A stretch of DNA of 64,000 nucleotides from an uncultured Lachnospiraceae bacterium (GTDB taxonomy: Bacteria; Bacillota; Clostridia; Lachnospirales; Lachnospiraceae): assembly GCA_905235745.1 (NCBI GenBank), contig CAJOMN010000015.1, forward strand, positions 1 through 64,000. The letters are read 5' to 3'. The notes under the pieces were generated by a model. The model saw only the letters and a program-made list of their open reading frames with translations, searched no databases and had not been told where the DNA came from. Of this stretch, positions 1 through 64,000 are shown one piece after another. The first letter of the stretch is position 1; the number at the start of each line of letters is the position of its first letter. The position numbers were made by a program, and so were the translations under genes.

Positions 1-1
1 G

Positions 2-442
2 AAGACTGTACTTAAACTGAGTGACCTGTTTCCGGAAAGGTTCAGGGGAATGGAAGCGGATGTATCGGTCAGCACTACGATGTTAAATATCAACTACGGT
101 CATAACCGTGAACTTCTCGAGAAGTGCAGACCGCTCTATGAATATGCATGGACGATAGATACCGAGAGGAGGTACAGTAAGCAAATGCCAGTAAGAAAAG
201 CAATAACAAAAACACTTGAAGACATGCCGGACAGCTTCGTGATCAAGAGATTTCTTGTGTCCAACAAAGCAGCTTATACCGATTCGTTCCTCACGGACTA
301 TGATGAAGATCTTCATATCGAGAATGAGAAGAAGTTAAGCTACGATAAGGGGGTTGCTGAGGGCAAAGCCATAATGGAGCAGGAGGTTGCAAAAAGGGAT
401 GCGATAATTGCTGCATACGAGGCAAAATACGGCAAATTATAG
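2..442 (+). CDS. Rpn-family (PD-(D/E)XK) nuclease/transposase-like protein, C-terminal part
   Basis: The reading frame is open from base 2, so the gene begins upstream and only the last 146 or so codons are present; the ATG at 50 is internal. Visible segments are LKLSDLFPERF, YGHNRELLEKCRPLYEYAW and a lysine/glutamate-rich helical tail ending EAKYGKL. This tail is typical of the large clostridial group of Rpn-like recombination-promoting nuclease or transposase-associated proteins, whose catalytic PD-(D/E)XK core lies N-terminal to it and is therefore outside the window. The family is linked to DNA cleavage that promotes recA-independent recombination; activity of this copy cannot be judged. 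It converges on the aminotransferase gene, with only 4 bases between the two stops. Confidence 0.7.
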   Translation, partial: KTVLKLSDLFPERFRGMEADVSVSTTMLNINYGHNRELLEKCRPLYEYAWTIDTERRYSKQMPVRKAITKTLEDMPDSFVIKRFLVSNKAAYTDSFLTDYDEDLHIENEKKLSYDKGVAEGKAIMEQEVAKRDAIIAAYEAKYGKL

Positions 443-446
443 GCGT

Positions 447-1541
447 TTATACCACTTCTCTTATCAGGTTAAGCAGCCTGTCATTGTCTTCCGTCTTCAT
501 GAAGCATATACGGAAGTATGTGTTGTCAAGATAGGGAAACGATGAGCAGTTGCGTATCATCATATTGGCACGGATCGCTTTGTCAAACAATATGTCGGCA
601 TCAACGCCGGGCTTTGTAATGCGGCACAGAACGAAGTTTGCCGAAGGCTCGTACACCTTGATGCCGTCTATATTCCGGAGCGAATCCGTGACTTTTTTTC
701 TTTCCGAAGATATCAGTTCTTTGGTGGCTTCAATATATTCACTGTCTGTAAACATTATTCTTCCCGCAACCTCGGCGAGAGAGTTGATAGTCCACGGATC
801 TTTGATCGCCGCGATATCCTTCATAAGGTCGCTGTCGCCGCATATGGCGTATCCGAGACGAAGCCCGGGAGCGGCAAAGAACTTCGATGTTCCGCGAAGT
901 ATACACAGGTTATTGTAGCTTGCGGTAAGCGAGGCGCAGCTTATATTGTCATAGTCTTCGCAGAATTCTATGTATGTTTCATCGATAAGTACAAATATGT
1001 TACAGGTCTTGCATGCGTCGAGTATATGCCTCATCTGCCGGCGCGTTACCGCAGTCGACGTCGGGTTGTTGGGATTGCACATGATGAGCATATCGACGGA
1101 TTCGTTAAGAGATTCGATAAGCCTGTCCTCATCAAGAGCGTAATCGTCCTCTTCGCGCAGCGGATAATACAGACTCGTTCCGCCGGAAAGCGACAGCTCG
1201 CGCTCGTATTCCGAGTATGTCGGGCCTATTATCATTGCCTTTTTGGGAGACAGTGTCTTGATGAAGAGAGTAATAAGCTCTGTCGAACCGTTTCCCACAA
1301 GTATACTGTCACGATCGGTCCCGCAGTAGGAAGCTATAACGCTCCGCAGAGCGGTATATTCCCTGTCCGGATATGAGCCTATCACGTCTATATCAGATGC
1401 CAGTTCCCGCCTTAGATTCTCCGATATCCCGAGCGGATTGACGTTCGCCGAAAAGCTTACTATATCTTCCTTTTTGATGCCGTAGATCTCTTCGATCTTT
1501 TCAAGGTCGCTGCCGTGAAAATGATCTTTGTGCTTAAGCAT
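447..1541 (-). CDS. PLP-dependent class I/II aminotransferase, HisC/CobD-like
   Basis: A 364-residue fold type I PLP enzyme. It begins with FHGSDLEKIEEIYGI and then FSANVNPLGIS, an opening shared by threonine-phosphate decarboxylase (CobD) and histidinol-phosphate aminotransferase-like proteins. NPNNPT lies at residues 156-161, DETY at 187-190, and the PLP-binding lysine is K220 in RGTSKFFAAPGLRLGY. The C-terminal substrate-binding arginine region (YFRICF) is present. It could be an L-threonine-O-3-phosphate decarboxylase of cobamide synthesis or a histidinol-phosphate-type aminotransferase. No cobalamin or histidine genes lie beside it, so the substrate stays open. It is monocistronic, with a near-consensus promoter on the minus strand at 1601-1629. 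Confidence 0.85.
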   Translation of the reverse strand: MLKHKDHFHGSDLEKIEEIYGIKKEDIVSFSANVNPLGISENLRRELASDIDVIGSYPDREYTALRSVIASYCGTDRDSILVGNGSTELITLFIKTLSPKKAMIIGPTYSEYERELSLSGGTSLYYPLREEDDYALDEDRLIESLNESVDMLIMCNPNNPTSTAVTRRQMRHILDACKTCNIFVLIDETYIEFCEDYDNISCASLTASYNNLCILRGTSKFFAAPGLRLGYAICGDSDLMKDIAAIKDPWTINSLAEVAGRIMFTDSEYIEATKELISSERKKVTDSLRNIDGIKVYEPSANFVLCRITKPGVDADILFDKAIRANMMIRNCSSFPYLDNTYFRICFMKTEDNDRLLNLIREVV

Positions 1542-1547
1542 ATATTA

Positions 1548-1576
1548 TTGCACCCCAACTCTATATTTGATATACT
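1548..1576 (+). promoter_or_regulatory. Probable promoter for the 1672-8605 operon
   Basis: TTGCAC (1548-1553), a 17-base spacer and TATACT (1571-1576) precede the GTG start at 1672 by about 90 bases. It overlaps the leader of the divergent aminotransferase promoter, so the two transcripts would be complementary for a short distance. Confidence 0.5.
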
Positions 1577-1600
1577 GATTTAGTATGCTAATGTGCCCAA

Positions 1601-1629
1601 ATTATACCACTCAGGTGCTTTTGCGTCAA
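1601..1629 (-). promoter_or_regulatory. Sigma-A type promoter for the aminotransferase gene
   Basis: Reading the minus strand, TTGACG (1629-1624) and TATAAT (1606-1601) are separated by exactly 17 bases. The predicted start lies about 50 bases upstream of the ATG at 1541. The site falls inside the upstream part of the divergent open frame, which supports the later start chosen for the 1672 gene. Confidence 0.75.
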
Positions 1630-1671
1630 AATCATTCCTCTGATAATCATGAAGAAAGGCAGGTGAAAACA

Positions 1672-4600
1672 GTGCGAACGGTGATCGACAGATACGCTGA
1701 CGGTTTCTTCGACTATGACTGCGGCAAGCTTTTGTTTTCCGTATCGAAGATTGAAGCCGATATGCCACAGGGCGATCTGTTCGAGGGCGATTTCACACTG
1801 TCTTCCGAAGACGGAAGGGATTTCTCTGCCGGTATATATACTTCGAGCATGCGGCTCGTATGCAGGAACGACCATGTCGATAATGAACCGCAGGCGCAGA
1901 TACATTATGTCTTCGATTCCACGGGTCTTGAAAGCGGCGATGTCGTAAAGGGCGACATACAGGTCGTATCAAGCTCCGGCGAGTACTATCTCCCTTTTGT
2001 GTTTTCCATTTCCTACGGAATAGTTCAAAGCTCGGTCGGCAACGTAAGGAATCTGTTCCATTTCACCAATCAGGCGCAGGTCAACTGGAAAGAGGCTGTA
2101 GATCTGTTCTATTCGCCTGTTTTCGAGCGTGTATTTGGCGGTAATGACCGGATCCATTACGACAAGTTCAGAGGTCTTTCCAACATCCCGGGCGATCCGC
2201 AGGCGGTTGATGATTTTCTCGTTGCGATCAACAAGAAGCGTCCCGTCACATATTCCGTGGACAGAACCAATTATGAATACAATGACGTATCCGATAATGT
2301 CAATTGTGAATTGCTGCTGCATAGATCCACATGGGGGAACATTGATGTAACGCTGTCAACCGACGCGCCGTTCATCAGACTGGACAAGGAAAAGGTCGGA
2401 GCGGATGATTTTGTCGGTAACGACCATCTCGTGAAGTTTACTATAACAGGCGATGCGCTTCATGAGGGCAGGAACTTCGGAAGCATCACGGTGACATATC
2501 CGCGCGGCAGTTTTGACATCGGCATTACGGCAAGGCACAGGGCAAGGATCGATGCAAAAAGGGTGGCAAGGCGGGAGAAGAAGAATCTCACAATGCGCCT
2601 GATGCGCCTGTACATTGATTTTCGCATGAAGAAGACAAATGTCGGGAGTTGGGTAAGGGAGTCGATGAAGGTCGTGGAGCGCATGAACGCGCTTGATGAC
2701 AAGAATCCGGTATCCCGTATGTACCAGGCACAGCTCCTTATCGTACAGCGCCGTGAAAATGAGGCGCGGTGGGTGCTCGATCACGTTGAGAACGAGATGA
2801 ACATCGACGGGTGCCCCGACACCTACAGGGCGTATTATATGTACCTCAGGACGCTCGTCAACCGTGACAACGATTATACCGACGAGACGGCGGTTAAGGT
2901 GAACGAGCTGTTTGAAAATAATCCCGGCAGCTTTGAGATATTGTGGACGCTCCTGTATCTCGACGAGGATCTTGCGGACAACGCAAGCCGTAAGATAGGC
3001 CTTATAGAGAAGATGTTCGGGGACGGATGCAAATCGCCGATACTGTATATCGAGGCATATAATTTCTTTGTTTCCAATACGGAGAAGCTTAACAAGCTGA
3101 CGGATTTTGAGATACAGGTTCTAACGTTTGCCGCAAAGCTTAAAGTGATGGATACGGAGGTTCTGAAGCAGTTCCTGTATCTGGCCGGCAAGCAGCGGGA
3201 GTTCAATCCGCTGTTATACAAGCTCCTGTGCATGTGTTATGACATAACGGATGACGACGATATCATCGAGGTCGTAGCGACCATGCTTATCAAAGGAAAT
3301 CTGTCGGGGGAGGCATACTTCATATGGTTCGATAAGGCGGTAAAGCTTCAGCTTCGTATCACCAAGCTGTATGAGTACTATATGTATTCGGTTCCGTCCG
3401 ATTATGACGGAGTGATCCCGAAATCGGTGCTTATGTATTTCGGTTTCAGGAACGACATGAACTATCACAGGATCGCTTTTCTGTATGCCAATCTGATAGA
3501 TCATAAGAGAGAGTATATCGACACCTATGACACTTATCGCGAGCATATGCAGGTATTTGCGGTCGAGCAGATAGAGCAGGAGCATATCGACGGTAATCTC
3601 GCCAGGATATACGAGGATGTTCTGTTCATGGAGATGATCAAGCCGGAAATGGCGCGTCATCTCGCGAAGATACTGTTCGCATACGAGGTCAGGACAGATG
3701 ATCCCCGGGCGAAAAATGTTGTTCTCGTGCAGTCGCAGTTTGAAGGCGAAATGGTCTTCAGGATAGAAAACGGATATGCGTATCCTACGATATATACCGG
3801 CGACTATATGCTGTTTACGGAGGATCAGAACGGAAGACGGACAGTCATTGACCAGTCCAACGTCAAAAAGCTCCTCAATGAGGTCGTATATTTGCAGGCT
3901 GTCAAATATTATGTCATGGATAATGTGTATTTTGACATGTATCTGTGTGAGGGCAGAAAGCATTACGTGACGGTCGATGAAACAAACGTCGAGTTCTGCC
4001 GGGAGCTTGCGGAGTCGAAGCTTGTGAACGAGTATTACAAACGCGATATCCGGATGGCGCTTATCCAGTACTACTATGACAACGACCAGATCACTACGCT
4101 CGATGATTTTCTGCTCGGAATGGATATCAAGGTGCTTTCCGCCAAGGACAGGGCGACCGTTGTCAAATTCATGACACGCCGGGGCATGTTTGAGAAGGCC
4201 TATCAGATAATGTGCATATACGGCACGGAAGAGATCGCCGCCAAGGACTGTGTCGGGGTATGCAGCCACATGATCCGCGAGAAGGATCAGCTGCCGGATA
4301 TGCTTCTGATCAAGCTGTGCAATTATGCCTTCGAAAACGGCAAGTATGATGATGTGCTGCTGGGTTATCTTGTGGAGAATTTCAACGGGCTTACGAAGCA
4401 GCTGCGTAACATATGGAAGGCAGCGAAGAATTTCGAGATAGATACGTTCCCGCTCATGGAGAGGCTGATCATACAGATGCTGTACACGCATACGACGGTG
4501 GGCGAGAAAGAGGAGATATTTGAGGAATACTGCCAGCACGCATCCGGGACAAGGGTTCAGCTTGCCTACCTGTCATATTGTTCATTTGAGTATTTTGCGC

Positions 4601-5229
4601 GGGAGCGGCTTACTGACGAGAAAGTCTTTGCGCATATCATCGATCTATACCGTGTCGGCGAACAGTTAAATGATGCGTGCAAGCTGGCGCTTCTCAAATA
4701 CTATTCCGATGACAAGGCGGGCAGGACCGAGAAGATCAAGGATATGCTCAGGGAATTTCTCGTTGATTTTATGCACAGGAACACATATTTCAGATTTTTC
4801 TCCAATTACATCGACATCGTCCCCGAGATCTCCGAGTATCTTGACAAGACTATCATCGAATACAGAACCAACCCGGCGAGCCGCGTGATGCTCCATTACA
4901 TTCTCGAGAACGGGGATGATGACTCCAACTATCATTCCGAGGAAATGAGGAATATGTTCGGAGGGGTATTTACAAGGGAGTTTATACTGTTCTACGGAGA
5001 GGATCTGCAGTACTACATAACCGAGGAATTAAACGGCAAGGAGCTGCTTACGGCCAGTGATTCGCTGTCGGTGAGCGATACGAGTGATACGGGACAGGAT
5101 TCACGTTACTCGATGATCAACGATATGGTCGTATCGAGAACCGTCAAGGATGACAATACGCTGCTTGATATAATGCGCGAGTATGTCGAGGCAGATGCTT
5201 TTGCGCATATGGTGTTTAAGCTCCGCTGA
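1672..5229 (+). CDS. Large helical-repeat protein of the DUF5717 type
   Basis: About 1185 residues. The frame is open from 1585, but GTG at 1672 is the better start: AGGCAGG sits just upstream, the divergent promoter occupies the preceding bases, and a start VRTVIDRYADGFFDYD matches the way I recall DUF5717-type proteins beginning. The first 300 or so residues look beta-rich, with an immunoglobulin-like stretch (LSTDAPFIRLDKEKV) before an Arg/Lys-rich hinge (ARRKR-like) at about residue 300. The rest is mostly alpha-helical and TPR-like. No signal peptide or membrane segment is visible, so a cytoplasmic scaffold is likely. It is first in an operon with the actin/Hsp70-like protein at 5259, a second TPR protein and a membrane protein. 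Function is unknown. Confidence 0.8.
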   Translation: MRTVIDRYADGFFDYDCGKLLFSVSKIEADMPQGDLFEGDFTLSSEDGRDFSAGIYTSSMRLVCRNDHVDNEPQAQIHYVFDSTGLESGDVVKGDIQVVSSSGEYYLPFVFSISYGIVQSSVGNVRNLFHFTNQAQVNWKEAVDLFYSPVFERVFGGNDRIHYDKFRGLSNIPGDPQAVDDFLVAINKKRPVTYSVDRTNYEYNDVSDNVNCELLLHRSTWGNIDVTLSTDAPFIRLDKEKVGADDFVGNDHLVKFTITGDALHEGRNFGSITVTYPRGSFDIGITARHRARIDAKRVARREKKNLTMRLMRLYIDFRMKKTNVGSWVRESMKVVERMNALDDKNPVSRMYQAQLLIVQRRENEARWVLDHVENEMNIDGCPDTYRAYYMYLRTLVNRDNDYTDETAVKVNELFENNPGSFEILWTLLYLDEDLADNASRKIGLIEKMFGDGCKSPILYIEAYNFFVSNTEKLNKLTDFEIQVLTFAAKLKVMDTEVLKQFLYLAGKQREFNPLLYKLLCMCYDITDDDDIIEVVATMLIKGNLSGEAYFIWFDKAVKLQLRITKLYEYYMYSVPSDYDGVIPKSVLMYFGFRNDMNYHRIAFLYANLIDHKREYIDTYDTYREHMQVFAVEQIEQEHIDGNLARIYEDVLFMEMIKPEMARHLAKILFAYEVRTDDPRAKNVVLVQSQFEGEMVFRIENGYAYPTIYTGDYMLFTEDQNGRRTVIDQSNVKKLLNEVVYLQAVKYYVMDNVYFDMYLCEGRKHYVTVDETNVEFCRELAESKLVNEYYKRDIRMALIQYYYDNDQITTLDDFLLGMDIKVLSAKDRATVVKFMTRRGMFEKAYQIMCIYGTEEIAAKDCVGVCSHMIREKDQLPDMLLIKLCNYAFENGKYDDVLLGYLVENFNGLTKQLRNIWKAAKNFEIDTFPLMERLIIQMLYTHTTVGEKEEIFEEYCQHASGTRVQLAYLSYCSFEYFARERLTDEKVFAHIIDLYRVGEQLNDACKLALLKYYSDDKAGRTEKIKDMLREFLVDFMHRNTYFRFFSNYIDIVPEISEYLDKTIIEYRTNPASRVMLHYILENGDDDSNYHSEEMRNMFGGVFTREFILFYGEDLQYYITEELNGKELLTASDSLSVSDTSDTGQDSRYSMINDMVVSRTVKDDNTLLDIMREYVEADAFAHMVFKLR

Positions 5230-5258
5230 CGTATCAGCATAAACGGAAGGATGGATAT

Positions 5259-6536
5259 ATGCCCGGTTACATCATAGGCTATGATCTGAACGATTCAATG
5301 TCTCAGATCAGTTATGTGGAATTAAATGATCAGACGCCCGAGACGGTCGCGAGTGACAAAGAAGAGGAACGGCTCGGGATACCGACCGTTCTGTCCAAAC
5401 GCAGGGGAGTCGCCCAGTGGGAATTCGGAACCGCTGCGGTAAGGGCTGCCGAAGCGGGGACTTCAACGCTCGTCGATCATATGATGAGCATTGCGGCAGC
5501 GGGCGCCAAGATAGAGATCGAGGGCGAGGCGTATGATGCGACGGATCTCCTGATATTGTTTGTCAGAAGATCGCTGAATCTTCTGTCCGTGATGCTCTCA
5601 CCGTCCGATGTGGAATACATGATAATAACAGTGTCATCCCTTGAGGGAAAGCTCGTCGACGTTGTCGAAAAGATAGCAAACGCAATGCCGGTCGCGAGAG
5701 ACCGCATAATCATCCAGACATACGAAGAGAGCATCTATTATTATCTGCTCCACCAGCCGGAGGATCTGTGGGAAAGGGACGTTGCGGTATTTGATTATTC
5801 AGGTCCTTATCTTCGCGCATATCTTCTGTGGATGAACATGGGCACCGAGCCCGTGGTGGCGTTCGTCGACAGGACTGATTTTGAAGAGATCAGGATGCCG
5901 AAGCTTATGATGGAAGAGGAGGTATCGCTCGAAAAAGCGGAAAGGATAGACGAGGCGATACTTCAGACCGCTCACGATTATTTCTCCAACAAGGATGTCG
6001 GGACGGTATTCCTGCTCGGCGAGGGATTTGAGGGAGGCTGGTGCGGCAAGACTCTCAAGTTCATGTGCATGGGCAAACGCGTATTTCAGGGACGCAATAT
6101 GTATTCCAAGGGTGCATGCTACTGCGGAAGGGACAAGGCGAAGCCGTGCGATCTGAACAGAGAGTATGTCTTCCTTGGAGCCGACAAGCTCAAGTTCAAT
6201 CTCGGGCTTAAAATGATGGTCGCCGGGAAAGAGGAGTACCTTGCCGTGGCGGATGCGGGTGAAAACTGGTATGATTCGGGCGTGACATATGATTTTGTCC
6301 TCGGAGATTCAAGAAGCGTCCCGCTCATCATGACGCCTCTTGACGGAAAAGGCGTTGAAAATATCGAGATAGAGTTATCCGGTCTTCCGGAACGGCCGGC
6401 GAAGGCGTCCAGACTGAGGCTAACCGTTTCGTTCGAGTCGGAAACAAGGATGAAAATATTAGTGGAGGATCTGGGATTCGGTGAATTCTTCCCGTCGACA
6501 GGCAGGAAGTGGGAGAAGATCATAGAGTTTCGGTGA
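5259..6536 (+). CDS. Actin/Hsp70-fold (ASKHA-like) protein of the DUF5716 type
   Basis: 425 residues. Three stretches resemble the nucleotide-binding signature of the actin/Hsp70/sugar-kinase fold. IIGYDLNDSMSQISYV (residues 5-20) looks like phosphate-1, VAVFDYSGPYLRAYLL (175-190) like phosphate-2, and TVFLLGEGFEGGW (249-261) like the adenosine motif. RIIIQTYEESIYYYLL (149-164) sits where Hsp70 has its EPTAAALAY-type segment. A cysteine-containing loop (GACYCGRDKAKPC, about 285-297) follows. I recognise the family as the uncharacterised DUF5716 type found next to DUF5717 genes in Lachnospiraceae. Nucleotide binding is inferred from motif shape. It follows the 1672 gene by 29 bases, with AAGGA upstream of its ATG, and leads directly into the TPR gene at 6543. 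Confidence 0.75.
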   Translation: MPGYIIGYDLNDSMSQISYVELNDQTPETVASDKEEERLGIPTVLSKRRGVAQWEFGTAAVRAAEAGTSTLVDHMMSIAAAGAKIEIEGEAYDATDLLILFVRRSLNLLSVMLSPSDVEYMIITVSSLEGKLVDVVEKIANAMPVARDRIIIQTYEESIYYYLLHQPEDLWERDVAVFDYSGPYLRAYLLWMNMGTEPVVAFVDRTDFEEIRMPKLMMEEEVSLEKAERIDEAILQTAHDYFSNKDVGTVFLLGEGFEGGWCGKTLKFMCMGKRVFQGRNMYSKGACYCGRDKAKPCDLNREYVFLGADKLKFNLGLKMMVAGKEEYLAVADAGENWYDSGVTYDFVLGDSRSVPLIMTPLDGKGVENIEIELSGLPERPAKASRLRLTVSFESETRMKILVEDLGFGEFFPSTGRKWEKIIEFR

Positions 6537-6542
6537 TTGTAT

Positions 6543-7379
6543 ATGGCTTGTGAAATGTATCTGTGCATAGGCACGCTTTCCACAACTCCATATTTTCTGT
6601 CCGGCCTTGGAGTAAATGTCTACTCCATGGACGAGCTGTGCTATTATCTGTGCGTAAACGCGTATATTCTTGATAATGACCTTATTGACACAAGATTATG
6701 CGATTACATGCGTGACAATCTCGGTATGGCACCGCTTGCCTCAAAGCTTCGCAGAATGATCAGGGAGGGCAGGACTCTCGGAGAGATGGTGACCACGATA
6801 CTTATTGATACGAACTACTGTACCGATGAAGAGATAGCGCGTATCAAGCAGATACTTGTGGACAACGCATCGCTTTCTTTTGCCGCGAAGCGCAAGCTTA
6901 GAGGCGACAATCTGCTTCGGGCGAATAAATACCCGAGAGCCATAGAGGAATACCAGTATGTGCTGTCAGTTCTCGACCGTGAGGAGGAACCGGAGCTTTA
7001 CAGCAGTATACTGCACAATGTAGGATGTGCATATGCGATGATGTTCCTTCTTGACAAGGCGGCGGACTATTTTAAACAGGCTTACGATACGGACGCATCA
7101 AGGGAGAGCCTTGTACTGTATCTTGTCTGCCTGCGGCTTAGCGCCTCCAAAGAGGAATATGACAGGATAGTTGTCAGGAACGGATATGACGAGAGGGTAG
7201 CGCTTGAAGCTGTAAGGGTCATGACCTCGGCAAGAGAAGCTCCGATAGACACTCCATATTCTGATATAATGAGGCAGATACTCGAACTTAATGACGCCGG
7301 AAGGGTAACGGAATTCTACGCGGCAGTGGATACGGCGCTTGAAGACTGGAAACAGGAATACAGAAGGACGATGTCATAG
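6543..7379 (+). CDS. TPR-repeat protein, third gene of the DUF5717/DUF5716 operon
   Basis: 278 residues from ATG 6543. The GGTGA that ends the previous gene acts as its ribosome-binding site; a TTG at 6537 is possible but sits too close to it. The N-terminal half (MYLCIGTLSTTPYF, then YSMDELCYYLCVNAYIL) has no known domain name that I can give. The second half is TPR-like: LLRANKYPRAIEEYQYVL, ILHNVGCAYAMMFLLDKAADYF and a further helix pair. I recall related proteins beside DUF5716/DUF5717 genes in other Lachnospiraceae, so it is probably a fixed member of that set. No signal peptide or membrane segment is seen. Likely an adaptor between the ATPase-like protein and other components. Confidence 0.7.
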   Translation: MACEMYLCIGTLSTTPYFLSGLGVNVYSMDELCYYLCVNAYILDNDLIDTRLCDYMRDNLGMAPLASKLRRMIREGRTLGEMVTTILIDTNYCTDEEIARIKQILVDNASLSFAAKRKLRGDNLLRANKYPRAIEEYQYVLSVLDREEEPELYSSILHNVGCAYAMMFLLDKAADYFKQAYDTDASRESLVLYLVCLRLSASKEEYDRIVVRNGYDERVALEAVRVMTSAREAPIDTPYSDIMRQILELNDAGRVTEFYAAVDTALEDWKQEYRRTMS

Positions 7380-7396
7380 CAATAAGAAGATAAGAT

Positions 7397-8605
7397 ATGA
7401 AGATAGTAGACTGGCTAAAGGATATATTCGGTTTCGGTGACGATGATTTTGACGACATAGAGCTGAACTTCGATTCGGATTCGGCAGGGTCGATAATGGA
7501 TTCGCTCGCAAGAGCATCCAAAAAGAGACGTACACTGAACATGAACGACAGGGCGCAGCGCGAGCAGTATGTCAGGGAATACTGCGAAATGATGTCTGTT
7601 GCGTCCAAAGATGTTGATGCGCAGAAGGCGGAGTATCAGCAGGTAACGCAGCGCCTTGCAGACCTTGAGGAGATAGACAAGCTCCCGATCACAGACAAGA
7701 GCCAGGTCCGGTTAAGGGCGAACAAGATCGTCAAGATCGAACAGGAGGACAGCGATTACAAGCGTCCCGCGAGCAAGATAACGGAAGCGCAGTACCGTGA
7801 AATGGAGCGCCTCGCAGCCGATATCCCGGAAATACTCGGTAAGATGAAAGAGGATGAAGAGTATCAGTCTGTGGTCAGACGGGATCTTAACCTGCTTGAG
7901 GGCGAAAAGGGCGCGGTTGCATATCAGCGCAAGGAAGAGCGGGCAAAAGCAAGGAACGCCAAGAATATCGCATTCGTTGCCATCTTCGGCGCCGTTATGG
8001 CGGCAGCGCTGCTGTTTGTCGTTAATCAGGCAATGCATATTAATGTCGAAATGGGATATATCATCGTTGCCGGTGCGTTTGCCGTTATACTGACTGCGTC
8101 GTTTGTGATGTATCAGAATGCGCAGAGCGGGATTGCCAGTTCCAACCGGAAGCTGAACAAGGCGATAAGCGTTCAGAATACGGTTAAGATCAAGTACGTG
8201 AACATCACGAACGTGCTGGACTACAATTATGCCAAATACGGCGTGATGAATTCATATGAGCTTTCCTATATATGGGAGAAGTACAATGAGGAGAAGGAAG
8301 CAAGGGAGCATGATTCCGATATCTCGGAGCGCTTAGAGGAAGCCCGCAGCGAGCTGTACCAGCTTCTCAAGCATTACCACATAAACGATCCGTCGATATG
8401 GGTATATCAGCCGGGAGTCCTTGTCTATGACGACGAGGCTAAGGATATCAGGAAGCAGCTTATCGTGCAGCGTCAGCGCCTTAAAAAAGGGATCGATTTT
8501 GAAATGTACAATCTTGAGACCGCCAAGAAAGAGATAGAAGCGCTTGTGCGCGAGTATCCGAAGTATGCGGAAGATATTATCTCGGTCGTGGATGAATTTG
8601 ACTGA
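7397..8605 (+). CDS. Coiled-coil membrane protein with two central transmembrane helices
   Basis: 402 residues. An acidic N-terminus (FGFGDDDFDDIELNFD, about residues 11-26) is followed by long charged helices likely to form coiled coil (about 50-185). Two hydrophobic helices are at about 190-210 (NIAFVAIFGAVMAAALLFVV) and 219-239 (GYIIVAGAFAVILTASFVMY). A second charged helical region runs to the C-terminus. Both ends would face the same side of the membrane, most simply the cytoplasm. It follows the TPR gene by 17 bases in the same operon and is the only membrane protein there, so it could anchor the complex. No family name recognised. Confidence 0.7.
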   Translation: MKIVDWLKDIFGFGDDDFDDIELNFDSDSAGSIMDSLARASKKRRTLNMNDRAQREQYVREYCEMMSVASKDVDAQKAEYQQVTQRLADLEEIDKLPITDKSQVRLRANKIVKIEQEDSDYKRPASKITEAQYREMERLAADIPEILGKMKEDEEYQSVVRRDLNLLEGEKGAVAYQRKEERAKARNAKNIAFVAIFGAVMAAALLFVVNQAMHINVEMGYIIVAGAFAVILTASFVMYQNAQSGIASSNRKLNKAISVQNTVKIKYVNITNVLDYNYAKYGVMNSYELSYIWEKYNEEKEAREHDSDISERLEEARSELYQLLKHYHINDPSIWVYQPGVLVYDDEAKDIRKQLIVQRQRLKKGIDFEMYNLETAKKEIEALVREYPKYAEDIISVVDEFD

Positions 8606-8610
8606 GATTA

Positions 8611-8970
8611 TTATTGACGTTCACTATAGAGGGTCACGGAAAAATCATCCAGCATCTTTCCGACACTGGGAGATATTGATACGAATTCGCAGCCGTATCT
8701 GTAGTGCTCCTTATCAATGGCGCTGCTTCTGATAATACGGACATCGGTTATGATCTGGGGATATTGGGGAGCAAGCTCGATGTTGGCTATAAAATAATAA
8801 CCGACCGGAAGAATACACTGAGAGATAAAACCGATACCTTTGGATGAGATATCGATCACTTCAACATCCAGATCAAGATCCATTATCGTATTTGTATGTT
8901 CCTTGTACAGATTGGAAACGGTCAGCTTGATACCTATCGGAACACGCTTGTCCTGCCTTTTTTCTTCCAT
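8611..8970 (-). CDS. PilZ-domain c-di-GMP receptor protein
   Basis: 119 residues from the ATG at 8970, chosen because AAAGGAG lies just upstream; the frame is open further 5' but without a ribosome-binding site. The protein is essentially one PilZ domain. RQDKR (residues 5-9) is the RxxxR motif and DISSKGIGF contains the (D/N)xSxxG motif, the two elements that contact c-di-GMP. A conserved ending VSISPSVGKMLDDF is present. Proteins of this size act as effector subunits that respond to c-di-GMP in motility or envelope control. It converges on the coiled-coil membrane protein gene with 5 bases between stops. The GGDEF-EAL protein at 30733 belongs to the same signalling network. Confidence 0.88.
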   Translation of the reverse strand: MEEKRQDKRVPIGIKLTVSNLYKEHTNTIMDLDLDVEVIDISSKGIGFISQCILPVGYYFIANIELAPQYPQIITDVRIIRSSAIDKEHYRYGCEFVSISPSVGKMLDDFSVTLYSERQ

Positions 8971-9089
8971 GACTGCTCCTTTACTATATATGAGCGGATT
9001 AAATCCGTTCACTGTAATTGTTTCGTTGAATAATCTATCATATTTTCACGGTATGAACAAGGTTTTGATTAAATGAAGGGATTAATGGT

Positions 9090-9701
9090 TTGTATATGAT
9101 TACGACTATCATACTTGATATGGGAAATGTCCTTATAGATTTCAGATGGAGGGAACTGTTTCATGAGATGGGGCTGTTCGGGGAGAAGTTCGACCGGATG
9201 GCCGCAGCAACAGTCCTCGATCCGGTCTGGAACGAGTTTGACCGCGGATTATGGACGGACGAGATGATGCTTGAGGCATTTATCAAAAACGCGCCCGAGC
9301 TCGAGAGCGACATGAGACGGCTCATGTACGAATGCTTCCCCGGTATACTCAGAAAGTTCGACTATACTGACGAATGGATGGATTCGTTGAAGGCAAGGGG
9401 ATACAGACTGTATATCCTGTCCAATTTCTCCGAAAAGGCATTCAGGGAATGCGCAGACGAGCTCGATTATGTTGCGAAGGCAGACGGCGCGGTGATCTCG
9501 TACAAGGTCAGGATGATAAAGCCGGATCCCGCGATCTACCGTTATATTCTTGATACATACGACATTGATCCGAAGGAAGCGGTCTTTATCGATGATACCG
9601 AGGCCAATATAAGGGCTGCCGAAAGATTCGGGATGGGCACGATACTGTTTACTGACAGGGAATCGGCGGAAAGAGAGCTGGCAAGGCTGGAAAGTGCTTG
9701 A
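9090..9701 (+). CDS. HAD-superfamily phosphatase, YihX-like
   Basis: 203 residues if TTG 9090 is used, where GAAGGG at 9075-9080 is well placed; ATG 9096 would give 201. Motif I is ILDMGNVLIDF, the DxGNV form typical of the YihX/epoxide-hydrolase-like HAD branch. Motif II is YILSNFS, the motif III lysine is in VRMIKPDPAIY, and motif IV is FIDDTEANI. The first aspartate (residue 10) would be the nucleophile. Helical cap residues lie between motifs I and II. Family members dephosphorylate small sugar phosphates such as glucose 1-phosphate; the substrate here is not evident. Its stop overlaps the start region of the VanZ-like gene. Confidence 0.85.
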   Translation: MYMITTIILDMGNVLIDFRWRELFHEMGLFGEKFDRMAAATVLDPVWNEFDRGLWTDEMMLEAFIKNAPELESDMRRLMYECFPGILRKFDYTDEWMDSLKARGYRLYILSNFSEKAFRECADELDYVAKADGAVISYKVRMIKPDPAIYRYILDTYDIDPKEAVFIDDTEANIRAAERFGMGTILFTDRESAERELARLESA

Positions 9702-9703
9702 GT

Positions 9704-10252
9704 ATGATTATGAATATCATGGATGTCTACAGACGGTTTGCCCGCAGGCATCCGCTCAGATTTATTGCGATATGTATAATCCTTATCCTCGTATGGATAT
9801 TTGTGATAATGAGATTTTCGGGAGAGAATGCGGATATATCCGGCAACCGTTCCGCCCGGGCGCTTGTGGGGATCGTCAATGTGGTCGCTCCGAATGCAAA
9901 TGTCACGCTTGATAATTATGAGGATATTCCTGCACTTCATAACAGCGAGAAAGTGGTTCGCAAGCTTGCGCATATGTTCGAGTACGGCGTGCTGTCGGCT
10001 CTTGTCTGGTCACTTCTGTTCGGATTCAGGGATCTTCCGAGAAAATACGCTTATATCATTCCTGTTATCATTGCTTTTGGTCTCGGGGCGGCAGATGAGC
10101 ATAACCAGACAGGCATTGAAGGCCGGTACGGCTCATGGTTCGATGTGCTTGTCGATACGGCGGCAGCCGTCATTGTTGTTGCTCTTGCCCGGCGTCTGAC
10201 GCAGCACTACCGTCTGAGGAAGAGCCGGAGGAATGATAATCCCTGCGCTTAG
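9704..10252 (+). CDS. VanZ-like membrane protein
   Basis: 182 residues from ATG 9704, preceded by GGAAAG with good spacing. An N-terminal membrane helix (FIAICIILILVWIFVIMRF) is followed by the VanZ core. That core has KLAHMFEYGVLSALVW, a membrane helix near YAYIIPVIIAFGLGAADE, and HNQTGIEGRYGSWFDVLVD leading into the last helix. The conserved acidic/His pair in DEHNQ and the GRxGSxxDVxxD element are the family hallmark. VanZ proteins are linked to teicoplanin resistance and, more generally, to envelope lipid homeostasis. The gene overlaps the HAD gene at its 5' end, and its 3' end overlaps the convergent small membrane protein gene by 83 bases. Confidence 0.85.
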   Translation: MIMNIMDVYRRFARRHPLRFIAICIILILVWIFVIMRFSGENADISGNRSARALVGIVNVVAPNANVTLDNYEDIPALHNSEKVVRKLAHMFEYGVLSALVWSLLFGFRDLPRKYAYIIPVIIAFGLGAADEHNQTGIEGRYGSWFDVLVDTAAAVIVVALARRLTQHYRLRKSRRNDNPCA

Positions 10253-10448
10253 AGCGCTTCATGGCGTATCTGTGCAGACATATGTACAGGTATGCTGCAA
10301 CAGGCACGAAGATAGTACATGCAATGCATCCTCTGAACATATACATTGTAGCGGAATTGTCCAGGATTGCCATTATAAATGTTGTAACATACATACCGGC
10401 AAGAATGACGACACATATGACTGCAATGATCTGTTTGAGCTTTTTCAT
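10170..10448 (-). CDS. Small two-helix membrane protein
   Basis: 92 residues from ATG 10448 (MKKLKQIIAVICVVILAGMY). The frame is open further upstream, but those codons look random and cross the TATAAT-like sequence at 10491-10496 (minus strand). Two hydrophobic segments are visible, about residues 6-27 and 38-58, and then a basic stretch (RYAMKRSKRRDY) and a Ser/Asp-rich tail. Short proteins of this appearance are common in Lachnospiraceae, but I know no function. The last 83 bases lie antisense to the VanZ-like gene, so the real tail length is uncertain. Confidence 0.55.
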   Translation of the reverse strand: MKKLKQIIAVICVVILAGMYVTTFIMAILDNSATMYMFRGCIACTIFVPVAAYLYICLHRYAMKRSKRRDYHSSGSSSDGSAASDAGQEQQQ

Positions 10449-10519
10449 ATCGTTATGCAACAAATATTGATTTATGTCTGTTTTGGAATTATTATAACAT
10501 AATATAGGAGACATGATCA

Positions 10520-12118
10520 TTGATCTTTTTTGAACTGTACAGACAACTCGACATACGCGTTTTCCAGACTGTTTCTGCCATTGACCAGACATACGGATCA
10601 TGCGCAAAGTACGTATTTGACGGCGATTCACTTATCCTGCTCGGAATAGACCATTCCATAAGATTAGACATATTGACCAAGGAAGTCAAACGCGACAACC
10701 CCATTAAGAACTGGGATATGGAGAATGAGACGGTGATGTGGTTTGCACAGGATTCCGCGGAAGCCGCTCTTGTCCGACTGATCAACGATGCATACAGGAA
10801 ATGGATGCAGCTTGATTCGAATATCTCCGATGAGTATTTCGAGGCGGAGCTTGAGGATGTCAACCGGATACTGGCAGGCTATGCTCTCAGGATATTTGCC
10901 GACGATACGGGTATGTCCGTTTTCAGGGACGATACGGAATATGCCTCCGCCGATGAGTATACATTCGAGCAGGCGGTAGAGCTGATCATGGATATGGACG
11001 AGAACCGGATGGATGAGGCCGGGATCAGTCAGCTTATAAGCGAAGCGCTTTACTATAGGAAGATGGACCGGTACGAGGATGCTGCCGTAAGGCTTGAGAA
11101 GGTGGTAAGATATGCCGATCACACGCTTCCCGTCTATTCGCAGACCGTATTTACCCTTGCCGAGACATATTATTTCCTGGGCAATTATGAACGCGCAGTA
11201 ATGCTGTACTATCGGGTGAATCTTCAGTTTGTCGCGGACGAGAATGATTTCTATCTTCATCTCGGGCATGCTCTTATAGACGCCCGGATGAAGAAATACG
11301 ACAGGCATCTGCGCATTTACTATCACAGCCTTATCGACAGCGAATATGCCGACACCCACAGACAGGCGGTTGCGGCGGCAAAGGCGAGTGTCGCCGAAGT
11401 ATATGCGGAATACGAGGCGACCTGTGCGGATATGGGAAGAAAGAAATACGCCGAGTTTCGCAACAGCCTTCCTGCGGAGGCGGATGACATAGATGAGATC
11501 CTGGAAGAATACGAGAATCCGGAAGAGCGCACTGACCGGATGCATAGGCAGTATGAAGGATTCCGGCTTCGCGAGCCCAGGACGGGAGCGGAGCAGACAT
11601 CCCTGTCCGTCAACGAGCGACTGTCAAATGCGCTGGAGGACTATCTCGGAGGAGAATACCAGCAGGCGTTTGAGCAGTATTTCAGGCTGGCATCCCAGAC
11701 CGATCCCAATTCCGATTTCTATACATGGATACATCTGCAGCTCGGCAAGCTGTACTGCTTCTTTGACGAACCGTACAAGGCGTGTGATGTATTGAAAAAA
11801 TGCAATCCGACGAGATTCGGCGTTGTATACAGGCAGGAAGACTATCTGCTGCTGTATTCGCACGCGCACGTTGTCGCGGAGGATTTTGAAAGCGACGACA
11901 GGTTCAGGAAGCTTGTCAGGGGAAAAATGGATCCGTACTATGCCCGGTATGACAGGCAGTACAATCTACTGCAAAATGACAGGAAGCTGATGCGATCCTT
12001 CAGGACATATGAGAAGGACTGCATTGATGATTCCCGGTATGAACTGAGGAACGTCCTTCGGGAAGCAAAGCCCAAAAACGGCAGACTGTTCGGAAGAAGA
12101 CGCAGGAATCCTTCATAA
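10520..12118 (+). CDS. TPR-repeat protein of unknown function
   Basis: 532 residues. The start is TTG 10520, 9 bases after AGGAG at 10506-10510. The nearer ATG at 10513 is in another frame and stops after six codons. The N-terminal 150 residues form an unrecognised domain. TPR-like helix pairs follow, for example YYRKMDRYEDAAVRLEKV, VFTLAETYYFLGNYERAVML and YLGGEYQQAFEQYFRL, with a charged linker between two repeat blocks. The C-terminus is strongly basic (GRLFGRRRRNPS), which may contact RNA or phospholipid. No signal peptide is seen. Codon use resembles the neighbouring genes. Functional partners are not evident. Confidence 0.65.
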   Translation: MIFFELYRQLDIRVFQTVSAIDQTYGSCAKYVFDGDSLILLGIDHSIRLDILTKEVKRDNPIKNWDMENETVMWFAQDSAEAALVRLINDAYRKWMQLDSNISDEYFEAELEDVNRILAGYALRIFADDTGMSVFRDDTEYASADEYTFEQAVELIMDMDENRMDEAGISQLISEALYYRKMDRYEDAAVRLEKVVRYADHTLPVYSQTVFTLAETYYFLGNYERAVMLYYRVNLQFVADENDFYLHLGHALIDARMKKYDRHLRIYYHSLIDSEYADTHRQAVAAAKASVAEVYAEYEATCADMGRKKYAEFRNSLPAEADDIDEILEEYENPEERTDRMHRQYEGFRLREPRTGAEQTSLSVNERLSNALEDYLGGEYQQAFEQYFRLASQTDPNSDFYTWIHLQLGKLYCFFDEPYKACDVLKKCNPTRFGVVYRQEDYLLLYSHAHVVAEDFESDDRFRKLVRGKMDPYYARYDRQYNLLQNDRKLMRSFRTYEKDCIDDSRYELRNVLREAKPKNGRLFGRRRRNPS

Positions 12119-12172
12119 TCTTTATCCTTGAATTTAATCCTGTTTTTTGATACCATTCATATATGACTCCAA

Positions 12173-12202
12173 TTGAGAAAATTAATCATTTGGTTAATTA
12201 TA
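12173..12202 (+). promoter_or_regulatory. Possible promoter of the chemotaxis receptor gene
   Basis: TTGAGA at 12173-12178 is followed after 17-18 bases by AATTAT/ATTATA (12196-12202), about 30 bases before the ribosome-binding site AAGGAGG at 12219. The surrounding 110-base gap is AT-rich. I see no sigma-28 motility promoter there. Confidence 0.35.
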
Positions 12203-12232
12203 TTTACAAGTATATTCAAGGAGGATTATGAT

Positions 12233-13756
12233 ATGGGTAAACAGAATAATGCAGCGGATGCCGGGAATGATATCGAGCGTCTTGAAAGCCTTGCGGCGAT
12301 GTCGGAGATCGAGCTTGCAAACGGTGTTGCGATCAGGGGGCACGTTATACTTGCAAGTATCATTGCGGTCGCTTATGTGCTTGAACTTGTCAAAGGTACC
12401 AGAACCCTTACTTATACGATTGTGACCGTTGTTTTATGTGTGGTTCCGTTTGCGGTGGGTCTTATATTCTACAACAAAGATCATGCCAGTAAAATGGTCA
12501 AGCATACGGTTATCATCGGATTTTCAGTGACATACTGGTTCCTTCTCTTTACTGCGCAGAATGATCTTGTGTTCACATATGCGATTCCGCTCATGGTTCT
12601 TAATACACTGTATGACGATCTTCGATCCACAAGGATCGTAGGTATCGGTCTTGCAATCATAAATGTTGTAGATGCTGTAATAAGATTTATAACTGATCCC
12701 GGTGTCAACACGGCCACACTGGAGATCCAGGCATTGCTTGTTATTATTATTGCATGGTATTTTGTGTGGACATCTTCTACCTCTGACAAGTTCAGTGCGA
12801 TCAGGACATCGAGGCTCGAACTCAAAGAACATAAGGAAAAAACACTGCTTGACAGGATCCTGCAGGTATCCGGTCATATGAGCGGAAATGTAACCACGGT
12901 TTCCGGTGAAATGGGTAACCTCAAAGATTCCGTTGCCCGGACACTTGATTCGATGAACGAGGTATCCACCGGTTCCAATGAATCGGCTGAGGCAATTCAG
13001 GAGCAGATGGTCAAGACCCAGGAAATCCAGAATTATATCACGGCGGTTTCGGATGCAGTAGGTATCATCGACGAAGATGTAAATGCCGCTTCCGATGCAG
13101 TACGGGAAGGTCAGCAGCATGTATCGGATCTGAATGATCTGACAGGTCAGATCGATACCGCCGGTAAAGAGGTTGCGGATGCACTCAAGGTATTCCAGGA
13201 TACCGCGGCACAGATGAATTCCATAACGGATCTTATTACCAACGTGGCGGATCAGACCAGTCTGTTATCATTAAATGCCAGCATCGAGGCGGCAAGAGCA
13301 GGAGAGGCCGGAAGAGGCTTCGCGGTTGTTGCGACTGAGATATCTAATCTTGCCGGACAGACGACAAGTGCTACGGAAGATATTACGGATCTTATCGGAA
13401 GGATCACTTCGCAGATCGATGTAATGGTATCAACGATCAGGAACCTTCTGGATATGGGCGAAGAAGAGAGCAGGGTTGCGAATGCGACATCGGAAAACTT
13501 CAACCTCATTGCGAATAATATGAATGAGATCTCAACCAATGCCGAGCAGCTGAATTCAACCGTTAACGAACTTGCCACGGCGAACAAAGCGATCGTTGAC
13601 AGTATTCAGACCGTATCGGCGATCACCGAAGAAGTATCCGCGCACGCGAACGAGACATTCACTGTCAGCGAACAGAATCAGGAGATCGTGGAAAGCGTCA
13701 TGAACCTGATAATAGAATTAAATGACGATGCTGTAAGACTACAAGAGGATGCATAA
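12233..13756 (+). CDS. Methyl-accepting chemotaxis protein without a large extracellular domain
   Basis: 507 residues from ATG 12233, which has a perfect AAGGAGG 7 bases upstream; the upstream codons in frame are leader. The N-terminal third is membrane-embedded, with about six hydrophobic helices (for example [36 protein letters not shown] and [15 protein letters not shown]) and very short loops, so signals are probably sensed within or near the membrane. I see no HAMP domain. The cytoplasmic half carries the MCP hairpin tip [20 protein letters not shown], which binds CheW and CheA, flanked by heptad helices bearing potential methylation sites. It lies alone, 27 bases upstream of the SPFH gene. 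Confidence 0.9.
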
Positions 13757-13783
13757 ATAAATCATTATTAGGAGGATTTCAGA

Positions 13784-15076
13784 ATGGGTTTGATTAAAGC
13801 AATTGCGGGTGCTGCCGGCGGAGCCATGGCAGATCAGTGGAAAGAGTTCTTCTACTGCGAATCGATACCTGCCGATGTGATCGTTACAAAGGGTTCCAAG
13901 CAGATCGACGGGAAGCGTTCTTCCAACACAAAGGGACACGACAACATCATAAGCAACGGTTCGGCTATCGCTGTCGCAGACGGACAGTGCATGCTGATCG
14001 TTGAGCAGGGCAAGGTCGTTGATATATGCGCCGAGCCCGGCGAATATGTGTATGATACGTCTACCGAGCCGAGTATCTTCTACGGCAAGTTATCCGATTC
14101 GATCGTAGAGTCGTTCAAGCAGATCGGAAAGCGTTTCACGTTCGGCGGCGACACGGGCAAGGATCAGAGGGTATACTACGTTAACACGAAGGAGATACCG
14201 GGCAACAAGTACGGAACAGCCAATCCGGTTCCTTTCCGTGTTGTTGACAGGAATATCGGACTTGATGTTGATATTACGATACGCTGTCACGGTGAGTATT
14301 CATACAAGATTGAAGACCCTATCCTTTTCTATACAAACGTTGCAGGTAACATAACCGACACTTATACAAGAGATGAGATAGACAGCCAGCTCAAGAGCGA
14401 ACTTCTTACCGCTCTCCAGCCAGCTTTTGCCAAGATAAGCGATATGGGTATCAGATATTCGTCACTTCCCGGACATACTCAGGAGATGGCGGATGCACTT
14501 AACGATGTATTAAGCGAGAAGTGGAGAAACCTTCGCGGAATATCTATCGTATCATTCGGCGTAAGCTCGGTTACGGCTCCGGAAGATCAGGAGCAGATGA
14601 TCAGAGACCTTCAGAAGGCAGCTGTTATGCGTGATCCGAGCATGGGCGCGGCTACTCTTGTCGGAGCTCAGGCGGATGCGATGAAGGCAGCCGCAAACAA
14701 TACTGCGACAGGTCCCATGATGGCGTTTGCGGGAATGAACATGGCGGCACAGGCCGGCGGAATGAATGCGCAGCAGTTATACCAGATGGCAGGGCAGCAG
14801 CAGGCGGCAGCTCCGGCAGCGGCAGCTCCCGCAGCCGGTTCGGCAGGAGGGTGGACATGTGAATGCGGCACCGTTAATACAGGCAAGTTCTGCAGCAACT
14901 GCGGCAAACCCGAACCTGCACCGGCAGCGCAGTGGACATGTGAATGCGGAACAGTCAATACAGGGAAGTTCTGCAGTAACTGCGGTAAGTCCGCCCCGGC
15001 AGGAGAATGGACATGTGAATGCGGAACGGTCAATACGGGTAAGTTCTGCAGCAACTGCGGCAAGTCGAGACCATGA
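13784..15076 (+). CDS. SPFH-domain (YdjI/virion-core-like) protein with three zinc ribbons
   Basis: 430 residues, preceded by TTAGGAGG. The first 290 residues form an SPFH/prohibitin-like domain (MGLIKAIAGAAGGAMADQW, then the conserved YYVNTKEIPGNKYGT and IRCHGEYSYKI). Bacillus YdjI-type proteins belong to this group and are linked to membrane microdomains and envelope stress. An Ala/Gln/Met-rich linker (about 300-350) precedes three nearly identical zinc ribbons of the form WTCECGTVNTGKFCSNCGK at about 356-375, 384-403 and 409-428. Each has two CxC/CxxC pairs able to bind zinc. No membrane helix is seen. A strong stem-loop follows the stop. Confidence 0.85.
   Translation: MGLIKAIAGAAGGAMADQWKEFFYCESIPADVIVTKGSKQIDGKRSSNTKGHDNIISNGSAIAVADGQCMLIVEQGKVVDICAEPGEYVYDTSTEPSIFYGKLSDSIVESFKQIGKRFTFGGDTGKDQRVYYVNTKEIPGNKYGTANPVPFRVVDRNIGLDVDITIRCHGEYSYKIEDPILFYTNVAGNITDTYTRDEIDSQLKSELLTALQPAFAKISDMGIRYSSLPGHTQEMADALNDVLSEKWRNLRGISIVSFGVSSVTAPEDQEQMIRDLQKAAVMRDPSMGAATLVGAQADAMKAAANNTATGPMMAFAGMNMAAQAGGMNAQQLYQMAGQQQAAAPAAAAPAAGSAGGWTCECGTVNTGKFCSNCGKPEPAPAAQWTCECGTVNTGKFCSNCGKSAPAGEWTCECGTVNTGKFCSNCGKSRP
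14853..15072 (+). repeat. Three tandem copies of a zinc-ribbon coding unit
   Basis: Units of about 60 bases (TGGACATGTGAATGCGG... to ...AACTGCGG) are repeated three times with short, differing linkers of 15-27 bases. Copies two and three are especially close at the nucleotide level, which suggests recent duplication within the gene. Confidence 0.85.
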
Positions 15077-15110
15077 ATCAACTAATGGATTATTGTATAT
15101 GAATTTTGTT

Positions 15111-15139
15111 ACAAGTGCCCCGCACGACGGGGCACTTGT
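15111..15139 (+). terminator. Stem-loop after the SPFH gene, probable terminator
   Basis: A perfect 12-base-pair stem, ACAAGTGCCCCG (15111-15122) with CGGGGCACTTGT (15128-15139), has a 5-base loop. It lies 34 bases after the stop. There is no long T run, so termination strength is uncertain. Confidence 0.6.
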
Positions 15140-15165
15140 TATGCGAAGACCACGGATGCAGAGAC

Positions 15166-15193
15166 TTGATTTTCGCGGTCGGTAATCTATAAT
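15166..15193 (+). promoter_or_regulatory. Promoter for the OFA transporter transcript
   Basis: TTGATT (15166-15171), a 16-base spacer and TATAAT (15188-15193). Transcription would begin near 15200, about 30 bases before the structured repeat at 15232, placing that repeat in the 5' untranslated region. Confidence 0.6.
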
Positions 15194-15231
15194 AATAAAG
15201 CATATGTTTTATGCGGTATGATGTTAAGGTA

Positions 15232-15356
15232 GGTGGTGTAAAGTTTTCTATGAAAACTTTGCAGCACGCAGGCCACGCCCCGTTTATCCTGCACGAAGTG
15301 CTGGATGCCACCCCGGCGAGGGGCGAAGCGAGCTTTTAATGGCGTGGCTCTCAAGA
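15232..15356 (+). repeat. Structured dispersed repeat, copy 1 (long form, 125 bases)
   Basis: Shares almost every base with 35366-35450 except for about 40 extra bases in the middle. Elements in order: GGTGGTGT; a perfect 9-base-pair hairpin AAAGTTTTC/GAAAACTTT (15240-15260) with loop TAT; GCCACGCC (15272-15279), which pairs with GGCGTGGC (15341-15348) to enclose the rest. The copy-specific insert holds two more hairpins, around 15286-15306 (ATCCTGCAC...GTGCTGGAT) and 15311-15323 (CCCC...GGGG). The repeat ends with CTCTCAAGA, about 10 bases before the transporter's ribosome-binding site. Confidence 0.85.
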
Positions 15357-15373
15357 AGAAGAGAGGTATGGTA

Positions 15374-16669
15374 ATGGATAACAAATGGGTGCGCGGGGCG
15401 ATCCCCGCATTGCTTCTGCATTGCAGTATAGGTACTGTTTATTGCTGGTCGACCTTTTCGAAGGAGATTGCGGATTATATCGGAGCGAGCAAATCCGCAA
15501 CCGAGTGGGCCTTTTCGCTTGCGATCTTCTTCCTCGGGATGTCGGCGGCATTTCTCGGTGATGTTGTTGAAAAGGATATTCACAGATCGTCTCTTATTGC
15601 GACCATTTGCTTTACGGCAGGTATGATCGGAACCGGATTCGGTATCATGATAAAGTCCCTGCCGGTCATTCTGATAAGCTACGGATGCATAATGGGTATC
15701 GGACTCGGTACGGGCTATCTGTCTCCGGTCAAGACCCTTATGCTTTGGTTTGAGGACAAGAAGGGTCTTGCAACGGGTCTTGCGGTTGCGGGATTCGGGC
15801 TTGCCAAGGCTATCGCGAGTCCTATCATGCAGGCGATCCTCAACAGGTTTGACAATAATCCGGCGCCGATGTTTTTCATTATGGGCGGTGTTTATTTTGT
15901 GATGATGTTTGTGGGACACCTTCTTCTGCGCAAGCCGTCCACATGGGTCGAGGCTCATTCGGAAGGCGGCATCAAAGAGTTCTTTGCGACTCTTGCGAGC
16001 AACTTCAAGACTTCATTCGGCAACAAGACCTTCATAGGCATATGGCTGATGTTCTATATCAACATAGCGTGCGGTCTTGCGCTCATTTCACAGGAGAAGA
16101 TGATCTTCAAGTCGATAGGACTGTCGGTCGGCGTATGCGCCACCCTCGCCACGGTAACATCGATCGCAAATGCGGCAGGTCGTCTCGGATTTTCCGCATG
16201 GGCTGACACGTTAAAGGACAGGAATACGATCTACAAGCTGATCTTCATACTGTCGATCGCGTTTACCGGGCTTGTCGTTATCACACAGGGAATCGTGAAG
16301 GGCGCACAGGTTCCGGCTCTTGCGGTATTGTGCGTTGCACTCCTGATAATGGTAAATGCCGGATACGGCGGAGGATTTTCAAATGTTCCGACACTCCTGT
16401 CCGACCACTTCGGAATGGGCAAGATATCATCGGTTCACGGCATGTGCCTGTCGGCGTGGGCAATAGCGGGTCTTACGGGCAACCAGATGGCGACCGCTAT
16501 AGTCAACCGTGTAGGAGAGTTTAAAGAGATCACTCTTTCAAACGGAGATGTTGACATGGTCAATCCTGTCGGATATCAGGCGGTGCTGTATGTGACGGGG
16601 GCACTGTATATCATAGCTCTTATCATAAGCTGCGTCATGATACCGAAGACCAATAACAAGGATAAATAA
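15374..16669 (+). CDS. OFA-type major facilitator transporter
   Basis: 431 residues from ATG 15374 (MDNKWVRGAIPALLLHCSIG), with AGAGAGG 8 bases upstream. Twelve hydrophobic helices can be traced. GTVYCWSTFSKEIADYIGAS after helix 1 and GTGYLSPVKTLMLWF are typical of the OFA (oxalate/formate antiporter-like) family of monocarboxylate transporters. The charged loop between the two six-helix halves (about 205-225) is present. Substrate is unknown; relatives handle oxalate, formate, lactate or other small acids. The start overlaps the stop of a 12-codon frame that begins inside the structured repeat (TAATG arrangement). carB follows 17 bases after the stop, so the two may be cotranscribed. Confidence 0.85.
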   Translation: MDNKWVRGAIPALLLHCSIGTVYCWSTFSKEIADYIGASKSATEWAFSLAIFFLGMSAAFLGDVVEKDIHRSSLIATICFTAGMIGTGFGIMIKSLPVILISYGCIMGIGLGTGYLSPVKTLMLWFEDKKGLATGLAVAGFGLAKAIASPIMQAILNRFDNNPAPMFFIMGGVYFVMMFVGHLLLRKPSTWVEAHSEGGIKEFFATLASNFKTSFGNKTFIGIWLMFYINIACGLALISQEKMIFKSIGLSVGVCATLATVTSIANAAGRLGFSAWADTLKDRNTIYKLIFILSIAFTGLVVITQGIVKGAQVPALAVLCVALLIMVNAGYGGGFSNVPTLLSDHFGMGKISSVHGMCLSAWAIAGLTGNQMATAIVNRVGEFKEITLSNGDVDMVNPVGYQAVLYVTGALYIIALIISCVMIPKTNNKDK

Positions 16670-16686
16670 TCAGCGGTGTATTTGAT

Positions 16687-19600
16687 ATGAAAAAAAGAGA
16701 TGACATTAACAAGATACTGATAATAGGGAGCGGACCTATCATCATCGGTCAGGCGTGCGAGTTCGATTATTCGGGAACGCAGGCGTGCAAGGCGCTCAAA
16801 AAGCTCGGATATGAGATAGTGCTTGTCAATTCCAATCCCGCTACGATCATGACCGACCCGGCAACAGCCGATGTTACATATATAGAGCCGCTTAACGTCG
16901 AAAGGCTGACCCAGATAATCGAGAAAGAGCGCCCCGACGGACTGCTGCCGAACCTCGGCGGACAGACCGGTCTGAATCTGTGCTCCGAACTGTACAAGAC
17001 GGGAGTGCTCGATAAATACGGAGTACAGGTAATAGGAGTCAGACCCGAAGCGATAGAACGCGGGGAGGACAGGATCGAATTCAAGAATCTCATGAACTCC
17101 CTCGGGATCGAAATGGCAAGGTCCGAGGTGGCATACTCTGTCGATGAAGCGCTTGCCATCGCCGACAGGCTCGGTTATCCGGTCGTACTGCGTCCCGCAT
17201 ATACAATGGGCGGCTCGGGCGGAGGACTCGTATATAACGTTGAAGAACTGAAGACCGTATGTGAACGCGGACTTGCCGCATCCCTTGTCGGCCAGGTTCT
17301 TGTCGAGGAATCGGTTCTCGGCTGGGAGGAGCTTGAGCTTGAAGTAGTAAGGGATTCAAGCGGCAAGATGATAACCGTATGCTTTATCGAGAATATCGAT
17401 CCTCTCGGAGTACATACCGGAGACAGCTTCTGCTCGGCTCCGATGCTTACGATACCGGAGGACGTTCAGGCCGAGCTTCAGCGCCAGGCATACAGGATAG
17501 TCGATGCGATAGAAGTCATCGGAGGAACCAATGTCCAGTTCGCAAGAAACACACAGGACGGCAGGATCATAGTTATCGAGATCAATCCGAGAACCTCCCG
17601 ATCTTCGGCGCTTGCTTCGAAGGCGACGGGATTTCCCATTGCGCTTGTATCCGCGATGCTTGCGGCAGGTCTTGATCTGTGCGACATACCTTGCGGTAAG
17701 TACGGCTCCCTTGACAAATATGTTCCCGACGGAGATTACGTTGTCATCAAGTTTGCGAGATGGGCATTCGAGAAGTTCAAGGGTGCCGAAGACAAGCTCG
17801 GTACGCAGATGCGTGCGGTCGGCGAGGTAATGTCGATCGGCAAGACATACAAGGAAGCCTTCCAGAAGGCGATACGTTCGCTTGAGATCGGGCGTTACGG
17901 ACTTGGCGGAGCCAGGAACTTTGCGGATCTTCCCCTTGAGGATCTGATGAATATGCTCCATACTCCTTCAAGCGAGAGGCAGTTCATCATGTATGAAGCC
18001 ATCCGAAAGGGTGCCGGTCTTGACGAACTGTATGATATTACCAGGATCAAACCATACTTCCTCGAACAGATGAAGGAACTTGTCGATGAAGAGGAAGCCC
18101 TCAGGAAATATAAAGGAAGCGTACCTCCAGCCGAAGTACTCGGGCAGGCCAAGAAGGACGGATTTGCCGACAGATATCTTGCAGGTCTTCTCGATGTATC
18201 GGAGGATGAGATAAGAGATGCCAGGATAAAGGCGGGTATCATAGAGGAATGGGAAGGCGTTCATGTCAGCGGAACAGAGGACAGCGCTTATTATTACAGT
18301 TCATATAACATTACGAAGCCTTCGACGGTAAGCGACAGACAGAAGATCATGATCCTCGGCGGCGGCCCCAACAGGATAGGCCAGGGTATCGAATTTGATT
18401 ATTGCTGCGTTCATGCAGCAATGGCTCTCAAGGAGCTCGGATTCGAGACGATCATCGTCAACTGTAATCCCGAAACTGTCTCGACCGATTACGATACTTC
18501 CGACAAGCTCTATTTTGAGCCGCTGACACTCGAGGATGTCCTGTCTATTCATGAAAAGGAAAAGCCTGTCGGAGTGATAGCGCAGTTCGGAGGACAGACG
18601 CCTCTTAATCTTGCGGCGGATCTTAAGCGTAACGGAGTCAACATTCTCGGTACGACTCCGGAGACGATAGATATGGCAGAGGATCGCGACCAGTTCCGCG
18701 CCATGATGGATAAGCTCGGGATACCGATGCCCGAATCCGGAATGGCTGTAACGGTCGATGACGCGCTTGCCATCGCGGCCAAGATCGGATATCCGGTAAT
18801 GGTGCGCCCGAGCTATGTTCTCGGTGGACGCGGAATGGAAGTCGTGCATGACGACGAGCACATGAAGGTATACATGGCTGCTGCGGTCGGAGTCACTCCG
18901 GATCGTCCGATACTGATTGACAGATTCCTGAACAACGCGCTTGAATGTGAGGCCGATGCGATATCCGACGGAGAGAATGTCTTCGTTCCTGCCGTTATGG
19001 AGCATATAGAGCTTGCGGGCATTCATTCCGGTGACAGTGCATGCGTACTGCCTTCGAAGAACATATCAGACAGGAATGTGGAGATCATCAAGGAATATAC
19101 CCGTAAGATCGCCCGGGAAATGAACGTGCGCGGTCTTATGAACATGCAGTATGCGATAGAAAATGATACGGTGTTTGTTCTGGAAGCCAATCCGAGAGCG
19201 TCACGCACGGTTCCTCTTGTATCGAAGGTATGCAATATAGGGATGGTTCCGCTTGCCACGCAGATCATAACGATGCCGATAACCGGAAGACCGTCTCCGG
19301 TTCCCGATCTTCGCGAAAAGAGGTTTAACCACTGCGGTGTCAAGGAAGCCGTATTCCCGTTCAATATGTTCCAGGAGGTGGATCCGCTGCTTGGCCCCGA
19401 AATGAGGTCTACAGGCGAAGTCCTCGGCATAGCGGATGATTTTGGCGAAGCCTTCTTCAAAGCCGAAGAGGCAACGCAGACAGCGCTCCCGCTTGAGGGC
19501 ACGGTACTGATCTCGGTCAACGACAGGGATAAATCGGAGCTTGTTGAAGTGGCAAGAGGATTTGACGAGTGCGGCTTTAAGATAATCGCGACCGGCGGAA

Positions 19601-19899
19601 CATATGATATGATAGCAGCCGCGGGTATACCTGCCAAGAAGATATTTAAGCTCCAGCAGGGCCGCCCGAATGTACTCGATGTGATCACGAACAATGAGGT
19701 TTCCATCGTTATCAATACGCCCGATGACAAGAAGGGCGCCATGGATGATTCCTATATCAGAAAGGGCGTTATCAGGGCGCGTATCCCGTATGTCACGACA
19801 ATGGCTGCCGCCAAGGCCAGTCTTGCCGGGATAAAGGCAAGGCAGAAGGGCAGCGGCGGTGTCAAATCGCTTCAGAAATATCATGCGGAGATAAGCTGA
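16687..19899 (+). CDS. carB: Carbamoyl-phosphate synthase large subunit
   Basis: 1070 residues, the usual length. CarB makes carbamoyl phosphate from bicarbonate, ammonia (from the CarA glutaminase) and two ATP, for arginine and pyrimidine synthesis. Two homologous ATP-grasp halves are clear: the first opens ILIIGSGPIIIGQACEFDYS with the metal site EINPRTSRSS; the second opens MILGGGPNRIGQGIEFDYC with LEANPRASRTVPL. The allosteric MGS-like domain occupies the last 130 residues (IATGGTYDMIAAAGIPAKK). carA is not adjacent, and the gene follows a transporter instead. serS follows after 17 bases with a good AAAGGAG, so carB and serS are probably cotranscribed. Confidence 0.97.
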   Translation: MKKRDDINKILIIGSGPIIIGQACEFDYSGTQACKALKKLGYEIVLVNSNPATIMTDPATADVTYIEPLNVERLTQIIEKERPDGLLPNLGGQTGLNLCSELYKTGVLDKYGVQVIGVRPEAIERGEDRIEFKNLMNSLGIEMARSEVAYSVDEALAIADRLGYPVVLRPAYTMGGSGGGLVYNVEELKTVCERGLAASLVGQVLVEESVLGWEELELEVVRDSSGKMITVCFIENIDPLGVHTGDSFCSAPMLTIPEDVQAELQRQAYRIVDAIEVIGGTNVQFARNTQDGRIIVIEINPRTSRSSALASKATGFPIALVSAMLAAGLDLCDIPCGKYGSLDKYVPDGDYVVIKFARWAFEKFKGAEDKLGTQMRAVGEVMSIGKTYKEAFQKAIRSLEIGRYGLGGARNFADLPLEDLMNMLHTPSSERQFIMYEAIRKGAGLDELYDITRIKPYFLEQMKELVDEEEALRKYKGSVPPAEVLGQAKKDGFADRYLAGLLDVSEDEIRDARIKAGIIEEWEGVHVSGTEDSAYYYSSYNITKPSTVSDRQKIMILGGGPNRIGQGIEFDYCCVHAAMALKELGFETIIVNCNPETVSTDYDTSDKLYFEPLTLEDVLSIHEKEKPVGVIAQFGGQTPLNLAADLKRNGVNILGTTPETIDMAEDRDQFRAMMDKLGIPMPESGMAVTVDDALAIAAKIGYPVMVRPSYVLGGRGMEVVHDDEHMKVYMAAAVGVTPDRPILIDRFLNNALECEADAISDGENVFVPAVMEHIELAGIHSGDSACVLPSKNISDRNVEIIKEYTRKIAREMNVRGLMNMQYAIENDTVFVLEANPRASRTVPLVSKVCNIGMVPLATQIITMPITGRPSPVPDLREKRFNHCGVKEAVFPFNMFQEVDPLLGPEMRSTGEVLGIADDFGEAFFKAEEATQTALPLEGTVLISVNDRDKSELVEVARGFDECGFKIIATGGTYDMIAAAGIPAKKIFKLQQGRPNVLDVITNNEVSIVINTPDDKKGAMDDSYIRKGVIRARIPYVTTMAAAKASLAGIKARQKGSGGVKSLQKYHAEIS

Positions 19900-19916
19900 A
19901 AAGGAGAACACAGATC

Positions 19917-21203
19917 ATGCTGGACATGAAATTCCTCCGGGAGAATCCGGATATTGTCAAACAGAATATCAAGAACAAATTTCAGGACGAAAAGCTTCCG
20001 CTTGTCGATAAGGTGATCGAACTGGATGACAAGCGCCGCAAGATGCAGCAGGAGGCAGATGACCTTCGCAACAGGAAGAATGTATTGTCCAAACAGATCG
20101 GCTCCCTTATGAAAGAGGGCAGGAAGGAAGAGGCCGATAAGATCAAGGCGGAGGTGGCAAAGGATGCCGAGCGCCTTGCCGAACTTGAAAGCTCTGAAGG
20201 ACCCATCGCGGAAGAGATACAGAAGATCATGTATACCATTCCGAATATCATCGACAAGAGTGTTCCGATCGGAAGAGATGATACGGAAAATGTCGAGGTC
20301 ACAAAGTACGGCGATCCTGTAGTGCCCGATTATGAGATACCTTACCACACCCGGATAATGGAAAGCTTTGACGGGATCGATCTTGATGCCGCGGGAAGAG
20401 TTGCGGGAAACGGGTTCTACTATCTGATGGGAGACATTGCAAGGCTTCATTCTTCGATCATAAGCTACGCAAGGGATTTTATGATCGACCGCGGATTTAC
20501 ATACTGTGTACCGCCTTTTATGATCAGGAGCAATGTTGTTACCGGCGTTATGAGCTTTGCCGAGATGGACGCCATGATGTACAAGATCGAGGGAGAGGAT
20601 CTGTACCTGATCGGTACGAGTGAGCATTCGATGATCGGCAAGTTCATCGATCAGATACTCGATGAGGATACTCTTCCGAAGACGCTTACGAGCTACAGTC
20701 CGTGCTTCCGCAAGGAGAAGGGCGCCCATGGGCTAGAGGAGCGCGGCGTATATCGAATACATCAGTTTGAGAAGCAGGAGATGATCGTCGTATGCAGGCC
20801 CGAAGACAGCCCCATGTGGTTCGACAGGCTGTGGCAGAACACGGTCGATCTGTTCCGCTCAATGGACATACCTGTGCGCACGCTTGAGTGCTGCTCGGGC
20901 GATCTTGCCGACCTGAAGGTAAAATCATACGATGTGGAAGCATGGTCACCGAGACAGAAGAAGTATTTCGAGGTCGGAAGCTGCTCGAACCTGGGAGACG
21001 CCCAGGCAAGAAGACTTCGCATCAGAGTTAACGGCAAGGATGGCAAGTACTTTGCCCACACGCTCAACAATACTGTTGTTGCACCGCCGCGTATGCTGAT
21101 CGCATTCCTCGAGAATAATCTTGGCGAAGACGGCAGCGTGAATATACCGGAAGTCCTGCGGCCTTACATGGGCGGGACGGAGAAACTTATTCCGAAGCAT
21201 TAG
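19917..21203 (+). CDS. serS: Seryl-tRNA synthetase
   Basis: 428 residues, standard length. Charges tRNA-Ser with serine in the cytoplasm. The N-terminal coiled-coil arm that grips the tRNA long variable arm is visible (about residues 30-100, rich in Lys, Glu and Arg). The class II core follows: motif 2 at FRKEKGAHGLEERGVYRIHQF and motif 3 near the end, PPRMLIAFLENN. YLIGTSEHSMIG corresponds to the TxE serine-binding loop. A good AAAGGAGAA precedes the ATG. The 17-base gap to carB leaves no room for a T-box leader, so regulation must come from further upstream. Confidence 0.97.
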   Translation: MLDMKFLRENPDIVKQNIKNKFQDEKLPLVDKVIELDDKRRKMQQEADDLRNRKNVLSKQIGSLMKEGRKEEADKIKAEVAKDAERLAELESSEGPIAEEIQKIMYTIPNIIDKSVPIGRDDTENVEVTKYGDPVVPDYEIPYHTRIMESFDGIDLDAAGRVAGNGFYYLMGDIARLHSSIISYARDFMIDRGFTYCVPPFMIRSNVVTGVMSFAEMDAMMYKIEGEDLYLIGTSEHSMIGKFIDQILDEDTLPKTLTSYSPCFRKEKGAHGLEERGVYRIHQFEKQEMIVVCRPEDSPMWFDRLWQNTVDLFRSMDIPVRTLECCSGDLADLKVKSYDVEAWSPRQKKYFEVGSCSNLGDAQARRLRIRVNGKDGKYFAHTLNNTVVAPPRMLIAFLENNLGEDGSVNIPEVLRPYMGGTEKLIPKH

Positions 21204-21218
21204 TGTCAGGAGGTATCT

Positions 21219-22142
21219 GTGGAAGGACAGGAAAGAAGGCTTGCGGTGCTTATCGACGCCGAGAATATATCCACAAAATATGTGAAGGTTATACTCGACG
21301 AGATCAGTAATTACGGCATCGCAACATATAAACGTGCATACGGGGACTGGAGCAATCCGATCCTAAAAGGATGGAAGGAAGAGGTTCTTCGTAATTCCAT
21401 CACGACAATGCAGACGTACAGCTATACCCAGGGCAAGAATTCAACGGATTCGGCTATGATAATCGATGCCATGGATATATTGTATTCGGGTAACGTTGAC
21501 GGATTCTGCATTGTAAGCTCGGACAGTGATTTTACGCGGCTGGCGTCAAGACTGCGCGAGGCGGGAATGCTTGTTGTCGGAATGGGCGAAAAGAAGACCG
21601 TCGAGGCGTTTCGAACGAGCTGTACGATGTTCAAGTATCTGGAGGTTCTTGCGGCGGATGATGAGTCGCAATCCGATATTTCGCGCGAGGATGTCGAGGA
21701 GACTATCCTCAAGATCCTGATCGACAACGAGGCAAACGACCGTGAGACAACGGTGGGGGAACTCGGGAACAAGCTTTCGAACAGGCATGCGGATTTTGAT
21801 GTCCGCAACTACGGCTATTCAAAGCTGTCAAAGTTCCTTGAGAGCATAAAGGGACTGACCCTGACACAGCACGGGAATTCGATAACGGTCACCCGCAAGG
21901 AAAGCGAGGTCTCCAAGGATGAGATCGTGGGATTTGTCAAGGATACGCTGAAGAAAGCCGATGACAACACGATGAGTCTTCCCGAACTGAAACAGAAGAT
22001 AGAAAAGAAATATCCCGCGTTTAAGATCAGCGATTACCAGTACAGCAGATTTTCGCAGTTTGTCAAAGAAATGGATTCTCTTGCCGTGAAGAACAATACT
22101 GTCAAGCTCAAGAACTCCGGAACAAAGAACAGGAGAAAATAA
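21219..22142 (+). CDS. NYN-domain nuclease-like protein with two LOTUS/OST-HTH domains
   Basis: 307 residues from GTG 21219, preceded by AGGAGG. The N-terminal NYN (PIN-like) domain has the expected acidic residues: AVLIDAENIS, NSTDSAMIIDAMDI and IVSSDSDFTRL, followed by GMGEKKTVEAFRTSC. These would bind a metal for RNA cleavage. Two winged-helix OST-HTH/LOTUS domains follow, at about 165-235 and 245-302 (VGELGNKLSNRHADFDVRNY and LPELKQKIEKKYPAFKISDY). The combination is known in the LabA/Limkain-b1-like family and is thought to act in RNA metabolism. It overlaps the next gene by one base (TAATG). Confidence 0.85.
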   Translation: MEGQERRLAVLIDAENISTKYVKVILDEISNYGIATYKRAYGDWSNPILKGWKEEVLRNSITTMQTYSYTQGKNSTDSAMIIDAMDILYSGNVDGFCIVSSDSDFTRLASRLREAGMLVVGMGEKKTVEAFRTSCTMFKYLEVLAADDESQSDISREDVEETILKILIDNEANDRETTVGELGNKLSNRHADFDVRNYGYSKLSKFLESIKGLTLTQHGNSITVTRKESEVSKDEIVGFVKDTLKKADDNTMSLPELKQKIEKKYPAFKISDYQYSRFSQFVKEMDSLAVKNNTVKLKNSGTKNRRK

Positions 22143-23335
22143 TGAACATATCAATCCTCGGTGCCGGCTCCATCGCCGGAGTCATGGCAACAACACTGCA
22201 GCCCCTTAAGGATGTGACCTGTTATGCGGTTGCCGCCCGTGATCAGAACCGGGCGCAGGTGTTTGCGGATAAGTACGGTTTCGTGAAGGCATACGGCTCA
22301 TACAAGGACATGCTTGAGGATCCGGAGGTTGAGCTCGTATATATCGCAACTCCGCATTCACATCACTATGAACATATCAGAATGTGCCTTGATCACGGAA
22401 AACACGTTCTGTGCGAAAAAGCTTTTACCGCCAATGCCAAACAGGCGGAGGAGGTAATGCGGCTTGCCGAGTCCAAGGGACTTCTGCTTACGGAGGCCAT
22501 ATGGACGCGTTATATGCCTATGGCGGAGAAGATCAGGGAGGTTGTAAATTCCGGCATCATAGGCAGACCCACAACCCTTTCGGCCAATCTCGGATATCCG
22601 CTTGAGCATGTGGAAAGACTGGTAAAGCCTGCACTTTGCGGCGGAGCACTGCTTGATCTTGGCGTGTATGTGCTTAATTTTGCGTCTATTGTATTCGGAG
22701 ATGAGATAGACAGCATGGCTGCGAACTGCGTCAGATATCATTCGGGCGTGGATTCCCAGGAGACTATCATGCTCTCCTACAAGGACGGCAGAATGGCAAC
22801 GCTTTACGCGACTATGCTCGCCCAGACCGACAGAAGAGGTATCATCAGCGGAACAAACGGATACATTGAAGTTGACAATATCAACAATTTTGAGGCGATG
22901 AGAGTGTATAACCTTGAGCGGAGGGTAGTTGCGGAATACGCGGCCCCGATGCAGGTGACGGGCTACGAATACGAAGTTATGTCGGCTATGCGTGCGATAC
23001 AGGAAGGTATGATCGAGTGCCCCGAAATGCCCCACGCAGAAACGCTGTTTATGATGCAGCTCATGGATAATATAAGAGCCGCATGGAATATAAAATTCCC
23101 GTATGAAGTTGAGAGACTTGAAGAGGATCCGGAAGAAGATCCGGTTGTAACGGCGAGAAAAGAAGCCGAAAGAAAGCGTGCCGAAGAGGCAAAGCGTGCG
23201 GCAGAGGAAGCGGCGAAAAAGACGGAAGAAGCCAAGAAAAGGGCTGAAGAGAAGAAGGCGGAGGAGGATGCCGCCAAGGAAGAAGCCCAAAAGGAGCTCG
23301 ATACGCCTACGGATCCCGATGATTTTGAAGAGTGA
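22142..23335 (+). CDS. Gfo/Idh/MocA-family NAD(P)-dependent oxidoreductase with a charged helical tail
   Basis: 397 residues. The Rossmann motif is ILGAGSIAGVMATTL, and the family segment after the third strand is LCEKAFTANAKQAEEVM, where the usual EKP is EKA. ALLDLGVYVLNFASIVFG belongs to the C-terminal alpha/beta domain. Family members oxidise or reduce sugars and related cyclic compounds; substrate not evident. The catalytic part ends near residue 330. The remaining 65 or so residues are almost entirely Glu, Lys, Ala and Arg, a predicted long single helix or coiled coil that is unusual for this family. Translationally coupled to the NYN gene by a TAATG overlap. Confidence 0.85.
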   Translation: MNISILGAGSIAGVMATTLQPLKDVTCYAVAARDQNRAQVFADKYGFVKAYGSYKDMLEDPEVELVYIATPHSHHYEHIRMCLDHGKHVLCEKAFTANAKQAEEVMRLAESKGLLLTEAIWTRYMPMAEKIREVVNSGIIGRPTTLSANLGYPLEHVERLVKPALCGGALLDLGVYVLNFASIVFGDEIDSMAANCVRYHSGVDSQETIMLSYKDGRMATLYATMLAQTDRRGIISGTNGYIEVDNINNFEAMRVYNLERRVVAEYAAPMQVTGYEYEVMSAMRAIQEGMIECPEMPHAETLFMMQLMDNIRAAWNIKFPYEVERLEEDPEEDPVVTARKEAERKRAEEAKRAAEEAAKKTEEAKKRAEEKKAEEDAAKEEAQKELDTPTDPDDFEE

Positions 23336-23350
23336 AGATGAAAATAAATA

Positions 23351-23379
23351 TTGACACTTGACTGAAATCCGCATAGAAT
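23351..23379 (+). promoter_or_regulatory. Strong promoter for rpsT
   Basis: A perfect TTGACA (23351-23356), a 17-base spacer and TAGAAT (23374-23379). The resulting leader of about 80 bases contains a GCCGAT/ATCGGC stem (about 23395-23425) before the AGGAGGTGA ribosome-binding site. That stem is a possible site for S20 feedback, which is inference only. Confidence 0.75.
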
Positions 23380-23464
23380 ATACGAGTGTGCGTTGCCGAT
23401 CATATTATTCGTGTCTCATATCGGCATGCTCATTCGTCGAATAAATTTGACAGGAGGTGAGATC

Positions 23465-23728
23465 GTGGCTAATATCAAATCCGCAAAAAAGAGAATTCTT
23501 GTTATCAATACCAAGACTGAGCGTAACAAATCGATCAGGTCAAAGGTTAAGACATATGTTAAGAAAGTATATCAGGCGATAGAATCGGGCGATAAGGCTG
23601 CCGCCGAGGAAGCGTTAAGAGCTGCTACAAGCGAGCTTAGCAGAGCCGGTTCAAAGGGTGTCTACCACAAGAATACAGTTTCAAGAAAGATTTCGCGTCT
23701 TTCTGCCGCTGTTAACAAGATGGCATGA
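23465..23728 (+). CDS. rpsT: 30S ribosomal protein S20
   Basis: 87 residues from GTG 23465, placed by the perfect AGGAGGTGA just before it; the frame is open upstream but those codons are leader. The sequence begins (M)ANIKSAKKRILVINTKTERN, as S20 proteins do, and is a lysine-rich helical bundle that binds 16S rRNA early in small-subunit assembly. GSKGVYHKNTVSRKISRL is the conserved C-terminal rRNA-binding part. It is a single-gene unit with its own promoter and an intrinsic terminator 25 bases after the stop. Confidence 0.97.
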   Translation: MANIKSAKKRILVINTKTERNKSIRSKVKTYVKKVYQAIESGDKAAAEEALRAATSELSRAGSKGVYHKNTVSRKISRLSAAVNKMA

Positions 23729-23752
23729 TCAAATGATAATATTGCACTGAAG

Positions 23753-23787
23753 GAGATACTCATACCGTCATGTGAGTGTCTCTTTTT
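23753..23787 (+). terminator. Intrinsic terminator of rpsT
   Basis: GAGATACTCA (23753-23762) pairs with TGAGTGTCTC (23773-23782) through a 10-base loop, with one G-U pair, and is followed directly by TTTTT. It sits between rpsT and lepA. Confidence 0.9.
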
Positions 23788-23811
23788 AAGTTTTCAATGA
23801 TTACCCGAAAA

Positions 23812-25617
23812 ATGGACAGACAACACATCAGAAATTTTTGTATCATCGCACATATCGATCACGGAAAATCAACACTCGCAGACCGCATCATAGAAAAGAC
23901 GGGACTTCTGACACAGCGTGAGATGCAGGAGCAGGTGCTTGACAATATGGATCTGGAGCGCGAGAGGGGCATTACAATCAAATCCCAGGCGGTCAGAACC
24001 ATTTACAAGGCACGAAACGGTGAGGAGTATACATTTAACCTCATCGATACACCGGGGCATGTTGATTTTAACTATGAGGTTTCAAGGAGCCTTGCTGCAT
24101 GCGACGGGGCTATTCTTGTGGTTGATGCGGCGCAGGGAATAGAAGCGCAGACGCTTGCGAATGTCTATCTGGCGCTTGACCACGATCTTGATGTATTTCC
24201 GGTTATCAACAAAATAGATCTTCCTTCGGCTGATCCCGACAGGGTCATTAACGAAATAGAGGATGTCATAGGGATAGAGGCGATGGACGCCCCGAGAATA
24301 TCCGCGAAGATGGGGATAGGAATAGATGATGTTCTCGAAGCTGTTGTAAGCAGGATCCCCGCTCCCACGGGAGATGAAGATGCGCCGCTTCGAGCGCTTA
24401 TATTCGATTCCCTGTATGACCCGTATAAGGGAGTGATCGTTTTCTTCCGGATAATGGACGGAAGAGTCCGACGGGGTACGAAGATACGGATGATGGCGAC
24501 GGGGGCGACCGCGGAGGTTGTCGAGGTCGGGACATTCGGTGCCGGACAGTTCATACCCTGTGATGAATTGTCTGCCGGTATGGTAGGATATCTGACCGCA
24601 TCCATTAAAAATGTCAGGGATACTATGGTCGGAGACACTATAACAGACGATGACGATCCGTGTCCGCAGGCTCTTCCCGGATACAAGAAGGTTCAGTCTA
24701 TGGTCTTTTGCGGAATGTATCCCGCGGATGGAGCAAGGTATCCGGATCTTCGCGATGCTCTTGAAAAGCTGCAGCTCAACGATGCTTCGCTGGGTTATGA
24801 GCCCGAAACGAGCGTGGCGCTCGGATTCGGATTCAGGTGCGGATTCCTGGGGCTGTTGCACCTCGAGATAGTAGAGGAGAGGCTTGAGAGGGAATACGGT
24901 CTTGACCTTGTAACAACGGCTCCGAGCGTTGTGTATAAAGTGTATACTACCGCCGGTGAGGTCATCGATCTGACGAACCCGACCAATCTTCCGGATCCGT
25001 CGGAGATAGAACATATGGAAGAACCTGTTGTATCTGCCGAGATAATGGTAACGAAGGATTATGTCGGCCCTATCATGGAATTGTGTCAGGGACGGCGCGG
25101 AAGATATATCTCGATGGAGTACATTGAGGAGACGAGGGCGCTCCTGAAATATGAGCTTCCGCTCAATGAGATAATATATGATTTTTTCGATGCGCTAAAA
25201 TCACGGTCGAAGGGTTACGCTTCCTTTGACTACGAACTGAAGGGCTATGAACCTTCAAAGCTTGTAAAGCTTGATATACTGGTCAATCATGAAGAGGTTG
25301 ACGCGCTGTCGTTCATAGTGCACGCGGACAGTGCATACGAGCGCGGGCGCAAGATGTGTGAAAAGCTCAAAGATGAGATCCCGAGACATTTATTCGAGAT
25401 CCCGATACAGGCTGCCATAGGCGGCAAGATAATCGCAAGGGAAACCGTTAAGGCAATGCGCAAGGATGTGCTTGCGAAGTGTTACGGCGGCGATATCACC
25501 AGAAAGAAAAAACTGCTCGAAAAGCAGAAAGAGGGTAAAAAGCGTATGCGCCAGATAGGAAACGTTGAGATACCCCAGAAGGCTTTTATGAGCGTACTTA
25601 AATTAGACGATACATAG
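23812..25617 (+). CDS. lepA: Elongation factor 4 (LepA) GTPase
   Basis: 601 residues from ATG 23812 ([20 protein letters not shown]), the usual length. Upstream in-frame starts fall in or against the rpsT terminator; ATG 23797 is a possible alternative, and neither has a clear ribosome-binding site. G-domain motifs: [10 protein letters not shown] (G1), the ERGITIKSQ switch I region, DTPGHVDF (G3) and NKIDLP (G4). EF-G-like domains follow, and the LepA-specific C-terminus is complete ([20 protein letters not shown]). LepA acts on the ribosome during initiation or translocation under stress. hemW follows 12 bases later, a common lepA-hemW pairing in Firmicutes. Confidence 0.96.
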
Positions 25618-25629
25618 ACAGGTAGTTAT

Positions 25630-26757
25630 ATGGAAATATATGTTCATATCCCTTTTTGCGAGCGGAAATGCTACTATTGTGATTTTCTGTCGGGTGCTGC
25701 CGATGCGGATACGAGACAGGCTTATGTGGATGCGCTTACGAAGGAGATCAGGGAAAGAGCGCGTAGTTTCGGAAGGGATAATAAGGTCACAAGTGTTTAT
25801 TTCGGAGGGGGCACTCCGAGTGTGCTGTCCGCAGAACAGCTTGAGTCACTGTATTCGGTGATCGGACAGGAATTCAATATAGACAGCAATGCGGAGATCA
25901 CGATCGAGGTCAATCCGAAAAGCGGAAGAGGTAAGAGTGAGGCTCTTCGCCGGATCGGATTCAACCGCCTGTCTATCGGGATGCAGTCGAGCCATATAAG
26001 CGAGCTCGAACTTCTCGGACGCATACATACATTTGATGATTTTACGGAGTGCTATCAGGAAGCAAGGGATGCCGGTTTTCGGAATATAAACGTTGACATC
26101 ATGACTGCCGTTCCGGGACAGACACAGCAGATGCTTGCCGCCACGGTTGATAAGGTCATGGAGCTGTCTCCCGAACATATAAGCGCATACAGTCTCATCA
26201 TAGAAAAGGGCACGCCGTTCTACGAACGGTTCGGCGATATCGAAGGACCCGTCGTCGGAGAAGAGGCCGAACGTAAGCTATACTGGATGACAGTTGATAT
26301 GCTCAAGGATAACGGTTACAGGCACTATGAGATAAGTAATTTTGCCAGGCCGGGATTTGAGAGCCGCCATAATACGGGATACTGGAAGCGGGAACACTAT
26401 CTCGGGCTGGGTCTTGGCGCCAGTTCGTGTCTGGCGGACAAAGATATTGATGTAAGGACAAGAAATACAACGGATCTTGCCGCATATATCAACGATCCTC
26501 TCGCAATGGAAGAGTACAATGTCCTTACACGGAATGAGATGATAGAAGAGACGATGTATCTCGGGCTTCGAATGACGGACGGCGTTGATACCGATGAGTT
26601 TGAAAAGACATTCGGAGTTACGGTAAGAAGCCTTTATGGTAATATTATAGATGATCTTGTCGTGCAGGGACTGGTATATGAAGGCGCGGGAAGCCTGTCT
26701 CTTACCGATCTCGGTATCGATTACGGAAACTATGTATTCTCGCGGTTTGTGAAATGA
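25630..26757 (+). CDS. hemW: Radical SAM heme chaperone HemW
   Basis: 375 residues. The cluster motif CERKCYYCDF gives cysteines 10, 14 and 17 with phenylalanine in place of a fourth cysteine. This is the HemW pattern; true oxygen-independent coproporphyrinogen dehydrogenase (HemN) has CxxxCxxCxC. The SAM-binding YFGGGTPSVLSAEQ and the conserved RLSIGMQSSHISELELLGRIH follow. The C-terminal HemW domain (EETMYLGLRMTDGVD) is present. HemW inserts heme into respiratory proteins. It follows lepA closely and is probably cotranscribed with it. Confidence 0.93.
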   Translation: MEIYVHIPFCERKCYYCDFLSGAADADTRQAYVDALTKEIRERARSFGRDNKVTSVYFGGGTPSVLSAEQLESLYSVIGQEFNIDSNAEITIEVNPKSGRGKSEALRRIGFNRLSIGMQSSHISELELLGRIHTFDDFTECYQEARDAGFRNINVDIMTAVPGQTQQMLAATVDKVMELSPEHISAYSLIIEKGTPFYERFGDIEGPVVGEEAERKLYWMTVDMLKDNGYRHYEISNFARPGFESRHNTGYWKREHYLGLGLGASSCLADKDIDVRTRNTTDLAAYINDPLAMEEYNVLTRNEMIEETMYLGLRMTDGVDTDEFEKTFGVTVRSLYGNIIDDLVVQGLVYEGAGSLSLTDLGIDYGNYVFSRFVK

Positions 26758-26767
26758 CCGCCGGTAT

Positions 26768-28036
26768 ATGATGAAGATAACAGGTAAACAGAGAATTTCA
26801 GACTGGTACTATATCCTTGCGGTATTATGCTATACTTCAACGCTCGTGTTTGAGGGCGTGCGCCCCGGCGTGTTCGGGTTCGCCGTTATGGTGCTTGTAT
26901 TTATCGAGGCAGCGTTTCGGGGCGGATTGAAGCCGCATGGTTATGCCGATTATATTGCCGCGGCATATTTTGCCTATCAGGTTGTCTCGGTCGTATGGCT
27001 TCTTCGCGGCGGTTACCCGCTATCGGTCTATTACAATGAATTCGTATCATCGTGTTTCCCGATGATATTCTATGCGGTCGGAAGATCTGAGGCAGAAGAC
27101 CCCCGTAAATGGTACAGGAATTATATTGCCGCCATGATGATCCTCGGGATCACCGGTGTCGTGATGTACATTCTGGCACCCCGGTTCTACTGCGACTGGG
27201 CATACAGGTGGGGCTATATCTCCAAGGCCGACGCCGCGACAATGCGTGTCAGGATGCATTCGGTGGTGGGGAGTACATGCCTTAGCTTCCTGATGGTTGC
27301 CGGTATGCTGGCGGGCTCTTACTTTCTTGATGATAAGACCTTAGGAGACGCCGGCAGGACAAAGCGCTCCCGGATATATGCCGCGGCTGCTGTCGCAGCG
27401 TGCTTTCTCTTCGCGGTCATGGCCAACCAGAGAAGCGGCCTTGTGGCTGCCGCGCTTGTAATTGTATATGTCAATTATCTGATCTTCTTTAAGCTTGACC
27501 TTATTCCGCGAAAGTATTTCCTGTATGAAGCAGTGGTGATCATTTTATGCTTTATTGCGATAAGCGTTGTGAGGTTTGACTATATCATGAAATTTATATA
27601 CAGGCTCGTATCGCTTCCGACTGCTATATCAGAGCGCAGCGAGCAGTGGGTGGCAGCGGTCAACAATATGTACAGTTCATGGATCGGGAACGGTCTGGGC
27701 GCAAACGGGCACCGTGCTCTCGGGATAGAGGATGCCCATGTGATAGCGGACGGCGGACTCATTAAACTGTATTGTGAAAACGGAGTGATAGGTTTTTCTT
27801 TATTTGCATACCTGATGTTTCTGTCACTTTCCGGAGGAATTACAAACATCAGAAAGCGATATGTTGAGGTCGGGATAATTGTTGTGGGTCTGCTGCAGTC
27901 TGTCGGATCCAATATGCTTGCTTTTCAGATATGCGCACCTGTATTCTGGTTCGCTGTCGGAAGATGCACCTGCGGAACTGAAAATGAACAGAATTTAAAA
28001 GGATGTTCGGAAACAGGAGGATTATATAATGGATGA
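26768..28036 (+). CDS. O-antigen ligase/polymerase-family membrane protein
   Basis: 422 residues with about ten to twelve hydrophobic helices. FAVMANQRSGLVAAALVIVY carries the arginine-containing RSG element of the Wzy_C (O-antigen ligase/polymerase) family. The large extracytoplasmic loop ends in SWIGNGLGANGHRALG and then HVIADGGLIKLYCENGVIGF, also family-typical. Such proteins join glycan units on undecaprenyl carriers outside the membrane. No other glycan-assembly genes lie upstream; the gene follows hemW by 10 bases and overlaps the acyl carrier protein gene by 8 bases. Two ATGs (26768, 26771) are possible starts and the ribosome-binding site is weak. Confidence 0.75.
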   Translation: MMKITGKQRISDWYYILAVLCYTSTLVFEGVRPGVFGFAVMVLVFIEAAFRGGLKPHGYADYIAAAYFAYQVVSVVWLLRGGYPLSVYYNEFVSSCFPMIFYAVGRSEAEDPRKWYRNYIAAMMILGITGVVMYILAPRFYCDWAYRWGYISKADAATMRVRMHSVVGSTCLSFLMVAGMLAGSYFLDDKTLGDAGRTKRSRIYAAAAVAACFLFAVMANQRSGLVAAALVIVYVNYLIFFKLDLIPRKYFLYEAVVIILCFIAISVVRFDYIMKFIYRLVSLPTAISERSEQWVAAVNNMYSSWIGNGLGANGHRALGIEDAHVIADGGLIKLYCENGVIGFSLFAYLMFLSLSGGITNIRKRYVEVGIIVVGLLQSVGSNMLAFQICAPVFWFAVGRCTCGTENEQNLKGCSETGGLYNG

Positions 28037-28253
28037 ACTGCTGATACTGTTAAAGGATGCGGTAGAGGATGTTGATTTTGAAAACTGCACGGCTCTTATA
28101 GACGATGGAATATTGAGTTCTTTTGATATTATACAGATCATAAGTGTGATAGAAGATGAATATGATATTACAGTGCCGATAAGGGAGATTATACCGGATA
28201 ATTTTAACAGCCTGAAAGCGATCTATGATCTTATCGGTCGTCTGAAAGCATAG
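28029..28253 (+). CDS. Acyl carrier protein-like protein
   Basis: 74 residues. The fold pattern matches acyl or D-alanyl carrier proteins: LIDDGILSSFDIIQIISVI contains the phosphopantetheine serine (S31). The usual Asp before it (DSL/DSF) is serine here, so the site reads SSF. EYDITVPIREIIPDNFNSLKAI forms helices 2 and 3. AGGAGGA lies just before the ATG. It overlaps the polysaccharide ligase gene by 8 bases, and its last 23 bases overlap the convergent SGNH gene. It could supply acyl or aminoacyl groups to the MBOAT protein encoded opposite. No adenylating enzyme (DltA-like) is in the window. Confidence 0.8.
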   Translation: MDELLILLKDAVEDVDFENCTALIDDGILSSFDIIQIISVIEDEYDITVPIREIIPDNFNSLKAIYDLIGRLKA

Positions 28254-29145
28254 AGATGACCGCCGAGGTATATTCTGTTCTTCCTGCCGCCGACATATGG
28301 CTCAGATCTTCAAAGTATTCGGGATTATGATAATCAAAATCCACATCTGAGGCAAGAATATAAGGCGCTTCATTTTTACGAAGCGTATCAGTTGCACATT
28401 CAAGTAATCGTTGATAATCGGCATTGTCCTGAAGACGGTAATAGTGTGGCGTTTCCAGAAATATGAAATCCTGCCCGTCCTCCCTGCATTTAGTTATAAG
28501 TGATCGTAATGCTTCTTCCTGAGCATAAACAGGTTGAAGACCGCTTATATCGATTTTTTCGTTATCCAGGTATTCAAGACTGCCGGGGGAAGTGTTATCG
28601 GTTTTTGCTCCCTTGTAATATCTTGTGGCATAGAATGGTTCTGTCAGAGGATATGTGATCAGATCGTCCATTCCCGAAGTGATGAAATACTCATAAAACA
28701 ACGGGAAACTGACGTTTGAATATTCTGCCATGCTTTTCCACAGCCTTTTTTTTCCTTCCCACGAAAGATCCCAGGTCACCCTTGTATCGGATAATTTAAC
28801 CTCTTCTGCAAGCAGCATCGGGTTTAATTCAATTACGATCGTGTCAAACCGCTGACTGCTTCTTTGTTTGATCTCGTCATACTGAATATCCGTTGCGATA
28901 TACTGATTGCCGCCGTATGCAAGTATAAAGGTACTGTGATCAAACTGCCCGTCCAACTGCATAATATCCAGATTGCTCCTGAAGGATGATGATCCTATGA
29001 ACAGCTTATTAAGATCACCCTGCTGCGTAAGTGATGATATTCCCCGGTTATGCACGGGAATAAGATATGAACAGTAATTCTTACCGATTACTGTCAGTGA
29101 CGTAATAATAATTGAAATCACGATTGTGGCGATTGATTTTTTCAT
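28231..29145 (-). CDS. SGNH/DltD-like acyltransferase or esterase partner of the MBOAT protein
   Basis: 304 residues. A short N-terminal membrane anchor or signal (IATIVISIIITSLTVI) is followed by FIGSSSFRSN (about 50-58), which matches the block I serine region of DltD/AlgJ-like SGNH proteins. Near the C-terminus EDLSHMSAAGR provides the DxxH pair expected of the catalytic Asp and His. The active domain would lie outside the membrane. It starts immediately after the MBOAT stop (TAA then ATG), a fixed pairing in alginate, D-alanine and other O-acylation systems. Low-GC codon use resembles the MBOAT gene and differs by eye from flanking genes. Confidence 0.75.
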   Translation of the reverse strand: MKKSIATIVISIIITSLTVIGKNYCSYLIPVHNRGISSLTQQGDLNKLFIGSSSFRSNLDIMQLDGQFDHSTFILAYGGNQYIATDIQYDEIKQRSSQRFDTIVIELNPMLLAEEVKLSDTRVTWDLSWEGKKRLWKSMAEYSNVSFPLFYEYFITSGMDDLITYPLTEPFYATRYYKGAKTDNTSPGSLEYLDNEKIDISGLQPVYAQEEALRSLITKCREDGQDFIFLETPHYYRLQDNADYQRLLECATDTLRKNEAPYILASDVDFDYHNPEYFEDLSHMSAAGRTEYTSAVISMLSDDR

Positions 29146-30579
29146 TTAAAAAGCCTGATACATAAAGTTAGACTGACCTGTAACACCGAATAATATCGTT
29201 ACGACTATCATGGCACCTGCACTGATATAGGCAAACCGGTGGTTTGTAAATGCGCTGACTCCGATCTCCCGACACAGTTCAACCGTAAAGAATCCTATGA
29301 TCAAAACGGTCATTATCAATACGGATGCAAGTGCCTGATTACCGTTTCCGAAAGGTGTAAGCGCCGATGCGAGTGAGGAGGCGCTTATGGCAGTGCTTGT
29401 AAATATCTTTTTATATATTACAAAGACATCCGTCATTGATTCGGCACGGAATATTGCCTCGCCCAGTAGAACGATAATAAAAGTCCTGAGTGTCTGGAAT
29501 ATTATTATTAAGATATTGTTGTCGTTCCAGTGGATCCTGTTGCGTATCTTCCGCATAGATGATGCCGTACATACCGATAGCAGCATTATAAGTGCGAAAT
29601 AGATGCCCCAGCCCAAATACACGGTTTCCGGCCCGTGCCATATTCCCGTAGTGATCCATACAATGATCAGCGGAAGGATAGTGCGAAGGGTTCCCTTTTT
29701 TGCCTTTGGAAAAATCTTTCCGAGGGTTTTTGCCGCTTTGCGATTCCACTTTGATGAAGCTGCGGGAATCATCAGATGTTCCTTGAACCATTCGTTAAGC
29801 GATATGTGCCATCTCCTCCAGAATTCCTGAATATTTCTGGAAAAGAACGGGCGCATAAAGTTTTCGGCAAGATCTATTCCGAGCATATGGGAAATGCCGC
29901 AGGCAATATCCATATATCCGGAAAAATCAGCATACAATTCAATCGTATAAAAGAATACCGCTGTGATGATCGTTAATCCGTCATAATCATTAACGGAAGA
30001 GAAAACCGTATTAACATAGTACGTTAACCGTCCGGCAATCACAAACTTTTTAAATAAGCCTTTGATAATGCGATATCCGCCTTCCTCAATATTATGAAAA
30101 TCATAGGGATGCTGTCCGAGGAGTTGCCCCATCATTGCAGAATAGCTCCCGATCGGCCCCTGGGTGATCTGGGGAAAGTACGAAATGAATAATGCATAGT
30201 GAAGCAGATTATTACATGGTTCGCTCTTTCTCTCATAGCAATCATGGGCATATCCGATAGTCATAAAAGTATAAAAAGAAATACCCAGTGGTACGATAAT
30301 CCCATGCATGCCAAAGTAGGTATTGTAGCGAAAAATGATCAGTAGCGCCAGATTGATCACAAGTGTAATGACAAAATGGGATTTGACGGGATTACGCATA
30401 AGTCCCCAAGTGCTTATGATTGATACTGACAAGATCAACAAACAGACCGGATTGGCAAGAAAATAGAATAATAAACTTCCGGCGAGAAGAACCTGCCATT
30501 GCCGGGTCCGGGGGACATTATAATATACCAATAACAGTATAATGAGAAATATGGCAAATCGAAAAGAAATCAAACTCAT
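29146..30579 (-). CDS. MBOAT-family membrane O-acyltransferase
   Basis: 477 residues with many hydrophobic helices. The signature is clear: YADFSGYMDIACGISHMLGI, then EFWRRWHISLNEWFKEH and TTGIWHGPETVYLGWGIYF, where the histidine of WHG is the catalytic residue of the DltB/AlgI branch. These proteins move an acyl group from a carrier across the membrane to an extracytoplasmic acceptor, usually with an SGNH partner, which is encoded next. The first gene of a two-gene operon. The ribosome-binding site is weak and a promoter is at 30620-30648. AT-rich compared with the genes on either side, which suggests acquisition from elsewhere. Confidence 0.9.
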   Translation of the reverse strand: MSLISFRFAIFLIILLLVYYNVPRTRQWQVLLAGSLLFYFLANPVCLLILSVSIISTWGLMRNPVKSHFVITLVINLALLIIFRYNTYFGMHGIIVPLGISFYTFMTIGYAHDCYERKSEPCNNLLHYALFISYFPQITQGPIGSYSAMMGQLLGQHPYDFHNIEEGGYRIIKGLFKKFVIAGRLTYYVNTVFSSVNDYDGLTIITAVFFYTIELYADFSGYMDIACGISHMLGIDLAENFMRPFFSRNIQEFWRRWHISLNEWFKEHLMIPAASSKWNRKAAKTLGKIFPKAKKGTLRTILPLIIVWITTGIWHGPETVYLGWGIYFALIMLLSVCTASSMRKIRNRIHWNDNNILIIIFQTLRTFIIVLLGEAIFRAESMTDVFVIYKKIFTSTAISASSLASALTPFGNGNQALASVLIMTVLIIGFFTVELCREIGVSAFTNHRFAYISAGAMIVVTILFGVTGQSNFMYQAF

Positions 30580-30619
30580 ATTGAAAGAATACCTGTGCTT
30601 ATATCTATTTTGACTCTGA

Positions 30620-30648
30620 CATCATAACATAATAACGGAACTCAAACA
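30620..30648 (-). promoter_or_regulatory. Probable promoter of the MBOAT-SGNH operon
   Basis: On the minus strand TTGTTT (30648-30643), a 17-base spacer and TATGAT (30625-30620), about 40 bases upstream of the MBOAT start at 30579. Confidence 0.5.
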
Positions 30649-30673
30649 ATGACAGAGGATTCAATAAAAACAG

Positions 30674-30702
30674 TGGCAAAATAGCACAGGGTCTTGTATA
30701 AT
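30674..30702 (+). promoter_or_regulatory. Probable promoter of the GGDEF-EAL gene
   Basis: A consensus TATAAT at 30697-30702, with a weak TGGCAA 17 bases upstream at 30674-30679. The ATG at 30733 follows about 30 bases later, with TTGGAGG as ribosome-binding site. Confidence 0.5.
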
Positions 30703-30732
30703 ACTTAATATACGCTGTCTCTTGGAGGTTTT

Positions 30733-33700
30733 ATGCATCAATTCAGCGAAAATCTGTTCCAAAATGCAATGGATCTTAATGACACCATCGTCTTTGAGTA
30801 TAACGCTGTCGATGATGTTATTACGTTTTCCGATAATATCAAAAAGTATATCCCCATGCCGGTGCGTTTGTCCGCTTTTGTGGAGAAAATGGACTATCTC
30901 GGCAAGATATATGAGGGCGATATAGAAAAAGCCATTTCTTTCTTCGCACTCAATGACAATCAGGACAAGGTGCGTATGGAATACGTACGTTTCCTTGATT
31001 TTGCGGGAGATTTCTGCTGGTATCAGCTAAAGGGCCGCATCGAGACCGATGATAATGACAACATTGTGAGTGTATATGGGACACTCAGCTATATAGATGA
31101 CGAGACAAAGCATCAGCAGGAAGAGATGCTTATGTCAAGGGATCCGCTGACAAGGCTGCTTACTGCCGAGGCATTTGCCAAAGAGGTCGAGGATTATATT
31201 GCCCAGATGTCGACGGATGTATTACCGAATCTCATGATAATCGACCTCGATGATTTTTCGTCATGGAAGGATCGTTTCAGTGATGTCAATGCCGACGGTG
31301 CCCTTATCGAAATAGGGAGAATACTGAAGAGAGCGTTCAGGGGTACTGACATTATCGGGCGGATCGATGTTGACCGTTTCGGTGTGTTCATGAAGGGCGT
31401 GCACGCTGTCAATATCCTTCTTGAGAGGGCGGCGTTTATCAGGCAGACCGTCAAGGACGTATGGAGTGATTTTTCAAACAGCGGATTTGTCACCGTAAGC
31501 ATCGGTATTGCCGCGATGCACGGGAATGAGGCGACAGTGGAGAGGCTTGAGGCAAGAGCTCTTTCCGCGCTTAACGATGCCAAGTCAAACGGCAAGGATA
31601 ACTACGTCCTGTATACGAGCGATATGGAGAGGCTCGATACATCGGTCAATCCGATATTGTCCACCAGGGAAATGGAGATGATCAGGAATATCCTCGATCC
31701 GATGAGTTCGTGGGCATATGCGGTTGATGATAATTATCAGCTCCTGTACCGAAACGAGGTTCTTGAGGCGAGACTCGGCGATAAATGTGAGGGTATGTGC
31801 TATGCCAGGATCAAGGGATATTCCGAGCCCTGCAGCGACTGTCCCATTGCCCAGATGGAGTCGTCACAGGTATCTTTTGACTGTAACGTTTATTCGCCGT
31901 CGCTAAGGACAAGCGTTCCAATGCGGACCAACCGGATCACGATGCGAAACGGCAAGAACATATACCTTATTGCATCAGTCAAGGAGGACATCGAGACCCA
32001 GATCGCCGCGATGAACGAGAGCGAAAACCGGACAAGGGAGTCCCTCGTCCGGATGATGGATGTCATATGGGATGTCAACCTTACGAAAAATACATGCGTG
32101 CGGCTGAAAGAACAGAACATTAAGAGCTTTATCGATGTGAGGATAGAAAACTACAGGAGGTTCTGTCAGGCCTTTGCGAGGGATGTTGTACATCCTGAAG
32201 ACGAAATGAAGTTTATCGGGGCTACGGATCCGGCACTGATCCGGCAGGAGGCACTGTCGGGGAAACAAACCATGTGCTCGGAGATACGGCTGTGCGGTAT
32301 TACCGGTGAATACAAATGGTACGGAATGTATACCGTTGTCTGTTATGATCCCAATGCAGACCGGGACGATGGAGGCACAGCCAATCCCGAAAGGGTAATG
32401 ATCGTATGCCTTAATCTTAACGATTACAAGAAGCGCAGCATCGAAGCGGTCGAAACCAGGATCAAGCACGAGATAATGCATGAAAAGAGCAGTATTCTCA
32501 AGGATATGGCTCTCAATTACGAACGGTATGAGAATATCAATGATATGATCGGTATACTCGTCTATGAGTATACGGTTGCCGATAACAGTTACTATCTTTG
32601 CTCGAATTTTGAGGATGTATTTGATGTTGATAAGAGAAATCTTAACGACGGCTGGTCGCTGATAACATCTCTTAAGGTTCATGCCGATGACCAGGAAATG
32701 TTCGACCGGTTCATCGAGACATCAAAAACATCACCGATGATCCAGAGGGTAACGGTCAGGCTGTATAACAGGTTCGGCGTTCCGGTGTGGTATACGATAG
32801 TCCTTCAGACACTGAGGGGGCTTAACAATGCTCCGGTAAGGTATCTGGGCACTTTGCAGAATGTCAACACCGAGATGAAGATCAAGGCCGAAATGGAATA
32901 CCGTGCGGACTATGATTCGATGACGGGACTGTATAATTCCGAGATGTTCTACAGAAAGGCCCAGGAGATCATCTCCGACAAGGAAGAGGAGAAATTTGCC
33001 ATAATATCGATAGATATAGACAGGTTCCGTCTGATCAACGACAGATACGGTATTGATGCCGGAAACAGGACACTTGAGGCGGTAGGCAGACTGATAAGGG
33101 AAGTAACGCCCAAGGATTCCATTGCAAAGCGGTATCAGGGAGATATATTCTCGGTTCTGTTAAGATATGATACCGATCAGGATCTTGTGCACTACATGGC
33201 CGCTTTGTCAACGGCAGTAAGGGACGCAAGGGTGGTTCCGATGTCGATCACTCTGACATACGGTATATACAAGATCGGTGACAGGGACATTCCGGTAAGA
33301 CTGATGTGTGACAGGGCAAGAGCCGTCAAGAAACAGATCAAGGGAAATGCTCTTACCAATTATGCGGTATATGATGATGTTATCAGGCTCAAGCTGCGGG
33401 AGCAGGCAGAGATCGAAGAGGAGATGAACACAGCACTTGATAACAACGAGTTTGTTATGTATCTGCAGCCGCAGATCGATCTTGCCACAAGAAAGATGAT
33501 AGGTGCTGAAGCGCTTGTGCGGTGGGATCATCCTATCAAGGGAGTACTCGTTCCCGCCCAGTTCCTGGCGCTGTTTGAAAGTAACGGCTTCATTACCAAG
33601 ATGGATATGTATGTATGGGAACTTGCGTGTAAATATATACAGGATCTCCAGAGGAGGGATATATATCTTCCGATATCGGTCAATATTTCCAGAGGACATA

Positions 33701-34167
33701 TCGGTAATACCAACCTGCCGGAAATACTGATGGATCTTGTTCATAAATATGATATCGCACCGAAGTATCTTGAGCTTGAAATAACCGAAAATCTCTTCAT
33801 GGAAGATGTTGAAGCACTGTTTGAGGAAATGTCTGCTCTTAAAAAGTGCGGATTTAATATTATGATGGATGATTTCGGATCGGGTTATTCATCGCTCAAT
33901 ATGCTCAGAAACGCGCCGCTCGATACACTCAAGATCGACAGATTCTTCCTTGATGAGATCATGTCGACCGACAGGGGCAAGATAATTGTGGAGGCAAGCG
34001 TCAGGATGGCCAAGCAGCTTGGGCTGTCCGTTGTTGCCGAAGGAGTTGAGACCCAGGAGCAGCTTGATTTTCTCGCCTCGATAGACTGTGACATTGTACA
34101 GGGATATTATTATTCCAGACCGATACCGATAAATGAGTTCGAGATATTTATGGAGAAGTACAGATGA
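30733..34167 (+). CDS. c-di-GMP phosphodiesterase (EAL) with PAS domains and two degenerate GGDEF domains
   Basis: 1144 residues, no membrane segment. Order: an N-terminal PAS-like region (about 15-125); GGDEF-like 1 (about 135-290) with DVDRF where the active signature should be; a PAS-like domain with a cysteine cluster (CEGMCYARIKGYSEPCSDC, about 360); two further PAS-like regions (about 430-715); GGDEF-like 2 (about 725-880) with QGDIF in place of GGDEF; and EAL (about 895-1140). The EAL domain keeps AEALVRW, ELEITENLF, MMDDFGSGYSSL and VVAEGVET, so phosphodiesterase activity is expected while both cyclase domains are probably inactive and may bind nucleotide as regulators. It overlaps the HD-GYP-like gene by four bases (ATGA). 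Confidence 0.9.
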   Translation: MHQFSENLFQNAMDLNDTIVFEYNAVDDVITFSDNIKKYIPMPVRLSAFVEKMDYLGKIYEGDIEKAISFFALNDNQDKVRMEYVRFLDFAGDFCWYQLKGRIETDDNDNIVSVYGTLSYIDDETKHQQEEMLMSRDPLTRLLTAEAFAKEVEDYIAQMSTDVLPNLMIIDLDDFSSWKDRFSDVNADGALIEIGRILKRAFRGTDIIGRIDVDRFGVFMKGVHAVNILLERAAFIRQTVKDVWSDFSNSGFVTVSIGIAAMHGNEATVERLEARALSALNDAKSNGKDNYVLYTSDMERLDTSVNPILSTREMEMIRNILDPMSSWAYAVDDNYQLLYRNEVLEARLGDKCEGMCYARIKGYSEPCSDCPIAQMESSQVSFDCNVYSPSLRTSVPMRTNRITMRNGKNIYLIASVKEDIETQIAAMNESENRTRESLVRMMDVIWDVNLTKNTCVRLKEQNIKSFIDVRIENYRRFCQAFARDVVHPEDEMKFIGATDPALIRQEALSGKQTMCSEIRLCGITGEYKWYGMYTVVCYDPNADRDDGGTANPERVMIVCLNLNDYKKRSIEAVETRIKHEIMHEKSSILKDMALNYERYENINDMIGILVYEYTVADNSYYLCSNFEDVFDVDKRNLNDGWSLITSLKVHADDQEMFDRFIETSKTSPMIQRVTVRLYNRFGVPVWYTIVLQTLRGLNNAPVRYLGTLQNVNTEMKIKAEMEYRADYDSMTGLYNSEMFYRKAQEIISDKEEEKFAIISIDIDRFRLINDRYGIDAGNRTLEAVGRLIREVTPKDSIAKRYQGDIFSVLLRYDTDQDLVHYMAALSTAVRDARVVPMSITLTYGIYKIGDRDIPVRLMCDRARAVKKQIKGNALTNYAVYDDVIRLKLREQAEIEEEMNTALDNNEFVMYLQPQIDLATRKMIGAEALVRWDHPIKGVLVPAQFLALFESNGFITKMDMYVWELACKYIQDLQRRDIYLPISVNISRGHIGNTNLPEILMDLVHKYDIAPKYLELEITENLFMEDVEALFEEMSALKKCGFNIMMDDFGSGYSSLNMLRNAPLDTLKIDRFFLDEIMSTDRGKIIVEASVRMAKQLGLSVVAEGVETQEQLDFLASIDCDIVQGYYYSRPIPINEFEIFMEKYR

Positions 34168-35267
34168 AGTTTGTTAAGACAGAGGATCTTAAGATCGGCA
34201 TGAGGCTTGCAAAGCCCATTTACAACAACAAAGGCGTTCTGCTGTATGACCGCAATTCCAAGCTTACGCAGCAGGGAATTGAAAGCGTGCGTAATTTCAA
34301 GCTTATAGGGATATATATTCTTGAGCCTGCCGAACCGCTTCCGCCGCAGTCCGAAGAGGACATCGAGTTTGAGAAGTTCCAGATGGTGACTGTATTCTCG
34401 GTGGAAGAGGAACTTCATGCGATAATCGAGCATGGCAGGAATAACAGGATATACAATCTTGCGGACACGATCATCAGGAATTACGGAAGGCTCGACCACA
34501 AGATCAATTTCCTGCAGAACCTGCGCAGCAAGGAGGATTTTGTCTATAAACACTCGCTAAATGTTGCCATATTGGCAGCGATGATCAGTCATAATATGAA
34601 CCTTCGCAAGGAAGAGATAACAGAAACCGTAGTATGCGCTATAGTCCATGATATAGGAAAGCTGAACGCGGATCCTTCGCTTCTGGTCAAGGATGATATA
34701 ACCGAGGATGAGGAGCAGGAGCTTAAACGGGCGGAATATGCCGGGATACAGCTCATAAGTTCGGCCTTCGGAGCGCAGCCTAACGTAAAGCGCGTTGTTA
34801 CGCAGGCTTATACAAGGCTTGATGCATATCATAAAGGCGAACCGATAGAGGGTAATACCAAGATGGTTGTCGGTGCCAAGGTTCTGTGCGTGGCTGAAGA
34901 GTATGACCGCATGACTGCCATAAACAGCGCGGGAGAACCGCAGTCGGAGCTTGCCGAGATCAAGGTCATGATGGAAAATCCCGAGTATTTTGATCCGGAT
35001 GCCGTAAAAGCGCTTGTAAGCAGCATTAATCTGCTGTCCGAGGGCACCTGTGTGGAACTGTCAACCGGAGAAAAGGCTCTTGTTATCAGCCCCAATAAAG
35101 ACAATATATTCCGGCCGATGGTCCTGTGCTTTTCAACAAATACAATAATAGATCTGGCAATGACCGCGCTTTACAATGATATCGAGATAGTTGATATCAT
35201 GAAGACTTTTGACAACCGTTATGTCATGGATGAGGAAGCTGTCAGGAAAGCTAAGGAAACTACTTGA
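34164..35267 (+). CDS. Degenerate HD-GYP-like protein
   Basis: 367 residues. The N-terminal 100 residues (KFVKTEDLKIGMRLAKPIYN) are the DUF3391-like lead-in often found before HD-GYP domains. In the catalytic part FVYKHSLNVAILAAMI and AIVHDIGKL keep the first histidine and the HD pair. Where the family has a later histidine and the HHExxDGxGYP signature, this protein has KRAEYAGIQL and AYTRLDAYHKGEP, so most metal ligands are lost. Hydrolysis of c-di-GMP is therefore unlikely, and a binding or partner role is more plausible. Translationally coupled to the EAL gene through ATGA, so the two proteins are probably made in fixed ratio and may interact. Confidence 0.8.
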   Translation: MKFVKTEDLKIGMRLAKPIYNNKGVLLYDRNSKLTQQGIESVRNFKLIGIYILEPAEPLPPQSEEDIEFEKFQMVTVFSVEEELHAIIEHGRNNRIYNLADTIIRNYGRLDHKINFLQNLRSKEDFVYKHSLNVAILAAMISHNMNLRKEEITETVVCAIVHDIGKLNADPSLLVKDDITEDEEQELKRAEYAGIQLISSAFGAQPNVKRVVTQAYTRLDAYHKGEPIEGNTKMVVGAKVLCVAEEYDRMTAINSAGEPQSELAEIKVMMENPEYFDPDAVKALVSSINLLSEGTCVELSTGEKALVISPNKDNIFRPMVLCFSTNTIIDLAMTALYNDIEIVDIMKTFDNRYVMDEEAVRKAKETT

Positions 35268-35365
35268 CCAATGCCGCACAAGCGGTTATATTCATAATAT
35301 ACTTTTGCCAATCAATTTACATTTCGTTTTTTTAATTCCAGGTACATTTGTATAACTGAATATTT

Positions 35366-35450
35366 GGTGGTGTAAAGTTTTCTATGAAAACTTTGCAGCA
35401 CGTAGGCCACGCCCGAGCGAAGCGAGCTTTTAATGGCGTGGCTCTCAAGA
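35366..35450 (+). repeat. Structured dispersed repeat, copy 2 (short form, 85 bases)
   Basis: Matches copy 1 (15232-15356) nearly base for base but lacks the 40-base insert. It keeps the 9-base-pair hairpin AAAGTTTTC/GAAAACTTT (35374-35394) and the enclosing pair GCCACGCC (35406-35413) with GGCGTGGC (35435-35442). A TATAAC element ends 9 bases before it, so a transcript could begin close to the repeat boundary. It ends about 6 bases before the ribosome-binding site of the comM-like gene. Confidence 0.85.
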
Positions 35451-35468
35451 TTTTACGGAGGAAAATAT

Positions 35469-36983
35469 ATGTTTTGTTCTGTTTTGTCCGGAGGCATTCG
35501 TGGTATCGAAAGCTTTCCGGTTCATGTCGAGACCGATATTTCCAGCGGCATGCCGTGCTTTGAGATCGTAGGCTATGTGGGAAGCGAGGTAAGGGAAGCA
35601 AAGGACAGGGTGAGGACGGCACTTCGGAACGCCGGATATATGATGCCGGTTGCGAGGATAACGGTCAATCTGTCGCCGGCTGATATCAGAAAATCAGGAA
35701 GTGCTTATGACCTTCCGATGGCGCTTTCGATCCTTACATGCATGGGTGTGATAGATGCCGCGGCAGTTAACGGAATATTTGCTGCCGGAGAGGTGTCGCT
35801 TTCCGGCAACGTATGCGCCATAAAGGGAATACTGCCTATGATAATGATGGCCAAGACCCTCGGCGTCAAAAAGTGCATCATTCCTGCGGCAAATGCCAGG
35901 GAAGGGGCGGTTATCGAGGGTATGGAGGTGTATACCGTATCTTCCATAGCAGAAGCGGCCCGGTTTCTTGCGGGGGAATGTAAGCTTCGGCCCGTTGTAA
36001 GCAGCCTGAGCCGTGATCTTCTTGCCGGTCATTCATATGACAATGATTTTATACAGATAAAAGGGCAGAAAACCGCAAGAAGAGGGGCGGAGATCGCGGC
36101 TGCCGGTTTACATAACTTCATAATGGTCGGACCGCCCGGAGCCGGCAAGACTCTTATAGCCAAATGCATACCGTCAATAATGCCGCCCCTTTGCGAAGAG
36201 GAATGTCTGGAGGTATCGTCCGTATATTCCGTCAGGGGAGCGCTTGACGCGGATAAACCGGTCATTACCAGCCGGCCGTTCGTGTCGGCTCACAGTTCTT
36301 CCACGGACATATCGCTTGTGGGAGGAGGCGCCCGTCCGATACCCGGCGCGGTGAGCCTCGCGCACAAGGGCGTACTGTTTCTCGACGAGCTTCCGGAGTT
36401 CTCAAGAAAGGCACTTGAAGCGCTCCGCCAGCCGCTTGAGGACAGGATGGTGCATATTACAAGGAACCGGGATATATGCGTGTTTCCGGCTGACTGTATG
36501 CTTGTCGCGGCAATGAATCCGTGCCCGTGCGGTCATTATCCGGATATGAACAGGTGCACATGCAACACATCCCAGCGGGCAAGGTATATGTCCAAAATAT
36601 CGGGGCCGTTCCTGGACAGGATGGATATATGCGTAGTCACGGAGAAGGTCACGCCCTTTGACATCCAGTCGGGAAGCGATCCGGAGTGTTCGAAGGATAT
36701 ACTGGAAAGGGTTATTGCCGCCCACAGGATACAGAAGAAGAGATTTGAGGGAAGCGGCATACTGTTCAATTCGCAGATGAACAACAAGGAGATAGAGAAG
36801 TATTGCCGTCTCGGGGATAAGCAGCAGGCGCTTATGAAGAAAATGGCGCTTCGGTACGATATGAGCGCGAGAACGTATTACAGGGTATTAAAGGTGGCAA
36901 GGACTATATCAGACCTTTCCGGCACGGATGATATTACGGAGGAAGCCCTGCTTGAAGCCGTGCGGCTGAAGGTCAGCTTTTAA
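35469..36983 (+). CDS. YifB/ComM-family Mg-chelatase-like AAA+ ATPase
   Basis: 504 residues from ATG 35469, preceded by ACGGAGGAA; in-frame codons further upstream belong to the dispersed repeat. The N-terminal Lon-protease-like fold (EIVGYVGSEVREAKDRVRTA) is followed by an AAA+ module: Walker A GPPGAGKT, Walker B LFLDELPEFSRKALEALRQP, and a cysteine group CPCGHYPDMNRCTC. The C-terminal YifB region (YRVLKVARTISDLSG) is complete. ComM is a helicase that aids branch migration during integration of transformed DNA. dprA comes next, so the pair forms a DNA-uptake/recombination unit. Confidence 0.93.
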   Translation: MFCSVLSGGIRGIESFPVHVETDISSGMPCFEIVGYVGSEVREAKDRVRTALRNAGYMMPVARITVNLSPADIRKSGSAYDLPMALSILTCMGVIDAAAVNGIFAAGEVSLSGNVCAIKGILPMIMMAKTLGVKKCIIPAANAREGAVIEGMEVYTVSSIAEAARFLAGECKLRPVVSSLSRDLLAGHSYDNDFIQIKGQKTARRGAEIAAAGLHNFIMVGPPGAGKTLIAKCIPSIMPPLCEEECLEVSSVYSVRGALDADKPVITSRPFVSAHSSSTDISLVGGGARPIPGAVSLAHKGVLFLDELPEFSRKALEALRQPLEDRMVHITRNRDICVFPADCMLVAAMNPCPCGHYPDMNRCTCNTSQRARYMSKISGPFLDRMDICVVTEKVTPFDIQSGSDPECSKDILERVIAAHRIQKKRFEGSGILFNSQMNNKEIEKYCRLGDKQQALMKKMALRYDMSARTYYRVLKVARTISDLSGTDDITEEALLEAVRLKVSF

Positions 36984-37057
36984 ACCGGTCGGAGTACAAG
37001 CTCTGACAGAGCCAAGACTGCTCCCGACAGGCAGGTTGTATAGGAGAAGGAGAATAA

Positions 37058-38188
37058 ATGGAAGACAGGATATATGATTACTGGGCTGCCACGCTGCAGG
37101 ACGGATATCTGGGCGCACTGGTCAGGCTCACCGGGGCAGCGGGCGGAGCCAGAGCCATGTACGAGATGGGGGAGGATGAACTAAGGTGTGTCCCCGGAAT
37201 ATCGGAAAGGCTCGCAAAATATATAACGGACAGGAAAGCGGATATCGGTTTGATCGAAGAAGAATACATGAGGATGTGCGAAAATGGGATTAGTTATGTT
37301 AACCACACGGACGATGATTTTCCCCGAAGACTCCAAAATACCGCAAGCATGCCATACGGGTTATTTGTAAAAGGGCGGCTTCCGGATGAATTGACCGCTT
37401 CGGTCGCGATAGTAGGGGCACGCGAGTGCAGTGAATACGGCAGGCTTATGGCGGAGTATTTTGCCGGCAGGCTGGCAATAAATGGCGTACAGGTAATAAG
37501 CGGAATGGCATGGGGGATCGACGGGATCGCCCAGTCGGCGGCGCTTGCGGCAGGCGGAAAATCATATGCCGTGCTCGGATGCGGGGTTGACATAACATAT
37601 CCCGCCAATAACAGACGACTGTATGACATGCTGTGTGAAAACGGAAACGGAGTCATAAGCGAGTATTCTCCCGGAACCAGGCCGGAGGCGAGAAGGTTTC
37701 CCCCGAGAAACAGGATAATTGCCGGACTGTGTGATGTATTGCTTGTTGTCGAGGCAAGGGCGAAGAGCGGTACTCTTATAACCGTCGATATGGCGGTTGA
37801 TGAGGGACGGACTGTTATGATCGTTCCGGGAAGGCTGACAGACAGCCTGAGCGCGGGGTGTCTTAATCTTCTGTATCAGGGAGCCCTTCCGGCAACGAGC
37901 ATCGACGCGGTCATGGAGCAGCTTGGGAGCGGGAAGGATATGAAGCAAAGCGCCCCGTCCGGGCATCGGGAAGATCCGCACCCCGCCGGCAGTACGGTAA
38001 GCCCTCTACAGGATACTGCGGGAATAGCGGATATACTTACGATAGAGCCGAGAAGTGCGGAAAGCATCGCGGATGAGCTTAAGCTGCCGCTTAAGGATGT
38101 AATGATAGCGCTTACAAGGCTTGAAATGGAGGGGGCGGCAAAAGAGTCGTATCCGGGATTTTTTATAAAGGCCGATTATATGTTATAA
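37058..38188 (+). CDS. dprA: DNA-processing protein DprA
   Basis: 376 residues. It loads RecA onto incoming single-stranded DNA during transformation. The N-terminal helix-hairpin-helix-like region (about 30-70) is followed by the Rossmann-like DprA domain: VAIVGARECSEYGRL, ISGMAWGIDGIAQSAAL, VLGCGVDITYPANNRRLYD and RFPPRNRIIAGL. A linker rich in Pro, Gly and Ser leads to a C-terminal winged helix (about 320-376; ITLRL-type pattern IALTRLEMEGAAKESYPGFF). AGAAGGAG precedes the ATG. A TATAAT overlaps its last codons and may serve the next gene. Confidence 0.95.
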   Translation: MEDRIYDYWAATLQDGYLGALVRLTGAAGGARAMYEMGEDELRCVPGISERLAKYITDRKADIGLIEEEYMRMCENGISYVNHTDDDFPRRLQNTASMPYGLFVKGRLPDELTASVAIVGARECSEYGRLMAEYFAGRLAINGVQVISGMAWGIDGIAQSAALAAGGKSYAVLGCGVDITYPANNRRLYDMLCENGNGVISEYSPGTRPEARRFPPRNRIIAGLCDVLLVVEARAKSGTLITVDMAVDEGRTVMIVPGRLTDSLSAGCLNLLYQGALPATSIDAVMEQLGSGKDMKQSAPSGHREDPHPAGSTVSPLQDTAGIADILTIEPRSAESIADELKLPLKDVMIALTRLEMEGAAKESYPGFFIKADYML

Positions 38189-38224
38189 TGTATTCACTTT
38201 GTACGGAAAGGAACGGCAGAATAT

Positions 38225-39451
38225 ATGAATATAGCAATCGCAGGCAGCGGATACGTCGGAATGAGCATGGCGGTACTGCTCTCACAGTCCAATCATGTCG
38301 TGGCAGTCGATGTAATCCGGGAAAAGGTAGACAGGATCAATCAGAGGATCAGTCCCATCCGGGATGAGTATATAGAAAAATACCTGTCCGAATATGACGA
38401 GAGGGGACTCGACCTTACGGCCACAACCGACGGCGCAAAGGCATACCGTGATGCGGATATCGTCATTATAGCGGCACCGACCAACTACGATCCGCAGAAG
38501 GATTTTTTTGACACGAGTGCTGTTGAAAATGTTATAGAAGCAGTGCTTGCGGTCAATGACAGTGCGACGCTTGTCATCAAGAGCACGATACCGGTCGGAT
38601 ATACCGTTGGTATAAGACGCAGGTATAACTGCGACAGGATACTGTTCTCGCCGGAGTTCCTCAGGGAAAGTCAGGCGCTGTACGACAATCTGTATCCGAG
38701 CCGGATAATAGTCGGATGTGATGATGCGACAAGAGACAGGGCGCAGGCATTTGCGGATCTGCTCGTAGAGGGTGCCGAGAAAGAGGATATAGATGTTCTT
38801 CTGATGGGTCTTACCGAAGCCGAGGCGGTGAAGCTGTTCGCGAATACTTATCTTGCGCTGCGCGTAAGCTATTTTAACGAACTTGACACTTATGCCGAGA
38901 TGAAGGGACTTAATACCTCGAATATCATCAAGGGAGTCAGCCTTGATCCCCGGATAGGTGATTTTTACAACAACCCGTCTTTCGGTTACGGCGGATACTG
39001 TCTCCCGAAGGATACGAAGCAGCTGCTTGCCAACTACCGCGATGTTCCGGAGAACCTCATACAGGCGATCGTTGCGAGCAACCGGACGCGGAAGGATTTT
39101 ATCGCGGACCGCATATTGCAGATGGCGGGAGCAAACAATTATTCACAGGAATATGTCGGCGAAAAGGATGTTACAATCGGCGTATACAGGCTTACGATGA
39201 AGAGCAACAGCGACAATTTCCGCCAGAGCTCCATCCAGGGAGTCATGAAGAGGATCAAGGCAAAGGGGGCGAAAGTCATCATCTACGAGCCGTCTCTTCA
39301 GGACAGGAGCGCTTTCTACGGGAGCACTGTCGTTAACGATATCACCGAATTCAAGAAAAAATCACAGGCGATCGTGGCAAACCGTTACAGCAAAGAACTC
39401 GAAGACGTGAAGGATAAGGTCTATACGAGAGATCTGTTCGGACGCGATTAG
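38225..39451 (+). CDS. ugd: UDP-glucose 6-dehydrogenase
   Basis: 408 residues. Oxidises UDP-glucose to UDP-glucuronate with two NAD+. The Rossmann start is [27 protein letters not shown] and KSTIPVGYT follow, and [15 protein letters not shown] is the substrate loop. The catalytic cysteine lies in [19 protein letters not shown]. The C-terminal UDP-binding domain is complete. Preceded by GGAAAGGAA and a possible TATAAT at 38184-38189 inside the end of dprA. It supplies precursor for acidic surface polysaccharide. The stop overlaps that of the convergent MATE gene by 4 bases. Confidence 0.92.
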
Positions 39452-40788
39452 ATCCTTTTCCGGATATCTTTGATGACAACCGAAAACAGTATTGCGGATG
39501 TTACCCCTGCGGTAAGCCATGCAAGGGGATCGCTTCCGACCGCAAGCGCATAGCTTCCTATCCGCATGGAAACGGCTGCCGCGGCAAATCTTGTGAGAAA
39601 TTCGACAATGCCGAGCGACATTGCCGTCATGCCGTATCCGCAGCCCTGCATGGCGTTTCTGAAGATGTTGATGGCGGAAAGGGGAATATATGCAATTATG
39701 CATTCTATGATATAGGTTTTGGCCCATGGCATGAGGTCGGTAAGGTCAACATCGGAAGAAAAGAACAGCCGCATGATGTACGGAAGGGCAAAGTATGCGA
39801 TAAACGCCGCGATCACCGAGTATACGGTCATGATCTTCATGGAATCGCGTATACCATGCTCCACCCTGTTAATATCACCCTTTCCGAAGTTCTGCCCCGT
39901 ATAGCTCGTTGCTGTCGCACCTATCGCCATCATCCCCTGTGTCAGAAGATTCTGCACCTTGCATGCGGCGGTAAACCCGGCCACCGCAACGGAACCGTAT
40001 ATATTGATCGCGCTCTGCATTATCATTGTGCCCGACGCGGTTATTCCGAACTGCAGAGCCATAGGGACACCTATATAAAGCTGTTTTTTGGTATATTCCC
40101 TGTTAAATCTCCACATGCTCCTGGACGGAGTAAGGCAGGGAACCTTCCATATGATATACAGCAGGCACATTACGGCTGCGAGCCCTTGCGAGATATCCGT
40201 TGCCCATGCCGCTCCCGCAACTCCCATATGAAATTTAACGATAAAGACTATATCCAGCACTATGTTAACGAGCGCGGAAAATATCAGGGAAATAAGCGGA
40301 ACCCTGCTGTTGCCCACGGCTCTTAGAAAGCTTGAGAAAAGGTTATAGAACACAAGCGCGGTTATCCCGATGCAAATGACCGATATATAACTGTACGCAT
40401 CCTCATAGATATCTTCGGGGGTATTCATTATCGTCAGAATCGAATCCATAAATGTCAGACTGAGCGCGGTAAGAGCCGCTATTACGATAGCGGCCAGCAG
40501 TATTCCGTTTGATACCGTAGCCCTTGTCTCTTCGTACATTCCGGCACCGTATTTCTGACTGGTAAGCACGGTAAAACCGGTAGCCATTCCGTTGGCTATC
40601 CCGAGCACCAGGAACATGATCGTACCCGTGGAACCTACGGCAGCAAGAGCATTTGCACCGACAAATTTGCCCACTATGATCGTGTCCACCATGTTGTAAA
40701 GCTGCTGGAACAGATTACCCACAAAAAGAGGTATCATGAATTTAAGTATGACAACATAGGGCTTGCCCTCAGTAAGTGACCTATCCAT
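39448..40788 (-). CDS. MATE-family efflux transporter
   Basis: 446 residues from ATG 40788, with CGGGAG 9 bases upstream; the longer upstream frame lacks a ribosome-binding site. Twelve hydrophobic helices are arranged in two halves. It begins [23 protein letters not shown], then [20 protein letters not shown], the classic MATE opening, with the second half repeating it ([20 protein letters not shown]). Such pumps export drugs or metabolites using Na+ or H+. Single gene, convergent with ugd and divergent from the aldo/keto reductase at 40910. Confidence 0.92.
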
Positions 40789-40909
40789 ATAAAAAGCTCC
40801 CGGAAAATTGATAAATATCTTTCGCGACAAGAGTAATTATGCTATCATTTTTTCGAATAAGCAATATGAAAATATGTTAATGAAAATAAGTTAAAAGATG
40901 GAGACAATA

Positions 40910-41944
40910 ATGAAAAAAATAACCCTTGGAAGCACCGATATCACTGTACCTCAAAATGCGTTCGGGGCGCTGCCGATACAAAGAGTTGATATTGATACAG
41001 CGGTTTCGATCCTTCGCAGGGCATATGACGGAGGAATGCGGCTGTTTGACACGGCGAGGGCATACAGCAACAGTGAGGAGAAGATCGGAAAGGCTTTCTT
41101 TGAAGGATATGTTAAACGCGAAGATGTAGTCATTACGACGAAGACAACGGCCAAGAATCCCGACGATTTCCGGAAGGATCTTGATACATCGCTCAAAATG
41201 CTTCAAACGGATTATATCGATGTATACCAGTTCCATATGATGGGACAATGCTACAGACCGGACGACGGAACAGGTATGTATGAATGCATGCTTGAAGCAA
41301 AACGGCAGGGTAAGATAAGGCATATCGGGGGAACCGCCCACAAGATAGGCATAGCCGAGGAACTTGCCACATCGGGACTGTACGAAACGGTGCAGTATCC
41401 GATAAGCTATCTTGCGGATGAGCGTGAGACGGATCTTATCAGGCTGTGCAATGACAATAACGTCGGAGTGATCTGCATGAAGGGACTTGCCGGAGGACTT
41501 GTTACCGATTCGAGAGCTGCAATGGCATTTGTCGGGCAGTTTGACGGAACAGTTGCGATATGGGGCATACAAAGGGATGAGGAGCTTACCGAATGGCTGT
41601 CCTATATGGATGATACTCCCGTTATGGATGACGCGATACGCTCATTCATAGAATCCGAGAAGAAGGAGCTGTCGGGCGAATTCTGCAGAGGCTGCGGCTA
41701 TTGCATGCCCTGCACTGTCGGAATACAGATCAACCAGTGCAACCGCATGGCGCTTATGCTGCGCCGCGCTCCAAGCGCCTCATGGCTGTCGGAATACTGG
41801 CAGGGAGAAATGAAGAAGGCCGAAGACTGCATAGAATGCGGAAGCTGCCTTCCCAAATGTCCGTACGGACTTGACATCCCGAAGCTTCTCAAGAAGAATA
41901 TCGCGGATTACAAAGAAGTACTTGCGGGAAACCGTCCGGTATAG
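40910..41944 (+). CDS. Aldo/keto reductase with two iron-sulfur-type cysteine clusters
   Basis: 344 residues from ATG 40910, which has GGAG 6 bases upstream; ATG 40898 has none. The first 260 residues form the aldo/keto reductase barrel (MRLFDTARAYSNSEEKIGKA with the catalytic Tyr, then VVITTKTTAKNP with Lys and YIDVYQFHMMG). The C-terminal 80 residues carry CRGCGYCMPC and CIECGSCLPKCPYG, a ferredoxin-like pattern for one or two [4Fe-4S] clusters. This fused type is common in anaerobes and is thought to link NAD(P)H-independent electron flow to carbonyl reduction. It leads a three-gene set with a YghZ-like reductase and a class II aldolase. Confidence 0.88.
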   Translation: MKKITLGSTDITVPQNAFGALPIQRVDIDTAVSILRRAYDGGMRLFDTARAYSNSEEKIGKAFFEGYVKREDVVITTKTTAKNPDDFRKDLDTSLKMLQTDYIDVYQFHMMGQCYRPDDGTGMYECMLEAKRQGKIRHIGGTAHKIGIAEELATSGLYETVQYPISYLADERETDLIRLCNDNNVGVICMKGLAGGLVTDSRAAMAFVGQFDGTVAIWGIQRDEELTEWLSYMDDTPVMDDAIRSFIESEKKELSGEFCRGCGYCMPCTVGIQINQCNRMALMLRRAPSASWLSEYWQGEMKKAEDCIECGSCLPKCPYGLDIPKLLKKNIADYKEVLAGNRPV

Positions 41945-41989
41945 ACTGTTGTAAGTAAAGAAAGTAAAGAAAGAAAGGTGTGTATTGAT

Positions 41990-42979
41990 ATGTATGTGGC
42001 AAGCGATAAGAGATATGAGAATATGAAGTATGTGCGCTGCGGAAGAAGCGGTCTTGAGCTTCCGGCGATATCCCTGGGACTGTGGCACAACTTCGGTGAC
42101 ACGGGTGTATACTCCAATATGGAGCAGATGTGTTTTACTGCATTTGATAACGGCATCACGCATTTTGATCTGGCAAATAATTACGGACCGAAATACGGAA
42201 GCGCCGAGGCCAATTTCGGCAAGATCATGAAGGAACATTTCATGCCGTACAGGGATGAACTCATCATATCCACAAAGGCAGGATATGATATGTGGCCGGG
42301 TCCGTACGGAGACCACGGATCGAGGAAATATCTGATAGCAAGCCTTGACCAGTCATTGACAAGGCTCGGACTTGACTATGTCGATATATTCTATCATCAC
42401 AGAATGGATCCCGATACGCCTCTTGAGGAGACGTGCGGAGCATTGGAGCAGATAGTCCGCAGCGGAAAGGCCCTTTATGTTGGACTGTCCAATTATGACG
42501 GCAGGACACTGGAAAGGGCATGCGCCATACTTGATGAACGAAACGTACCGTTTGTCATCAATCAGAACAGGTACAATATTTTTGACAGGGGCATTGAAGA
42601 AAACGGGCTTATTGATGCTACGGCAAGGCTTGGCAAGGGACTTATCATTTTCTCGCCTCTTGCGCAGGGGCTGCTCTCCGACCGTTATCTGAACGGCATA
42701 CCGGAAGACAGCCGGGTAAAGACGGACGGAAGATTCCTGAATGAAAAGATGCTCGATGAAGACCTGATATCACGGATAAGAAAACTGAACGATATAGCGG
42801 CAAACAGAGGACAGACCCTCGCCGAAATGGCTCTCTCATGGCTGATGAACAAGGATGCGGTCACAAGCGTTCTCGTCGGAGCATCAAGACCGGGTCAGAT
42901 ACTTGACAATATAAAGGCTCTTGATAACACAGTATTTACCGGCGGGGAACTTGAAGAAATAGACAGGATAATAAAATAA
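41990..42979 (+). CDS. YghZ-like aldo/keto reductase
   Basis: 329 residues from ATG 41990, about 10 bases after AAAGGTG. It closely follows the L-glyceraldehyde 3-phosphate reductase (YghZ/GpR) pattern. YVRCGRSGLELPAISLGLW opens it, then ITHFDLANNYGPKYGSAE with the catalytic Asp and Tyr, STKAGYDMWPGPYGDHGSRK with Lys, and YVDIFYHHRMDPDTPLEE with His. The NADPH-binding C-terminal segment (VLVGASRPGQILDNI) is present. Relatives reduce L-glyceraldehyde 3-phosphate and methylglyoxal. With the class II aldolase that follows, it may handle short aldehydes made by aldol cleavage. Confidence 0.9.
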   Translation: MYVASDKRYENMKYVRCGRSGLELPAISLGLWHNFGDTGVYSNMEQMCFTAFDNGITHFDLANNYGPKYGSAEANFGKIMKEHFMPYRDELIISTKAGYDMWPGPYGDHGSRKYLIASLDQSLTRLGLDYVDIFYHHRMDPDTPLEETCGALEQIVRSGKALYVGLSNYDGRTLERACAILDERNVPFVINQNRYNIFDRGIEENGLIDATARLGKGLIIFSPLAQGLLSDRYLNGIPEDSRVKTDGRFLNEKMLDEDLISRIRKLNDIAANRGQTLAEMALSWLMNKDAVTSVLVGASRPGQILDNIKALDNTVFTGGELEEIDRIIK

Positions 42980-42995
42980 GGCGGTAACAGGCTGT

Positions 42996-43730
42996 ATGGC
43001 AGATAGCGAATATGAGATCAGAAAACAGATCTGCGAGATAGGAAGGCGTATATATGACCGCGGTATGGCAGCCGCCAATGACGGCAATATATCCGTAAAG
43101 CTTTGCGACGACGAGTATCTGTGTACCCCGACCGGCGTATCAAAGGGATTTATGACGCCCGAAAGCATCTGCCGTGTAGACAGGGAAGGAAAGGTTCTTG
43201 AGGCAGGAGACGGCTGCCGCCCGTCTTCCGAGATCAGGATGCATATGCGCATCTATCAGAAGCGTCCCGATGTCGCAGGTGTTGTTCACGCACATCCGGT
43301 CTATGCCACGACATTTGCGGTTGCGAGGACTCCGTTGACAATGCCGGTCATTGCCGAAGCGGTCGTGACGCTTGGATGTGTGCCTGTTGCTCCGTATGCG
43401 GCTCCGTCAACAACGGAGGTGCCTGATTCGGTAGAACCCTATACGGAGTACTTCGACCAGGTTCTGCTTGCCAATCACGGAGCGCTCACATGGGGTCAGG
43501 ATCTGATGAGTGCATATTACAGAATGGAATCCGTGGAATTCTATGCGAAGCTTCTCTACAAGGCAATGCAGCTTGGTGATCCGAAGCAGCTTGACGGCAG
43601 ACAGGTACGTAAGCTTTACGGGATAAGAAGACAAATGGGAATCCCCGGAAGACATCCCGGCGATCTGTGCTTTGCAAACGGCGGGGACGAATGCCGCAGC
43701 TGCGACAACTGCAGATTCGGCGGCAAATGA
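42996..43730 (+). CDS. Class II aldolase/adducin-family protein (fuculose-phosphate aldolase-like)
   Basis: 244 residues. AANDGNISVKL near the N-terminus, then GVVHAHPVYATTFA and LLANHGALTWGQDL, supply the zinc-binding histidines; the acidic residue in MPVIAEAVV is in the usual place. The family cleaves fuculose- or rhamnulose-1-phosphate to dihydroxyacetone phosphate plus lactaldehyde, or epimerises ribulose 5-phosphate. Unusually, the last 20 residues are cysteine-rich (ECRSCDNCRFGGK) and follow a linker, which suggests an added metal site. It lies 16 bases after the YghZ-like gene and shares its transcript; the neighbouring reductases could act on the aldehyde product. Confidence 0.85.
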   Translation: MADSEYEIRKQICEIGRRIYDRGMAAANDGNISVKLCDDEYLCTPTGVSKGFMTPESICRVDREGKVLEAGDGCRPSSEIRMHMRIYQKRPDVAGVVHAHPVYATTFAVARTPLTMPVIAEAVVTLGCVPVAPYAAPSTTEVPDSVEPYTEYFDQVLLANHGALTWGQDLMSAYYRMESVEFYAKLLYKAMQLGDPKQLDGRQVRKLYGIRRQMGIPGRHPGDLCFANGGDECRSCDNCRFGGK

Positions 43731-43763
43731 ACATATAAATGAGGGCAGTTACAGATTTTTGTC

Positions 43764-43792
43764 TTGCATTATCATCCGGCAAGTGCTAATAT
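43764..43792 (+). promoter_or_regulatory. Promoter of the rimP-nusA-infB operon
   Basis: TTGCAT (43764-43769), a 17-base spacer and TAATAT (43787-43792). Transcription would begin near 43800, just before the UUCG hairpin, leaving a leader of about 65 bases. Confidence 0.65.
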
Positions 43793-43816
43793 AACATAAG
43801 TAACATGGTAGTCGAT

Positions 43817-43846
43817 ATGAAGTGAGCTGTTCGCAGCTCACTTCAT
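43817..43846 (+). other. 13-base-pair UUCG hairpin in the rimP leader
   Basis: ATGAAGTGAGCTG (43817-43829) and CAGCTCACTTCAT (43834-43846) are perfectly complementary around a TTCG tetraloop. It lies 17 bases before the rimP start and downstream of the predicted promoter. It lacks a T run, so a processing or stabilising element fits better than a terminator. Confidence 0.75.
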
Positions 43847-43863
43847 TTGATGTTGGAGGATGA

Positions 43864-44331
43864 ATGTCAAAAAGAGAAGATATTGAGTCGAAGACCGAGA
43901 ATATACTTAAACCGATCCTTTGTGATACTGCATTCGAATTGTGGGATGTGGAATATGTCCGGGAGGGGGGAGAGTATTACCTTCGCGTATATATAGACAA
44001 GCCGGGAGGTATTACGATCGATGACTGCGTGGATGTCTCAAGGCGGCTTTCGGATGCGCTTGATGCAGGGGATTATATCGAAGACGCGTACACCCTTGAA
44101 GTCAGTTCCCCGGGACTGGGACGGCGTCTTGTCAAGGACAGGGAGTATGCCAGAAGCATCGGAAGGGATGTTGACGTTAAGTTCTATAAGAGTGTTGACG
44201 GCGTCAAGGAAATGACCGGAAAGCTTGTCATGGCGGACAAAGATTCCGTTACGATCGAGACAGGAGATACCGGTCAGAGACGGTTAAACAGAAGCGACAT
44301 AGCAACGGTCAGGCTGTCCGTTGATTATTGA
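43864..44331 (+). CDS. rimP: Ribosome maturation factor RimP
   Basis: 155 residues, the usual length. Acts in 30S maturation. The two domains are visible: VEYVREGGEYYLRVYIDKPG, then GITIDDCVDVSRRLSDALD and TLEVSSPGLGRRL, followed by the SH3-like C-terminal domain. GGAGGA precedes the ATG. It is the first gene of the nusA-infB operon, as in most bacteria, and is followed by nusA after 44 bases. Confidence 0.96.
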   Translation: MSKREDIESKTENILKPILCDTAFELWDVEYVREGGEYYLRVYIDKPGGITIDDCVDVSRRLSDALDAGDYIEDAYTLEVSSPGLGRRLVKDREYARSIGRDVDVKFYKSVDGVKEMTGKLVMADKDSVTIETGDTGQRRLNRSDIATVRLSVDY

Positions 44332-44375
44332 TCCGAAGATAAATAACATTGTTATCTCATAGGAGGAGAACAGGA

Positions 44376-45653
44376 ATGGCTAAGAAGGAAGTACAGAAGG
44401 AAGACAGCGGAAAAGAGCTCTTACTGGCTCTTGAAATACTGGAGAAGGAGAAGGACATCAGCAAGGAAACGATGTTCGAAGCGATCGAGACATCGCTCCT
44501 GACCGCGTGCAAACAGCACTACGGCAAGTCCGACAACATGCGTGTCGAGATCGACCGTGAAACCGGACATTTCAGGGTGTTTGCGCAGAAGACTGTTGTG
44601 ATGAAGCCCGAGGACGAGGTTTCGCAGATCGCAAAGGAAGAAGCAAAGAAGATAATGCCGGGAGTGAAGGTCGGCGATGTTCTTGACGTTGAGGTTGAAA
44701 GCAAGGATTTCGGACGTATTGCCACGACAAACGCCAAGAACGTTATTCTTCAGAAAATACGCGAAGAGGAAAGATCGGTCGTTGTCAAGACGTTCAGGGA
44801 CAAGGAGCGCAGCGTGGTCACGGGTGTCGTTCAACGATATGTCGGCAGGAACGTGTGCATCGATCTCGGGAAGGCGGATGCATTTTTGCCGGAGTCGGAA
44901 CAGATCCCGAGAGAGAATCTTCGCATAAACGACAGGGTTAAGGTCTATGTTGTCGAGGTCAAGGATAATAACAGAGGCCCTCGTATTTCCGTTTCACGCA
45001 CGCATCCGTTCCTTGTTAAGTGCCTGTTTGAGTCTGAAGTATCAGAGATACGCGACGGAAGTGTTGAGATCAAATCAATAGCAAGAGAGGCGGGAAGCCG
45101 TACCAAGATGGCGGTATGGTCCAACAATCCGGACGTCGATCCGGTCGGAGCATGTGTCGGAATGAACGGAACAAGGGTTAATGCGGTTGTTGACGAGCTT
45201 CGCGGTGAGAAGATCGATATCATTTGCTGGGATGATAACCCCGGTATACTGATCGAGAATGCTCTTTCTCCCGCCAAGGTCGTATTTGTCATTGCGGACA
45301 GTGACGAGAAATCGGCCAAGGTTGTCGTACCCGATGATCAGTTGTCCCTCGCTATCGGCAAGGAGGGTCAGAATGCCAGACTTGCCGCAAAGCTTACCGG
45401 ATTCAAGATCGATATCAAATCGGAGACCCAGGCAAAGGATACTCCGGGATTCCGTCTTGAAGATTACTATGACGAAGACGAGTATGAAGAGGGCGAATAC
45501 GAAGAGGGAGAATACGAAGAAGGCGAATACGCGGAAGGCGAATACGCGGAAGGCGAATACGAAGAAGGCGAATACGTAGAAGGTGAATACGACGGAGAGG
45601 AAACGGCCGAAGACGGGTATGAAGAGGAAGCGGCCGAAGAAGGAGAGGAATAG
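44376..45653 (+). CDS. nusA: Transcription factor NusA with an acidic repeat tail
   Basis: 425 residues from ATG 44376, which follows AGGAGGAGAACAGGA. Binds RNA polymerase and controls pausing, termination and antitermination. Order: N-terminal domain (1-125), S1 (about 135-200; VVTGVVQRYVGRNVCIDLG) and two KH domains (about 205-345; VGACVGMNGTRVNAVVDEL, then LSLAIGKEGQNARLAAKLTG). A tail of about 65 residues follows, made largely of GEYEE/GEYAE units and ending EEEAAEEGEE. Firmicute NusA usually stops soon after the second KH domain, so the tail is an addition. ylxQ follows 5 bases later. Confidence 0.96.
   Translation: MAKKEVQKEDSGKELLLALEILEKEKDISKETMFEAIETSLLTACKQHYGKSDNMRVEIDRETGHFRVFAQKTVVMKPEDEVSQIAKEEAKKIMPGVKVGDVLDVEVESKDFGRIATTNAKNVILQKIREEERSVVVKTFRDKERSVVTGVVQRYVGRNVCIDLGKADAFLPESEQIPRENLRINDRVKVYVVEVKDNNRGPRISVSRTHPFLVKCLFESEVSEIRDGSVEIKSIAREAGSRTKMAVWSNNPDVDPVGACVGMNGTRVNAVVDELRGEKIDIICWDDNPGILIENALSPAKVVFVIADSDEKSAKVVVPDDQLSLAIGKEGQNARLAAKLTGFKIDIKSETQAKDTPGFRLEDYYDEDEYEEGEYEEGEYEEGEYAEGEYAEGEYEEGEYVEGEYDGEETAEDGYEEEAAEEGEE
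45481..45600 (+). repeat. Tandem 15-base repeat at the 3' end of nusA
   Basis: About eight units of the form GARGGNGAATACGNN encode repeats of EGEYE/EGEYA. Third-position differences between units show the array is not brand new, but it is regular enough to change length by slippage. Confidence 0.85.
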
Positions 45654-45658
45654 TCCGG

Positions 45659-45976
45659 ATGAGACAGGACCCGGTTTTGCAGCTTTTGGGACTGGCGCAG
45701 AAGGCAGGATATGTCAAAAGCGGAGAATTTGCGGCGGAAAATACGATAAAAGCGGGAAAAGGGTTCCTGTGTATAGTTGCAGGGGATGCATCGGATAATA
45801 CGAGAAAGCACTTCGGCGATATGTGTTCATACCGGAATATCCCCTGCGAGGAGTATTCCGACAAAGAAAGCCTCGGACATGCGATAGGTAAGGAAGCACG
45901 GGCAGCGATATGCGTCACGGACAGTAACTTTGCCGGACAGATCATACGGAAGATGTCACGGGACGAGAGGAGGTAG
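45659..45976 (+). CDS. ylxQ: L7Ae/L30e-family RNA-binding protein YlxQ
   Basis: 105 residues. LQLLGLAQKAGYVKSGEFAAE and FLCIVAGDASDNTRKHF match the L7Ae/L30e fold that binds kink-turn RNA. The CxxY-like segment CSYRNIPCEEY and GHAIGKEARAAICVTDSNFA follow. It occupies its usual place between nusA and infB, but the DUF448 gene ylxR that normally sits between nusA and ylxQ is missing here: only 5 bases separate the two genes. infB follows after 6 bases with GAGGAGG overlapping the stop region. Confidence 0.88.
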   Translation: MRQDPVLQLLGLAQKAGYVKSGEFAAENTIKAGKGFLCIVAGDASDNTRKHFGDMCSYRNIPCEEYSDKESLGHAIGKEARAAICVTDSNFAGQIIRKMSRDERR

Positions 45977-45982
45977 CAGTTA

Positions 45983-48670
45983 ATGGCGAAGACAAAAGTA
46001 CATGAGATAGCAAAAGAGTTTGATATAAAAAGCAGTGAGGTGATAACGCTTCTTGCCGGAATGGGAATTGAGGGCAAGACAGCGTCATCGGGTCTTGAGG
46101 ACGAACAGGCGGAGGCGGTACGCAGAAGCCTCTCAGGGAAAGCCGAAGCACCGGCTCCGGAAAAGAAACCTGCGTCCAAGCCCGAAAAGGCGGCAGAACA
46201 GGCTCCGGCAAAGCAGCCGAATCCGGCGGCAAAACCTGCGGGAGCAGCTCCTGTCAAGAAAAAGAAACCAATAATAGTAGTGTCATCCGCCCGCTCTTCT
46301 TCGCAGGGAGGACGGGGTACCGGACAGGGCGCGGGTATGCAAAGAGGCGCACAGGGTGTAAGACCCGGTGCGAGACAGGGCGGGATCATCCGTCCTACCG
46401 TCCCGACGACTGCGGAACGTGCGGCGAGAATGGCGGAGAATAATCAGGGAGGCGATAAAGATCGGTTACGCAGAACAGGCACGGCGCCTAAAAAAGAAAG
46501 TACAACGGCTGGTAAAGTCGATGTCGTTCCTGCTGGGAACGGCAGCGGTATTAATGGCAGTGTTGCTGGAACTTCCGGATCGCAAAGGCAGCCGCAGACA
46601 GAGGCGGCAAAAAGGCAGGAAGTAAGCCAGAGACCTGCCGCCCCGAAGCCCCTCGCAAGAAGCGAAAAGGGAAGGGGCGGTATCGTCATTAATCAGGGAA
46701 GAGGGTTCAATGCATCAAACGAGCCTTCCAAAGACAATAACAACCGCAGAGGCCCCGGAGACAGAAAAGGCAACACATCCAAAGATAAGAACAAGAAGGA
46801 TCGTATCTTTGAGAATGAGGACGGGTTCAGAGGCGGCAAGCAGGTAAAGGGTAAAGGGACCAAGATGCCCACCCGTCCTGTTGAGAAGAAGACCGAGCCC
46901 GAAGAAGAGAAGATCAAGGTCATCACAATTCCGGAGACGATCACACTCAAGGATCTTGCCGACAAGATGAAGATACCGTCTTCACAGATCATCAAGAAAC
47001 TGTTCCTTCAGGGCAGGGTCGTTACGGTCAATGAGGAGATCTCATACGAAGAAGCCGAAGAGATCGCCGTGGAATACGAGATCCTCTGCGAGAAGGAAGA
47101 AGTCGTGGACGTTATCGAAGAACTTCTTCGTGAAGACGAGGAAGATCCCGCTACGATGACCAGCCGTCCTCCGGTAATATGCGTTATGGGTCATGTCGAC
47201 CATGGTAAGACTTCACTGCTTGACGCGATCAGGAATACCAAGGTAATAGAAGGCGAGGCCGGCGGGATCACACAGGCGATCGGCGCTTATGTAGTGGATA
47301 TCAACGGAAGAAAGATAACATTCCTGGATACTCCCGGACATGAGGCGTTCACGGCAATGCGTATGCGCGGAGCGAACGCAACCGATATCGCGATCCTCGT
47401 AGTTGCAGCCGACGATGGAGTAATGCCCCAGACGGTTGAGGCGATCAATCATGCCAAGGCTGCGGGAATAGAGATAATCGTCGCTGTCAACAAGATTGAT
47501 AAGCCTTCGGCAAACATAGACAGAGTCAAGCAGGAACTGTCGGAGTATGAACTTGTATCGGAGGACTGGGGAGGCAGCACGGTATTTGCTCCCGTATCTG
47601 CCAAGACAGGCGAAGGTATCAAGGAACTGCTCGAAATGATACTGCTTACGAGCGATATATTAGAGCTTAAGGCCAACGCCAACAGAAAAGCGAGAGGAAT
47701 GGTGATCGAGGCCGAGCTCGATAAAGGAAGAGGTCCGGTCGCGACAGTTCTCGTACAGAAAGGTACACTCAAAGTGGGCGATTTTATTGCCGCAGGGCCG
47801 TCGCACGGCAAGGTCAGGGCGATGATCGACGACAGCGGAAGACGTGTCAAAGAGGCAGGCCCCTCCACCCCCGTTGAGATACTCGGACTTAATGACGTAC
47901 CCGGAGCCGGAGAAGTGTTTGTTGCGCTTGAGTCGGACAAGGATGCCAAGAACTTTGCGGAAACGTTCATAGCGCAGAATAAAGTCAAGCTTCTCGACGA
48001 TACGAAGGCAAAGTCCAAAATGTCGCTTGAAGGATTGTTCTCCAAGATACAGGAGGGCAACCTCAAGGAACTCAACCTCATCCTCAAGGCAGATGTTCAG
48101 GGCTCCGTCGAGGCAGTCAAGGAATCGCTCCTCAAGCTTACCAACGAGGAAGTTGTCGTTAAGATCATACACAGCGGCGTAGGTGCGATAAACGAGTCCG
48201 ATGTCATACTCGCAAGCGCGAGCAATGCCATCATCATCGGATTTAACGTCCGTCCCGATGCTACAGCCAAGGCGACAGCTGAGACCGAAGGCGTTGATAT
48301 AAGACTATATGATGTAATATACAAGGCTATAGAAGATGTTGAAGATGCCATGAAAGGCATGCTCGATCCCGTATTCGAGGAGAAAGTCATCGGACACGCC
48401 GAGATCAGACAGATATTCAAGGCGAGCGGTGTCGGAAATATTGCCGGATCGTATGTGCTTGACGGAGTACTGCAGCGCGGATGCCTTATCAGGATATCAA
48501 GGGAGGGCGAGCAGATCTATGAGGGTAAGCTTGCTTCCCTTAAGAGATTCAAAGATGATGTCAAGGAAGTAAAGTCGGGATTTGAGTGTGGACTCGTATT
48601 CGAGGATTTCGGTGATTTTAACGAACTTGACATAGTTGAAGGATACGTAATGGAAGAGGTGCCGAGGTAA
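45983..48670 (+). CDS. infB: Translation initiation factor IF-2
   Basis: 895 residues. GTPase that positions initiator tRNA and joins the subunits. An N-terminal IF2_N helix bundle ([20 protein letters not shown]) is followed by about 250 residues of low-complexity sequence rich in Ala, Pro, Lys, Gly and Arg, and a second IF2_N ([19 protein letters not shown], about residue 320). The G domain starts near 395: [16 protein letters not shown] (G1), DTPGHEAF (G3) and NKIDKP (G4). Domains II to IV are complete to [13 protein letters not shown]. Overlaps rbfA by one base (TAATG). Confidence 0.97.
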
Positions 48671-49044
48671 TGAGAAAGAACAGCATCAAGAATATACGCA
48701 TAAACGCCGAGGTTCAAAAATCCCTTGCCGACCTTATACGCGGCGGGATGAAGGATCCGCGGATCGCACCGATGACATGCGTTACCGATGTAAAGGTAGC
48801 TCCGGATCTAAAGACATGTAAGGTCTATGTGAGCGTACTCGGGGATGAGGAGGCAAGAAACAGGACTCTTGAGGGACTGCGGAACGCGGAGGGTTTTATG
48901 AGGAAGCATCTTGCCGAGACGCTGAATCTTCGCAACACACCGACGCTTACATTTATTCCGGATATTTCAACCGAATATGCTATGGCAATGTCCGCCAGGA
49001 TAGATGAAGTGATGGCACCCATTCATGAAAGGGAAGAAGGATGA
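48670..49044 (+). CDS. rbfA: Ribosome-binding factor A
   Basis: 124 residues. KH-like protein needed for maturation of the 16S 5' end. KNIRINAEVQKSLADLIRGG, then MKDPRIAPMTCVTDVKVAPD and the helix ending LNLRNTPTLTFIPDIS are all family-typical. Its start overlaps the infB stop (TAATG) and its stop overlaps the nrnA start (ATGA), so translation of the three genes is coupled. Confidence 0.96.
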   Translation: MRKNSIKNIRINAEVQKSLADLIRGGMKDPRIAPMTCVTDVKVAPDLKTCKVYVSVLGDEEARNRTLEGLRNAEGFMRKHLAETLNLRNTPTLTFIPDISTEYAMAMSARIDEVMAPIHEREEG

Positions 49045-49991
49045 ATCTGCTTGAAGAGATAGGAAATGCAAAAAGTGTCGCCATTTCTGGCCATATACGG
49101 CCGGACGGGGACTGCATATGTTCGACCCTCGCCCTGAAGGGATATCTTAACAGGGCGCTGCCGGATGTAAAGGTAACGGTATTCACACAGGATAATCCGC
49201 CTACGATTTTTTCGTACCTTGAAGGGTATGACGAGATGAACCTGTCATATTCGCCAAAGGAGAAATACGATGTCTTTGTAGCTCTTGACGTAAGTTCTGT
49301 CGACAGGCTCGGTGAAGCGATGTGGTTTTTTGAAAATGCGGACAAGACTATATGCATCGATCATCACGAAACCAATCCGAACCTGGCGGATGTGAATGTT
49401 ATCAGACCGGAAGCGTCGAGTACATGTGAGGTGCTCTATCCCCTGTTCGACAAGCGCTATATCGACAAAAAGGTTGCAGAATGCCTGTTTTCGGGCATAG
49501 TGCATGATTCGGGAGTATTCCAGTATTCCAACATGAGCCGCGAAAGCTTTTATATCGTCGGAGACCTCGTGGAGTACGGATTTGACGGACCGAAGATAAT
49601 ACAGGACACGTTCTACACCAAAACATATGTACAGAACCAGATACTGGGACGTGCGCTCCTTGAGAGCATATTGTTCATGGACGGAAAATGTATCGTGAGC
49701 ATGGTCGACAGGAAGATGATGGAATTCTATAACGTACTGCCCAAGCATCTCGAAGGAATAGTAAACCAGCTCAAGAATACAAAGGGCGTTGAGGTTGCCA
49801 TATTCATGTACGAGATGGGAACACAGAGGTATAAGGTAAGCATGCGCTCTAACGGGGGCGTAAATGTTGCAACTGTGGCGCTTGTATTCGGAGGCGGAGG
49901 ACATGAGCGGGCCGCGGGAGTCGAGATGAACGGGACATACTACGATATAATCAATGCCCTCTCGCGTGAAATATCAAAACAACTGCAGTAA
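49041..49991 (+). CDS. nrnA: DHH/DHHA1 phosphoesterase NrnA (oligoribonuclease/pAp phosphatase)
   Basis: 316 residues. The DHH-family metal motifs are present: SGHIRPDGDC, FVALDVSSVDRL, CIDHHETNPN (the DHH motif) and the fourth aspartate in SGIVHDSGVFQY. The C-terminal DHHA1 domain has GGVNVATVALVFGGGGHERA. NrnA degrades short RNAs and removes 3'-phosphate from pAp. Its place between rbfA and truB is standard for Firmicutes. Coupled to rbfA by ATGA and to truB by TAATG. Confidence 0.95.
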   Translation: MNLLEEIGNAKSVAISGHIRPDGDCICSTLALKGYLNRALPDVKVTVFTQDNPPTIFSYLEGYDEMNLSYSPKEKYDVFVALDVSSVDRLGEAMWFFENADKTICIDHHETNPNLADVNVIRPEASSTCEVLYPLFDKRYIDKKVAECLFSGIVHDSGVFQYSNMSRESFYIVGDLVEYGFDGPKIIQDTFYTKTYVQNQILGRALLESILFMDGKCIVSMVDRKMMEFYNVLPKHLEGIVNQLKNTKGVEVAIFMYEMGTQRYKVSMRSNGGVNVATVALVFGGGGHERAAGVEMNGTYYDIINALSREISKQLQ

Positions 49992-50899
49992 TGGACGGGA
50001 TAATCAATATATATAAAGAGAGCGGATATACAAGTCACGATGTAGTATCGAGACTGCGCGGTATACTCGGAACGAGGAAGATAGGGCATACCGGAACGCT
50101 CGATCCGATGGCTGAAGGAGTTCTTCCGGTCTGTATTGGAGGAGCGACTAAGCTTGCTGAAATGCTTTCGGATCACGATAAGGTTTACGAAGCCGGTATC
50201 ATTCTCGGGAAAACATATGATACACTTGATATAACGGGCGTTATTCAAGAAGAAAGAGAAGTTATGTCAACCGAGAAAGAAATAAAGGAAGCGGTTTCTT
50301 CGTTCAAAGGAGGCTATGACCAGATACCTCCGATGTACTCTGCCAAGAAGATCGGAGGAAGAAAGCTGTATGATCTGGCAAGGGAAGGAAATACGGTTGC
50401 AAGGAAACCGGTCTTTGTCACGATATATGACATTGAAGTCCTGTCGGCGGATATCCCGCATATACTGATAAGGGTTCATTGCGGCAGGGGAACGTATATA
50501 CGTTCGCTCGCGGATGACATCGGGAGACGGCTCGGATGCGGAGCGGCAATGGAAAGCCTTGTCCGCACAAGAGTAGGAGAGTTTGCCATAGAGGATGCCT
50601 ATCGTATTTCAGAAGTGGAAAAAGCCGCAGCGGATAATAACATATCGGATGTTATTATAAGTCTGGAGTCCGTTTTTGCCGATCTTGACAGCCTCTATGC
50701 GGATGATGACTTGTCGCGCCGTATCAGATGCGGAAACATTATTGACGGCGCAATGGTCAGAAAGGCAACGGATGCTGCCGTAAATGCGGCAGACGGAAAA
50801 CGGATAAAGGTATACGACAGCGACGGAAGGTTCACAGGAGTCTACGAATATAAAATAACAGGCGATATCTTCAAACCATACAAGATGTTTCTGAACTGA
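49991..50899 (+). CDS. truB: tRNA pseudouridine(55) synthase
   Basis: 302 residues. GIINIYKESGYTSHDVVSRL is the opening motif, and KIGHTGTLDPMAEGVLPVCI holds the catalytic aspartate. GGYDQIPPMYSAKKIGGRKLY, the RVHCGRGTYIRSLADDIG loop and the C-terminal PUA-like part follow. It makes pseudouridine 55 in the T loop of tRNAs. Overlaps the nrnA stop by one base. A 40-base gap precedes ribF. Confidence 0.96.
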   Translation: MDGIINIYKESGYTSHDVVSRLRGILGTRKIGHTGTLDPMAEGVLPVCIGGATKLAEMLSDHDKVYEAGIILGKTYDTLDITGVIQEEREVMSTEKEIKEAVSSFKGGYDQIPPMYSAKKIGGRKLYDLAREGNTVARKPVFVTIYDIEVLSADIPHILIRVHCGRGTYIRSLADDIGRRLGCGAAMESLVRTRVGEFAIEDAYRISEVEKAAADNNISDVIISLESVFADLDSLYADDDLSRRIRCGNIIDGAMVRKATDAAVNAADGKRIKVYDSDGRFTGVYEYKITGDIFKPYKMFLN

Positions 50900-50939
50900 C
50901 AGATATACGCTATGCGAGGACTATAAGAGGTCTGGCAGA

Positions 50940-51863
50940 ATGGATATAATAACGGGCACAACAGAATTCCGCATCCCCGAAGAGACGGTTGTCTCGATAG
51001 GTAAGTTTGACGGAGTTCATAAGGGACATATCGAGATCATCAAGCGAATGAGGGAATATGTGAGCAGAGGGTACAAGCTTTGTATCCTCACGTTTGACAA
51101 TCCTCCGGCATCGCTCGGATTCGGATCGGACAGCAATGTCATATTGTCGAATGACGAGAAGAGAAACATATTCTCGGAGATAGGTATAGATTACTATATT
51201 GAATTTCCTTTCTATGAAAAGACGGCATCAATACCTGCCAAACACTTCATAGAGGAGTTTATCGTCGACAGGATGAATGCCAAAGCCGTTATCGCCGGCT
51301 CTGACTGCTCGTTCGGTCAGGGAGCGGAGGGCAACGCACAGATGCTCCTTGATTTTGGACCTCTGTATGATTATGAAGTCGAGGTCATCAACAAAGTCAT
51401 GGACGGGAAAAAGGATATAAGCTCCACCTACCTGAAGGAGCTTCTCGCATCAGGGAATGTCAGGAAGTTTATGAATCTTGCCTATTTTCCGTATTACTGC
51501 CACGGACGGTTCAAGCAGGATCCGATATCCATCGGAGGCAAGAATGTCTATTACGTTATGGATGTTCCGGAGAATAAGATGCTTCCGGTTGACGGCGTTT
51601 ATTACTCAACGGTCATATATGAAGATGAGCTGTACGACGCGATAACGAACGTCAGAGACGATACAAGAGTGCTCGAGACATACATTTACGACGGAGTCCG
51701 CGGGATCGAACGGGCGGATGTATCGATTGCATTGCTTGAATTTAAACACGGGGAAGAGAGGTTCCGCAAGACGGCCGATATGAACAGGAAGATCAAAGAA
51801 GACATCTTTGAAGGCCAGAAATGGCACAAAGAGAAGGTTGCCGTCTGGAAAAAGAAAATATAA
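50940..51863 (+). CDS. ribF: RibF-type FAD synthetase with a degenerate riboflavin kinase half
   Basis: 307 residues. The N-terminal FMN adenylyltransferase half is intact: SIGKFDGVHKGHIEIIKRM holds the nucleotidyl-transferase HxGH (27-30), then CILTFDNPPASLGFG, AVIAGSDCSFGQGAEGNA and DISSTYLKELLASG. The C-terminal riboflavin kinase half keeps its length but not its signature. Where the family has a glycine-rich loop and PTAN, this protein has YYCHGRFKQDPISIGGKNVY, and ANIGxRPTF is replaced by AITNVRDDTRV. Conversion of riboflavin to FMN by this copy is doubtful. It keeps the standard place between truB and rpsO. Confidence 0.85.
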   Translation: MDIITGTTEFRIPEETVVSIGKFDGVHKGHIEIIKRMREYVSRGYKLCILTFDNPPASLGFGSDSNVILSNDEKRNIFSEIGIDYYIEFPFYEKTASIPAKHFIEEFIVDRMNAKAVIAGSDCSFGQGAEGNAQMLLDFGPLYDYEVEVINKVMDGKKDISSTYLKELLASGNVRKFMNLAYFPYYCHGRFKQDPISIGGKNVYYVMDVPENKMLPVDGVYYSTVIYEDELYDAITNVRDDTRVLETYIYDGVRGIERADVSIALLEFKHGEERFRKTADMNRKIKEDIFEGQKWHKEKVAVWKKKI

Positions 51864-51883
51864 GAATATACTGATATTATCGG

Positions 51884-51912
51884 TTTACAACGCCAGAAGG
51901 CTGTGGTAAAAT
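51884..51912 (+). promoter_or_regulatory. Promoter of rpsO
   Basis: TTTACA (51884-51889), a 17-base spacer and TAAAAT (51907-51912), just after the ribF stop. It would give a leader of about 90 bases containing the structured element at 51928-51974. Confidence 0.75.
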
Positions 51913-51927
51913 ACGAAATGTTGTGAC

Positions 51928-51974
51928 AACCTGTGCTTCGGTAACGGAAAAGCCTTACCGCAGTACACGGGGTT
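51928..51974 (+). promoter_or_regulatory. Structured rpsO leader, candidate S15-binding element
   Basis: An inner hairpin CGGTAA (51939-51944) / TTACCG (51955-51960) with a 10-base loop is enclosed by AACC (51928-51931) pairing with GGTT (51971-51974) and by partial GTG/CAC pairing between them. It lies between the rpsO promoter and ribosome-binding site. S15 represses its own mRNA through varied leader structures in many bacteria; assignment to a known class is not possible by eye. Confidence 0.5.
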
Positions 51975-52011
51975 AATCTATTGATAACGGGCAGTGCCCA
52001 AGGAGGATTTT

Positions 52012-52278
52012 ATGATTTCAAAAGAAAAGAAAGCTGCGATCATGCAGGAGTATGCAAGAGTTCCCAACGACACGGGATCACCGGAGGTACAGATCGCAGT
52101 ACTGACCGCAAGGATCGCAGAACTTACCGAACATCTCAAGGCCAATCCCAAGGATCATCATTCCGCAAGAGGAATGTACAAGATGATCGGTCAGAGAAGA
52201 GGGCTTCTTGATTATCTTAAGAAGAAAGACATTAACAGATATCGTACACTTATAGAGAAGCTCGGAATCAGAAGGTAG
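52012..52278 (+). CDS. rpsO: 30S ribosomal protein S15
   Basis: 88 residues from ATG 52012 ([20 protein letters not shown]), with a perfect AAGGAGG just upstream. The conserved [20 protein letters not shown], the [20 protein letters not shown] helices that grip 16S rRNA, and the ending IEKLGIRR are complete. It has its own promoter, a structured leader and a terminator, and precedes pnp as in most bacteria. Confidence 0.97.
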
Positions 52279-52288
52279 ATTATCATAC

Positions 52289-52325
52289 AAAGGGACGGAT
52301 ATGATGCCGTCCCTTTATGTGATTT
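52289..52325 (+). terminator. Terminator or attenuator between rpsO and pnp
   Basis: A perfect 10-base-pair stem AAAGGGACGG (52289-52298) / CCGTCCCTTT (52307-52316) is followed by a T-rich stretch. It starts 10 bases after the rpsO stop and about 80 bases before pnp, so it may limit read-through into pnp. Confidence 0.8.
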
Positions 52326-52395
52326 TGTTGTTAATGTTCATGTCAGTGTCCGCATAAGTGGGATGGGCTCTGACCGGTAGAAGAAGGAGAAAAAA

Positions 52396-54480
52396 ATGTA
52401 CAAAAGCTATTCAATGGAACTTGGTGGACGTACGCTCACCGTTGATGTAGGAAGAGTTGCCAAGCAGGCTAACGGCGCGGCACTCATGCACTACGGAGAT
52501 ACGATGGTGCTTTCCACTGCAACCGCATCTGAAAAACCAAGAGACGAGATTGACTTCTTTCCTCTGAGTGTTGAGTTTGAGGAAAAAATGTATTCTGTCG
52601 GGAAGATCCCCGGCGGATTTAACAAACGCGAGGGCAAGGCGAGCGAAAATGCCGTTCTTACAGCCCGTGTTATAGACAGACCGATGCGGCCTCTTTTCCC
52701 GAAGGATTACCGTAACGACTGCACATTAAACAATCTTGTGCTTTCTGTCGATCCCGAATGCCGTCCGGAGCTTGTTGCAATGCTCGGATCATCGATCGCA
52801 ACAAGCATATCCGACATTCCCTTCGCCGGACCGTGCGCAACGACCCAGGTGGGGATGATCAACGGCGAGTTTATAATCAATCCTTCACAGGAGCAGTGGA
52901 AGACGGGCGACCTTAACCTTACGGTGGCATCGACGAAAGAGAAGGTTATCATGATCGAAGCCGGAGCCAATGAGGTTCCCGAGGCTAAGATGATCGAGGC
53001 GATCTACATGGCGCATGACGTTAATCAGGAGATCATCGCATTCATAGAGAAGATCGTAGCTGAGGTCGGCAAGCCGAAGCACGAATACACAAGCTGTGCC
53101 GTGCCTGAGGAACTGTTTGCGGCAATCAGGGAAGTCTGTCCTCCGGATGAAATGGAAACCGCCGTATTTACGGATGATAAACAGGTTCGCGAGGCAAATA
53201 TCAGGGATATTACCGCAAAATGCGAAGAGAAGTTTGCGGGTAACGACGAATGGCTCGCGATACTCGGTGAGGCAATATACCAGTATGAGAAGAAGACGAT
53301 CCGCAAGATGATACTTAAGGATCATAAGCGTCCCGACGGACGGCAGATCACTGAGATCAGACCGCTTGCCGCTGAGGTGGATATTGTTCCCAGAGTTCAC
53401 GGAAGCGCGATGTTCACACGCGGACAGACCCAGATATGTGATATTACAACGCTTGCACCGCTCTCGGATATGCAGAAGGTTGACGGGCTTGATCCTTTCG
53501 AAACCTCGAAGAGATACATACACCATTACAATTTCCCTTCATATTCGGTCGGTGAAACAAAACCTTCAAGGGGACCGGGACGTAGAGAGATCGGACACGG
53601 AGCACTTGCCGAGAGAGCTCTTATCCCCGTGCTTCCTTCCGAAGAGGAATTCCCTTACGCGATAAGATGCGTTTCCGAAACATTTGAAAGTAACGGCTCC
53701 ACATCCATGGCGAGCACATGCGCAAGCTGTATGTCTCTTATGGCTGCCGGGGTACCGATCAAAAAAATGGTTGCCGGTATATCATGCGGTCTTGTTACGG
53801 GAGATACGGATGACGATTTCGTGCTTCTGACGGATATCCAGGGACTTGAGGATTTCTTCGGAGATATGGACTTCAAGGTAACGGGAACAACGGAAGGTAT
53901 TACTGCGATCCAGATGGATATCAAGATCCACGGACTGACAAGACCCATCGTTGAGGGCGCTATCGCAAGATGCCGCGATGCAAGACTCTATATAATGGAT
54001 AACTGCATGAAGCCTGCTATTGCTGAGCCCCGTAAGAGCGTTAACGAGTATGCTCCCAAGATCGTACAGATCAGGATCGATCCCGAGAAGATCGGTGATG
54101 TTGTCGGACAGCGCGGCAAGACGATCAATGCGATCATCGACCAGTGCGGCGTCAAGATCGACATCACGGATGACGGTGCGGTCAGCATCTGCGGAACGGA
54201 TAAGGCCGCAATGGATAAGGCCATTGAGCTTATCAATATCATAACAACGGATTACGAAGCAGGTCAGATATTTACCGGTAAAGTTGTCTCGATCAAGGAA
54301 TTCGGAGCATTTGTCGAGTTCGCACCCGGCAAGGAAGGTATGGTACACATTTCCAAGATCGCAAAGGAGAGGATCAACCGTGTTGAAGATGTACTGACAC
54401 TCGGAGATACCGTAAAGGTTAAGTGCCTGGGCAAAGACAAGCTCGGGAGATGGTCGTTCTCGATAAAGGACGTACAGTAA
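52396..54480 (+). CDS. pnp: Polynucleotide phosphorylase
   Basis: 694 residues, standard length. A 3'-to-5' phosphorolytic exoribonuclease of the RNA degradosome. The first RNase PH domain (SMELGGRTLTVDVGRVAKQA), the helical linker (about 240-320) and the second RNase PH domain are present, the last with FTRGQTQ, FPSYSVGETKPSRGPGRREI and TGDTDDDFVLLTDIQGLED. It ends with KH (VVGQRGKTINAIIDQCG) and S1 (TGKVVSIKEFGAFVEFAPG) domains. AAGGAGAAAAAA precedes the ATG. A strong terminator follows, closing the conserved region before the accessory island. Confidence 0.97.
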   Translation: MYKSYSMELGGRTLTVDVGRVAKQANGAALMHYGDTMVLSTATASEKPRDEIDFFPLSVEFEEKMYSVGKIPGGFNKREGKASENAVLTARVIDRPMRPLFPKDYRNDCTLNNLVLSVDPECRPELVAMLGSSIATSISDIPFAGPCATTQVGMINGEFIINPSQEQWKTGDLNLTVASTKEKVIMIEAGANEVPEAKMIEAIYMAHDVNQEIIAFIEKIVAEVGKPKHEYTSCAVPEELFAAIREVCPPDEMETAVFTDDKQVREANIRDITAKCEEKFAGNDEWLAILGEAIYQYEKKTIRKMILKDHKRPDGRQITEIRPLAAEVDIVPRVHGSAMFTRGQTQICDITTLAPLSDMQKVDGLDPFETSKRYIHHYNFPSYSVGETKPSRGPGRREIGHGALAERALIPVLPSEEEFPYAIRCVSETFESNGSTSMASTCASCMSLMAAGVPIKKMVAGISCGLVTGDTDDDFVLLTDIQGLEDFFGDMDFKVTGTTEGITAIQMDIKIHGLTRPIVEGAIARCRDARLYIMDNCMKPAIAEPRKSVNEYAPKIVQIRIDPEKIGDVVGQRGKTINAIIDQCGVKIDITDDGAVSICGTDKAAMDKAIELINIITTDYEAGQIFTGKVVSIKEFGAFVEFAPGKEGMVHISKIAKERINRVEDVLTLGDTVKVKCLGKDKLGRWSFSIKDVQ

Positions 54481-54501
54481 CATAACTTTTGCCATAAAAA
54501 G

Positions 54502-54545
54502 AACCGCTCATTTACTGAATTTTCAGTATTTGGGCGGTTTTTTAT
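54502..54545 (+). terminator. Intrinsic terminator of pnp
   Basis: AACCGCTCA (54502-54510) pairs with TGGGCGGTT (54531-54539), with an inner TACTGA/TCAGTA stem and a 4-base loop, followed by seven Ts. The stem contains one G-U pair. Confidence 0.92.
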
Positions 54546-54587
54546 TGGTTTACGATAATTCGTACAAAACGCCTGTAATTTTTCTCT

Positions 54588-54620
54588 ATTAGTAACACGT
54601 TAGTAACAAATTAGTAACAC
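54588..54620 (+). repeat. Three exact-register 11-base direct repeats
   Basis: ATTAGTAACAC, GTTAGTAACAA and ATTAGTAACAC follow each other without gaps (54588-54598, 54599-54609, 54610-54620). They lie at the end of the integrase remnant; its TAA stop falls in the third unit. A near match, AATAGTAACAC, is at 57195-57205 near the other side of the island. Arm-type integrase sites or part of an attachment site are possible. Confidence 0.7.
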
Positions 54621-54774
54621 AACATATTAAGAGCCTCCCGGAGTTCATCAATAGTCAAATGGATGTAGAAGTCTCATAGTTGATCACAGTCCCGGTTGAC
54701 AATTTCAATATTCAGGGACAGCGGCGGTTTCCTTTCGGTTTTGTGACGGATCCGTAACTGTTCGGAAACTTCAT
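54611..54774 (-). pseudogene. Remnant of a tyrosine recombinase (phage/ICE integrase)
   Basis: On the minus strand, ATG 54774 has GAGGTG just upstream and reads MKFPNSYGSVTKPKGNRRCP before a stop; the opening closely resembles the N-terminus of clostridial tyrosine integrases (MKxPNGYGSVxKLxGxRRxP, as I recall them). About 60 bases later another frame reads YIHLTIDELREALNML and ends TAA at 54611, which resembles the usual integrase C-terminus after the active-site tyrosine region. The catalytic domain between them is gone. So both ends of the gene remain around a large internal deletion. It is the last gene of the minus-strand series repressor-like, ltp, dinD, int. Confidence 0.6.
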
Positions 54775-54792
54775 ATCACACCTCAATAGCAA

Positions 54793-54810
54793 AGTTGCAC
54801 CGGTGCAACT
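54793..54810. repeat. 18-base perfect palindrome, dyad site 1
   Basis: AGTTGCACCGGTGCAACT is perfectly symmetrical. It overlaps the dinD stop codon and lies about 20 bases upstream of the integrase-remnant start. It is embedded in a 25-base sequence shared with site 2 (55702-55719). No spacer loop is present, so a DNA-binding site is more natural than an RNA hairpin. Confidence 0.8.
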
Positions 54811-55651
54811 ACTTCAAGCTCTTCTTTTGCTCTTTCTCAAGTTGTTTAATGCTTTTATCCGGAGTCGGAAGATCTTCAGGCATAGTTCCTCCCAGATCCT
54901 TTATTGTTTGGCGGACTTTCTTTCCGACCTCATAATGAGTGCGGTTTGCATCCTCTTTTCCCTGAATGTTATCTCGCCTGAGCTTTTCTTCTGTCTGGGT
55001 AGCTCGAAAAAGATTTGCCGCAAGCTCGGTGCTGCCCATATGGTCAAGAATATCTTGCCCTGACTTCAATCCCTTTTTGCTTCGAATATCTTTTGCGCTA
55101 AGTCCACCGTACAGTCCTTGATAACCTTTGTTTGTGAAAATGGCATAATCTAAGGGCTCGGTTACACCGGCATCATGAGCGGCGGCTGCAAGGGAGCTAT
55201 TATGTTTCCTCATTTCTTCCCGGGTGCGCAACCGCTTCTCATCCTCTGTAAGTTCTTCGTAATTTTCAATGAGCTCCTGTTGCCTCGTTTTTACAGCGAA
55301 ATATGTTTGTCCGAGCGCGATGATCTCTTTGCTGGAATCGCCATTCATAACAATCAGATAGCAGGCGTACCGGGACAACTCAAAATCATCAAGGTGCCGC
55401 TCCCCACCGTTTGGCATAACAGATGTTATGTCCACCCCGACAAAATGTTCTGAAACCTCTATTTCACTGCGTTCACATGCACTCATAGCGCGCGAGATAG
55501 CGTTCTTAAATTTACGCCATTCGGTGTATTCCAAAGCCTTCTGAAGCTCTCTTGCGTACCAGAACTCCTGTCCGTATTCGTTAATATGTTTGATACTCTC
55601 AAATACAGATTCACCGTAGTTAGCACCTTTCTCATCAATAAAGAAAAACAT
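54809..55651 (-). CDS. dinD: DNA-damage-inducible protein D-like
   Basis: 280 residues. The first 110 residues are a BRO/Bro-N-like fold: FESIKHINEYGQEFWYAREL and LQKALEYTEWRKFKNAISRA, then FELSRYACYLIVMNGD and EIIALGQTYFAVKTRQQEL, all typical of DinD. The C-terminal part (SLAAAAHDAGVTEPLDYAIF, then NKGYQGLYGGLSAKDI) is also conserved. E. coli DinD is SOS-induced and can inhibit RecA filament activity; phage and mobile-element copies are common. AGGAGGTAA precedes the ATG. It is downstream of the Ltp lipoprotein gene, with a dyad site in the 67-base gap. I see no LexA box here. Confidence 0.88.
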   Translation of the reverse strand: MFFFIDEKGANYGESVFESIKHINEYGQEFWYARELQKALEYTEWRKFKNAISRAMSACERSEIEVSEHFVGVDITSVMPNGGERHLDDFELSRYACYLIVMNGDSSKEIIALGQTYFAVKTRQQELIENYEELTEDEKRLRTREEMRKHNSSLAAAAHDAGVTEPLDYAIFTNKGYQGLYGGLSAKDIRSKKGLKSGQDILDHMGSTELAANLFRATQTEEKLRRDNIQGKEDANRTHYEVGKKVRQTIKDLGGTMPEDLPTPDKSIKQLEKEQKKSLK

Positions 55652-55701
55652 AAGATTACCTCCTATACATCATCCGACATCCTCTGCCGAATCTATCGCA
55701 A

Positions 55702-55719
55702 AGTTGCATCGGTGTAATT
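55702..55719. repeat. Imperfect dyad, site 2, related to 54793-54810
   Basis: AGTTGCATCGGTGTAATT differs from site 1 by three transitions, all of which would leave G-U pairs in a plus-strand transcript. It overlaps the last base of the ltp stop and lies about 50 bases upstream of the dinD start, the same relation that site 1 has to dinD and the integrase remnant. Confidence 0.7.
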
Positions 55720-56384
55720 TAATAACCGACTTGCGACAAAGCGTACTCGGTCTGTTCTTTTGTATACTTGTCACCACTTTCTGAGGTCATTTGCTGATAA
55801 AGCCCGTCCCTCGAAAAGGACATTATATCAAGATAATTCTGGGCGCATTGAGCGGCTTCTTCATTCCAGTCAACTAGGTTATTCTTTTCGAGATACGAAA
55901 GGGCATATTCTACGTCGGCTCTCGGATAATTGTCACCATATTCGGATGACATCTGCTCTATGAGTCCCTGTCTTGAGAAAGCCATGAGATCAATATAATT
56001 AAGCGCGGTCTTAACCGCATTCTGTTGGCTGAGAGTCATCCCGGACAAGTCGAGATCATGTTCGGGCATATCCGGAAGAACTGCATTCTCCATAAATTCA
56101 GGAGAATCAACATAGGCCTGGAGCTGGTCGAACATGGATTCCGTATCATCAGAAGCCATAAATCCATCAGAGGAAGTATAGTCATTGGTGGTAGCGGGCG
56201 CTTCGGGAACTGCTGACTCATTAATACCAAAATCATCAGTTCTCCTATTAGCGTCTATAACCCCGATCTGCGGAGCTATATTCTCCGACTTATCTTCAGC
56301 GGAACTCTTGCCGGAAGAGCCACAGGCACAAAATACTACACTTACCATAGTCAAAACAGCGATAACAGAAGCATATTTACTCAT
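55719..56384 (-). CDS. Lipoprotein with two Ltp (superinfection-exclusion-type) repeats
   Basis: 221 residues. A hydrophobic signal (SVIAVLTMVSVVFCAC) ends in a lipobox-like site with C21 as the likely lipidated residue. A disordered Ser/Asp/Glu-rich linker runs to about residue 115. Two repeats of the Ltp/host-cell-surface-lipoprotein type follow: NYIDLMAFSRQGLIEQMSSE with YALSYLE (about 120-166), and NYLDIMSFSRDGLYQQMTSE with YALSQVG (about 174-221). In Streptococcus phage TP-J34, the Ltp lipoprotein encoded in the lysogeny module blocks DNA injection by related phages. Here the gene lies next to a repressor-like gene and an integrase remnant, as in that phage. The repressor-like gene's last codons carry its AAGGAGG. 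Confidence 0.85.
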   Translation of the reverse strand: MSKYASVIAVLTMVSVVFCACGSSGKSSAEDKSENIAPQIGVIDANRRTDDFGINESAVPEAPATTNDYTSSDGFMASDDTESMFDQLQAYVDSPEFMENAVLPDMPEHDLDLSGMTLSQQNAVKTALNYIDLMAFSRQGLIEQMSSEYGDNYPRADVEYALSYLEKNNLVDWNEEAAQCAQNYLDIMSFSRDGLYQQMTSESGDKYTKEQTEYALSQVGY

Positions 56385-56385
56385 A

Positions 56386-56745
56386 TCAACCTCCTTGATT
56401 ATGAATTATTTTCCACCAGTCCATGCTTGCTATTTTTATATATCGCCCAGCGTCAAGCGGGTCACGGGCATAATTCAGGAGCTTCTTGCGCCCCCCTTCA
56501 TCGCTAAACGAGTCGTAAATACTCAGAAGAGCCTGTTCGTCAGAATCGACATTGAATTCTTCGTCGCAGAAGTACTCCAAAGGGAAATTGAAAAACCTCG
56601 CAATCTTAACGACTTGATTGAAAGATACATCTTCGGTTTTGAGAGCCTTAATAGAAGCGTTACTGAATCCACAATCCTTTTCCATACGCAATATTGCAGC
56701 ATTTCGAAACACGCACAATTCCTTGAATTTGCTTAATGCTCCCAT
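56386..56745 (-). CDS. HTH (Cro/CI-type) regulator
   Basis: 119 residues from ATG 56745, with GAGGTG directly upstream (GTG 56751 is possible but overlaps it). The first 65 residues form a Cro/C1-like helix-turn-helix: LSKFKELCVFRNAAILRMEK, then GFSNASIKALKTEDVSFNQV and VKIARFFNFPLEYFC. The remaining part is helical, without a peptidase motif, so it is not a self-cleaving LexA-type repressor. First gene of the minus-strand operon with ltp (1-base gap) and dinD. The position matches a phage immunity repressor next to a superinfection-exclusion gene. Promoter at 56891-56919. Confidence 0.8.
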   Translation of the reverse strand: MGALSKFKELCVFRNAAILRMEKDCGFSNASIKALKTEDVSFNQVVKIARFFNFPLEYFCDEEFNVDSDEQALLSIYDSFSDEGGRKKLLNYARDPLDAGRYIKIASMDWWKIIHNQGG

Positions 56746-56890
56746 AATCACCTCAAAATACTATTAGAGAAATGACTAAAAAGGTATTACAAGTTAGATG
56801 CTGCTCTATATAATCGGCTCATAGGCATAGAGAAAAAACTAAATAAAGTCAAACATAATAGAGAGTTCCTGTAGTTAATCTCGCAACAAA

Positions 56891-56919
56891 ATTGTAGAGA
56901 ATAATATAAATTATGTCAA
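56891..56919 (-). promoter_or_regulatory. Promoter of the regulator-ltp-dinD operon
   Basis: On the minus strand a perfect TTGACA (56919-56914), a 17-base spacer and TACAAT (56896-56891). A second, weaker set (TTGACT 56852-56847 and TATGCC 56829-56824, also 17 bases) lies downstream. The leader would be about 140 or 75 bases. Confidence 0.65.
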
Positions 56920-57406
56920 TAACACGATAGTGTATGCTCGAACATTTTAGATTCTTAAATCATGTAAACGAGCAAAGGTATAAATACTTTTGTCGTTTAC
57001 TATATATGTCCAAAGTATCTGTTCCCGTCGGGGACAATGGTAACGGAATTGTCAGATAATTGCATAGAAAAACACGCGTATAGCATGAACCCGGCAATAA
57101 GATTTCCTGCGTTATAAAAGCTAAAAAACCATTAATCAACAATTTATCCACACATATACATAAAGTTATAGTATGATATAATAAAATCGCACATAATAGT
57201 AACACATGTTATAAATGTGATAATTACGCCATGTTTAGTATTTTTAATTTTACATAACCATTTTTTTCGAACGGACATTTGGTTTTGCCCCATAAAATGT
57301 GGATAAAACACGCAAATTATGTGAAATTCCGATAATAGATAGATAGATAAAGCAGTTATCACACAATTACTGCCAATCAATTCTACCTGTTATTTACGCA
57401 TTATCC

Positions 57407-57435
57407 TTAACAACGTCTACCCCTTATGATATAGT
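57407..57435 (+). promoter_or_regulatory. Probable deoB promoter
   Basis: TTAACA (57407-57412), a 17-base spacer and TATAGT (57430-57435), about 70 bases before the deoB start at 57508. Confidence 0.55.
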
Positions 57436-57507
57436 AAACGAGTTAATAAATATAAGAAACGAATTTATTTTGTTTTGGACTGGTCAATCGTTACATGGAG
57501 TACAGCT

Positions 57508-58704
57508 ATGTCAAAAAGGATTATCTTAATTGTTATGGACAGTTTCGGCATAGGAGAAGAGCCTGATGCCGACCTGTTCGGAGATGTCGGGACCAATACG
57601 CTAAGGTCGTGCACGGCAAGCGAACATTTCCGCGCGCCCAATCTTGCGCGGATGGGGCTGTTCGGGATAGACGGGGTAAGCGTCGCGAGAAGCCTTGATG
57701 AACAGCAGATCGTCCCTTCCGGGACATATGCCCGTCTTCGGGAGAGTTCTATGGGAAAGGACACGACGATAGGGCACTGGGAGATAGCGGGTCTTGTATC
57801 GCCCGAACCGCTTCCCACTTATCCGAACGGGTTTCCGGAAGATGTTATAGAGAAGTTCGAGGCCGAAACGGGCAGGAAGGTGCTGTGCAATCTTCCTTAT
57901 TCCGGCACGAAAGTTATAGCCGATTACGGTGATGAACACATGCGGACCGGCAAGCTTATCGTATATACGTCTGCGGATTCGGTATTTCAGATAGCGGCTC
58001 ATGAGGATATCGTGCCCCCTGAAGAGTTGTATGATATATGCAGGAAGGCAAGGAGCATTCTTACGGGGAAACACGGGGTAGGCAGGGTCATTGCCAGGCC
58101 GTTTGTCGGGACGAGCGGTAACTATGTAAGGACAGCGGGGCGTCATGATTTTTCCATTGAGCCGCCGCGCGATACAATGCTTGATATATTGTTGGCCAAT
58201 CACAAAGATGTGATCGGGGTAGGCAAGATACACGATATCTTTGCCGGAAGAGGACTGACCGAGTATGTATATACATCCGGAAACGAGGAAGGCATAGACA
58301 GGACGCTTCAGTATCTCGACCGCGATTTTGACGGCCTCCTGTTCGTCAATCTCGTGGACTATGATATGCTGTACGGTCACAGGCGCGATATTGATGGGTA
58401 TGCGAAGGCGGTCGCTTATTTCGACTCGAGACTCCCGGAGATCATAGCGAAGCTGGGCGATGAAGATCTTCTGATCATCACTGCCGACCACGGCTGCGAT
58501 CCCGCATATACGAAAACAACAGATCATACAAGAGAGTATGTGCCGTTTCTATGCTGCGGAAGGGATTACGCGGCACCGGAAGGGGTAAGAAGAGGAAATC
58601 TCGGAACGAGACCGACATTTGCCGATATAGCGGCGTCGGTACTGACCTGTCTTGGATTGCCGGAAAGCGAGATAAGCAGGGTTGCGGGAGAAAATATACT
58701 GTAA
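57508..58704 (+). CDS. deoB: Phosphopentomutase
   Basis: 398 residues from ATG 57508, with TGGAG upstream. Interconverts (deoxy)ribose 1- and 5-phosphate in nucleoside salvage. IILIVMDSFGIGEEPDADLF carries the first metal ligands. SMGKDTTIGHWEIAG contains the phosphorylated threonine region. FVNLVDYDMLYGHRRDIDGY and LIITADHGCDPAYTKTTDHT supply the remaining metal ligands of the alkaline-phosphatase-like fold. The gene is single, with its own promoter; no deoC, pdp or punA gene is adjacent. Confidence 0.95.
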   Translation: MSKRIILIVMDSFGIGEEPDADLFGDVGTNTLRSCTASEHFRAPNLARMGLFGIDGVSVARSLDEQQIVPSGTYARLRESSMGKDTTIGHWEIAGLVSPEPLPTYPNGFPEDVIEKFEAETGRKVLCNLPYSGTKVIADYGDEHMRTGKLIVYTSADSVFQIAAHEDIVPPEELYDICRKARSILTGKHGVGRVIARPFVGTSGNYVRTAGRHDFSIEPPRDTMLDILLANHKDVIGVGKIHDIFAGRGLTEYVYTSGNEEGIDRTLQYLDRDFDGLLFVNLVDYDMLYGHRRDIDGYAKAVAYFDSRLPEIIAKLGDEDLLIITADHGCDPAYTKTTDHTREYVPFLCCGRDYAAPEGVRRGNLGTRPTFADIAASVLTCLGLPESEISRVAGENIL

Positions 58705-58926
58705 TTTAACAGACAAACATAAAATCACATATTGAAATTACGTGACGGTTGTTAACTACTGCTAACAACAAAAATCAATATATAGTGTTATGGACGAAAA
58801 ATAACGTTTAAATACACATTAAATAACGATAGCGAACAAAATGTTTTGCAACAAAAATCACCGACCAGTACGGTCAACGATTTTTAACGTAAAAATACAT
58901 ATGTTATTAAAAAAGGAATTGCATAA
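58705..58926. other. AT-rich gap with a stem-loop before prfC
   Basis: 222 bases without a gene. A stem-loop at 58853-58885 pairs AAAAATC with GATTTTT, and inside it GACC with GGTC, around a 5-base loop with a symmetrical internal loop. It could be a terminator for deoB or lie in the prfC leader. The sequence AACAAAAATCA occurs twice (near 58767 and 58850). Confidence 0.4.
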
Positions 58927-60525
58927 ATGGGTGATAAGCAGTTAAAAAGTGAGATAGAAAAGAGAAGGACATTTGCCATAATCTCCCATCCTGATGCCGG
59001 TAAGACGACGCTGACGGAAAAATTCCTCCTGTACGGAGGTGCGATCAATCTGGCCGGTTCGGTAAAGGGCAAGGCGACGGCAAGACACGCCGTATCGGAC
59101 TGGATGGATATAGAAAAAGAGCGCGGGATATCGGTAACGTCCTCGGTTCTGCAGTTTAGTTATGACGGATTCTGCATCAATATTCTCGATACGCCCGGTC
59201 ACCAGGATTTTTCGGAGGACACGTACAGAACGCTTATGGCAGCTGATTCGGCAGTTATGGTAATAGATGCCGCGAAGGGTGTCGAACCACAGACAAGGAA
59301 GCTGTTCAAGGTGTGCGCCATGCGCAGGATACCGATATTCACGTTTATGAACAAACTGGACAGGGATGCGAAGGATCCTTTTGAACTTCTCGATGATATA
59401 GAGAATGAACTCGGTATACCGACGTGTCCGATGAACTGGCCGATAGGAAGCGGCAAGGGCTTCAAGGGAGTATATGACAGAGCCGGGCGAACGGTGGTCG
59501 TATATTCCGATACCGTTAAGGGAACGCGTGAGGGTCATGCGGAGATTATACCGATCGAAGATAAGGATAGGCTCCTGGAGATACTCGGAGATGCCGCATT
59601 TGAAAAGCTTATGGAGGATGTCGAGCTTTTGGACGGGGCAGGAAGCGGGTTCGATCAGGAAGAGGTCGATGCCGGCCTTCTCTCCCCGGTGTTCTTCGGC
59701 TCGGCGCTTACCAACTTCGGTGTTGAGATCTTCCTGCGCAATTTCCTGAAGATGACGTCGCCTCCGCTTGCAAGGCGTTCAGATGCAGGTGTTATTGATC
59801 CGGTTTCGGATGATTTTTCCGCATTTGTGTTCAAGATCCAGGCCAATATGAACAAGGCACACAGGGACAGGATCGCTTTTATGCGGATATGTTCCGGTAA
59901 ATATACCGCCCAGATGGAAGTACTGCATGTTCAGGGACAGAAAGTCATGCGCCTGTCACAGCCTCAGCAGATGATGGCGAGCGAAAGACATGTGGTCGAT
60001 GAAGCCTATGCCGGTGATATTATCGGCGTGTTCGATCCGGGGATATTCTCGATAGGGGATACCGTCTGTTCTCCGGGTGCCGGTTTCAGATATGAGGGTA
60101 TCCCGACATTTGCCCCCGAGCACTTCGCGAGAGTACGCCAGGTCGATACGATGAAACGGAAACAGTTTGTCAAGGGTATCACGCAGATAGCACAGGAAGG
60201 CGCGATACAGATATTCCATGAACTGGGTACCGGTCTCGAAGAGATAATAGTCGGAGTAGTCGGAGTCCTTCAGTTTGAAGTGCTCAAATACAGGCTGGAG
60301 AACGAGTATAACGTCGAGATAAAAATGGATATGCTGCCGTATGAGCATATCCGGTGGATAGTAAATACCGATATTGATATCGATAAGCTGACGGGAACAT
60401 CGGATATGAAGAAAGTGACGGATCTTAAGGACAGACCGCTGCTGTTATTCATCAACAGCTGGAGCATAGGTATGACACTGGAGAGAAATGAGGGACTTGA
60501 ACTTGAAGAATTCTCGAGAAACTAG
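58927..60525 (+). CDS. prfC: Peptide chain release factor 3
   Basis: 532 residues, the usual length. GTPase that recycles RF1/RF2 from the ribosome after termination. RTFAIISHPDAGKTTLTEKF (G1), ERGISVTSSVLQF (switch I), DTPGHQDFSEDT (G3) and NKLDRD (G4) are typical of RF3 and differ from EF-G. Domain II and the RF3 C-terminal domain (IVGVVGVLQFEVLKYRLENE) are complete. AAAAAAGGAAT precedes the ATG. Its last 38 bases overlap the start of the following lipoprotein gene. Confidence 0.96.
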   Translation: MGDKQLKSEIEKRRTFAIISHPDAGKTTLTEKFLLYGGAINLAGSVKGKATARHAVSDWMDIEKERGISVTSSVLQFSYDGFCINILDTPGHQDFSEDTYRTLMAADSAVMVIDAAKGVEPQTRKLFKVCAMRRIPIFTFMNKLDRDAKDPFELLDDIENELGIPTCPMNWPIGSGKGFKGVYDRAGRTVVVYSDTVKGTREGHAEIIPIEDKDRLLEILGDAAFEKLMEDVELLDGAGSGFDQEEVDAGLLSPVFFGSALTNFGVEIFLRNFLKMTSPPLARRSDAGVIDPVSDDFSAFVFKIQANMNKAHRDRIAFMRICSGKYTAQMEVLHVQGQKVMRLSQPQQMMASERHVVDEAYAGDIIGVFDPGIFSIGDTVCSPGAGFRYEGIPTFAPEHFARVRQVDTMKRKQFVKGITQIAQEGAIQIFHELGTGLEEIIVGVVGVLQFEVLKYRLENEYNVEIKMDMLPYEHIRWIVNTDIDIDKLTGTSDMKKVTDLKDRPLLLFINSWSIGMTLERNEGLELEEFSRN

Positions 60526-61867
60526 TGCCCTGCGAAAGATATCAGATGTTATAATAACGGCATTTGCCATTGGGATTGCCACCGGTGCCCTTAGCGGATG
60601 CGATTCGCTGCCGAATCCTTTCGGCAGCGGTAAAGAAACAGATGTTATTGAATCGAATGCTGATCCGGAATCTTCTTCTAATGCGATCAAGGTCATAGAT
60701 ATCAACGGAGACGAGCATGAGACAAGCGTAAGCGTGATCGATGAGAGCGAATCCGAAGACGGCGCGGGAGCTCTTCCTGCGGGTAATCTTGCAATAGCGG
60801 CGCTCAATATGTCCGTGGATGACGGCGTAAACTATGCATACAGCGAGCTGGATGAGTCCGGCAGGACATGTTACCTTGAGATATATACGGCTCTTAACGA
60901 TATGCTCGAAAAGGTTGAGCTTACAAGCACGGATCCGGATGAGATAGATCTTGCATTTCGGGCTTGTATGGCGGATCATCCCGAGATCTTCTACGTCAGG
61001 GGTTATTCGATCGGAAAATACATGAACGGAAACGAACTGAAGAAGATCGTATTTTCCGGTACTTATACGATGACGCCGGAGGAAGTCGAAGGTGCCCGCG
61101 AAAAGGTTGAACAATATGTAAACAATGTAATAGCGGGCGTACCTGCCGGAAGTGAATACGACAAGATCAAATATGTGTACGACTACCTGATCACAACGAA
61201 TGAATATGTACCGGATTCCGTTAACAACCAGAACATACTGAGCGTAGTCGAGAACGGCCAGACCGTATGCCAGGGCTATACGAAAGCGATGCAGCTTATC
61301 CTGAACAGGATGGGAATATTCTGTACCCTTGTTAACGGGAGCGCATGCGGCAGCGGGGGAGTTCCCGATGCGGATGATCTTGCGAATGTCGAAGATGCCG
61401 AGTGGGGCGGACATGTGTGGAATATCGTCAAATGCAACGGGATGTATTATAATGTTGACGTCACTTGGGGTGACGCGGCGATCACGCTTATGAACGCCGA
61501 CGGGGAGACGGCGGATGATGTAGAGATCAACTATGAGTTCTTTATGGTAGACGATATCTCGCTCGATGAAACACACCGACCCGAACCCGTTGTCAGGATG
61601 CCGCGGTGCACCTCCATGAATGATAATTATTATGTTCATGAAGGGCTTTATTTTACAGGCGTTGATCCTGACGCATTCCGAAGGGCGTTCGAATCCGAAC
61701 TTGCTTCGGGCAGCAGGATCATGTTTATCAAGGCATCTTCCGCATCATCCTATGATGAGATACGAAGGCATCTGTTCGATGAGCAGAATGTTTTTGAATA
61801 TATCGGGAGAACAAATGTAAGGTATGTCGATTTCCCCGAGAGAAATTTGATCATGATTTCACTATGA
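60488..61867 (+). CDS. Transglutaminase-like lipoprotein
   Basis: 459 residues. The signal peptide ends in the lipobox LSGC (C38), so the protein is probably anchored outside the membrane. A linker rich in Glu, Ser and Asp follows, and a helical region (about 115-245). The transglutaminase-like core has the catalytic triad Cys261 in NGQTVCQGYTKAM, His309 in WGGHVWNIVK and Asp324 in YNVDVTWGD. Relatives act as cell-wall peptidases or crosslinking enzymes. The start at 60488 lies inside prfC, where GGAGAGAA gives a short-spaced ribosome-binding site. That implies cotranscription with prfC, although no functional link is obvious. Confidence 0.82.
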   Translation: MRDLNLKNSRETSALRKISDVIITAFAIGIATGALSGCDSLPNPFGSGKETDVIESNADPESSSNAIKVIDINGDEHETSVSVIDESESEDGAGALPAGNLAIAALNMSVDDGVNYAYSELDESGRTCYLEIYTALNDMLEKVELTSTDPDEIDLAFRACMADHPEIFYVRGYSIGKYMNGNELKKIVFSGTYTMTPEEVEGAREKVEQYVNNVIAGVPAGSEYDKIKYVYDYLITTNEYVPDSVNNQNILSVVENGQTVCQGYTKAMQLILNRMGIFCTLVNGSACGSGGVPDADDLANVEDAEWGGHVWNIVKCNGMYYNVDVTWGDAAITLMNADGETADDVEINYEFFMVDDISLDETHRPEPVVRMPRCTSMNDNYYVHEGLYFTGVDPDAFRRAFESELASGSRIMFIKASSASSYDEIRRHLFDEQNVFEYIGRTNVRYVDFPERNLIMISL

Positions 61868-61948
61868 AAAGCTGACGTGTTGTGTTAAAATCTTTTTTAT
61901 GATATCGGGTTTTGACCTATTATAGTATACAAGTCCGGAGGAAGAACG

Positions 61949-62311
61949 ATGGAAGAAAATTATGCGGTTTGCGATGAGACTATGGGCGATATATGCATAT
62001 CGGACGAGGTTGTTGCCAATGTTGCCGTCATAGCCGCAGGCGAAGTGGAGGGCGTATCGAGCATCGTAGGATGCGGGAAGCCGAATGAACTGAAGAATAT
62101 GGTCGGGATCAAGAGCCATACAAAGGATCTGCGCGTTGAGGTGTGCGAGAAAACGGTGTCCGTTGACATGGCTATTGTCGTCAAATACGGTTACTCGCTT
62201 CCGACAGTCGGAAAAGCCGTTCAGGAACGGGTCACGAGCTCCATAGAAAATATGACCGGTCTTGAAGTATCGGATGTAAATGTCCGCATCGCAGGCGTGG
62301 ACGTTAAATGA
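61949..62311 (+). CDS. Asp23/Gls24-family protein
   Basis: 120 residues. ICISDEVVANVAVIAAGEVE leads into GVSSIVG, and VSVDMAIVVKYGYSLPTVGK and IENMTGLEVSDVNVRIAGV are the conserved family blocks. Members are small cytoplasmic or membrane-associated proteins linked to envelope stress; the YqhY branch sits before nusB in Firmicutes, as here, and affects fatty-acid synthesis. CCGGAGGAAG precedes the ATG. Likely the first gene of an asp23-nusB-xseA-xseB operon. Confidence 0.93.
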   Translation: MEENYAVCDETMGDICISDEVVANVAVIAAGEVEGVSSIVGCGKPNELKNMVGIKSHTKDLRVEVCEKTVSVDMAIVVKYGYSLPTVGKAVQERVTSSIENMTGLEVSDVNVRIAGVDVK

Positions 62312-62327
62312 TTGGCAGGTTGCAGGG

Positions 62328-62756
62328 ATGACAAGATCGCTTGTGAGGGAGCATCTCTTCAAGCTCCTGTTTCGAATCGAGTTCAATTCACCGGAAGACA
62401 TGCCGGAGCAGATCCGCCTGTATTTTGAGGACGCGATCGAGGACGAGGATTACAAGAGCACCGGATCTGATATTTCGCCGGCAGACAGAGATTATATCAG
62501 GAATAAATATGACCGTATCGTCGAAAAGCTTCCCGAGATAGATGCGATGATCGACAGTTCGGCAAAGGGATGGAGCATAGCAAGGATCGGTAAGGTGGAA
62601 TTGTCGGTGCTAAGGCTTGCGATATATGAAATGCTCTACGATGAAGACATACCGGTGGGAGTGGCAATAGATGAAGCCGTTGAGCTTGCCAAGAGATTCG
62701 GACAGGAATCGAGCGGATCTTTTGTTAACGGTATTCTCGCGACACTTGCAAAATAG
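62328..62756 (+). CDS. nusB: Transcription antitermination factor NusB
   Basis: 142 residues from ATG 62328 (MTRSLVREHLFKLLFRIEFN), the usual NusB opening. The longer upstream frame overlaps the previous gene and lacks a ribosome-binding site. It is helical and has the conserved IDEAVELAKRFGQESSGSFV and NGILATLAK ending. NusB joins NusE (S10) on boxA RNA for rRNA antitermination. Follows the asp23-like gene by 16 bases. Confidence 0.95.
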   Translation: MTRSLVREHLFKLLFRIEFNSPEDMPEQIRLYFEDAIEDEDYKSTGSDISPADRDYIRNKYDRIVEKLPEIDAMIDSSAKGWSIARIGKVELSVLRLAIYEMLYDEDIPVGVAIDEAVELAKRFGQESSGSFVNGILATLAK

Positions 62757-62764
62757 TCTGTTTT

Positions 62765-63976
62765 ATGAATGTTTATACAGTCGGGCAGATCAATGCCTAC
62801 ATCAAAAATATGTTCACGCAGGATTATTTCCTGCATTCGGTTTATGTTGCGGGAGAGGTAAGCAATCTGAAATACCACTCCTCAGGTCACATATATTTCA
62901 CCCTGAAAGATGAAACGGGAATAATACCGGCTGTTATGTTTCGGTCGAACGCCTCCAAAATGACACGGAAACTGTCTGACGGCGACATGATAGAAGCATA
63001 CGGCTCCGTTAATATCTATGAAAGATCCGGAAGCTACCAGCTGTATGTGACATCGGTCAGGCAGGCAGGCGAGGGCGCAAAGCACGAGGAGCTTGAACGG
63101 CTGAAGCAAAGATTATCCGAAATGGGCATGTTCGACAATATGTACAAGAAGCCGCTTCCGAAATATGCTTTCCGCGTAGGAGTTGTAACTTCGCCGACCG
63201 GCTCGGTGATTCATGACATCAGGCAGGTGGCGGCAAGACGTAATCCGGGAGTCGAGATAATCCTTCACCCGGCAAAGGTTCAGGGAGAGGGTGCCGCGCA
63301 GTCGGTCATTGAAGGTATACGATCCCTTGAACAGGACGGCGTTGATGTCATCATTATAGGAAGAGGAGGCGGATCGGACGAGGATCTGTCGGCGTTTAAT
63401 GATGAAGCGCTTGCCCATGCGATATTTGACTGCACTGTTCCGGTTGTGTCGGCGGTAGGGCACGGCGACGACGAATCGATAACCGACATGGTCGCGGATG
63501 TCCACGCTCCCACACCTTCCGCAGCGGCAGAGCTTACAGTATTTCTGTATGAAGATTATGTCCGGGACGTCAACATGCGCATCATGACAATGGAGCGCCT
63601 CATGCAAAAGCGTATAGACGATAAGCGTGCGCATTTCCGGCAGCTTAGCCTTCGCATGGAAGCATTAAGCCCCGGAGCGAAGATAAGGATGCAGCGCATG
63701 CTCTGTACGAACAGGGAGCAGAAGCTTGACGATATGATGAACAGGAAACTTGACGCGGCAAAGCACAAGGTGCTTATATATATAGAAAAGTACAGGGCAT
63801 TGTCTCCTCTGGAGAAGATCGGACACGGGTATGCCGCGGTCACGGATGGAAACGGGGCAAGAATAACAGATGTTACTGCTGTTAGTCCCGGCGATATGTT
63901 AAGGCTTATAATGAGGGAAGGACTCATTGAGGCAAAGGCTGCAAGAATAGAGGTAAGAGAACAGGATGACACTTGA
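62765..63976 (+). CDS. xseA: Exodeoxyribonuclease VII large subunit
   Basis: 403 residues. The N-terminal OB-fold (YVAGEVSNLKYHSSGHIYFT, then LKDETGIIPAVMF) binds single-stranded DNA. The catalytic region has VGVVTSPTGSVIHDI, IIGRGGGSDEDLSAFNDEAL and VSAVGHGDDESITDMVADVH, leading to a long coiled-coil. The C-terminal half is complete. The enzyme degrades single-stranded DNA in mismatch and damage repair. It overlaps xseB by 11 bases. Confidence 0.96.
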   Translation: MNVYTVGQINAYIKNMFTQDYFLHSVYVAGEVSNLKYHSSGHIYFTLKDETGIIPAVMFRSNASKMTRKLSDGDMIEAYGSVNIYERSGSYQLYVTSVRQAGEGAKHEELERLKQRLSEMGMFDNMYKKPLPKYAFRVGVVTSPTGSVIHDIRQVAARRNPGVEIILHPAKVQGEGAAQSVIEGIRSLEQDGVDVIIIGRGGGSDEDLSAFNDEALAHAIFDCTVPVVSAVGHGDDESITDMVADVHAPTPSAAAELTVFLYEDYVRDVNMRIMTMERLMQKRIDDKRAHFRQLSLRMEALSPGAKIRMQRMLCTNREQKLDDMMNRKLDAAKHKVLIYIEKYRALSPLEKIGHGYAAVTDGNGARITDVTAVSPGDMLRLIMREGLIEAKAARIEVREQDDT

Positions 63977-64000
63977 AGAGACTTTTGAAAAGATCGATGC
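63966..64000 (+). CDS. xseB: Exodeoxyribonuclease VII small subunit, N-terminal fragment
   Basis: The ATG at 63966, preceded by ACAGG within the end of xseA, reads MTLEETFEKID before the window ends. The sequence resembles the start of XseB (LTFEExFxxLE), and its position overlapping xseA is standard. Only 11 codons are visible. Confidence 0.7.
   Translation, partial: MTLEETFEKID

Follow-up and report, generated by a model that had tools for sequence, protein, structure and literature searches.

At positions 1672-8605 of a 64,000-nucleotide stretch of DNA from an uncultured Lachnospiraceae bacterium (hereafter, the window) lie four closely packed genes, which we call A to D. All four open reading frames were found on the plus strand where a sequence-only reading of the same DNA had placed them, and its coordinates and its gaps of 29, 6 and 17 bases were reproduced (Table 1). 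The Pfam scan matched A end to end with PF18984 (3.4e-277) and PF18983 (9.4e-105) and B with PF18980 (7.9e-96). The first two genes are thus adjacent members of DUF5717 and DUF5716, both above the cut-off, as that reading had proposed from the letters. For C the scan returned weak TPR matches only, and for D no match of value. None of the four products carries an NCBIfam name. Hydropathy places the two hydrophobic segments of D near residues 188-240. Translation of C could alternatively start at a TTG six bases upstream of the ATG.

Table 1. Genes and features of the operon in the window, and genes specific to the larger locus of sister families
Feature	Locus	Position	Strand	Basis and remarks
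A, DUF5717 protein, putative scaffold	Window	1672-5229	+	1185 aa, GTG start
B, DUF5716 protein, predicted pseudo-Hsp70	Window	5259-6536	+	425 aa; PF18980, AF2 model, Foldseek/VIA, hhalign
B, phosphate-1 position	Window	5277-5300	+	GYDLNDSM vs GIDLGTTN; Asp retained, neither Thr present (aligned to DnaK of the same genome)
B, phosphate-2 position	Window	5790-5819	+	FDYSGPYLRA vs YDLGGGTFDV (alignment with own DnaK)
B, adenosine-motif position	Window	6012-6041	+	LLGEGFEGGW vs LVGGSTRIPA (alignment with own DnaK)
B, substrate-binding beta-sandwich, including the terminal DLGFGEFFPS	Window	6174-6533	+	Model and alignments
C, TPR protein	Window	6543-7379	+	278 aa from ATG; TPR_2/TPR_12 below cut-off
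D, membrane protein with two TM helices flanked by coiled coils; facultative	Window	7397-8605	+	402 aa; hydropathy
B1, Hsp70	Larger locus			About 559 aa
O, coiled-coil protein ending in a GrpE domain	Larger locus			PF01025, E 1.4e-14
B2, DUF5716 protein, counterpart of window B	Larger locus			
B3, Hsp70	Larger locus			About 546 aa
B4, Hsp70 ending in a vWA domain	Larger locus			About 700 aa

A conserved gene trio and a facultative membrane protein

The AF2 model of A reached a pLDDT of 87.3 and a pTM of only 0.62, and the arrangement of its domains is uncertain. In the model, two PapD/MSP-like beta-sandwiches form the N-terminus (about residues 16-116 and 190-290). They are followed by a TPR-like alpha-solenoid (about residues 295-668 and 737-1056) and by two more beta domains (about residues 670-733 and 1059-1133). 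Comparison with known structures gave HYDIN/MSP/PapD-type domains at VIA Z scores of 11-13, as well as solenoids. The earlier description of A as a helical-repeat protein fits the solenoid and misses the two beta-sandwiches with which the protein starts.

PF18980 was present, in single copy per genome, in 147 of the 150 genera sampled in the window's family (presence counts refer to sampled genomes, and family and order names follow a GTDB-style grouping). One of the three genomes lacking it has A running into a contig end, and only two are devoid of both A and B. Outside the order neither family was detected: the ten PF18980 matches among 243 genomes of the class and the five PF18984 matches among 398 genomes of the phylum all came from the window's own family. 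All 61 loci had A and B side by side on the same strand, at a median distance of 15 bases, which agrees with the co-occurrence of DUF5716 and DUF5717 expected in Lachnospiraceae. With this adjacency and this spread over genera, conservation is far beyond chance, and the observation made in the window is real.

The third gene is nearly as constant. C follows B in 55 of the 61 loci and is fused to it in the other six, which correspond to about four separate events (L063/L064, L065/L067, L066 and L068). Relatives of D were found in 28 of the 61 loci. The D-less Lachnospiraceae genomes tested genome-wide gave only weak, short D matches (≤21 bits), and two Defluviitalea-type genomes carry D homologs unlinked to the locus. 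Since roughly half of the Lachnospiraceae loci and genomes tested lack D, it is a facultative rather than an obligate fourth member, and A-B-C forms the constant core. The count of co-occurrence thus bears out the expected linkage for A-B-C and fails to do so for D, and the idea of an obligate four-gene, membrane-tethered unit is weakened accordingly.

An Hsp70 fold without the catalytic residues

The AF2 model of B was confident (pLDDT 94.4, pTM 0.91) and presented a nucleotide-binding-domain fold and a substrate-binding beta-sandwich, with no lid. The top 50 Foldseek matches were Hsp70-type chains and complexes. In VIA comparisons, B matched DnaK (7kru_B; Z 24.3 over 395 residues, rmsd 5.5), Ssz1 (5mb9_B, Z 24.2; 4gni_B, Z 24.0) and the Hsp110 chains 3c7n_A (Z 23.4) and 3d2e_C (Z 23.0). 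A single-sequence phmmer search of B against the PDB gave nothing useful, and only the profile matched: the one built from Lachnospiraceae B proteins hit six PDB sequences, all DnaK. The same profile aligned over 410 columns (hhalign E 7.9e-24) with the active Hsp70s B1 and B3 of a larger locus described below. Moreover, the B protein of locus L052 matches PF00012 (1.9e-16) as well as PF18980 (1.8e-25). Fold and full-length homology both place B in the Hsp70 superfamily, as a protein with neither the lid nor the catalytic residues. The actin/Hsp70 (ASKHA) fold that the sequence-only reading had assigned to the product of the gene at 5259 therefore stands: the fold search was run, the confident model has an Hsp70-type ASKHA fold rather than a structure lacking it, and B is homologous to active Hsp70s.

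This fold is also compatible with an actin-like scaffold of the FtsA, PilM or MreB type, which would organise a membrane structure with the membrane coiled-coil protein D as its anchor. Such a role is very improbable, since the best matches of B are to Hsp70 along the whole chain, including a beta-sandwich that actins lack, and D is absent from half of the loci.

The Hsp70 homology of B stops short at the C-terminus. After the last SBD-beta strand, a median of 17 residues remain in B against 162 in DnaK, and the helical lid (SBD-alpha) is missing. DSSP of the model has the chain ending in strands. B ends about 12 residues past DLGFGEFFPS, a near-invariant C-terminal motif that is common to the paralog B3 and absent from DnaK, with neither a lid nor a long C-terminal tail. 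The alignment with DnaK also revealed no equivalent of the hydrophobic interdomain linker LLLDVTPL in B. Because both the linker and the lid of DnaK are missing, a classical chaperone cycle is unlikely for B.

The three nucleotide-pocket motifs that had been recognised in B are indeed located at the Hsp70 positions, but they are degenerate in sequence (Table 1). Window B has no equivalents of DnaK T11, K70, E171, T199 and K270, all of which are kept by the paralogs. Nearly all of the catalytic residues are lost among the Lachnospiraceae B proteins, in which mainly the phosphate-1 Asp (53/61) and one adenosine-motif Gly (61/61) remain; at the adenosine-motif position, GxGFxxxW is near-invariant. 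In contrast, D8, G10, T11, T12, K70, E171, D194, GGG, T199, D201, K270 and S274 are found in every sequence of B1, B3 and B4, one gap excepted that was caused by a broken gene. In the larger locus, most B2 sequences are without T11 and E171, and K70, G198, T199 and D201 are gone from all or nearly all of them. The median identity within the same genomes is 36% for B2 versus 71-75% for B1, B3 and B4, the pattern that release from catalysis and relaxed constraint would produce. Because the ATPase residues have been lost, B is, judging from its residues, a pseudo-Hsp70. By the same criterion, it is already degenerate in the larger locus, beside three Hsp70s with catalytic residues. B retains a conserved pocket core (D9, GxGF, W261 and GA), which might still bind some ligand.

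These losses bear directly on the view, taken in the sequence-only reading, that B is an active, ATP-driven Hsp70/actin-like machine served by TPR co-chaperones. The fold was correctly anticipated, and the retained Asp and Gly could be taken in favour of such an activity. Nevertheless, the equivalents of T11, T12, K70, E171, G198, T199, D201, K270 and S274 are lost where the paralogs keep them, and the conservation of B2 is relaxed, which makes an ATP-driven machine improbable.

The multi-Hsp70 locus of sister families

In other families of the order, the PF18980 matches were partial and in tandem, a pattern explained by larger multi-Hsp70 loci. Their genes follow the order A-B1-O-B2-B3-B4-C-(D), with valS present in some genomes. 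B1, B2 and B3 have no lid, their chains ending a median of about 12-25 residues past the last SBD-beta strand, and in B4 the vWA domain occupies the place after SBD-beta. We searched for these loci in named genomes using the conserved vWA domain of the Hsp70-vWA gene as a query. They were seen in Defluviitaleaceae, Defluviitalea phaphyphila, MAGs labelled Candidatus Epulonipiscium, Petrocella and other clostridial MAGs, and the gene order was identical in 37 of the 37 named loci with a complete B1-O-B2-B3-B4. vWA matches in Bacteroidota and Pseudomonadales (L208-L210) were dropped, since no Hsp70 of this type was encoded alongside. Outside the order, the GrpE profile matched the GrpE domain only, in open frames of about 170-250 aa, which we took for ordinary GrpE proteins. 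The genes of the larger locus are scattered or at contig ends in many termite-gut Defluviitaleaceae, and the MAG of L043 has broken B4 and C genes.

In a tree of 137 proteins, window B groups with B2 (support 0.976), and this group is sister to the active B3. Window B is hence related to a single subunit of a multi-Hsp70 locus found at the level of the order, and Lachnospiraceae have only its A-B-C part, often with D. Sister families have, in their larger version, genes for three intact Hsp70s and a GrpE domain; the locus is therefore chaperone-related, and the earlier assignment to a system of this type was right in kind.

The direction of change was taken from the phylogeny of ValS. In a tree rooted on other orders, Lachnospiraceae are nested inside the order as the sister of a genome with the full set (G151; support 0.997), and full sets occur in both main branches; this polarity comes from one gene tree, with some weak deep nodes. 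Since the family is nested inside full-set lineages, it probably lost B1, O, B3 and B4, i.e., the active Hsp70s and the GrpE, while B stayed, a scenario that is well supported rather than proven. Complete loss of the whole locus is favoured in several other families of the order. Among the 150 Lachnospiraceae genomes, no vWA match came near the level of B4 (best 53 bits). In the window's genome, DnaK is the sole full Hsp70, besides one partial match.

We found no description of the larger locus, or of the relationship of DUF5716 to Hsp70, in the open-access literature. The Pfam accessions of DUF5716 (PF18980) and DUF5717 (PF18983/PF18984), families without assigned function of which the window proteins are members, were not mentioned there either, and the literature matching the names was unrelated by title. 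A 2024 survey of bacterial DnaK paralogs mentions neither Lachnospiraceae nor vWA in its main text (PMC11019930). As far as this literature goes, the larger locus looks like an undescribed Hsp70 system, comprising three intact Hsp70s without a lid, a fusion of vWA to Hsp70 and a dedicated GrpE.

A similar assembly of parts has been described as a theme of GAP1-N2 GTPase systems (Kaur et al. 2020; PMC7159879), in which an HSP70 and a GrpE, in some cases with an additional truncated HSP70, occur together with a beta-repeat protein that has TPR or DnaJ. This likeness would be expected if the locus were a related conflict or defence system. Unlike that theme, the Lachnospirales-type loci have four Hsp70s, one of them fused to vWA, and our scan of genes from the window and from L052, L044, L055 and L095 turned up neither a GTPase nor a GAP1 or effector gene. 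In addition, PADLOC returned weak matches only, to candidate or generic models. The locus occurs in one copy in nearly every genus and its inheritance agrees with ValS, as befits a vertically inherited core locus, so that a defence function is the least probable of the alternatives considered. We consider it an even proposition that Lachnospirales-type bacteria inherited a dedicated machine, consisting of four co-encoded Hsp70s (three active and lid-less, one with vWA; one a pseudo-Hsp70), their own coiled-coil GrpE and a TPR/Ig scaffold. Lachnospiraceae would then have converted this machine into a complex that works independently of nucleotides, in which the ATPases would have been dropped and the pseudo-Hsp70 retained at the centre of an important core function.

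A putative client-holding role and occasional heat-shock neighbours

Ssz1 offers the best analogy for B, with no claim to a shared lineage. It is lidless, does not hydrolyze ATP and retains the whole SBD-beta; it functions in complex with a partner and holds clients briefly on behalf of a partner Hsp70 (PMC7083937). Ssz1 was among the top structural matches of B, which likewise combines an Hsp70 fold and a complete SBD-beta with the absence of a lid and an atypical linker; ATP hydrolysis is absent in Ssz1 and, to judge from the residues, probably in B. The two proteins also differ. Ssz1 still binds ATP, whereas B has lost more of the pocket. Ssz1 has the J-protein Zuo1 as its partner on the eukaryotic ribosome, while B is bacterial and encoded with TPR proteins, and its locus is devoid of a J-domain gene (no match in A, C, D or the homologs of the larger locus). 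DnaK is homologous to B over its full length, covering the NBD and SBD-beta, and differs in having the catalytic residues, the lid and the LLLD-type linker. Hsp110, Grp170 and Sse1 resemble B in being divergent Hsp70 relatives, which assist Hsp70. They bind ATP and have a long lid region, in contrast to the lid-less B.

With a probability of about 60%, we read B as an Ssz1-like adaptor that would hold clients independently of ATP, sit on a TPR/Ig scaffold, in some cases tethered to the membrane, and act beside the housekeeping DnaK. B would be a nucleotide-independent client-binding and docking subunit, with a role comparable to that of Ssz1 in the yeast ribosome-associated complex, and its beta-sandwich would loosely bind a strand of a client or partner. 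C is proposed to bind B directly; since B and C have been fused about four times independently, the two probably touch. A would be the long scaffold, and D, where present, would anchor the assembly to the cytoplasmic membrane. Client release in the larger version would be driven by the coiled-coil GrpE together with the three active lid-less Hsp70s; the Lachnospiraceae complex may either work without ATP or pass its clients on to the cell's only housekeeping DnaK.

The Lachnospiraceae rank among the most abundant bacteria of the human gut, and nearly every genus encodes the A-B-C trio, which has remained nameless. The recognition of DUF5716 as a probable pseudo-Hsp70 provides a first testable hypothesis for this trio and a candidate bacterial counterpart of Ssz1. 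If the active subunits were indeed lost, the family would represent a natural experiment in which evolution retained the dead chaperone and dropped the living ones.

The main rival to the client-holding adaptor is a regulator of the housekeeping DnaK, either similar to Hsp110/Sse1 or replacing the lost coiled-coil GrpE, that would dock on DnaK and promote nucleotide exchange or client transfer. The retention of a degenerate Hsp70 after the loss of a dedicated GrpE and the Hsp110 chains among the structural matches point in this direction, as does locus L095, in which the operon adjoins hrcA-dnaK-dnaJ. We nevertheless consider it unlikely: B is degenerate already where GrpE and three active Hsp70s sit alongside, it lacks the long lid region of Hsp110, and adjacency to dnaK was found in only 1 of 101 loci.

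The wider neighborhood was analyzed in the same 101 loci. Within the fetched stretch, hrcA-dnaK-dnaJ, htpG or groESL were near the operon in seven of them, and most loci have unrelated neighbor genes. The linkage to proteostasis genes had looked strong in the first 61 loci, but of 40 additional loci just one showed it, and a single clade accounts for the first four htpG-adjacent cases; for these two reasons, heat-shock adjacency is circumstantial and serves as supporting evidence only. The window operon itself has no CIRCE box. Among the linked loci, the operon lies downstream of htpG in L073 and L117, upstream of groESL in L075 and directly after CIRCE-hrcA-dnaK-dnaJ in L095, where the dnaJ next to the operon is part of the dnaK operon.

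GrpE and vWA proteins of the multi-Hsp70 locus

In the larger multi-Hsp70 locus, exemplified by L052, the coiled-coil protein that carries a GrpE domain at its C-terminus is large: it and its homologs measure about 560-645 aa, except in L043, where the length is 279 aa. This protein is restricted to that locus and to its order, and is probably a dedicated nucleotide exchange factor of an unusual kind. The very highly conserved Hsp70-vWA protein carries, at the C-terminus where the lid would be, a vWA domain with an unbroken MIDAS-like motif (DTTGSMD).

Features of the window and of loci from related genomes (L-numbers)
Feature	Coordinates	Remarks
GrpE coiled-coil gene	L052:5376-7313	Homologs in L043-L062, L131-L207
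Hsp70-vWA gene	L052:10518-12677	Also in L131-L207
Second TPR family	L112:15113-16528; L067:2074-3690; L121:15601-17037	Further loci too
TPR gene, 532 aa	Window 10520-12118	
Chemoreceptor-like gene	Window 12173-13756	Next after 532-aa TPR gene
PilZ-domain gene	Window 8611-9012	PF07238, E 1.6e-8
CIRCE/heat-shock stretches	L095:1607-10305; L073:14236-16531; L117:1328-4804; L075:10217-12296	Near operon

TPR proteins and fusions

DUF5716 and the TPR protein are joined in a single 684-723 aa protein in L063-L068, fusions that arose about four times independently. The second TPR family, distinct from the operon's TPR protein, has a zinc-ribbon-like N-terminus (CxxC...CxxC) in several members; it sits past valS in some Lachnospiraceae loci. 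No close relative of the 532-aa protein was found in the fetched loci.

Neighboring genes

The PilZ-domain gene and the operon end are convergent. In some Lachnospiraceae, the operon has heat-shock genes of the classical set (hrcA-dnaK-dnaJ, htpG, groESL) and a CIRCE box nearby.

Follow-up and report, generated by a model that had tools for sequence, protein, structure and literature searches.

A dispersed family of short structured sequences, two members of which lie in the window (the 64,000-nt stretch of Lachnospiraceae DNA analysed here), is most probably a small non-autonomous mobile element. We put the probability at roughly 60% that its conserved two-hairpin core acts as a single strand, that it inserts in sense 5' of the Shine-Dalgarno (SD) sequence of genes, and that it is moved in trans. 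Within this proposal, the family itself, its covarying structure, its constraint on position and strand, and the appearance and decay of copies at orthologous sites are direct observations. Support comes from about 22 near-identical copies before unrelated genes in one genome, from the placement of 74 of 101 copies in the genus at sites that make up 8.8% of the positions available, and from covariation. Empty sites and relics, a constant tag, tip and bulge, tandem units, and features shared with REP substrates provide further support.

The two window copies and the fold of the element

Both copies lie on the + strand, at 15232-15356 (copy 1) and 35366-35450 (copy 2), where the preliminary description had placed them in the same orientation. 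Copy 2 is the 85-nt short form, the commonest type in its own genome. Copy 1, identified by its sequence, by genome BLAST and by a covariance-model match, is a 125-nt long form with about 40 extra nucleotides within stem 2, where about 44 nt replace 4 nt; apart from this insert the two copies are almost identical. The near-identical 85-base core described previously is therefore present at both sites, though in copy 1 it is not contiguous, being split by the insert.

In the element, a first hairpin of 16 pairs is followed by a G(T/C)AG tag, then by a second hairpin with a bulge, and finally by the sequence CTCTCAA. In hairpin 2, the 8 pairs of stem 2 enclose an unpaired AATG and a short tip stem capped by a GAA loop. 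Fold and covariation place hairpin 1 of copy 1 at 15233-15268 (GTGGTGTAAAGTTTTC-TAT-GAAAACTTTGCAGCAC) and the arms of its stem 2 at 15273-15280 (GCCACGCC) and 15341-15348 (GGCGTGGC). Between hairpin 1 and stem 2, at the 5' foot of hairpin 2, stands the tag GCAG (15269-15272), which is GTAG in copy 2 and in most copies, while a TCTCAA tail follows the 3' arm and runs up to 15354. The inner insert (15281-15323), which is not found in copy 2, is predicted to fold into extra hairpins. The corresponding parts of copy 2, again assigned from fold and covariation, are hairpin 1 (35367-35402), the GTAG tag (35403-35406), and hairpin 2 with the tail TCTCAA (35407-35448), in which GCCACGCC and GGCGTGGC form stem 2 with a C-GAA-G tip and an AATG bulge. 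The strong stems noted earlier are borne out: both copies fold better than their dinucleotide-shuffled versions (z -3.0 and -4.8, respectively). No terminator was predicted at either copy.

As previously reported, each copy ends just before a ribosome-binding site (RBS). Copy 1 stops shortly before AGAGAGG (15360-15366), the SD of an MFS transporter gene (named OFA in the preliminary description) with candidate ATG codons at 15368 and 15374, the whole start region spanning 15360-15376. Copy 2 ends 6 nt before the GGAGG of a comM-like gene of the ComM/Mg-chelatase family (SD and start codon within 35457-35471, ATG at 35469). Candidate sigma-70-like promoters, in both cases a consensus match only, precede copy 1 at 15166-15193 (10/12), the promoter already suggested for this copy, and copy 2 at 35264-35292. 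The gene 5' of copy 1 (13784-15076) ends in three tandem zinc-ribbon-like repeats (WTCECGTVNTGKFCSNCGK).

Compensatory changes, which had been named beforehand as the mark of a functional RNA structure, are found throughout the element. Among 71 distinct sequences, 28 of the 29 base pairs have changed on both sides, all three stems covary strongly, and 93.7% of the alignment cells at paired positions are paired. The covariation score is 0.396, against 0.129 for shuffled and about 0.03 for slid controls, although fitting the alignment to the covariance model accounts for some of the excess in pairing. When members whose stems differ entirely are folded without constraint, the same architecture results, and members from other genera also share it. 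The stems change completely, while the tag, tip loop and bulge stay constant: in a string count within the element, rather than a count by column, 130 distinct copies gave 80 GTAG, 40 GCAG and 10 other tags. The unpaired (A)AATG on the 3' side of stem 2, which makes it an imperfect palindrome with a bulge, is conserved in subfamilies. Mispairs are more often G-T than A-C (67 versus 20; 25 versus 15 outside four variable positions), which mildly supports the sense strand as the folded one.

The dnaK leaders of three genomes of the genus (L115 in G025, L133 in G031 and L139 in G020) have a hairpin 2 that is identical in G025 and G031; hairpin 1 has been swapped for another palindrome, with arms that appear to be nested in exchanged order. 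Two simple roles were ruled out by eye: a peptide read from the ATG in hairpin 1, because the frame is lost across variants, and direct anti-SD pairing, because CCTCC occurs in some subfamilies only.

Distribution, placement and turnover

The 2.5-Mb genome that contains the window holds about 22 near-identical copies, so the resemblance of the window pair is far beyond chance. BLAST recovered about 20 copies, complete or partial, in addition to these two, and the covariance model gave 24 matches, a few of them echoes that the palindromic hairpin 1 produces on the opposite strand; the set analysed comprised 22 places. Across the genus, 14 of 37 genomes contain covariance-model matches, with 31 in G025, 18 in G031 and 11 in G020 (echoes included); the near-complete genome G025 has about 28 copies. 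Diverged members occur in nine genomes of other genera within a 250-genome sample of the family. Named database records with matches are Lachnospiraceae metagenome-assembled genomes (MAGs), two of them from rumen samples, and the phage, plasmid and IMG/VR collections searched contained no match. The carriers are a rumen bacterium and its relatives, with dozens of copies. None of the Rfam 15 covariance models matched the element at the gathering score or up to an E-value of 5, in keeping with the earlier remark that it belongs to no recognised riboswitch class.

Several MAG contigs (at L109, L116, L155 and L176) stop within or at an element, and copy numbers in draft genomes are therefore probably too low. 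Tandem units are present at L012, L034, L053 and L092. The diverged copies at loci L336-L349 of G165 are enclosed by a separate inverted repeat (CGCATCGTCC...GGACGATTTGGAATGCG) and form arrays with as many as three members.

Placement follows gene starts closely. The preliminary description had taken scatter without regard to gene start or strand as the sign of a plain repeat; the opposite was found, 20 of the 22 copies in the window's own genome lying in sense 13-22 nt 5' of an ATG, with the SD between. These copies often start right behind the stop codon of the preceding gene. The two exceptions are a decayed copy and, in a tandem pair, the upstream unit. Outside the window, the decayed copy L025 (G000 C15:91599-91698, at C15:91662) has no recognisable downstream start codon. 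Genus-wide, with gene starts assigned mechanically as the best SD plus ATG, 74 of 101 copies have an ATG 13-27 nt beyond their end (mean 20 nt), in sense and with the SD between, against a chance expectation of 8.8%, the share of such sites among intergenic strand positions in the window. The remaining copies are largely tandem units, arrays and degenerate copies. Additional named MAGs contribute three to four more cases, spaced at 16-21 nt. Two genomes of other genera, G174 and G281, keep the rule in 11 of 14 copies; it fails in G165 (4/19) and G322 (1/11), and strict leader placement therefore does not hold family-wide.

The genes that follow are functionally unrelated, and include asnS, tyrS, topA, minC, yajC, galE, ddl, citrate synthase, transporters and regulators. 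Spacing cannot tell whether the SD or the ATG sets the position, because the distances to the SD (about 8.5 nt) and to the ATG (20 nt) both have a standard deviation near 2.5 nt. At L110 in G025, the element lies 7 nt before an AGGAGG that is distant from the called ATG, which suggests that the position is set by SD-like DNA and not by the start codon. Tandem truncated derivatives of 19-20 nt (GTGGTGTGATGGCTCTCCC) lie between element and start codon at L103 (G025) and L128 (G031), where the element's own 5' end seems to act as the SD.

Orthologous genes in G025, G031 and G029, for example minC, degT, topA and asnS, have no element and retain the SD region, and several G025/G031 pairs, such as those at L108, L110 and L125, likewise have an empty ortholog. 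Truncated remnants occupy the same place in other orthologs (e.g. L221, L235, L237, L270, L276, L288 and L300). Copies have therefore been gained and lost and the element is mobile. This agrees with one of the two readings offered earlier, a short palindromic mobile element lodging in 5' leaders, the other having been a cis-acting RNA. By inspection, its ends are not terminal inverted repeats, the 5' end GGTGGTGTAA failing to match the reverse complement of the 3' end TTGAGAGCCA. As to a target duplication of fixed length, one register gave 7 exact 4-mers where 0.93 were expected (z of about 3 among several hundred registers), a weak signal that is missing from most near-identical copies of the own genome and is not general; no strict duplication is apparent.

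Mobilisation, function in place and rival explanations

Y1 transposase genes are found in 3 of the 14 carrier genomes of the genus and in 15 of the 23 non-carriers. None was detected in G025, G031, G165 or G281; many carriers are incomplete drafts, while G025, G165 and the window's own genome are 98-99% complete. The own genome encodes a RAYT-like Y1 protein that has a helix-turn-helix-like stretch at its C-terminus (L060, G000 C23:35047-35367) and an IS605-type TnpA/TnpB pair (L057, G000 C22:3513-3839), at which the covariance model detected no element-like ends. None of the four Y1 loci checked (L057-L060) is flanked by the element. A RAYT or other Y1 enzyme was accordingly rejected as the present mobiliser, being missing in most carriers and commoner in non-carriers.

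Three copies common to G025 and G031 are identical at 246 of 249 bases, compared with 104 of 149 fourfold sites in the downstream genes; measured against the upstream coding flanks, which are 90-95% identical, the contrast is less marked. One of the three (L105/L123) carries a hairpin-1 variant of its own, which makes recent homogenisation less likely. In a fourth shared copy, the dnaK leader, hairpin 1 is different yet still paired, and most other copies occur in only one of the two species. The near-identity suggests constraint in place at a few loci, with gene conversion possible too, and counts against a purely selfish element, which would need no such constraint. Predicted RBS accessibility is 0.531 with the element and 0.519 without it (p 0.22), and 91% of the element's predicted pairing is internal. 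Passive exposure or masking of the RBS was rejected, as accessibility is not predicted to change, and any regulation would need a bound factor. Regulation of the downstream gene in cis is possible.

In the mechanism that we favour for this genus, the element would enter in the orientation of the gene, slightly 5' of its SD, and would then persist as a self-contained folded segment closing the 5' leader. A structure-recognising enzyme acting in trans, REP/IS200-like to judge from the architecture, may move the element or may once have done so, and SD-adjacent sites may be favoured by the insertion step, by retention, or by both. This proposal is weakened by the missing mobiliser, the lack of terminal inverted repeats, the weak duplication signal, and placement in G165 and G322. 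An alternative that we consider unlikely is a true cis-regulatory RNA, a leader that binds a protein or ligand to control translation or stability, spreads by usefulness, and needs to lie beside the SD. It would explain the fixed sense position beside the SD across many species, the near-identity of the copies that G025 and G031 share (together with the private L105/L123 variant) and, mildly, the excess of G-T over A-C mispairs. It fits poorly with downstream genes that share no function, with a predicted structure in which no switch is visible, with the many orthologs at which the element was lost or never present, and with the lack of an Rfam match; the similarity of the upstream flanks also takes force from its conservation argument.

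Less probable still is an ordinary GTAG-tagged REP/BIME family moved by the RAYT (TnpA_REP) of the same genomes. The tag, GTAG or GCAG in 120 of 130 distinct copies, the bulged hairpin, the 3' CT dinucleotides, and the RAYT-like gene of the own genome all point that way. Most carriers, however, near-complete G025 among them, have no Y1 gene, the element does not flank the RAYT-like locus, and its placement is the reverse of that of REPs, which lie mostly downstream of genes and often in pairs of opposite orientation (PMC3733652). Spread at the RNA level, in which element RNA is joined to mRNA at the edge of an initiating ribosome and then copied into DNA, appears very improbable. The 5' edge of the initiating 30S subunit lies close to 20 nt before the start codon, matching the mean distance of 20 nt, and the exclusive use of the sense strand and the short, variable flank similarity would also fit. 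Against it, the own genome, at 99% completeness, contains no reverse transcriptase, such genes occur in 15 of 37 genomes of the genus without following the element, and the L110 placement points to an SD-like DNA sequence instead of a start codon. That a mobile element locates bacterial ribosome-binding regions and thereby gives dozens of unrelated genes, essential ones included, one regulatory RNA leader is a further reading that we regard as unlikely.

Comparison with known systems

To our knowledge, no bacterial repeat described so far inserts in sense at an almost constant distance 5' of start codons, and a literature search for leader-targeted repeats found nothing relevant. Targeted insertion would imply a novel means by which translation start regions are recognised, at the DNA or the RNA level. 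If selection acts on retention, many genes would have received one folded leader from a selfish hairpin, and the emergence of shared leader RNAs could be seen directly.

The element resembles cis-regulatory leader RNAs, such as riboswitches and ribosomal-protein leaders, in its conserved, covarying structure closing 5' leaders; it differs in having no Rfam family, near-identical copies before unrelated genes within one genome, and no predicted RBS switch. MITEs, the BOX/RUP-type repeats of streptococci and bcr repeats are short, structured, dispersed and non-coding, and are sometimes co-transcribed with their neighbours. The element shares the first four of these properties but shows no terminal inverted repeats or strict target duplication, and is set apart by its strict sense position beside the SD. 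Its hairpins, the tetranucleotide at a 5' foot and the lack of inverted repeats recall IS200/IS605-type ends such as those of IS608, whose right end is TCAA, as in the tail of the element. Unlike these insertion sequences, it has no left tetranucleotide target and no tnpA or tnpB between its ends.

The closest likeness is to GTAG-tagged REP/BIME sequences. GTAG, a bulged hairpin and 3' CT/CA dinucleotides are determinants of TnpA_REP substrates (PMC8266576), and in the element, too, an imperfect hairpin with a bulge carries GTAG at its 5' foot and has CT/CA dinucleotides on its 3' side, and the stems covary. The element is likewise intergenic and non-autonomous, and forms homogeneous, species-specific subfamilies. 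In contrast to REPs, it has a second hairpin before the tag, about 20-30 copies rather than hundreds, and carriers that mostly have no Y1 gene, with the one RAYT-like locus not flanked by it. REPs occur mainly 3' of coding regions, often as opposite-orientation pairs (PMC3733652), whereas copies of the element are single, in sense and 5' of the SD. The words Firmicutes and Clostridi- are absent from the main texts of PMC3733652 and PMC2817692; the element adds Lachnospiraceae that lack the usual transposase to the range of GTAG-tagged repeats. Heads of the form GTAGGCC appear among enterobacterial REPs (PMC2817692), and the head of copy 2 is the same, letter for letter. The best reading is therefore of a REP-like two-hairpin mobile element that, in this genus, lies just 5' of ribosome-binding sites.
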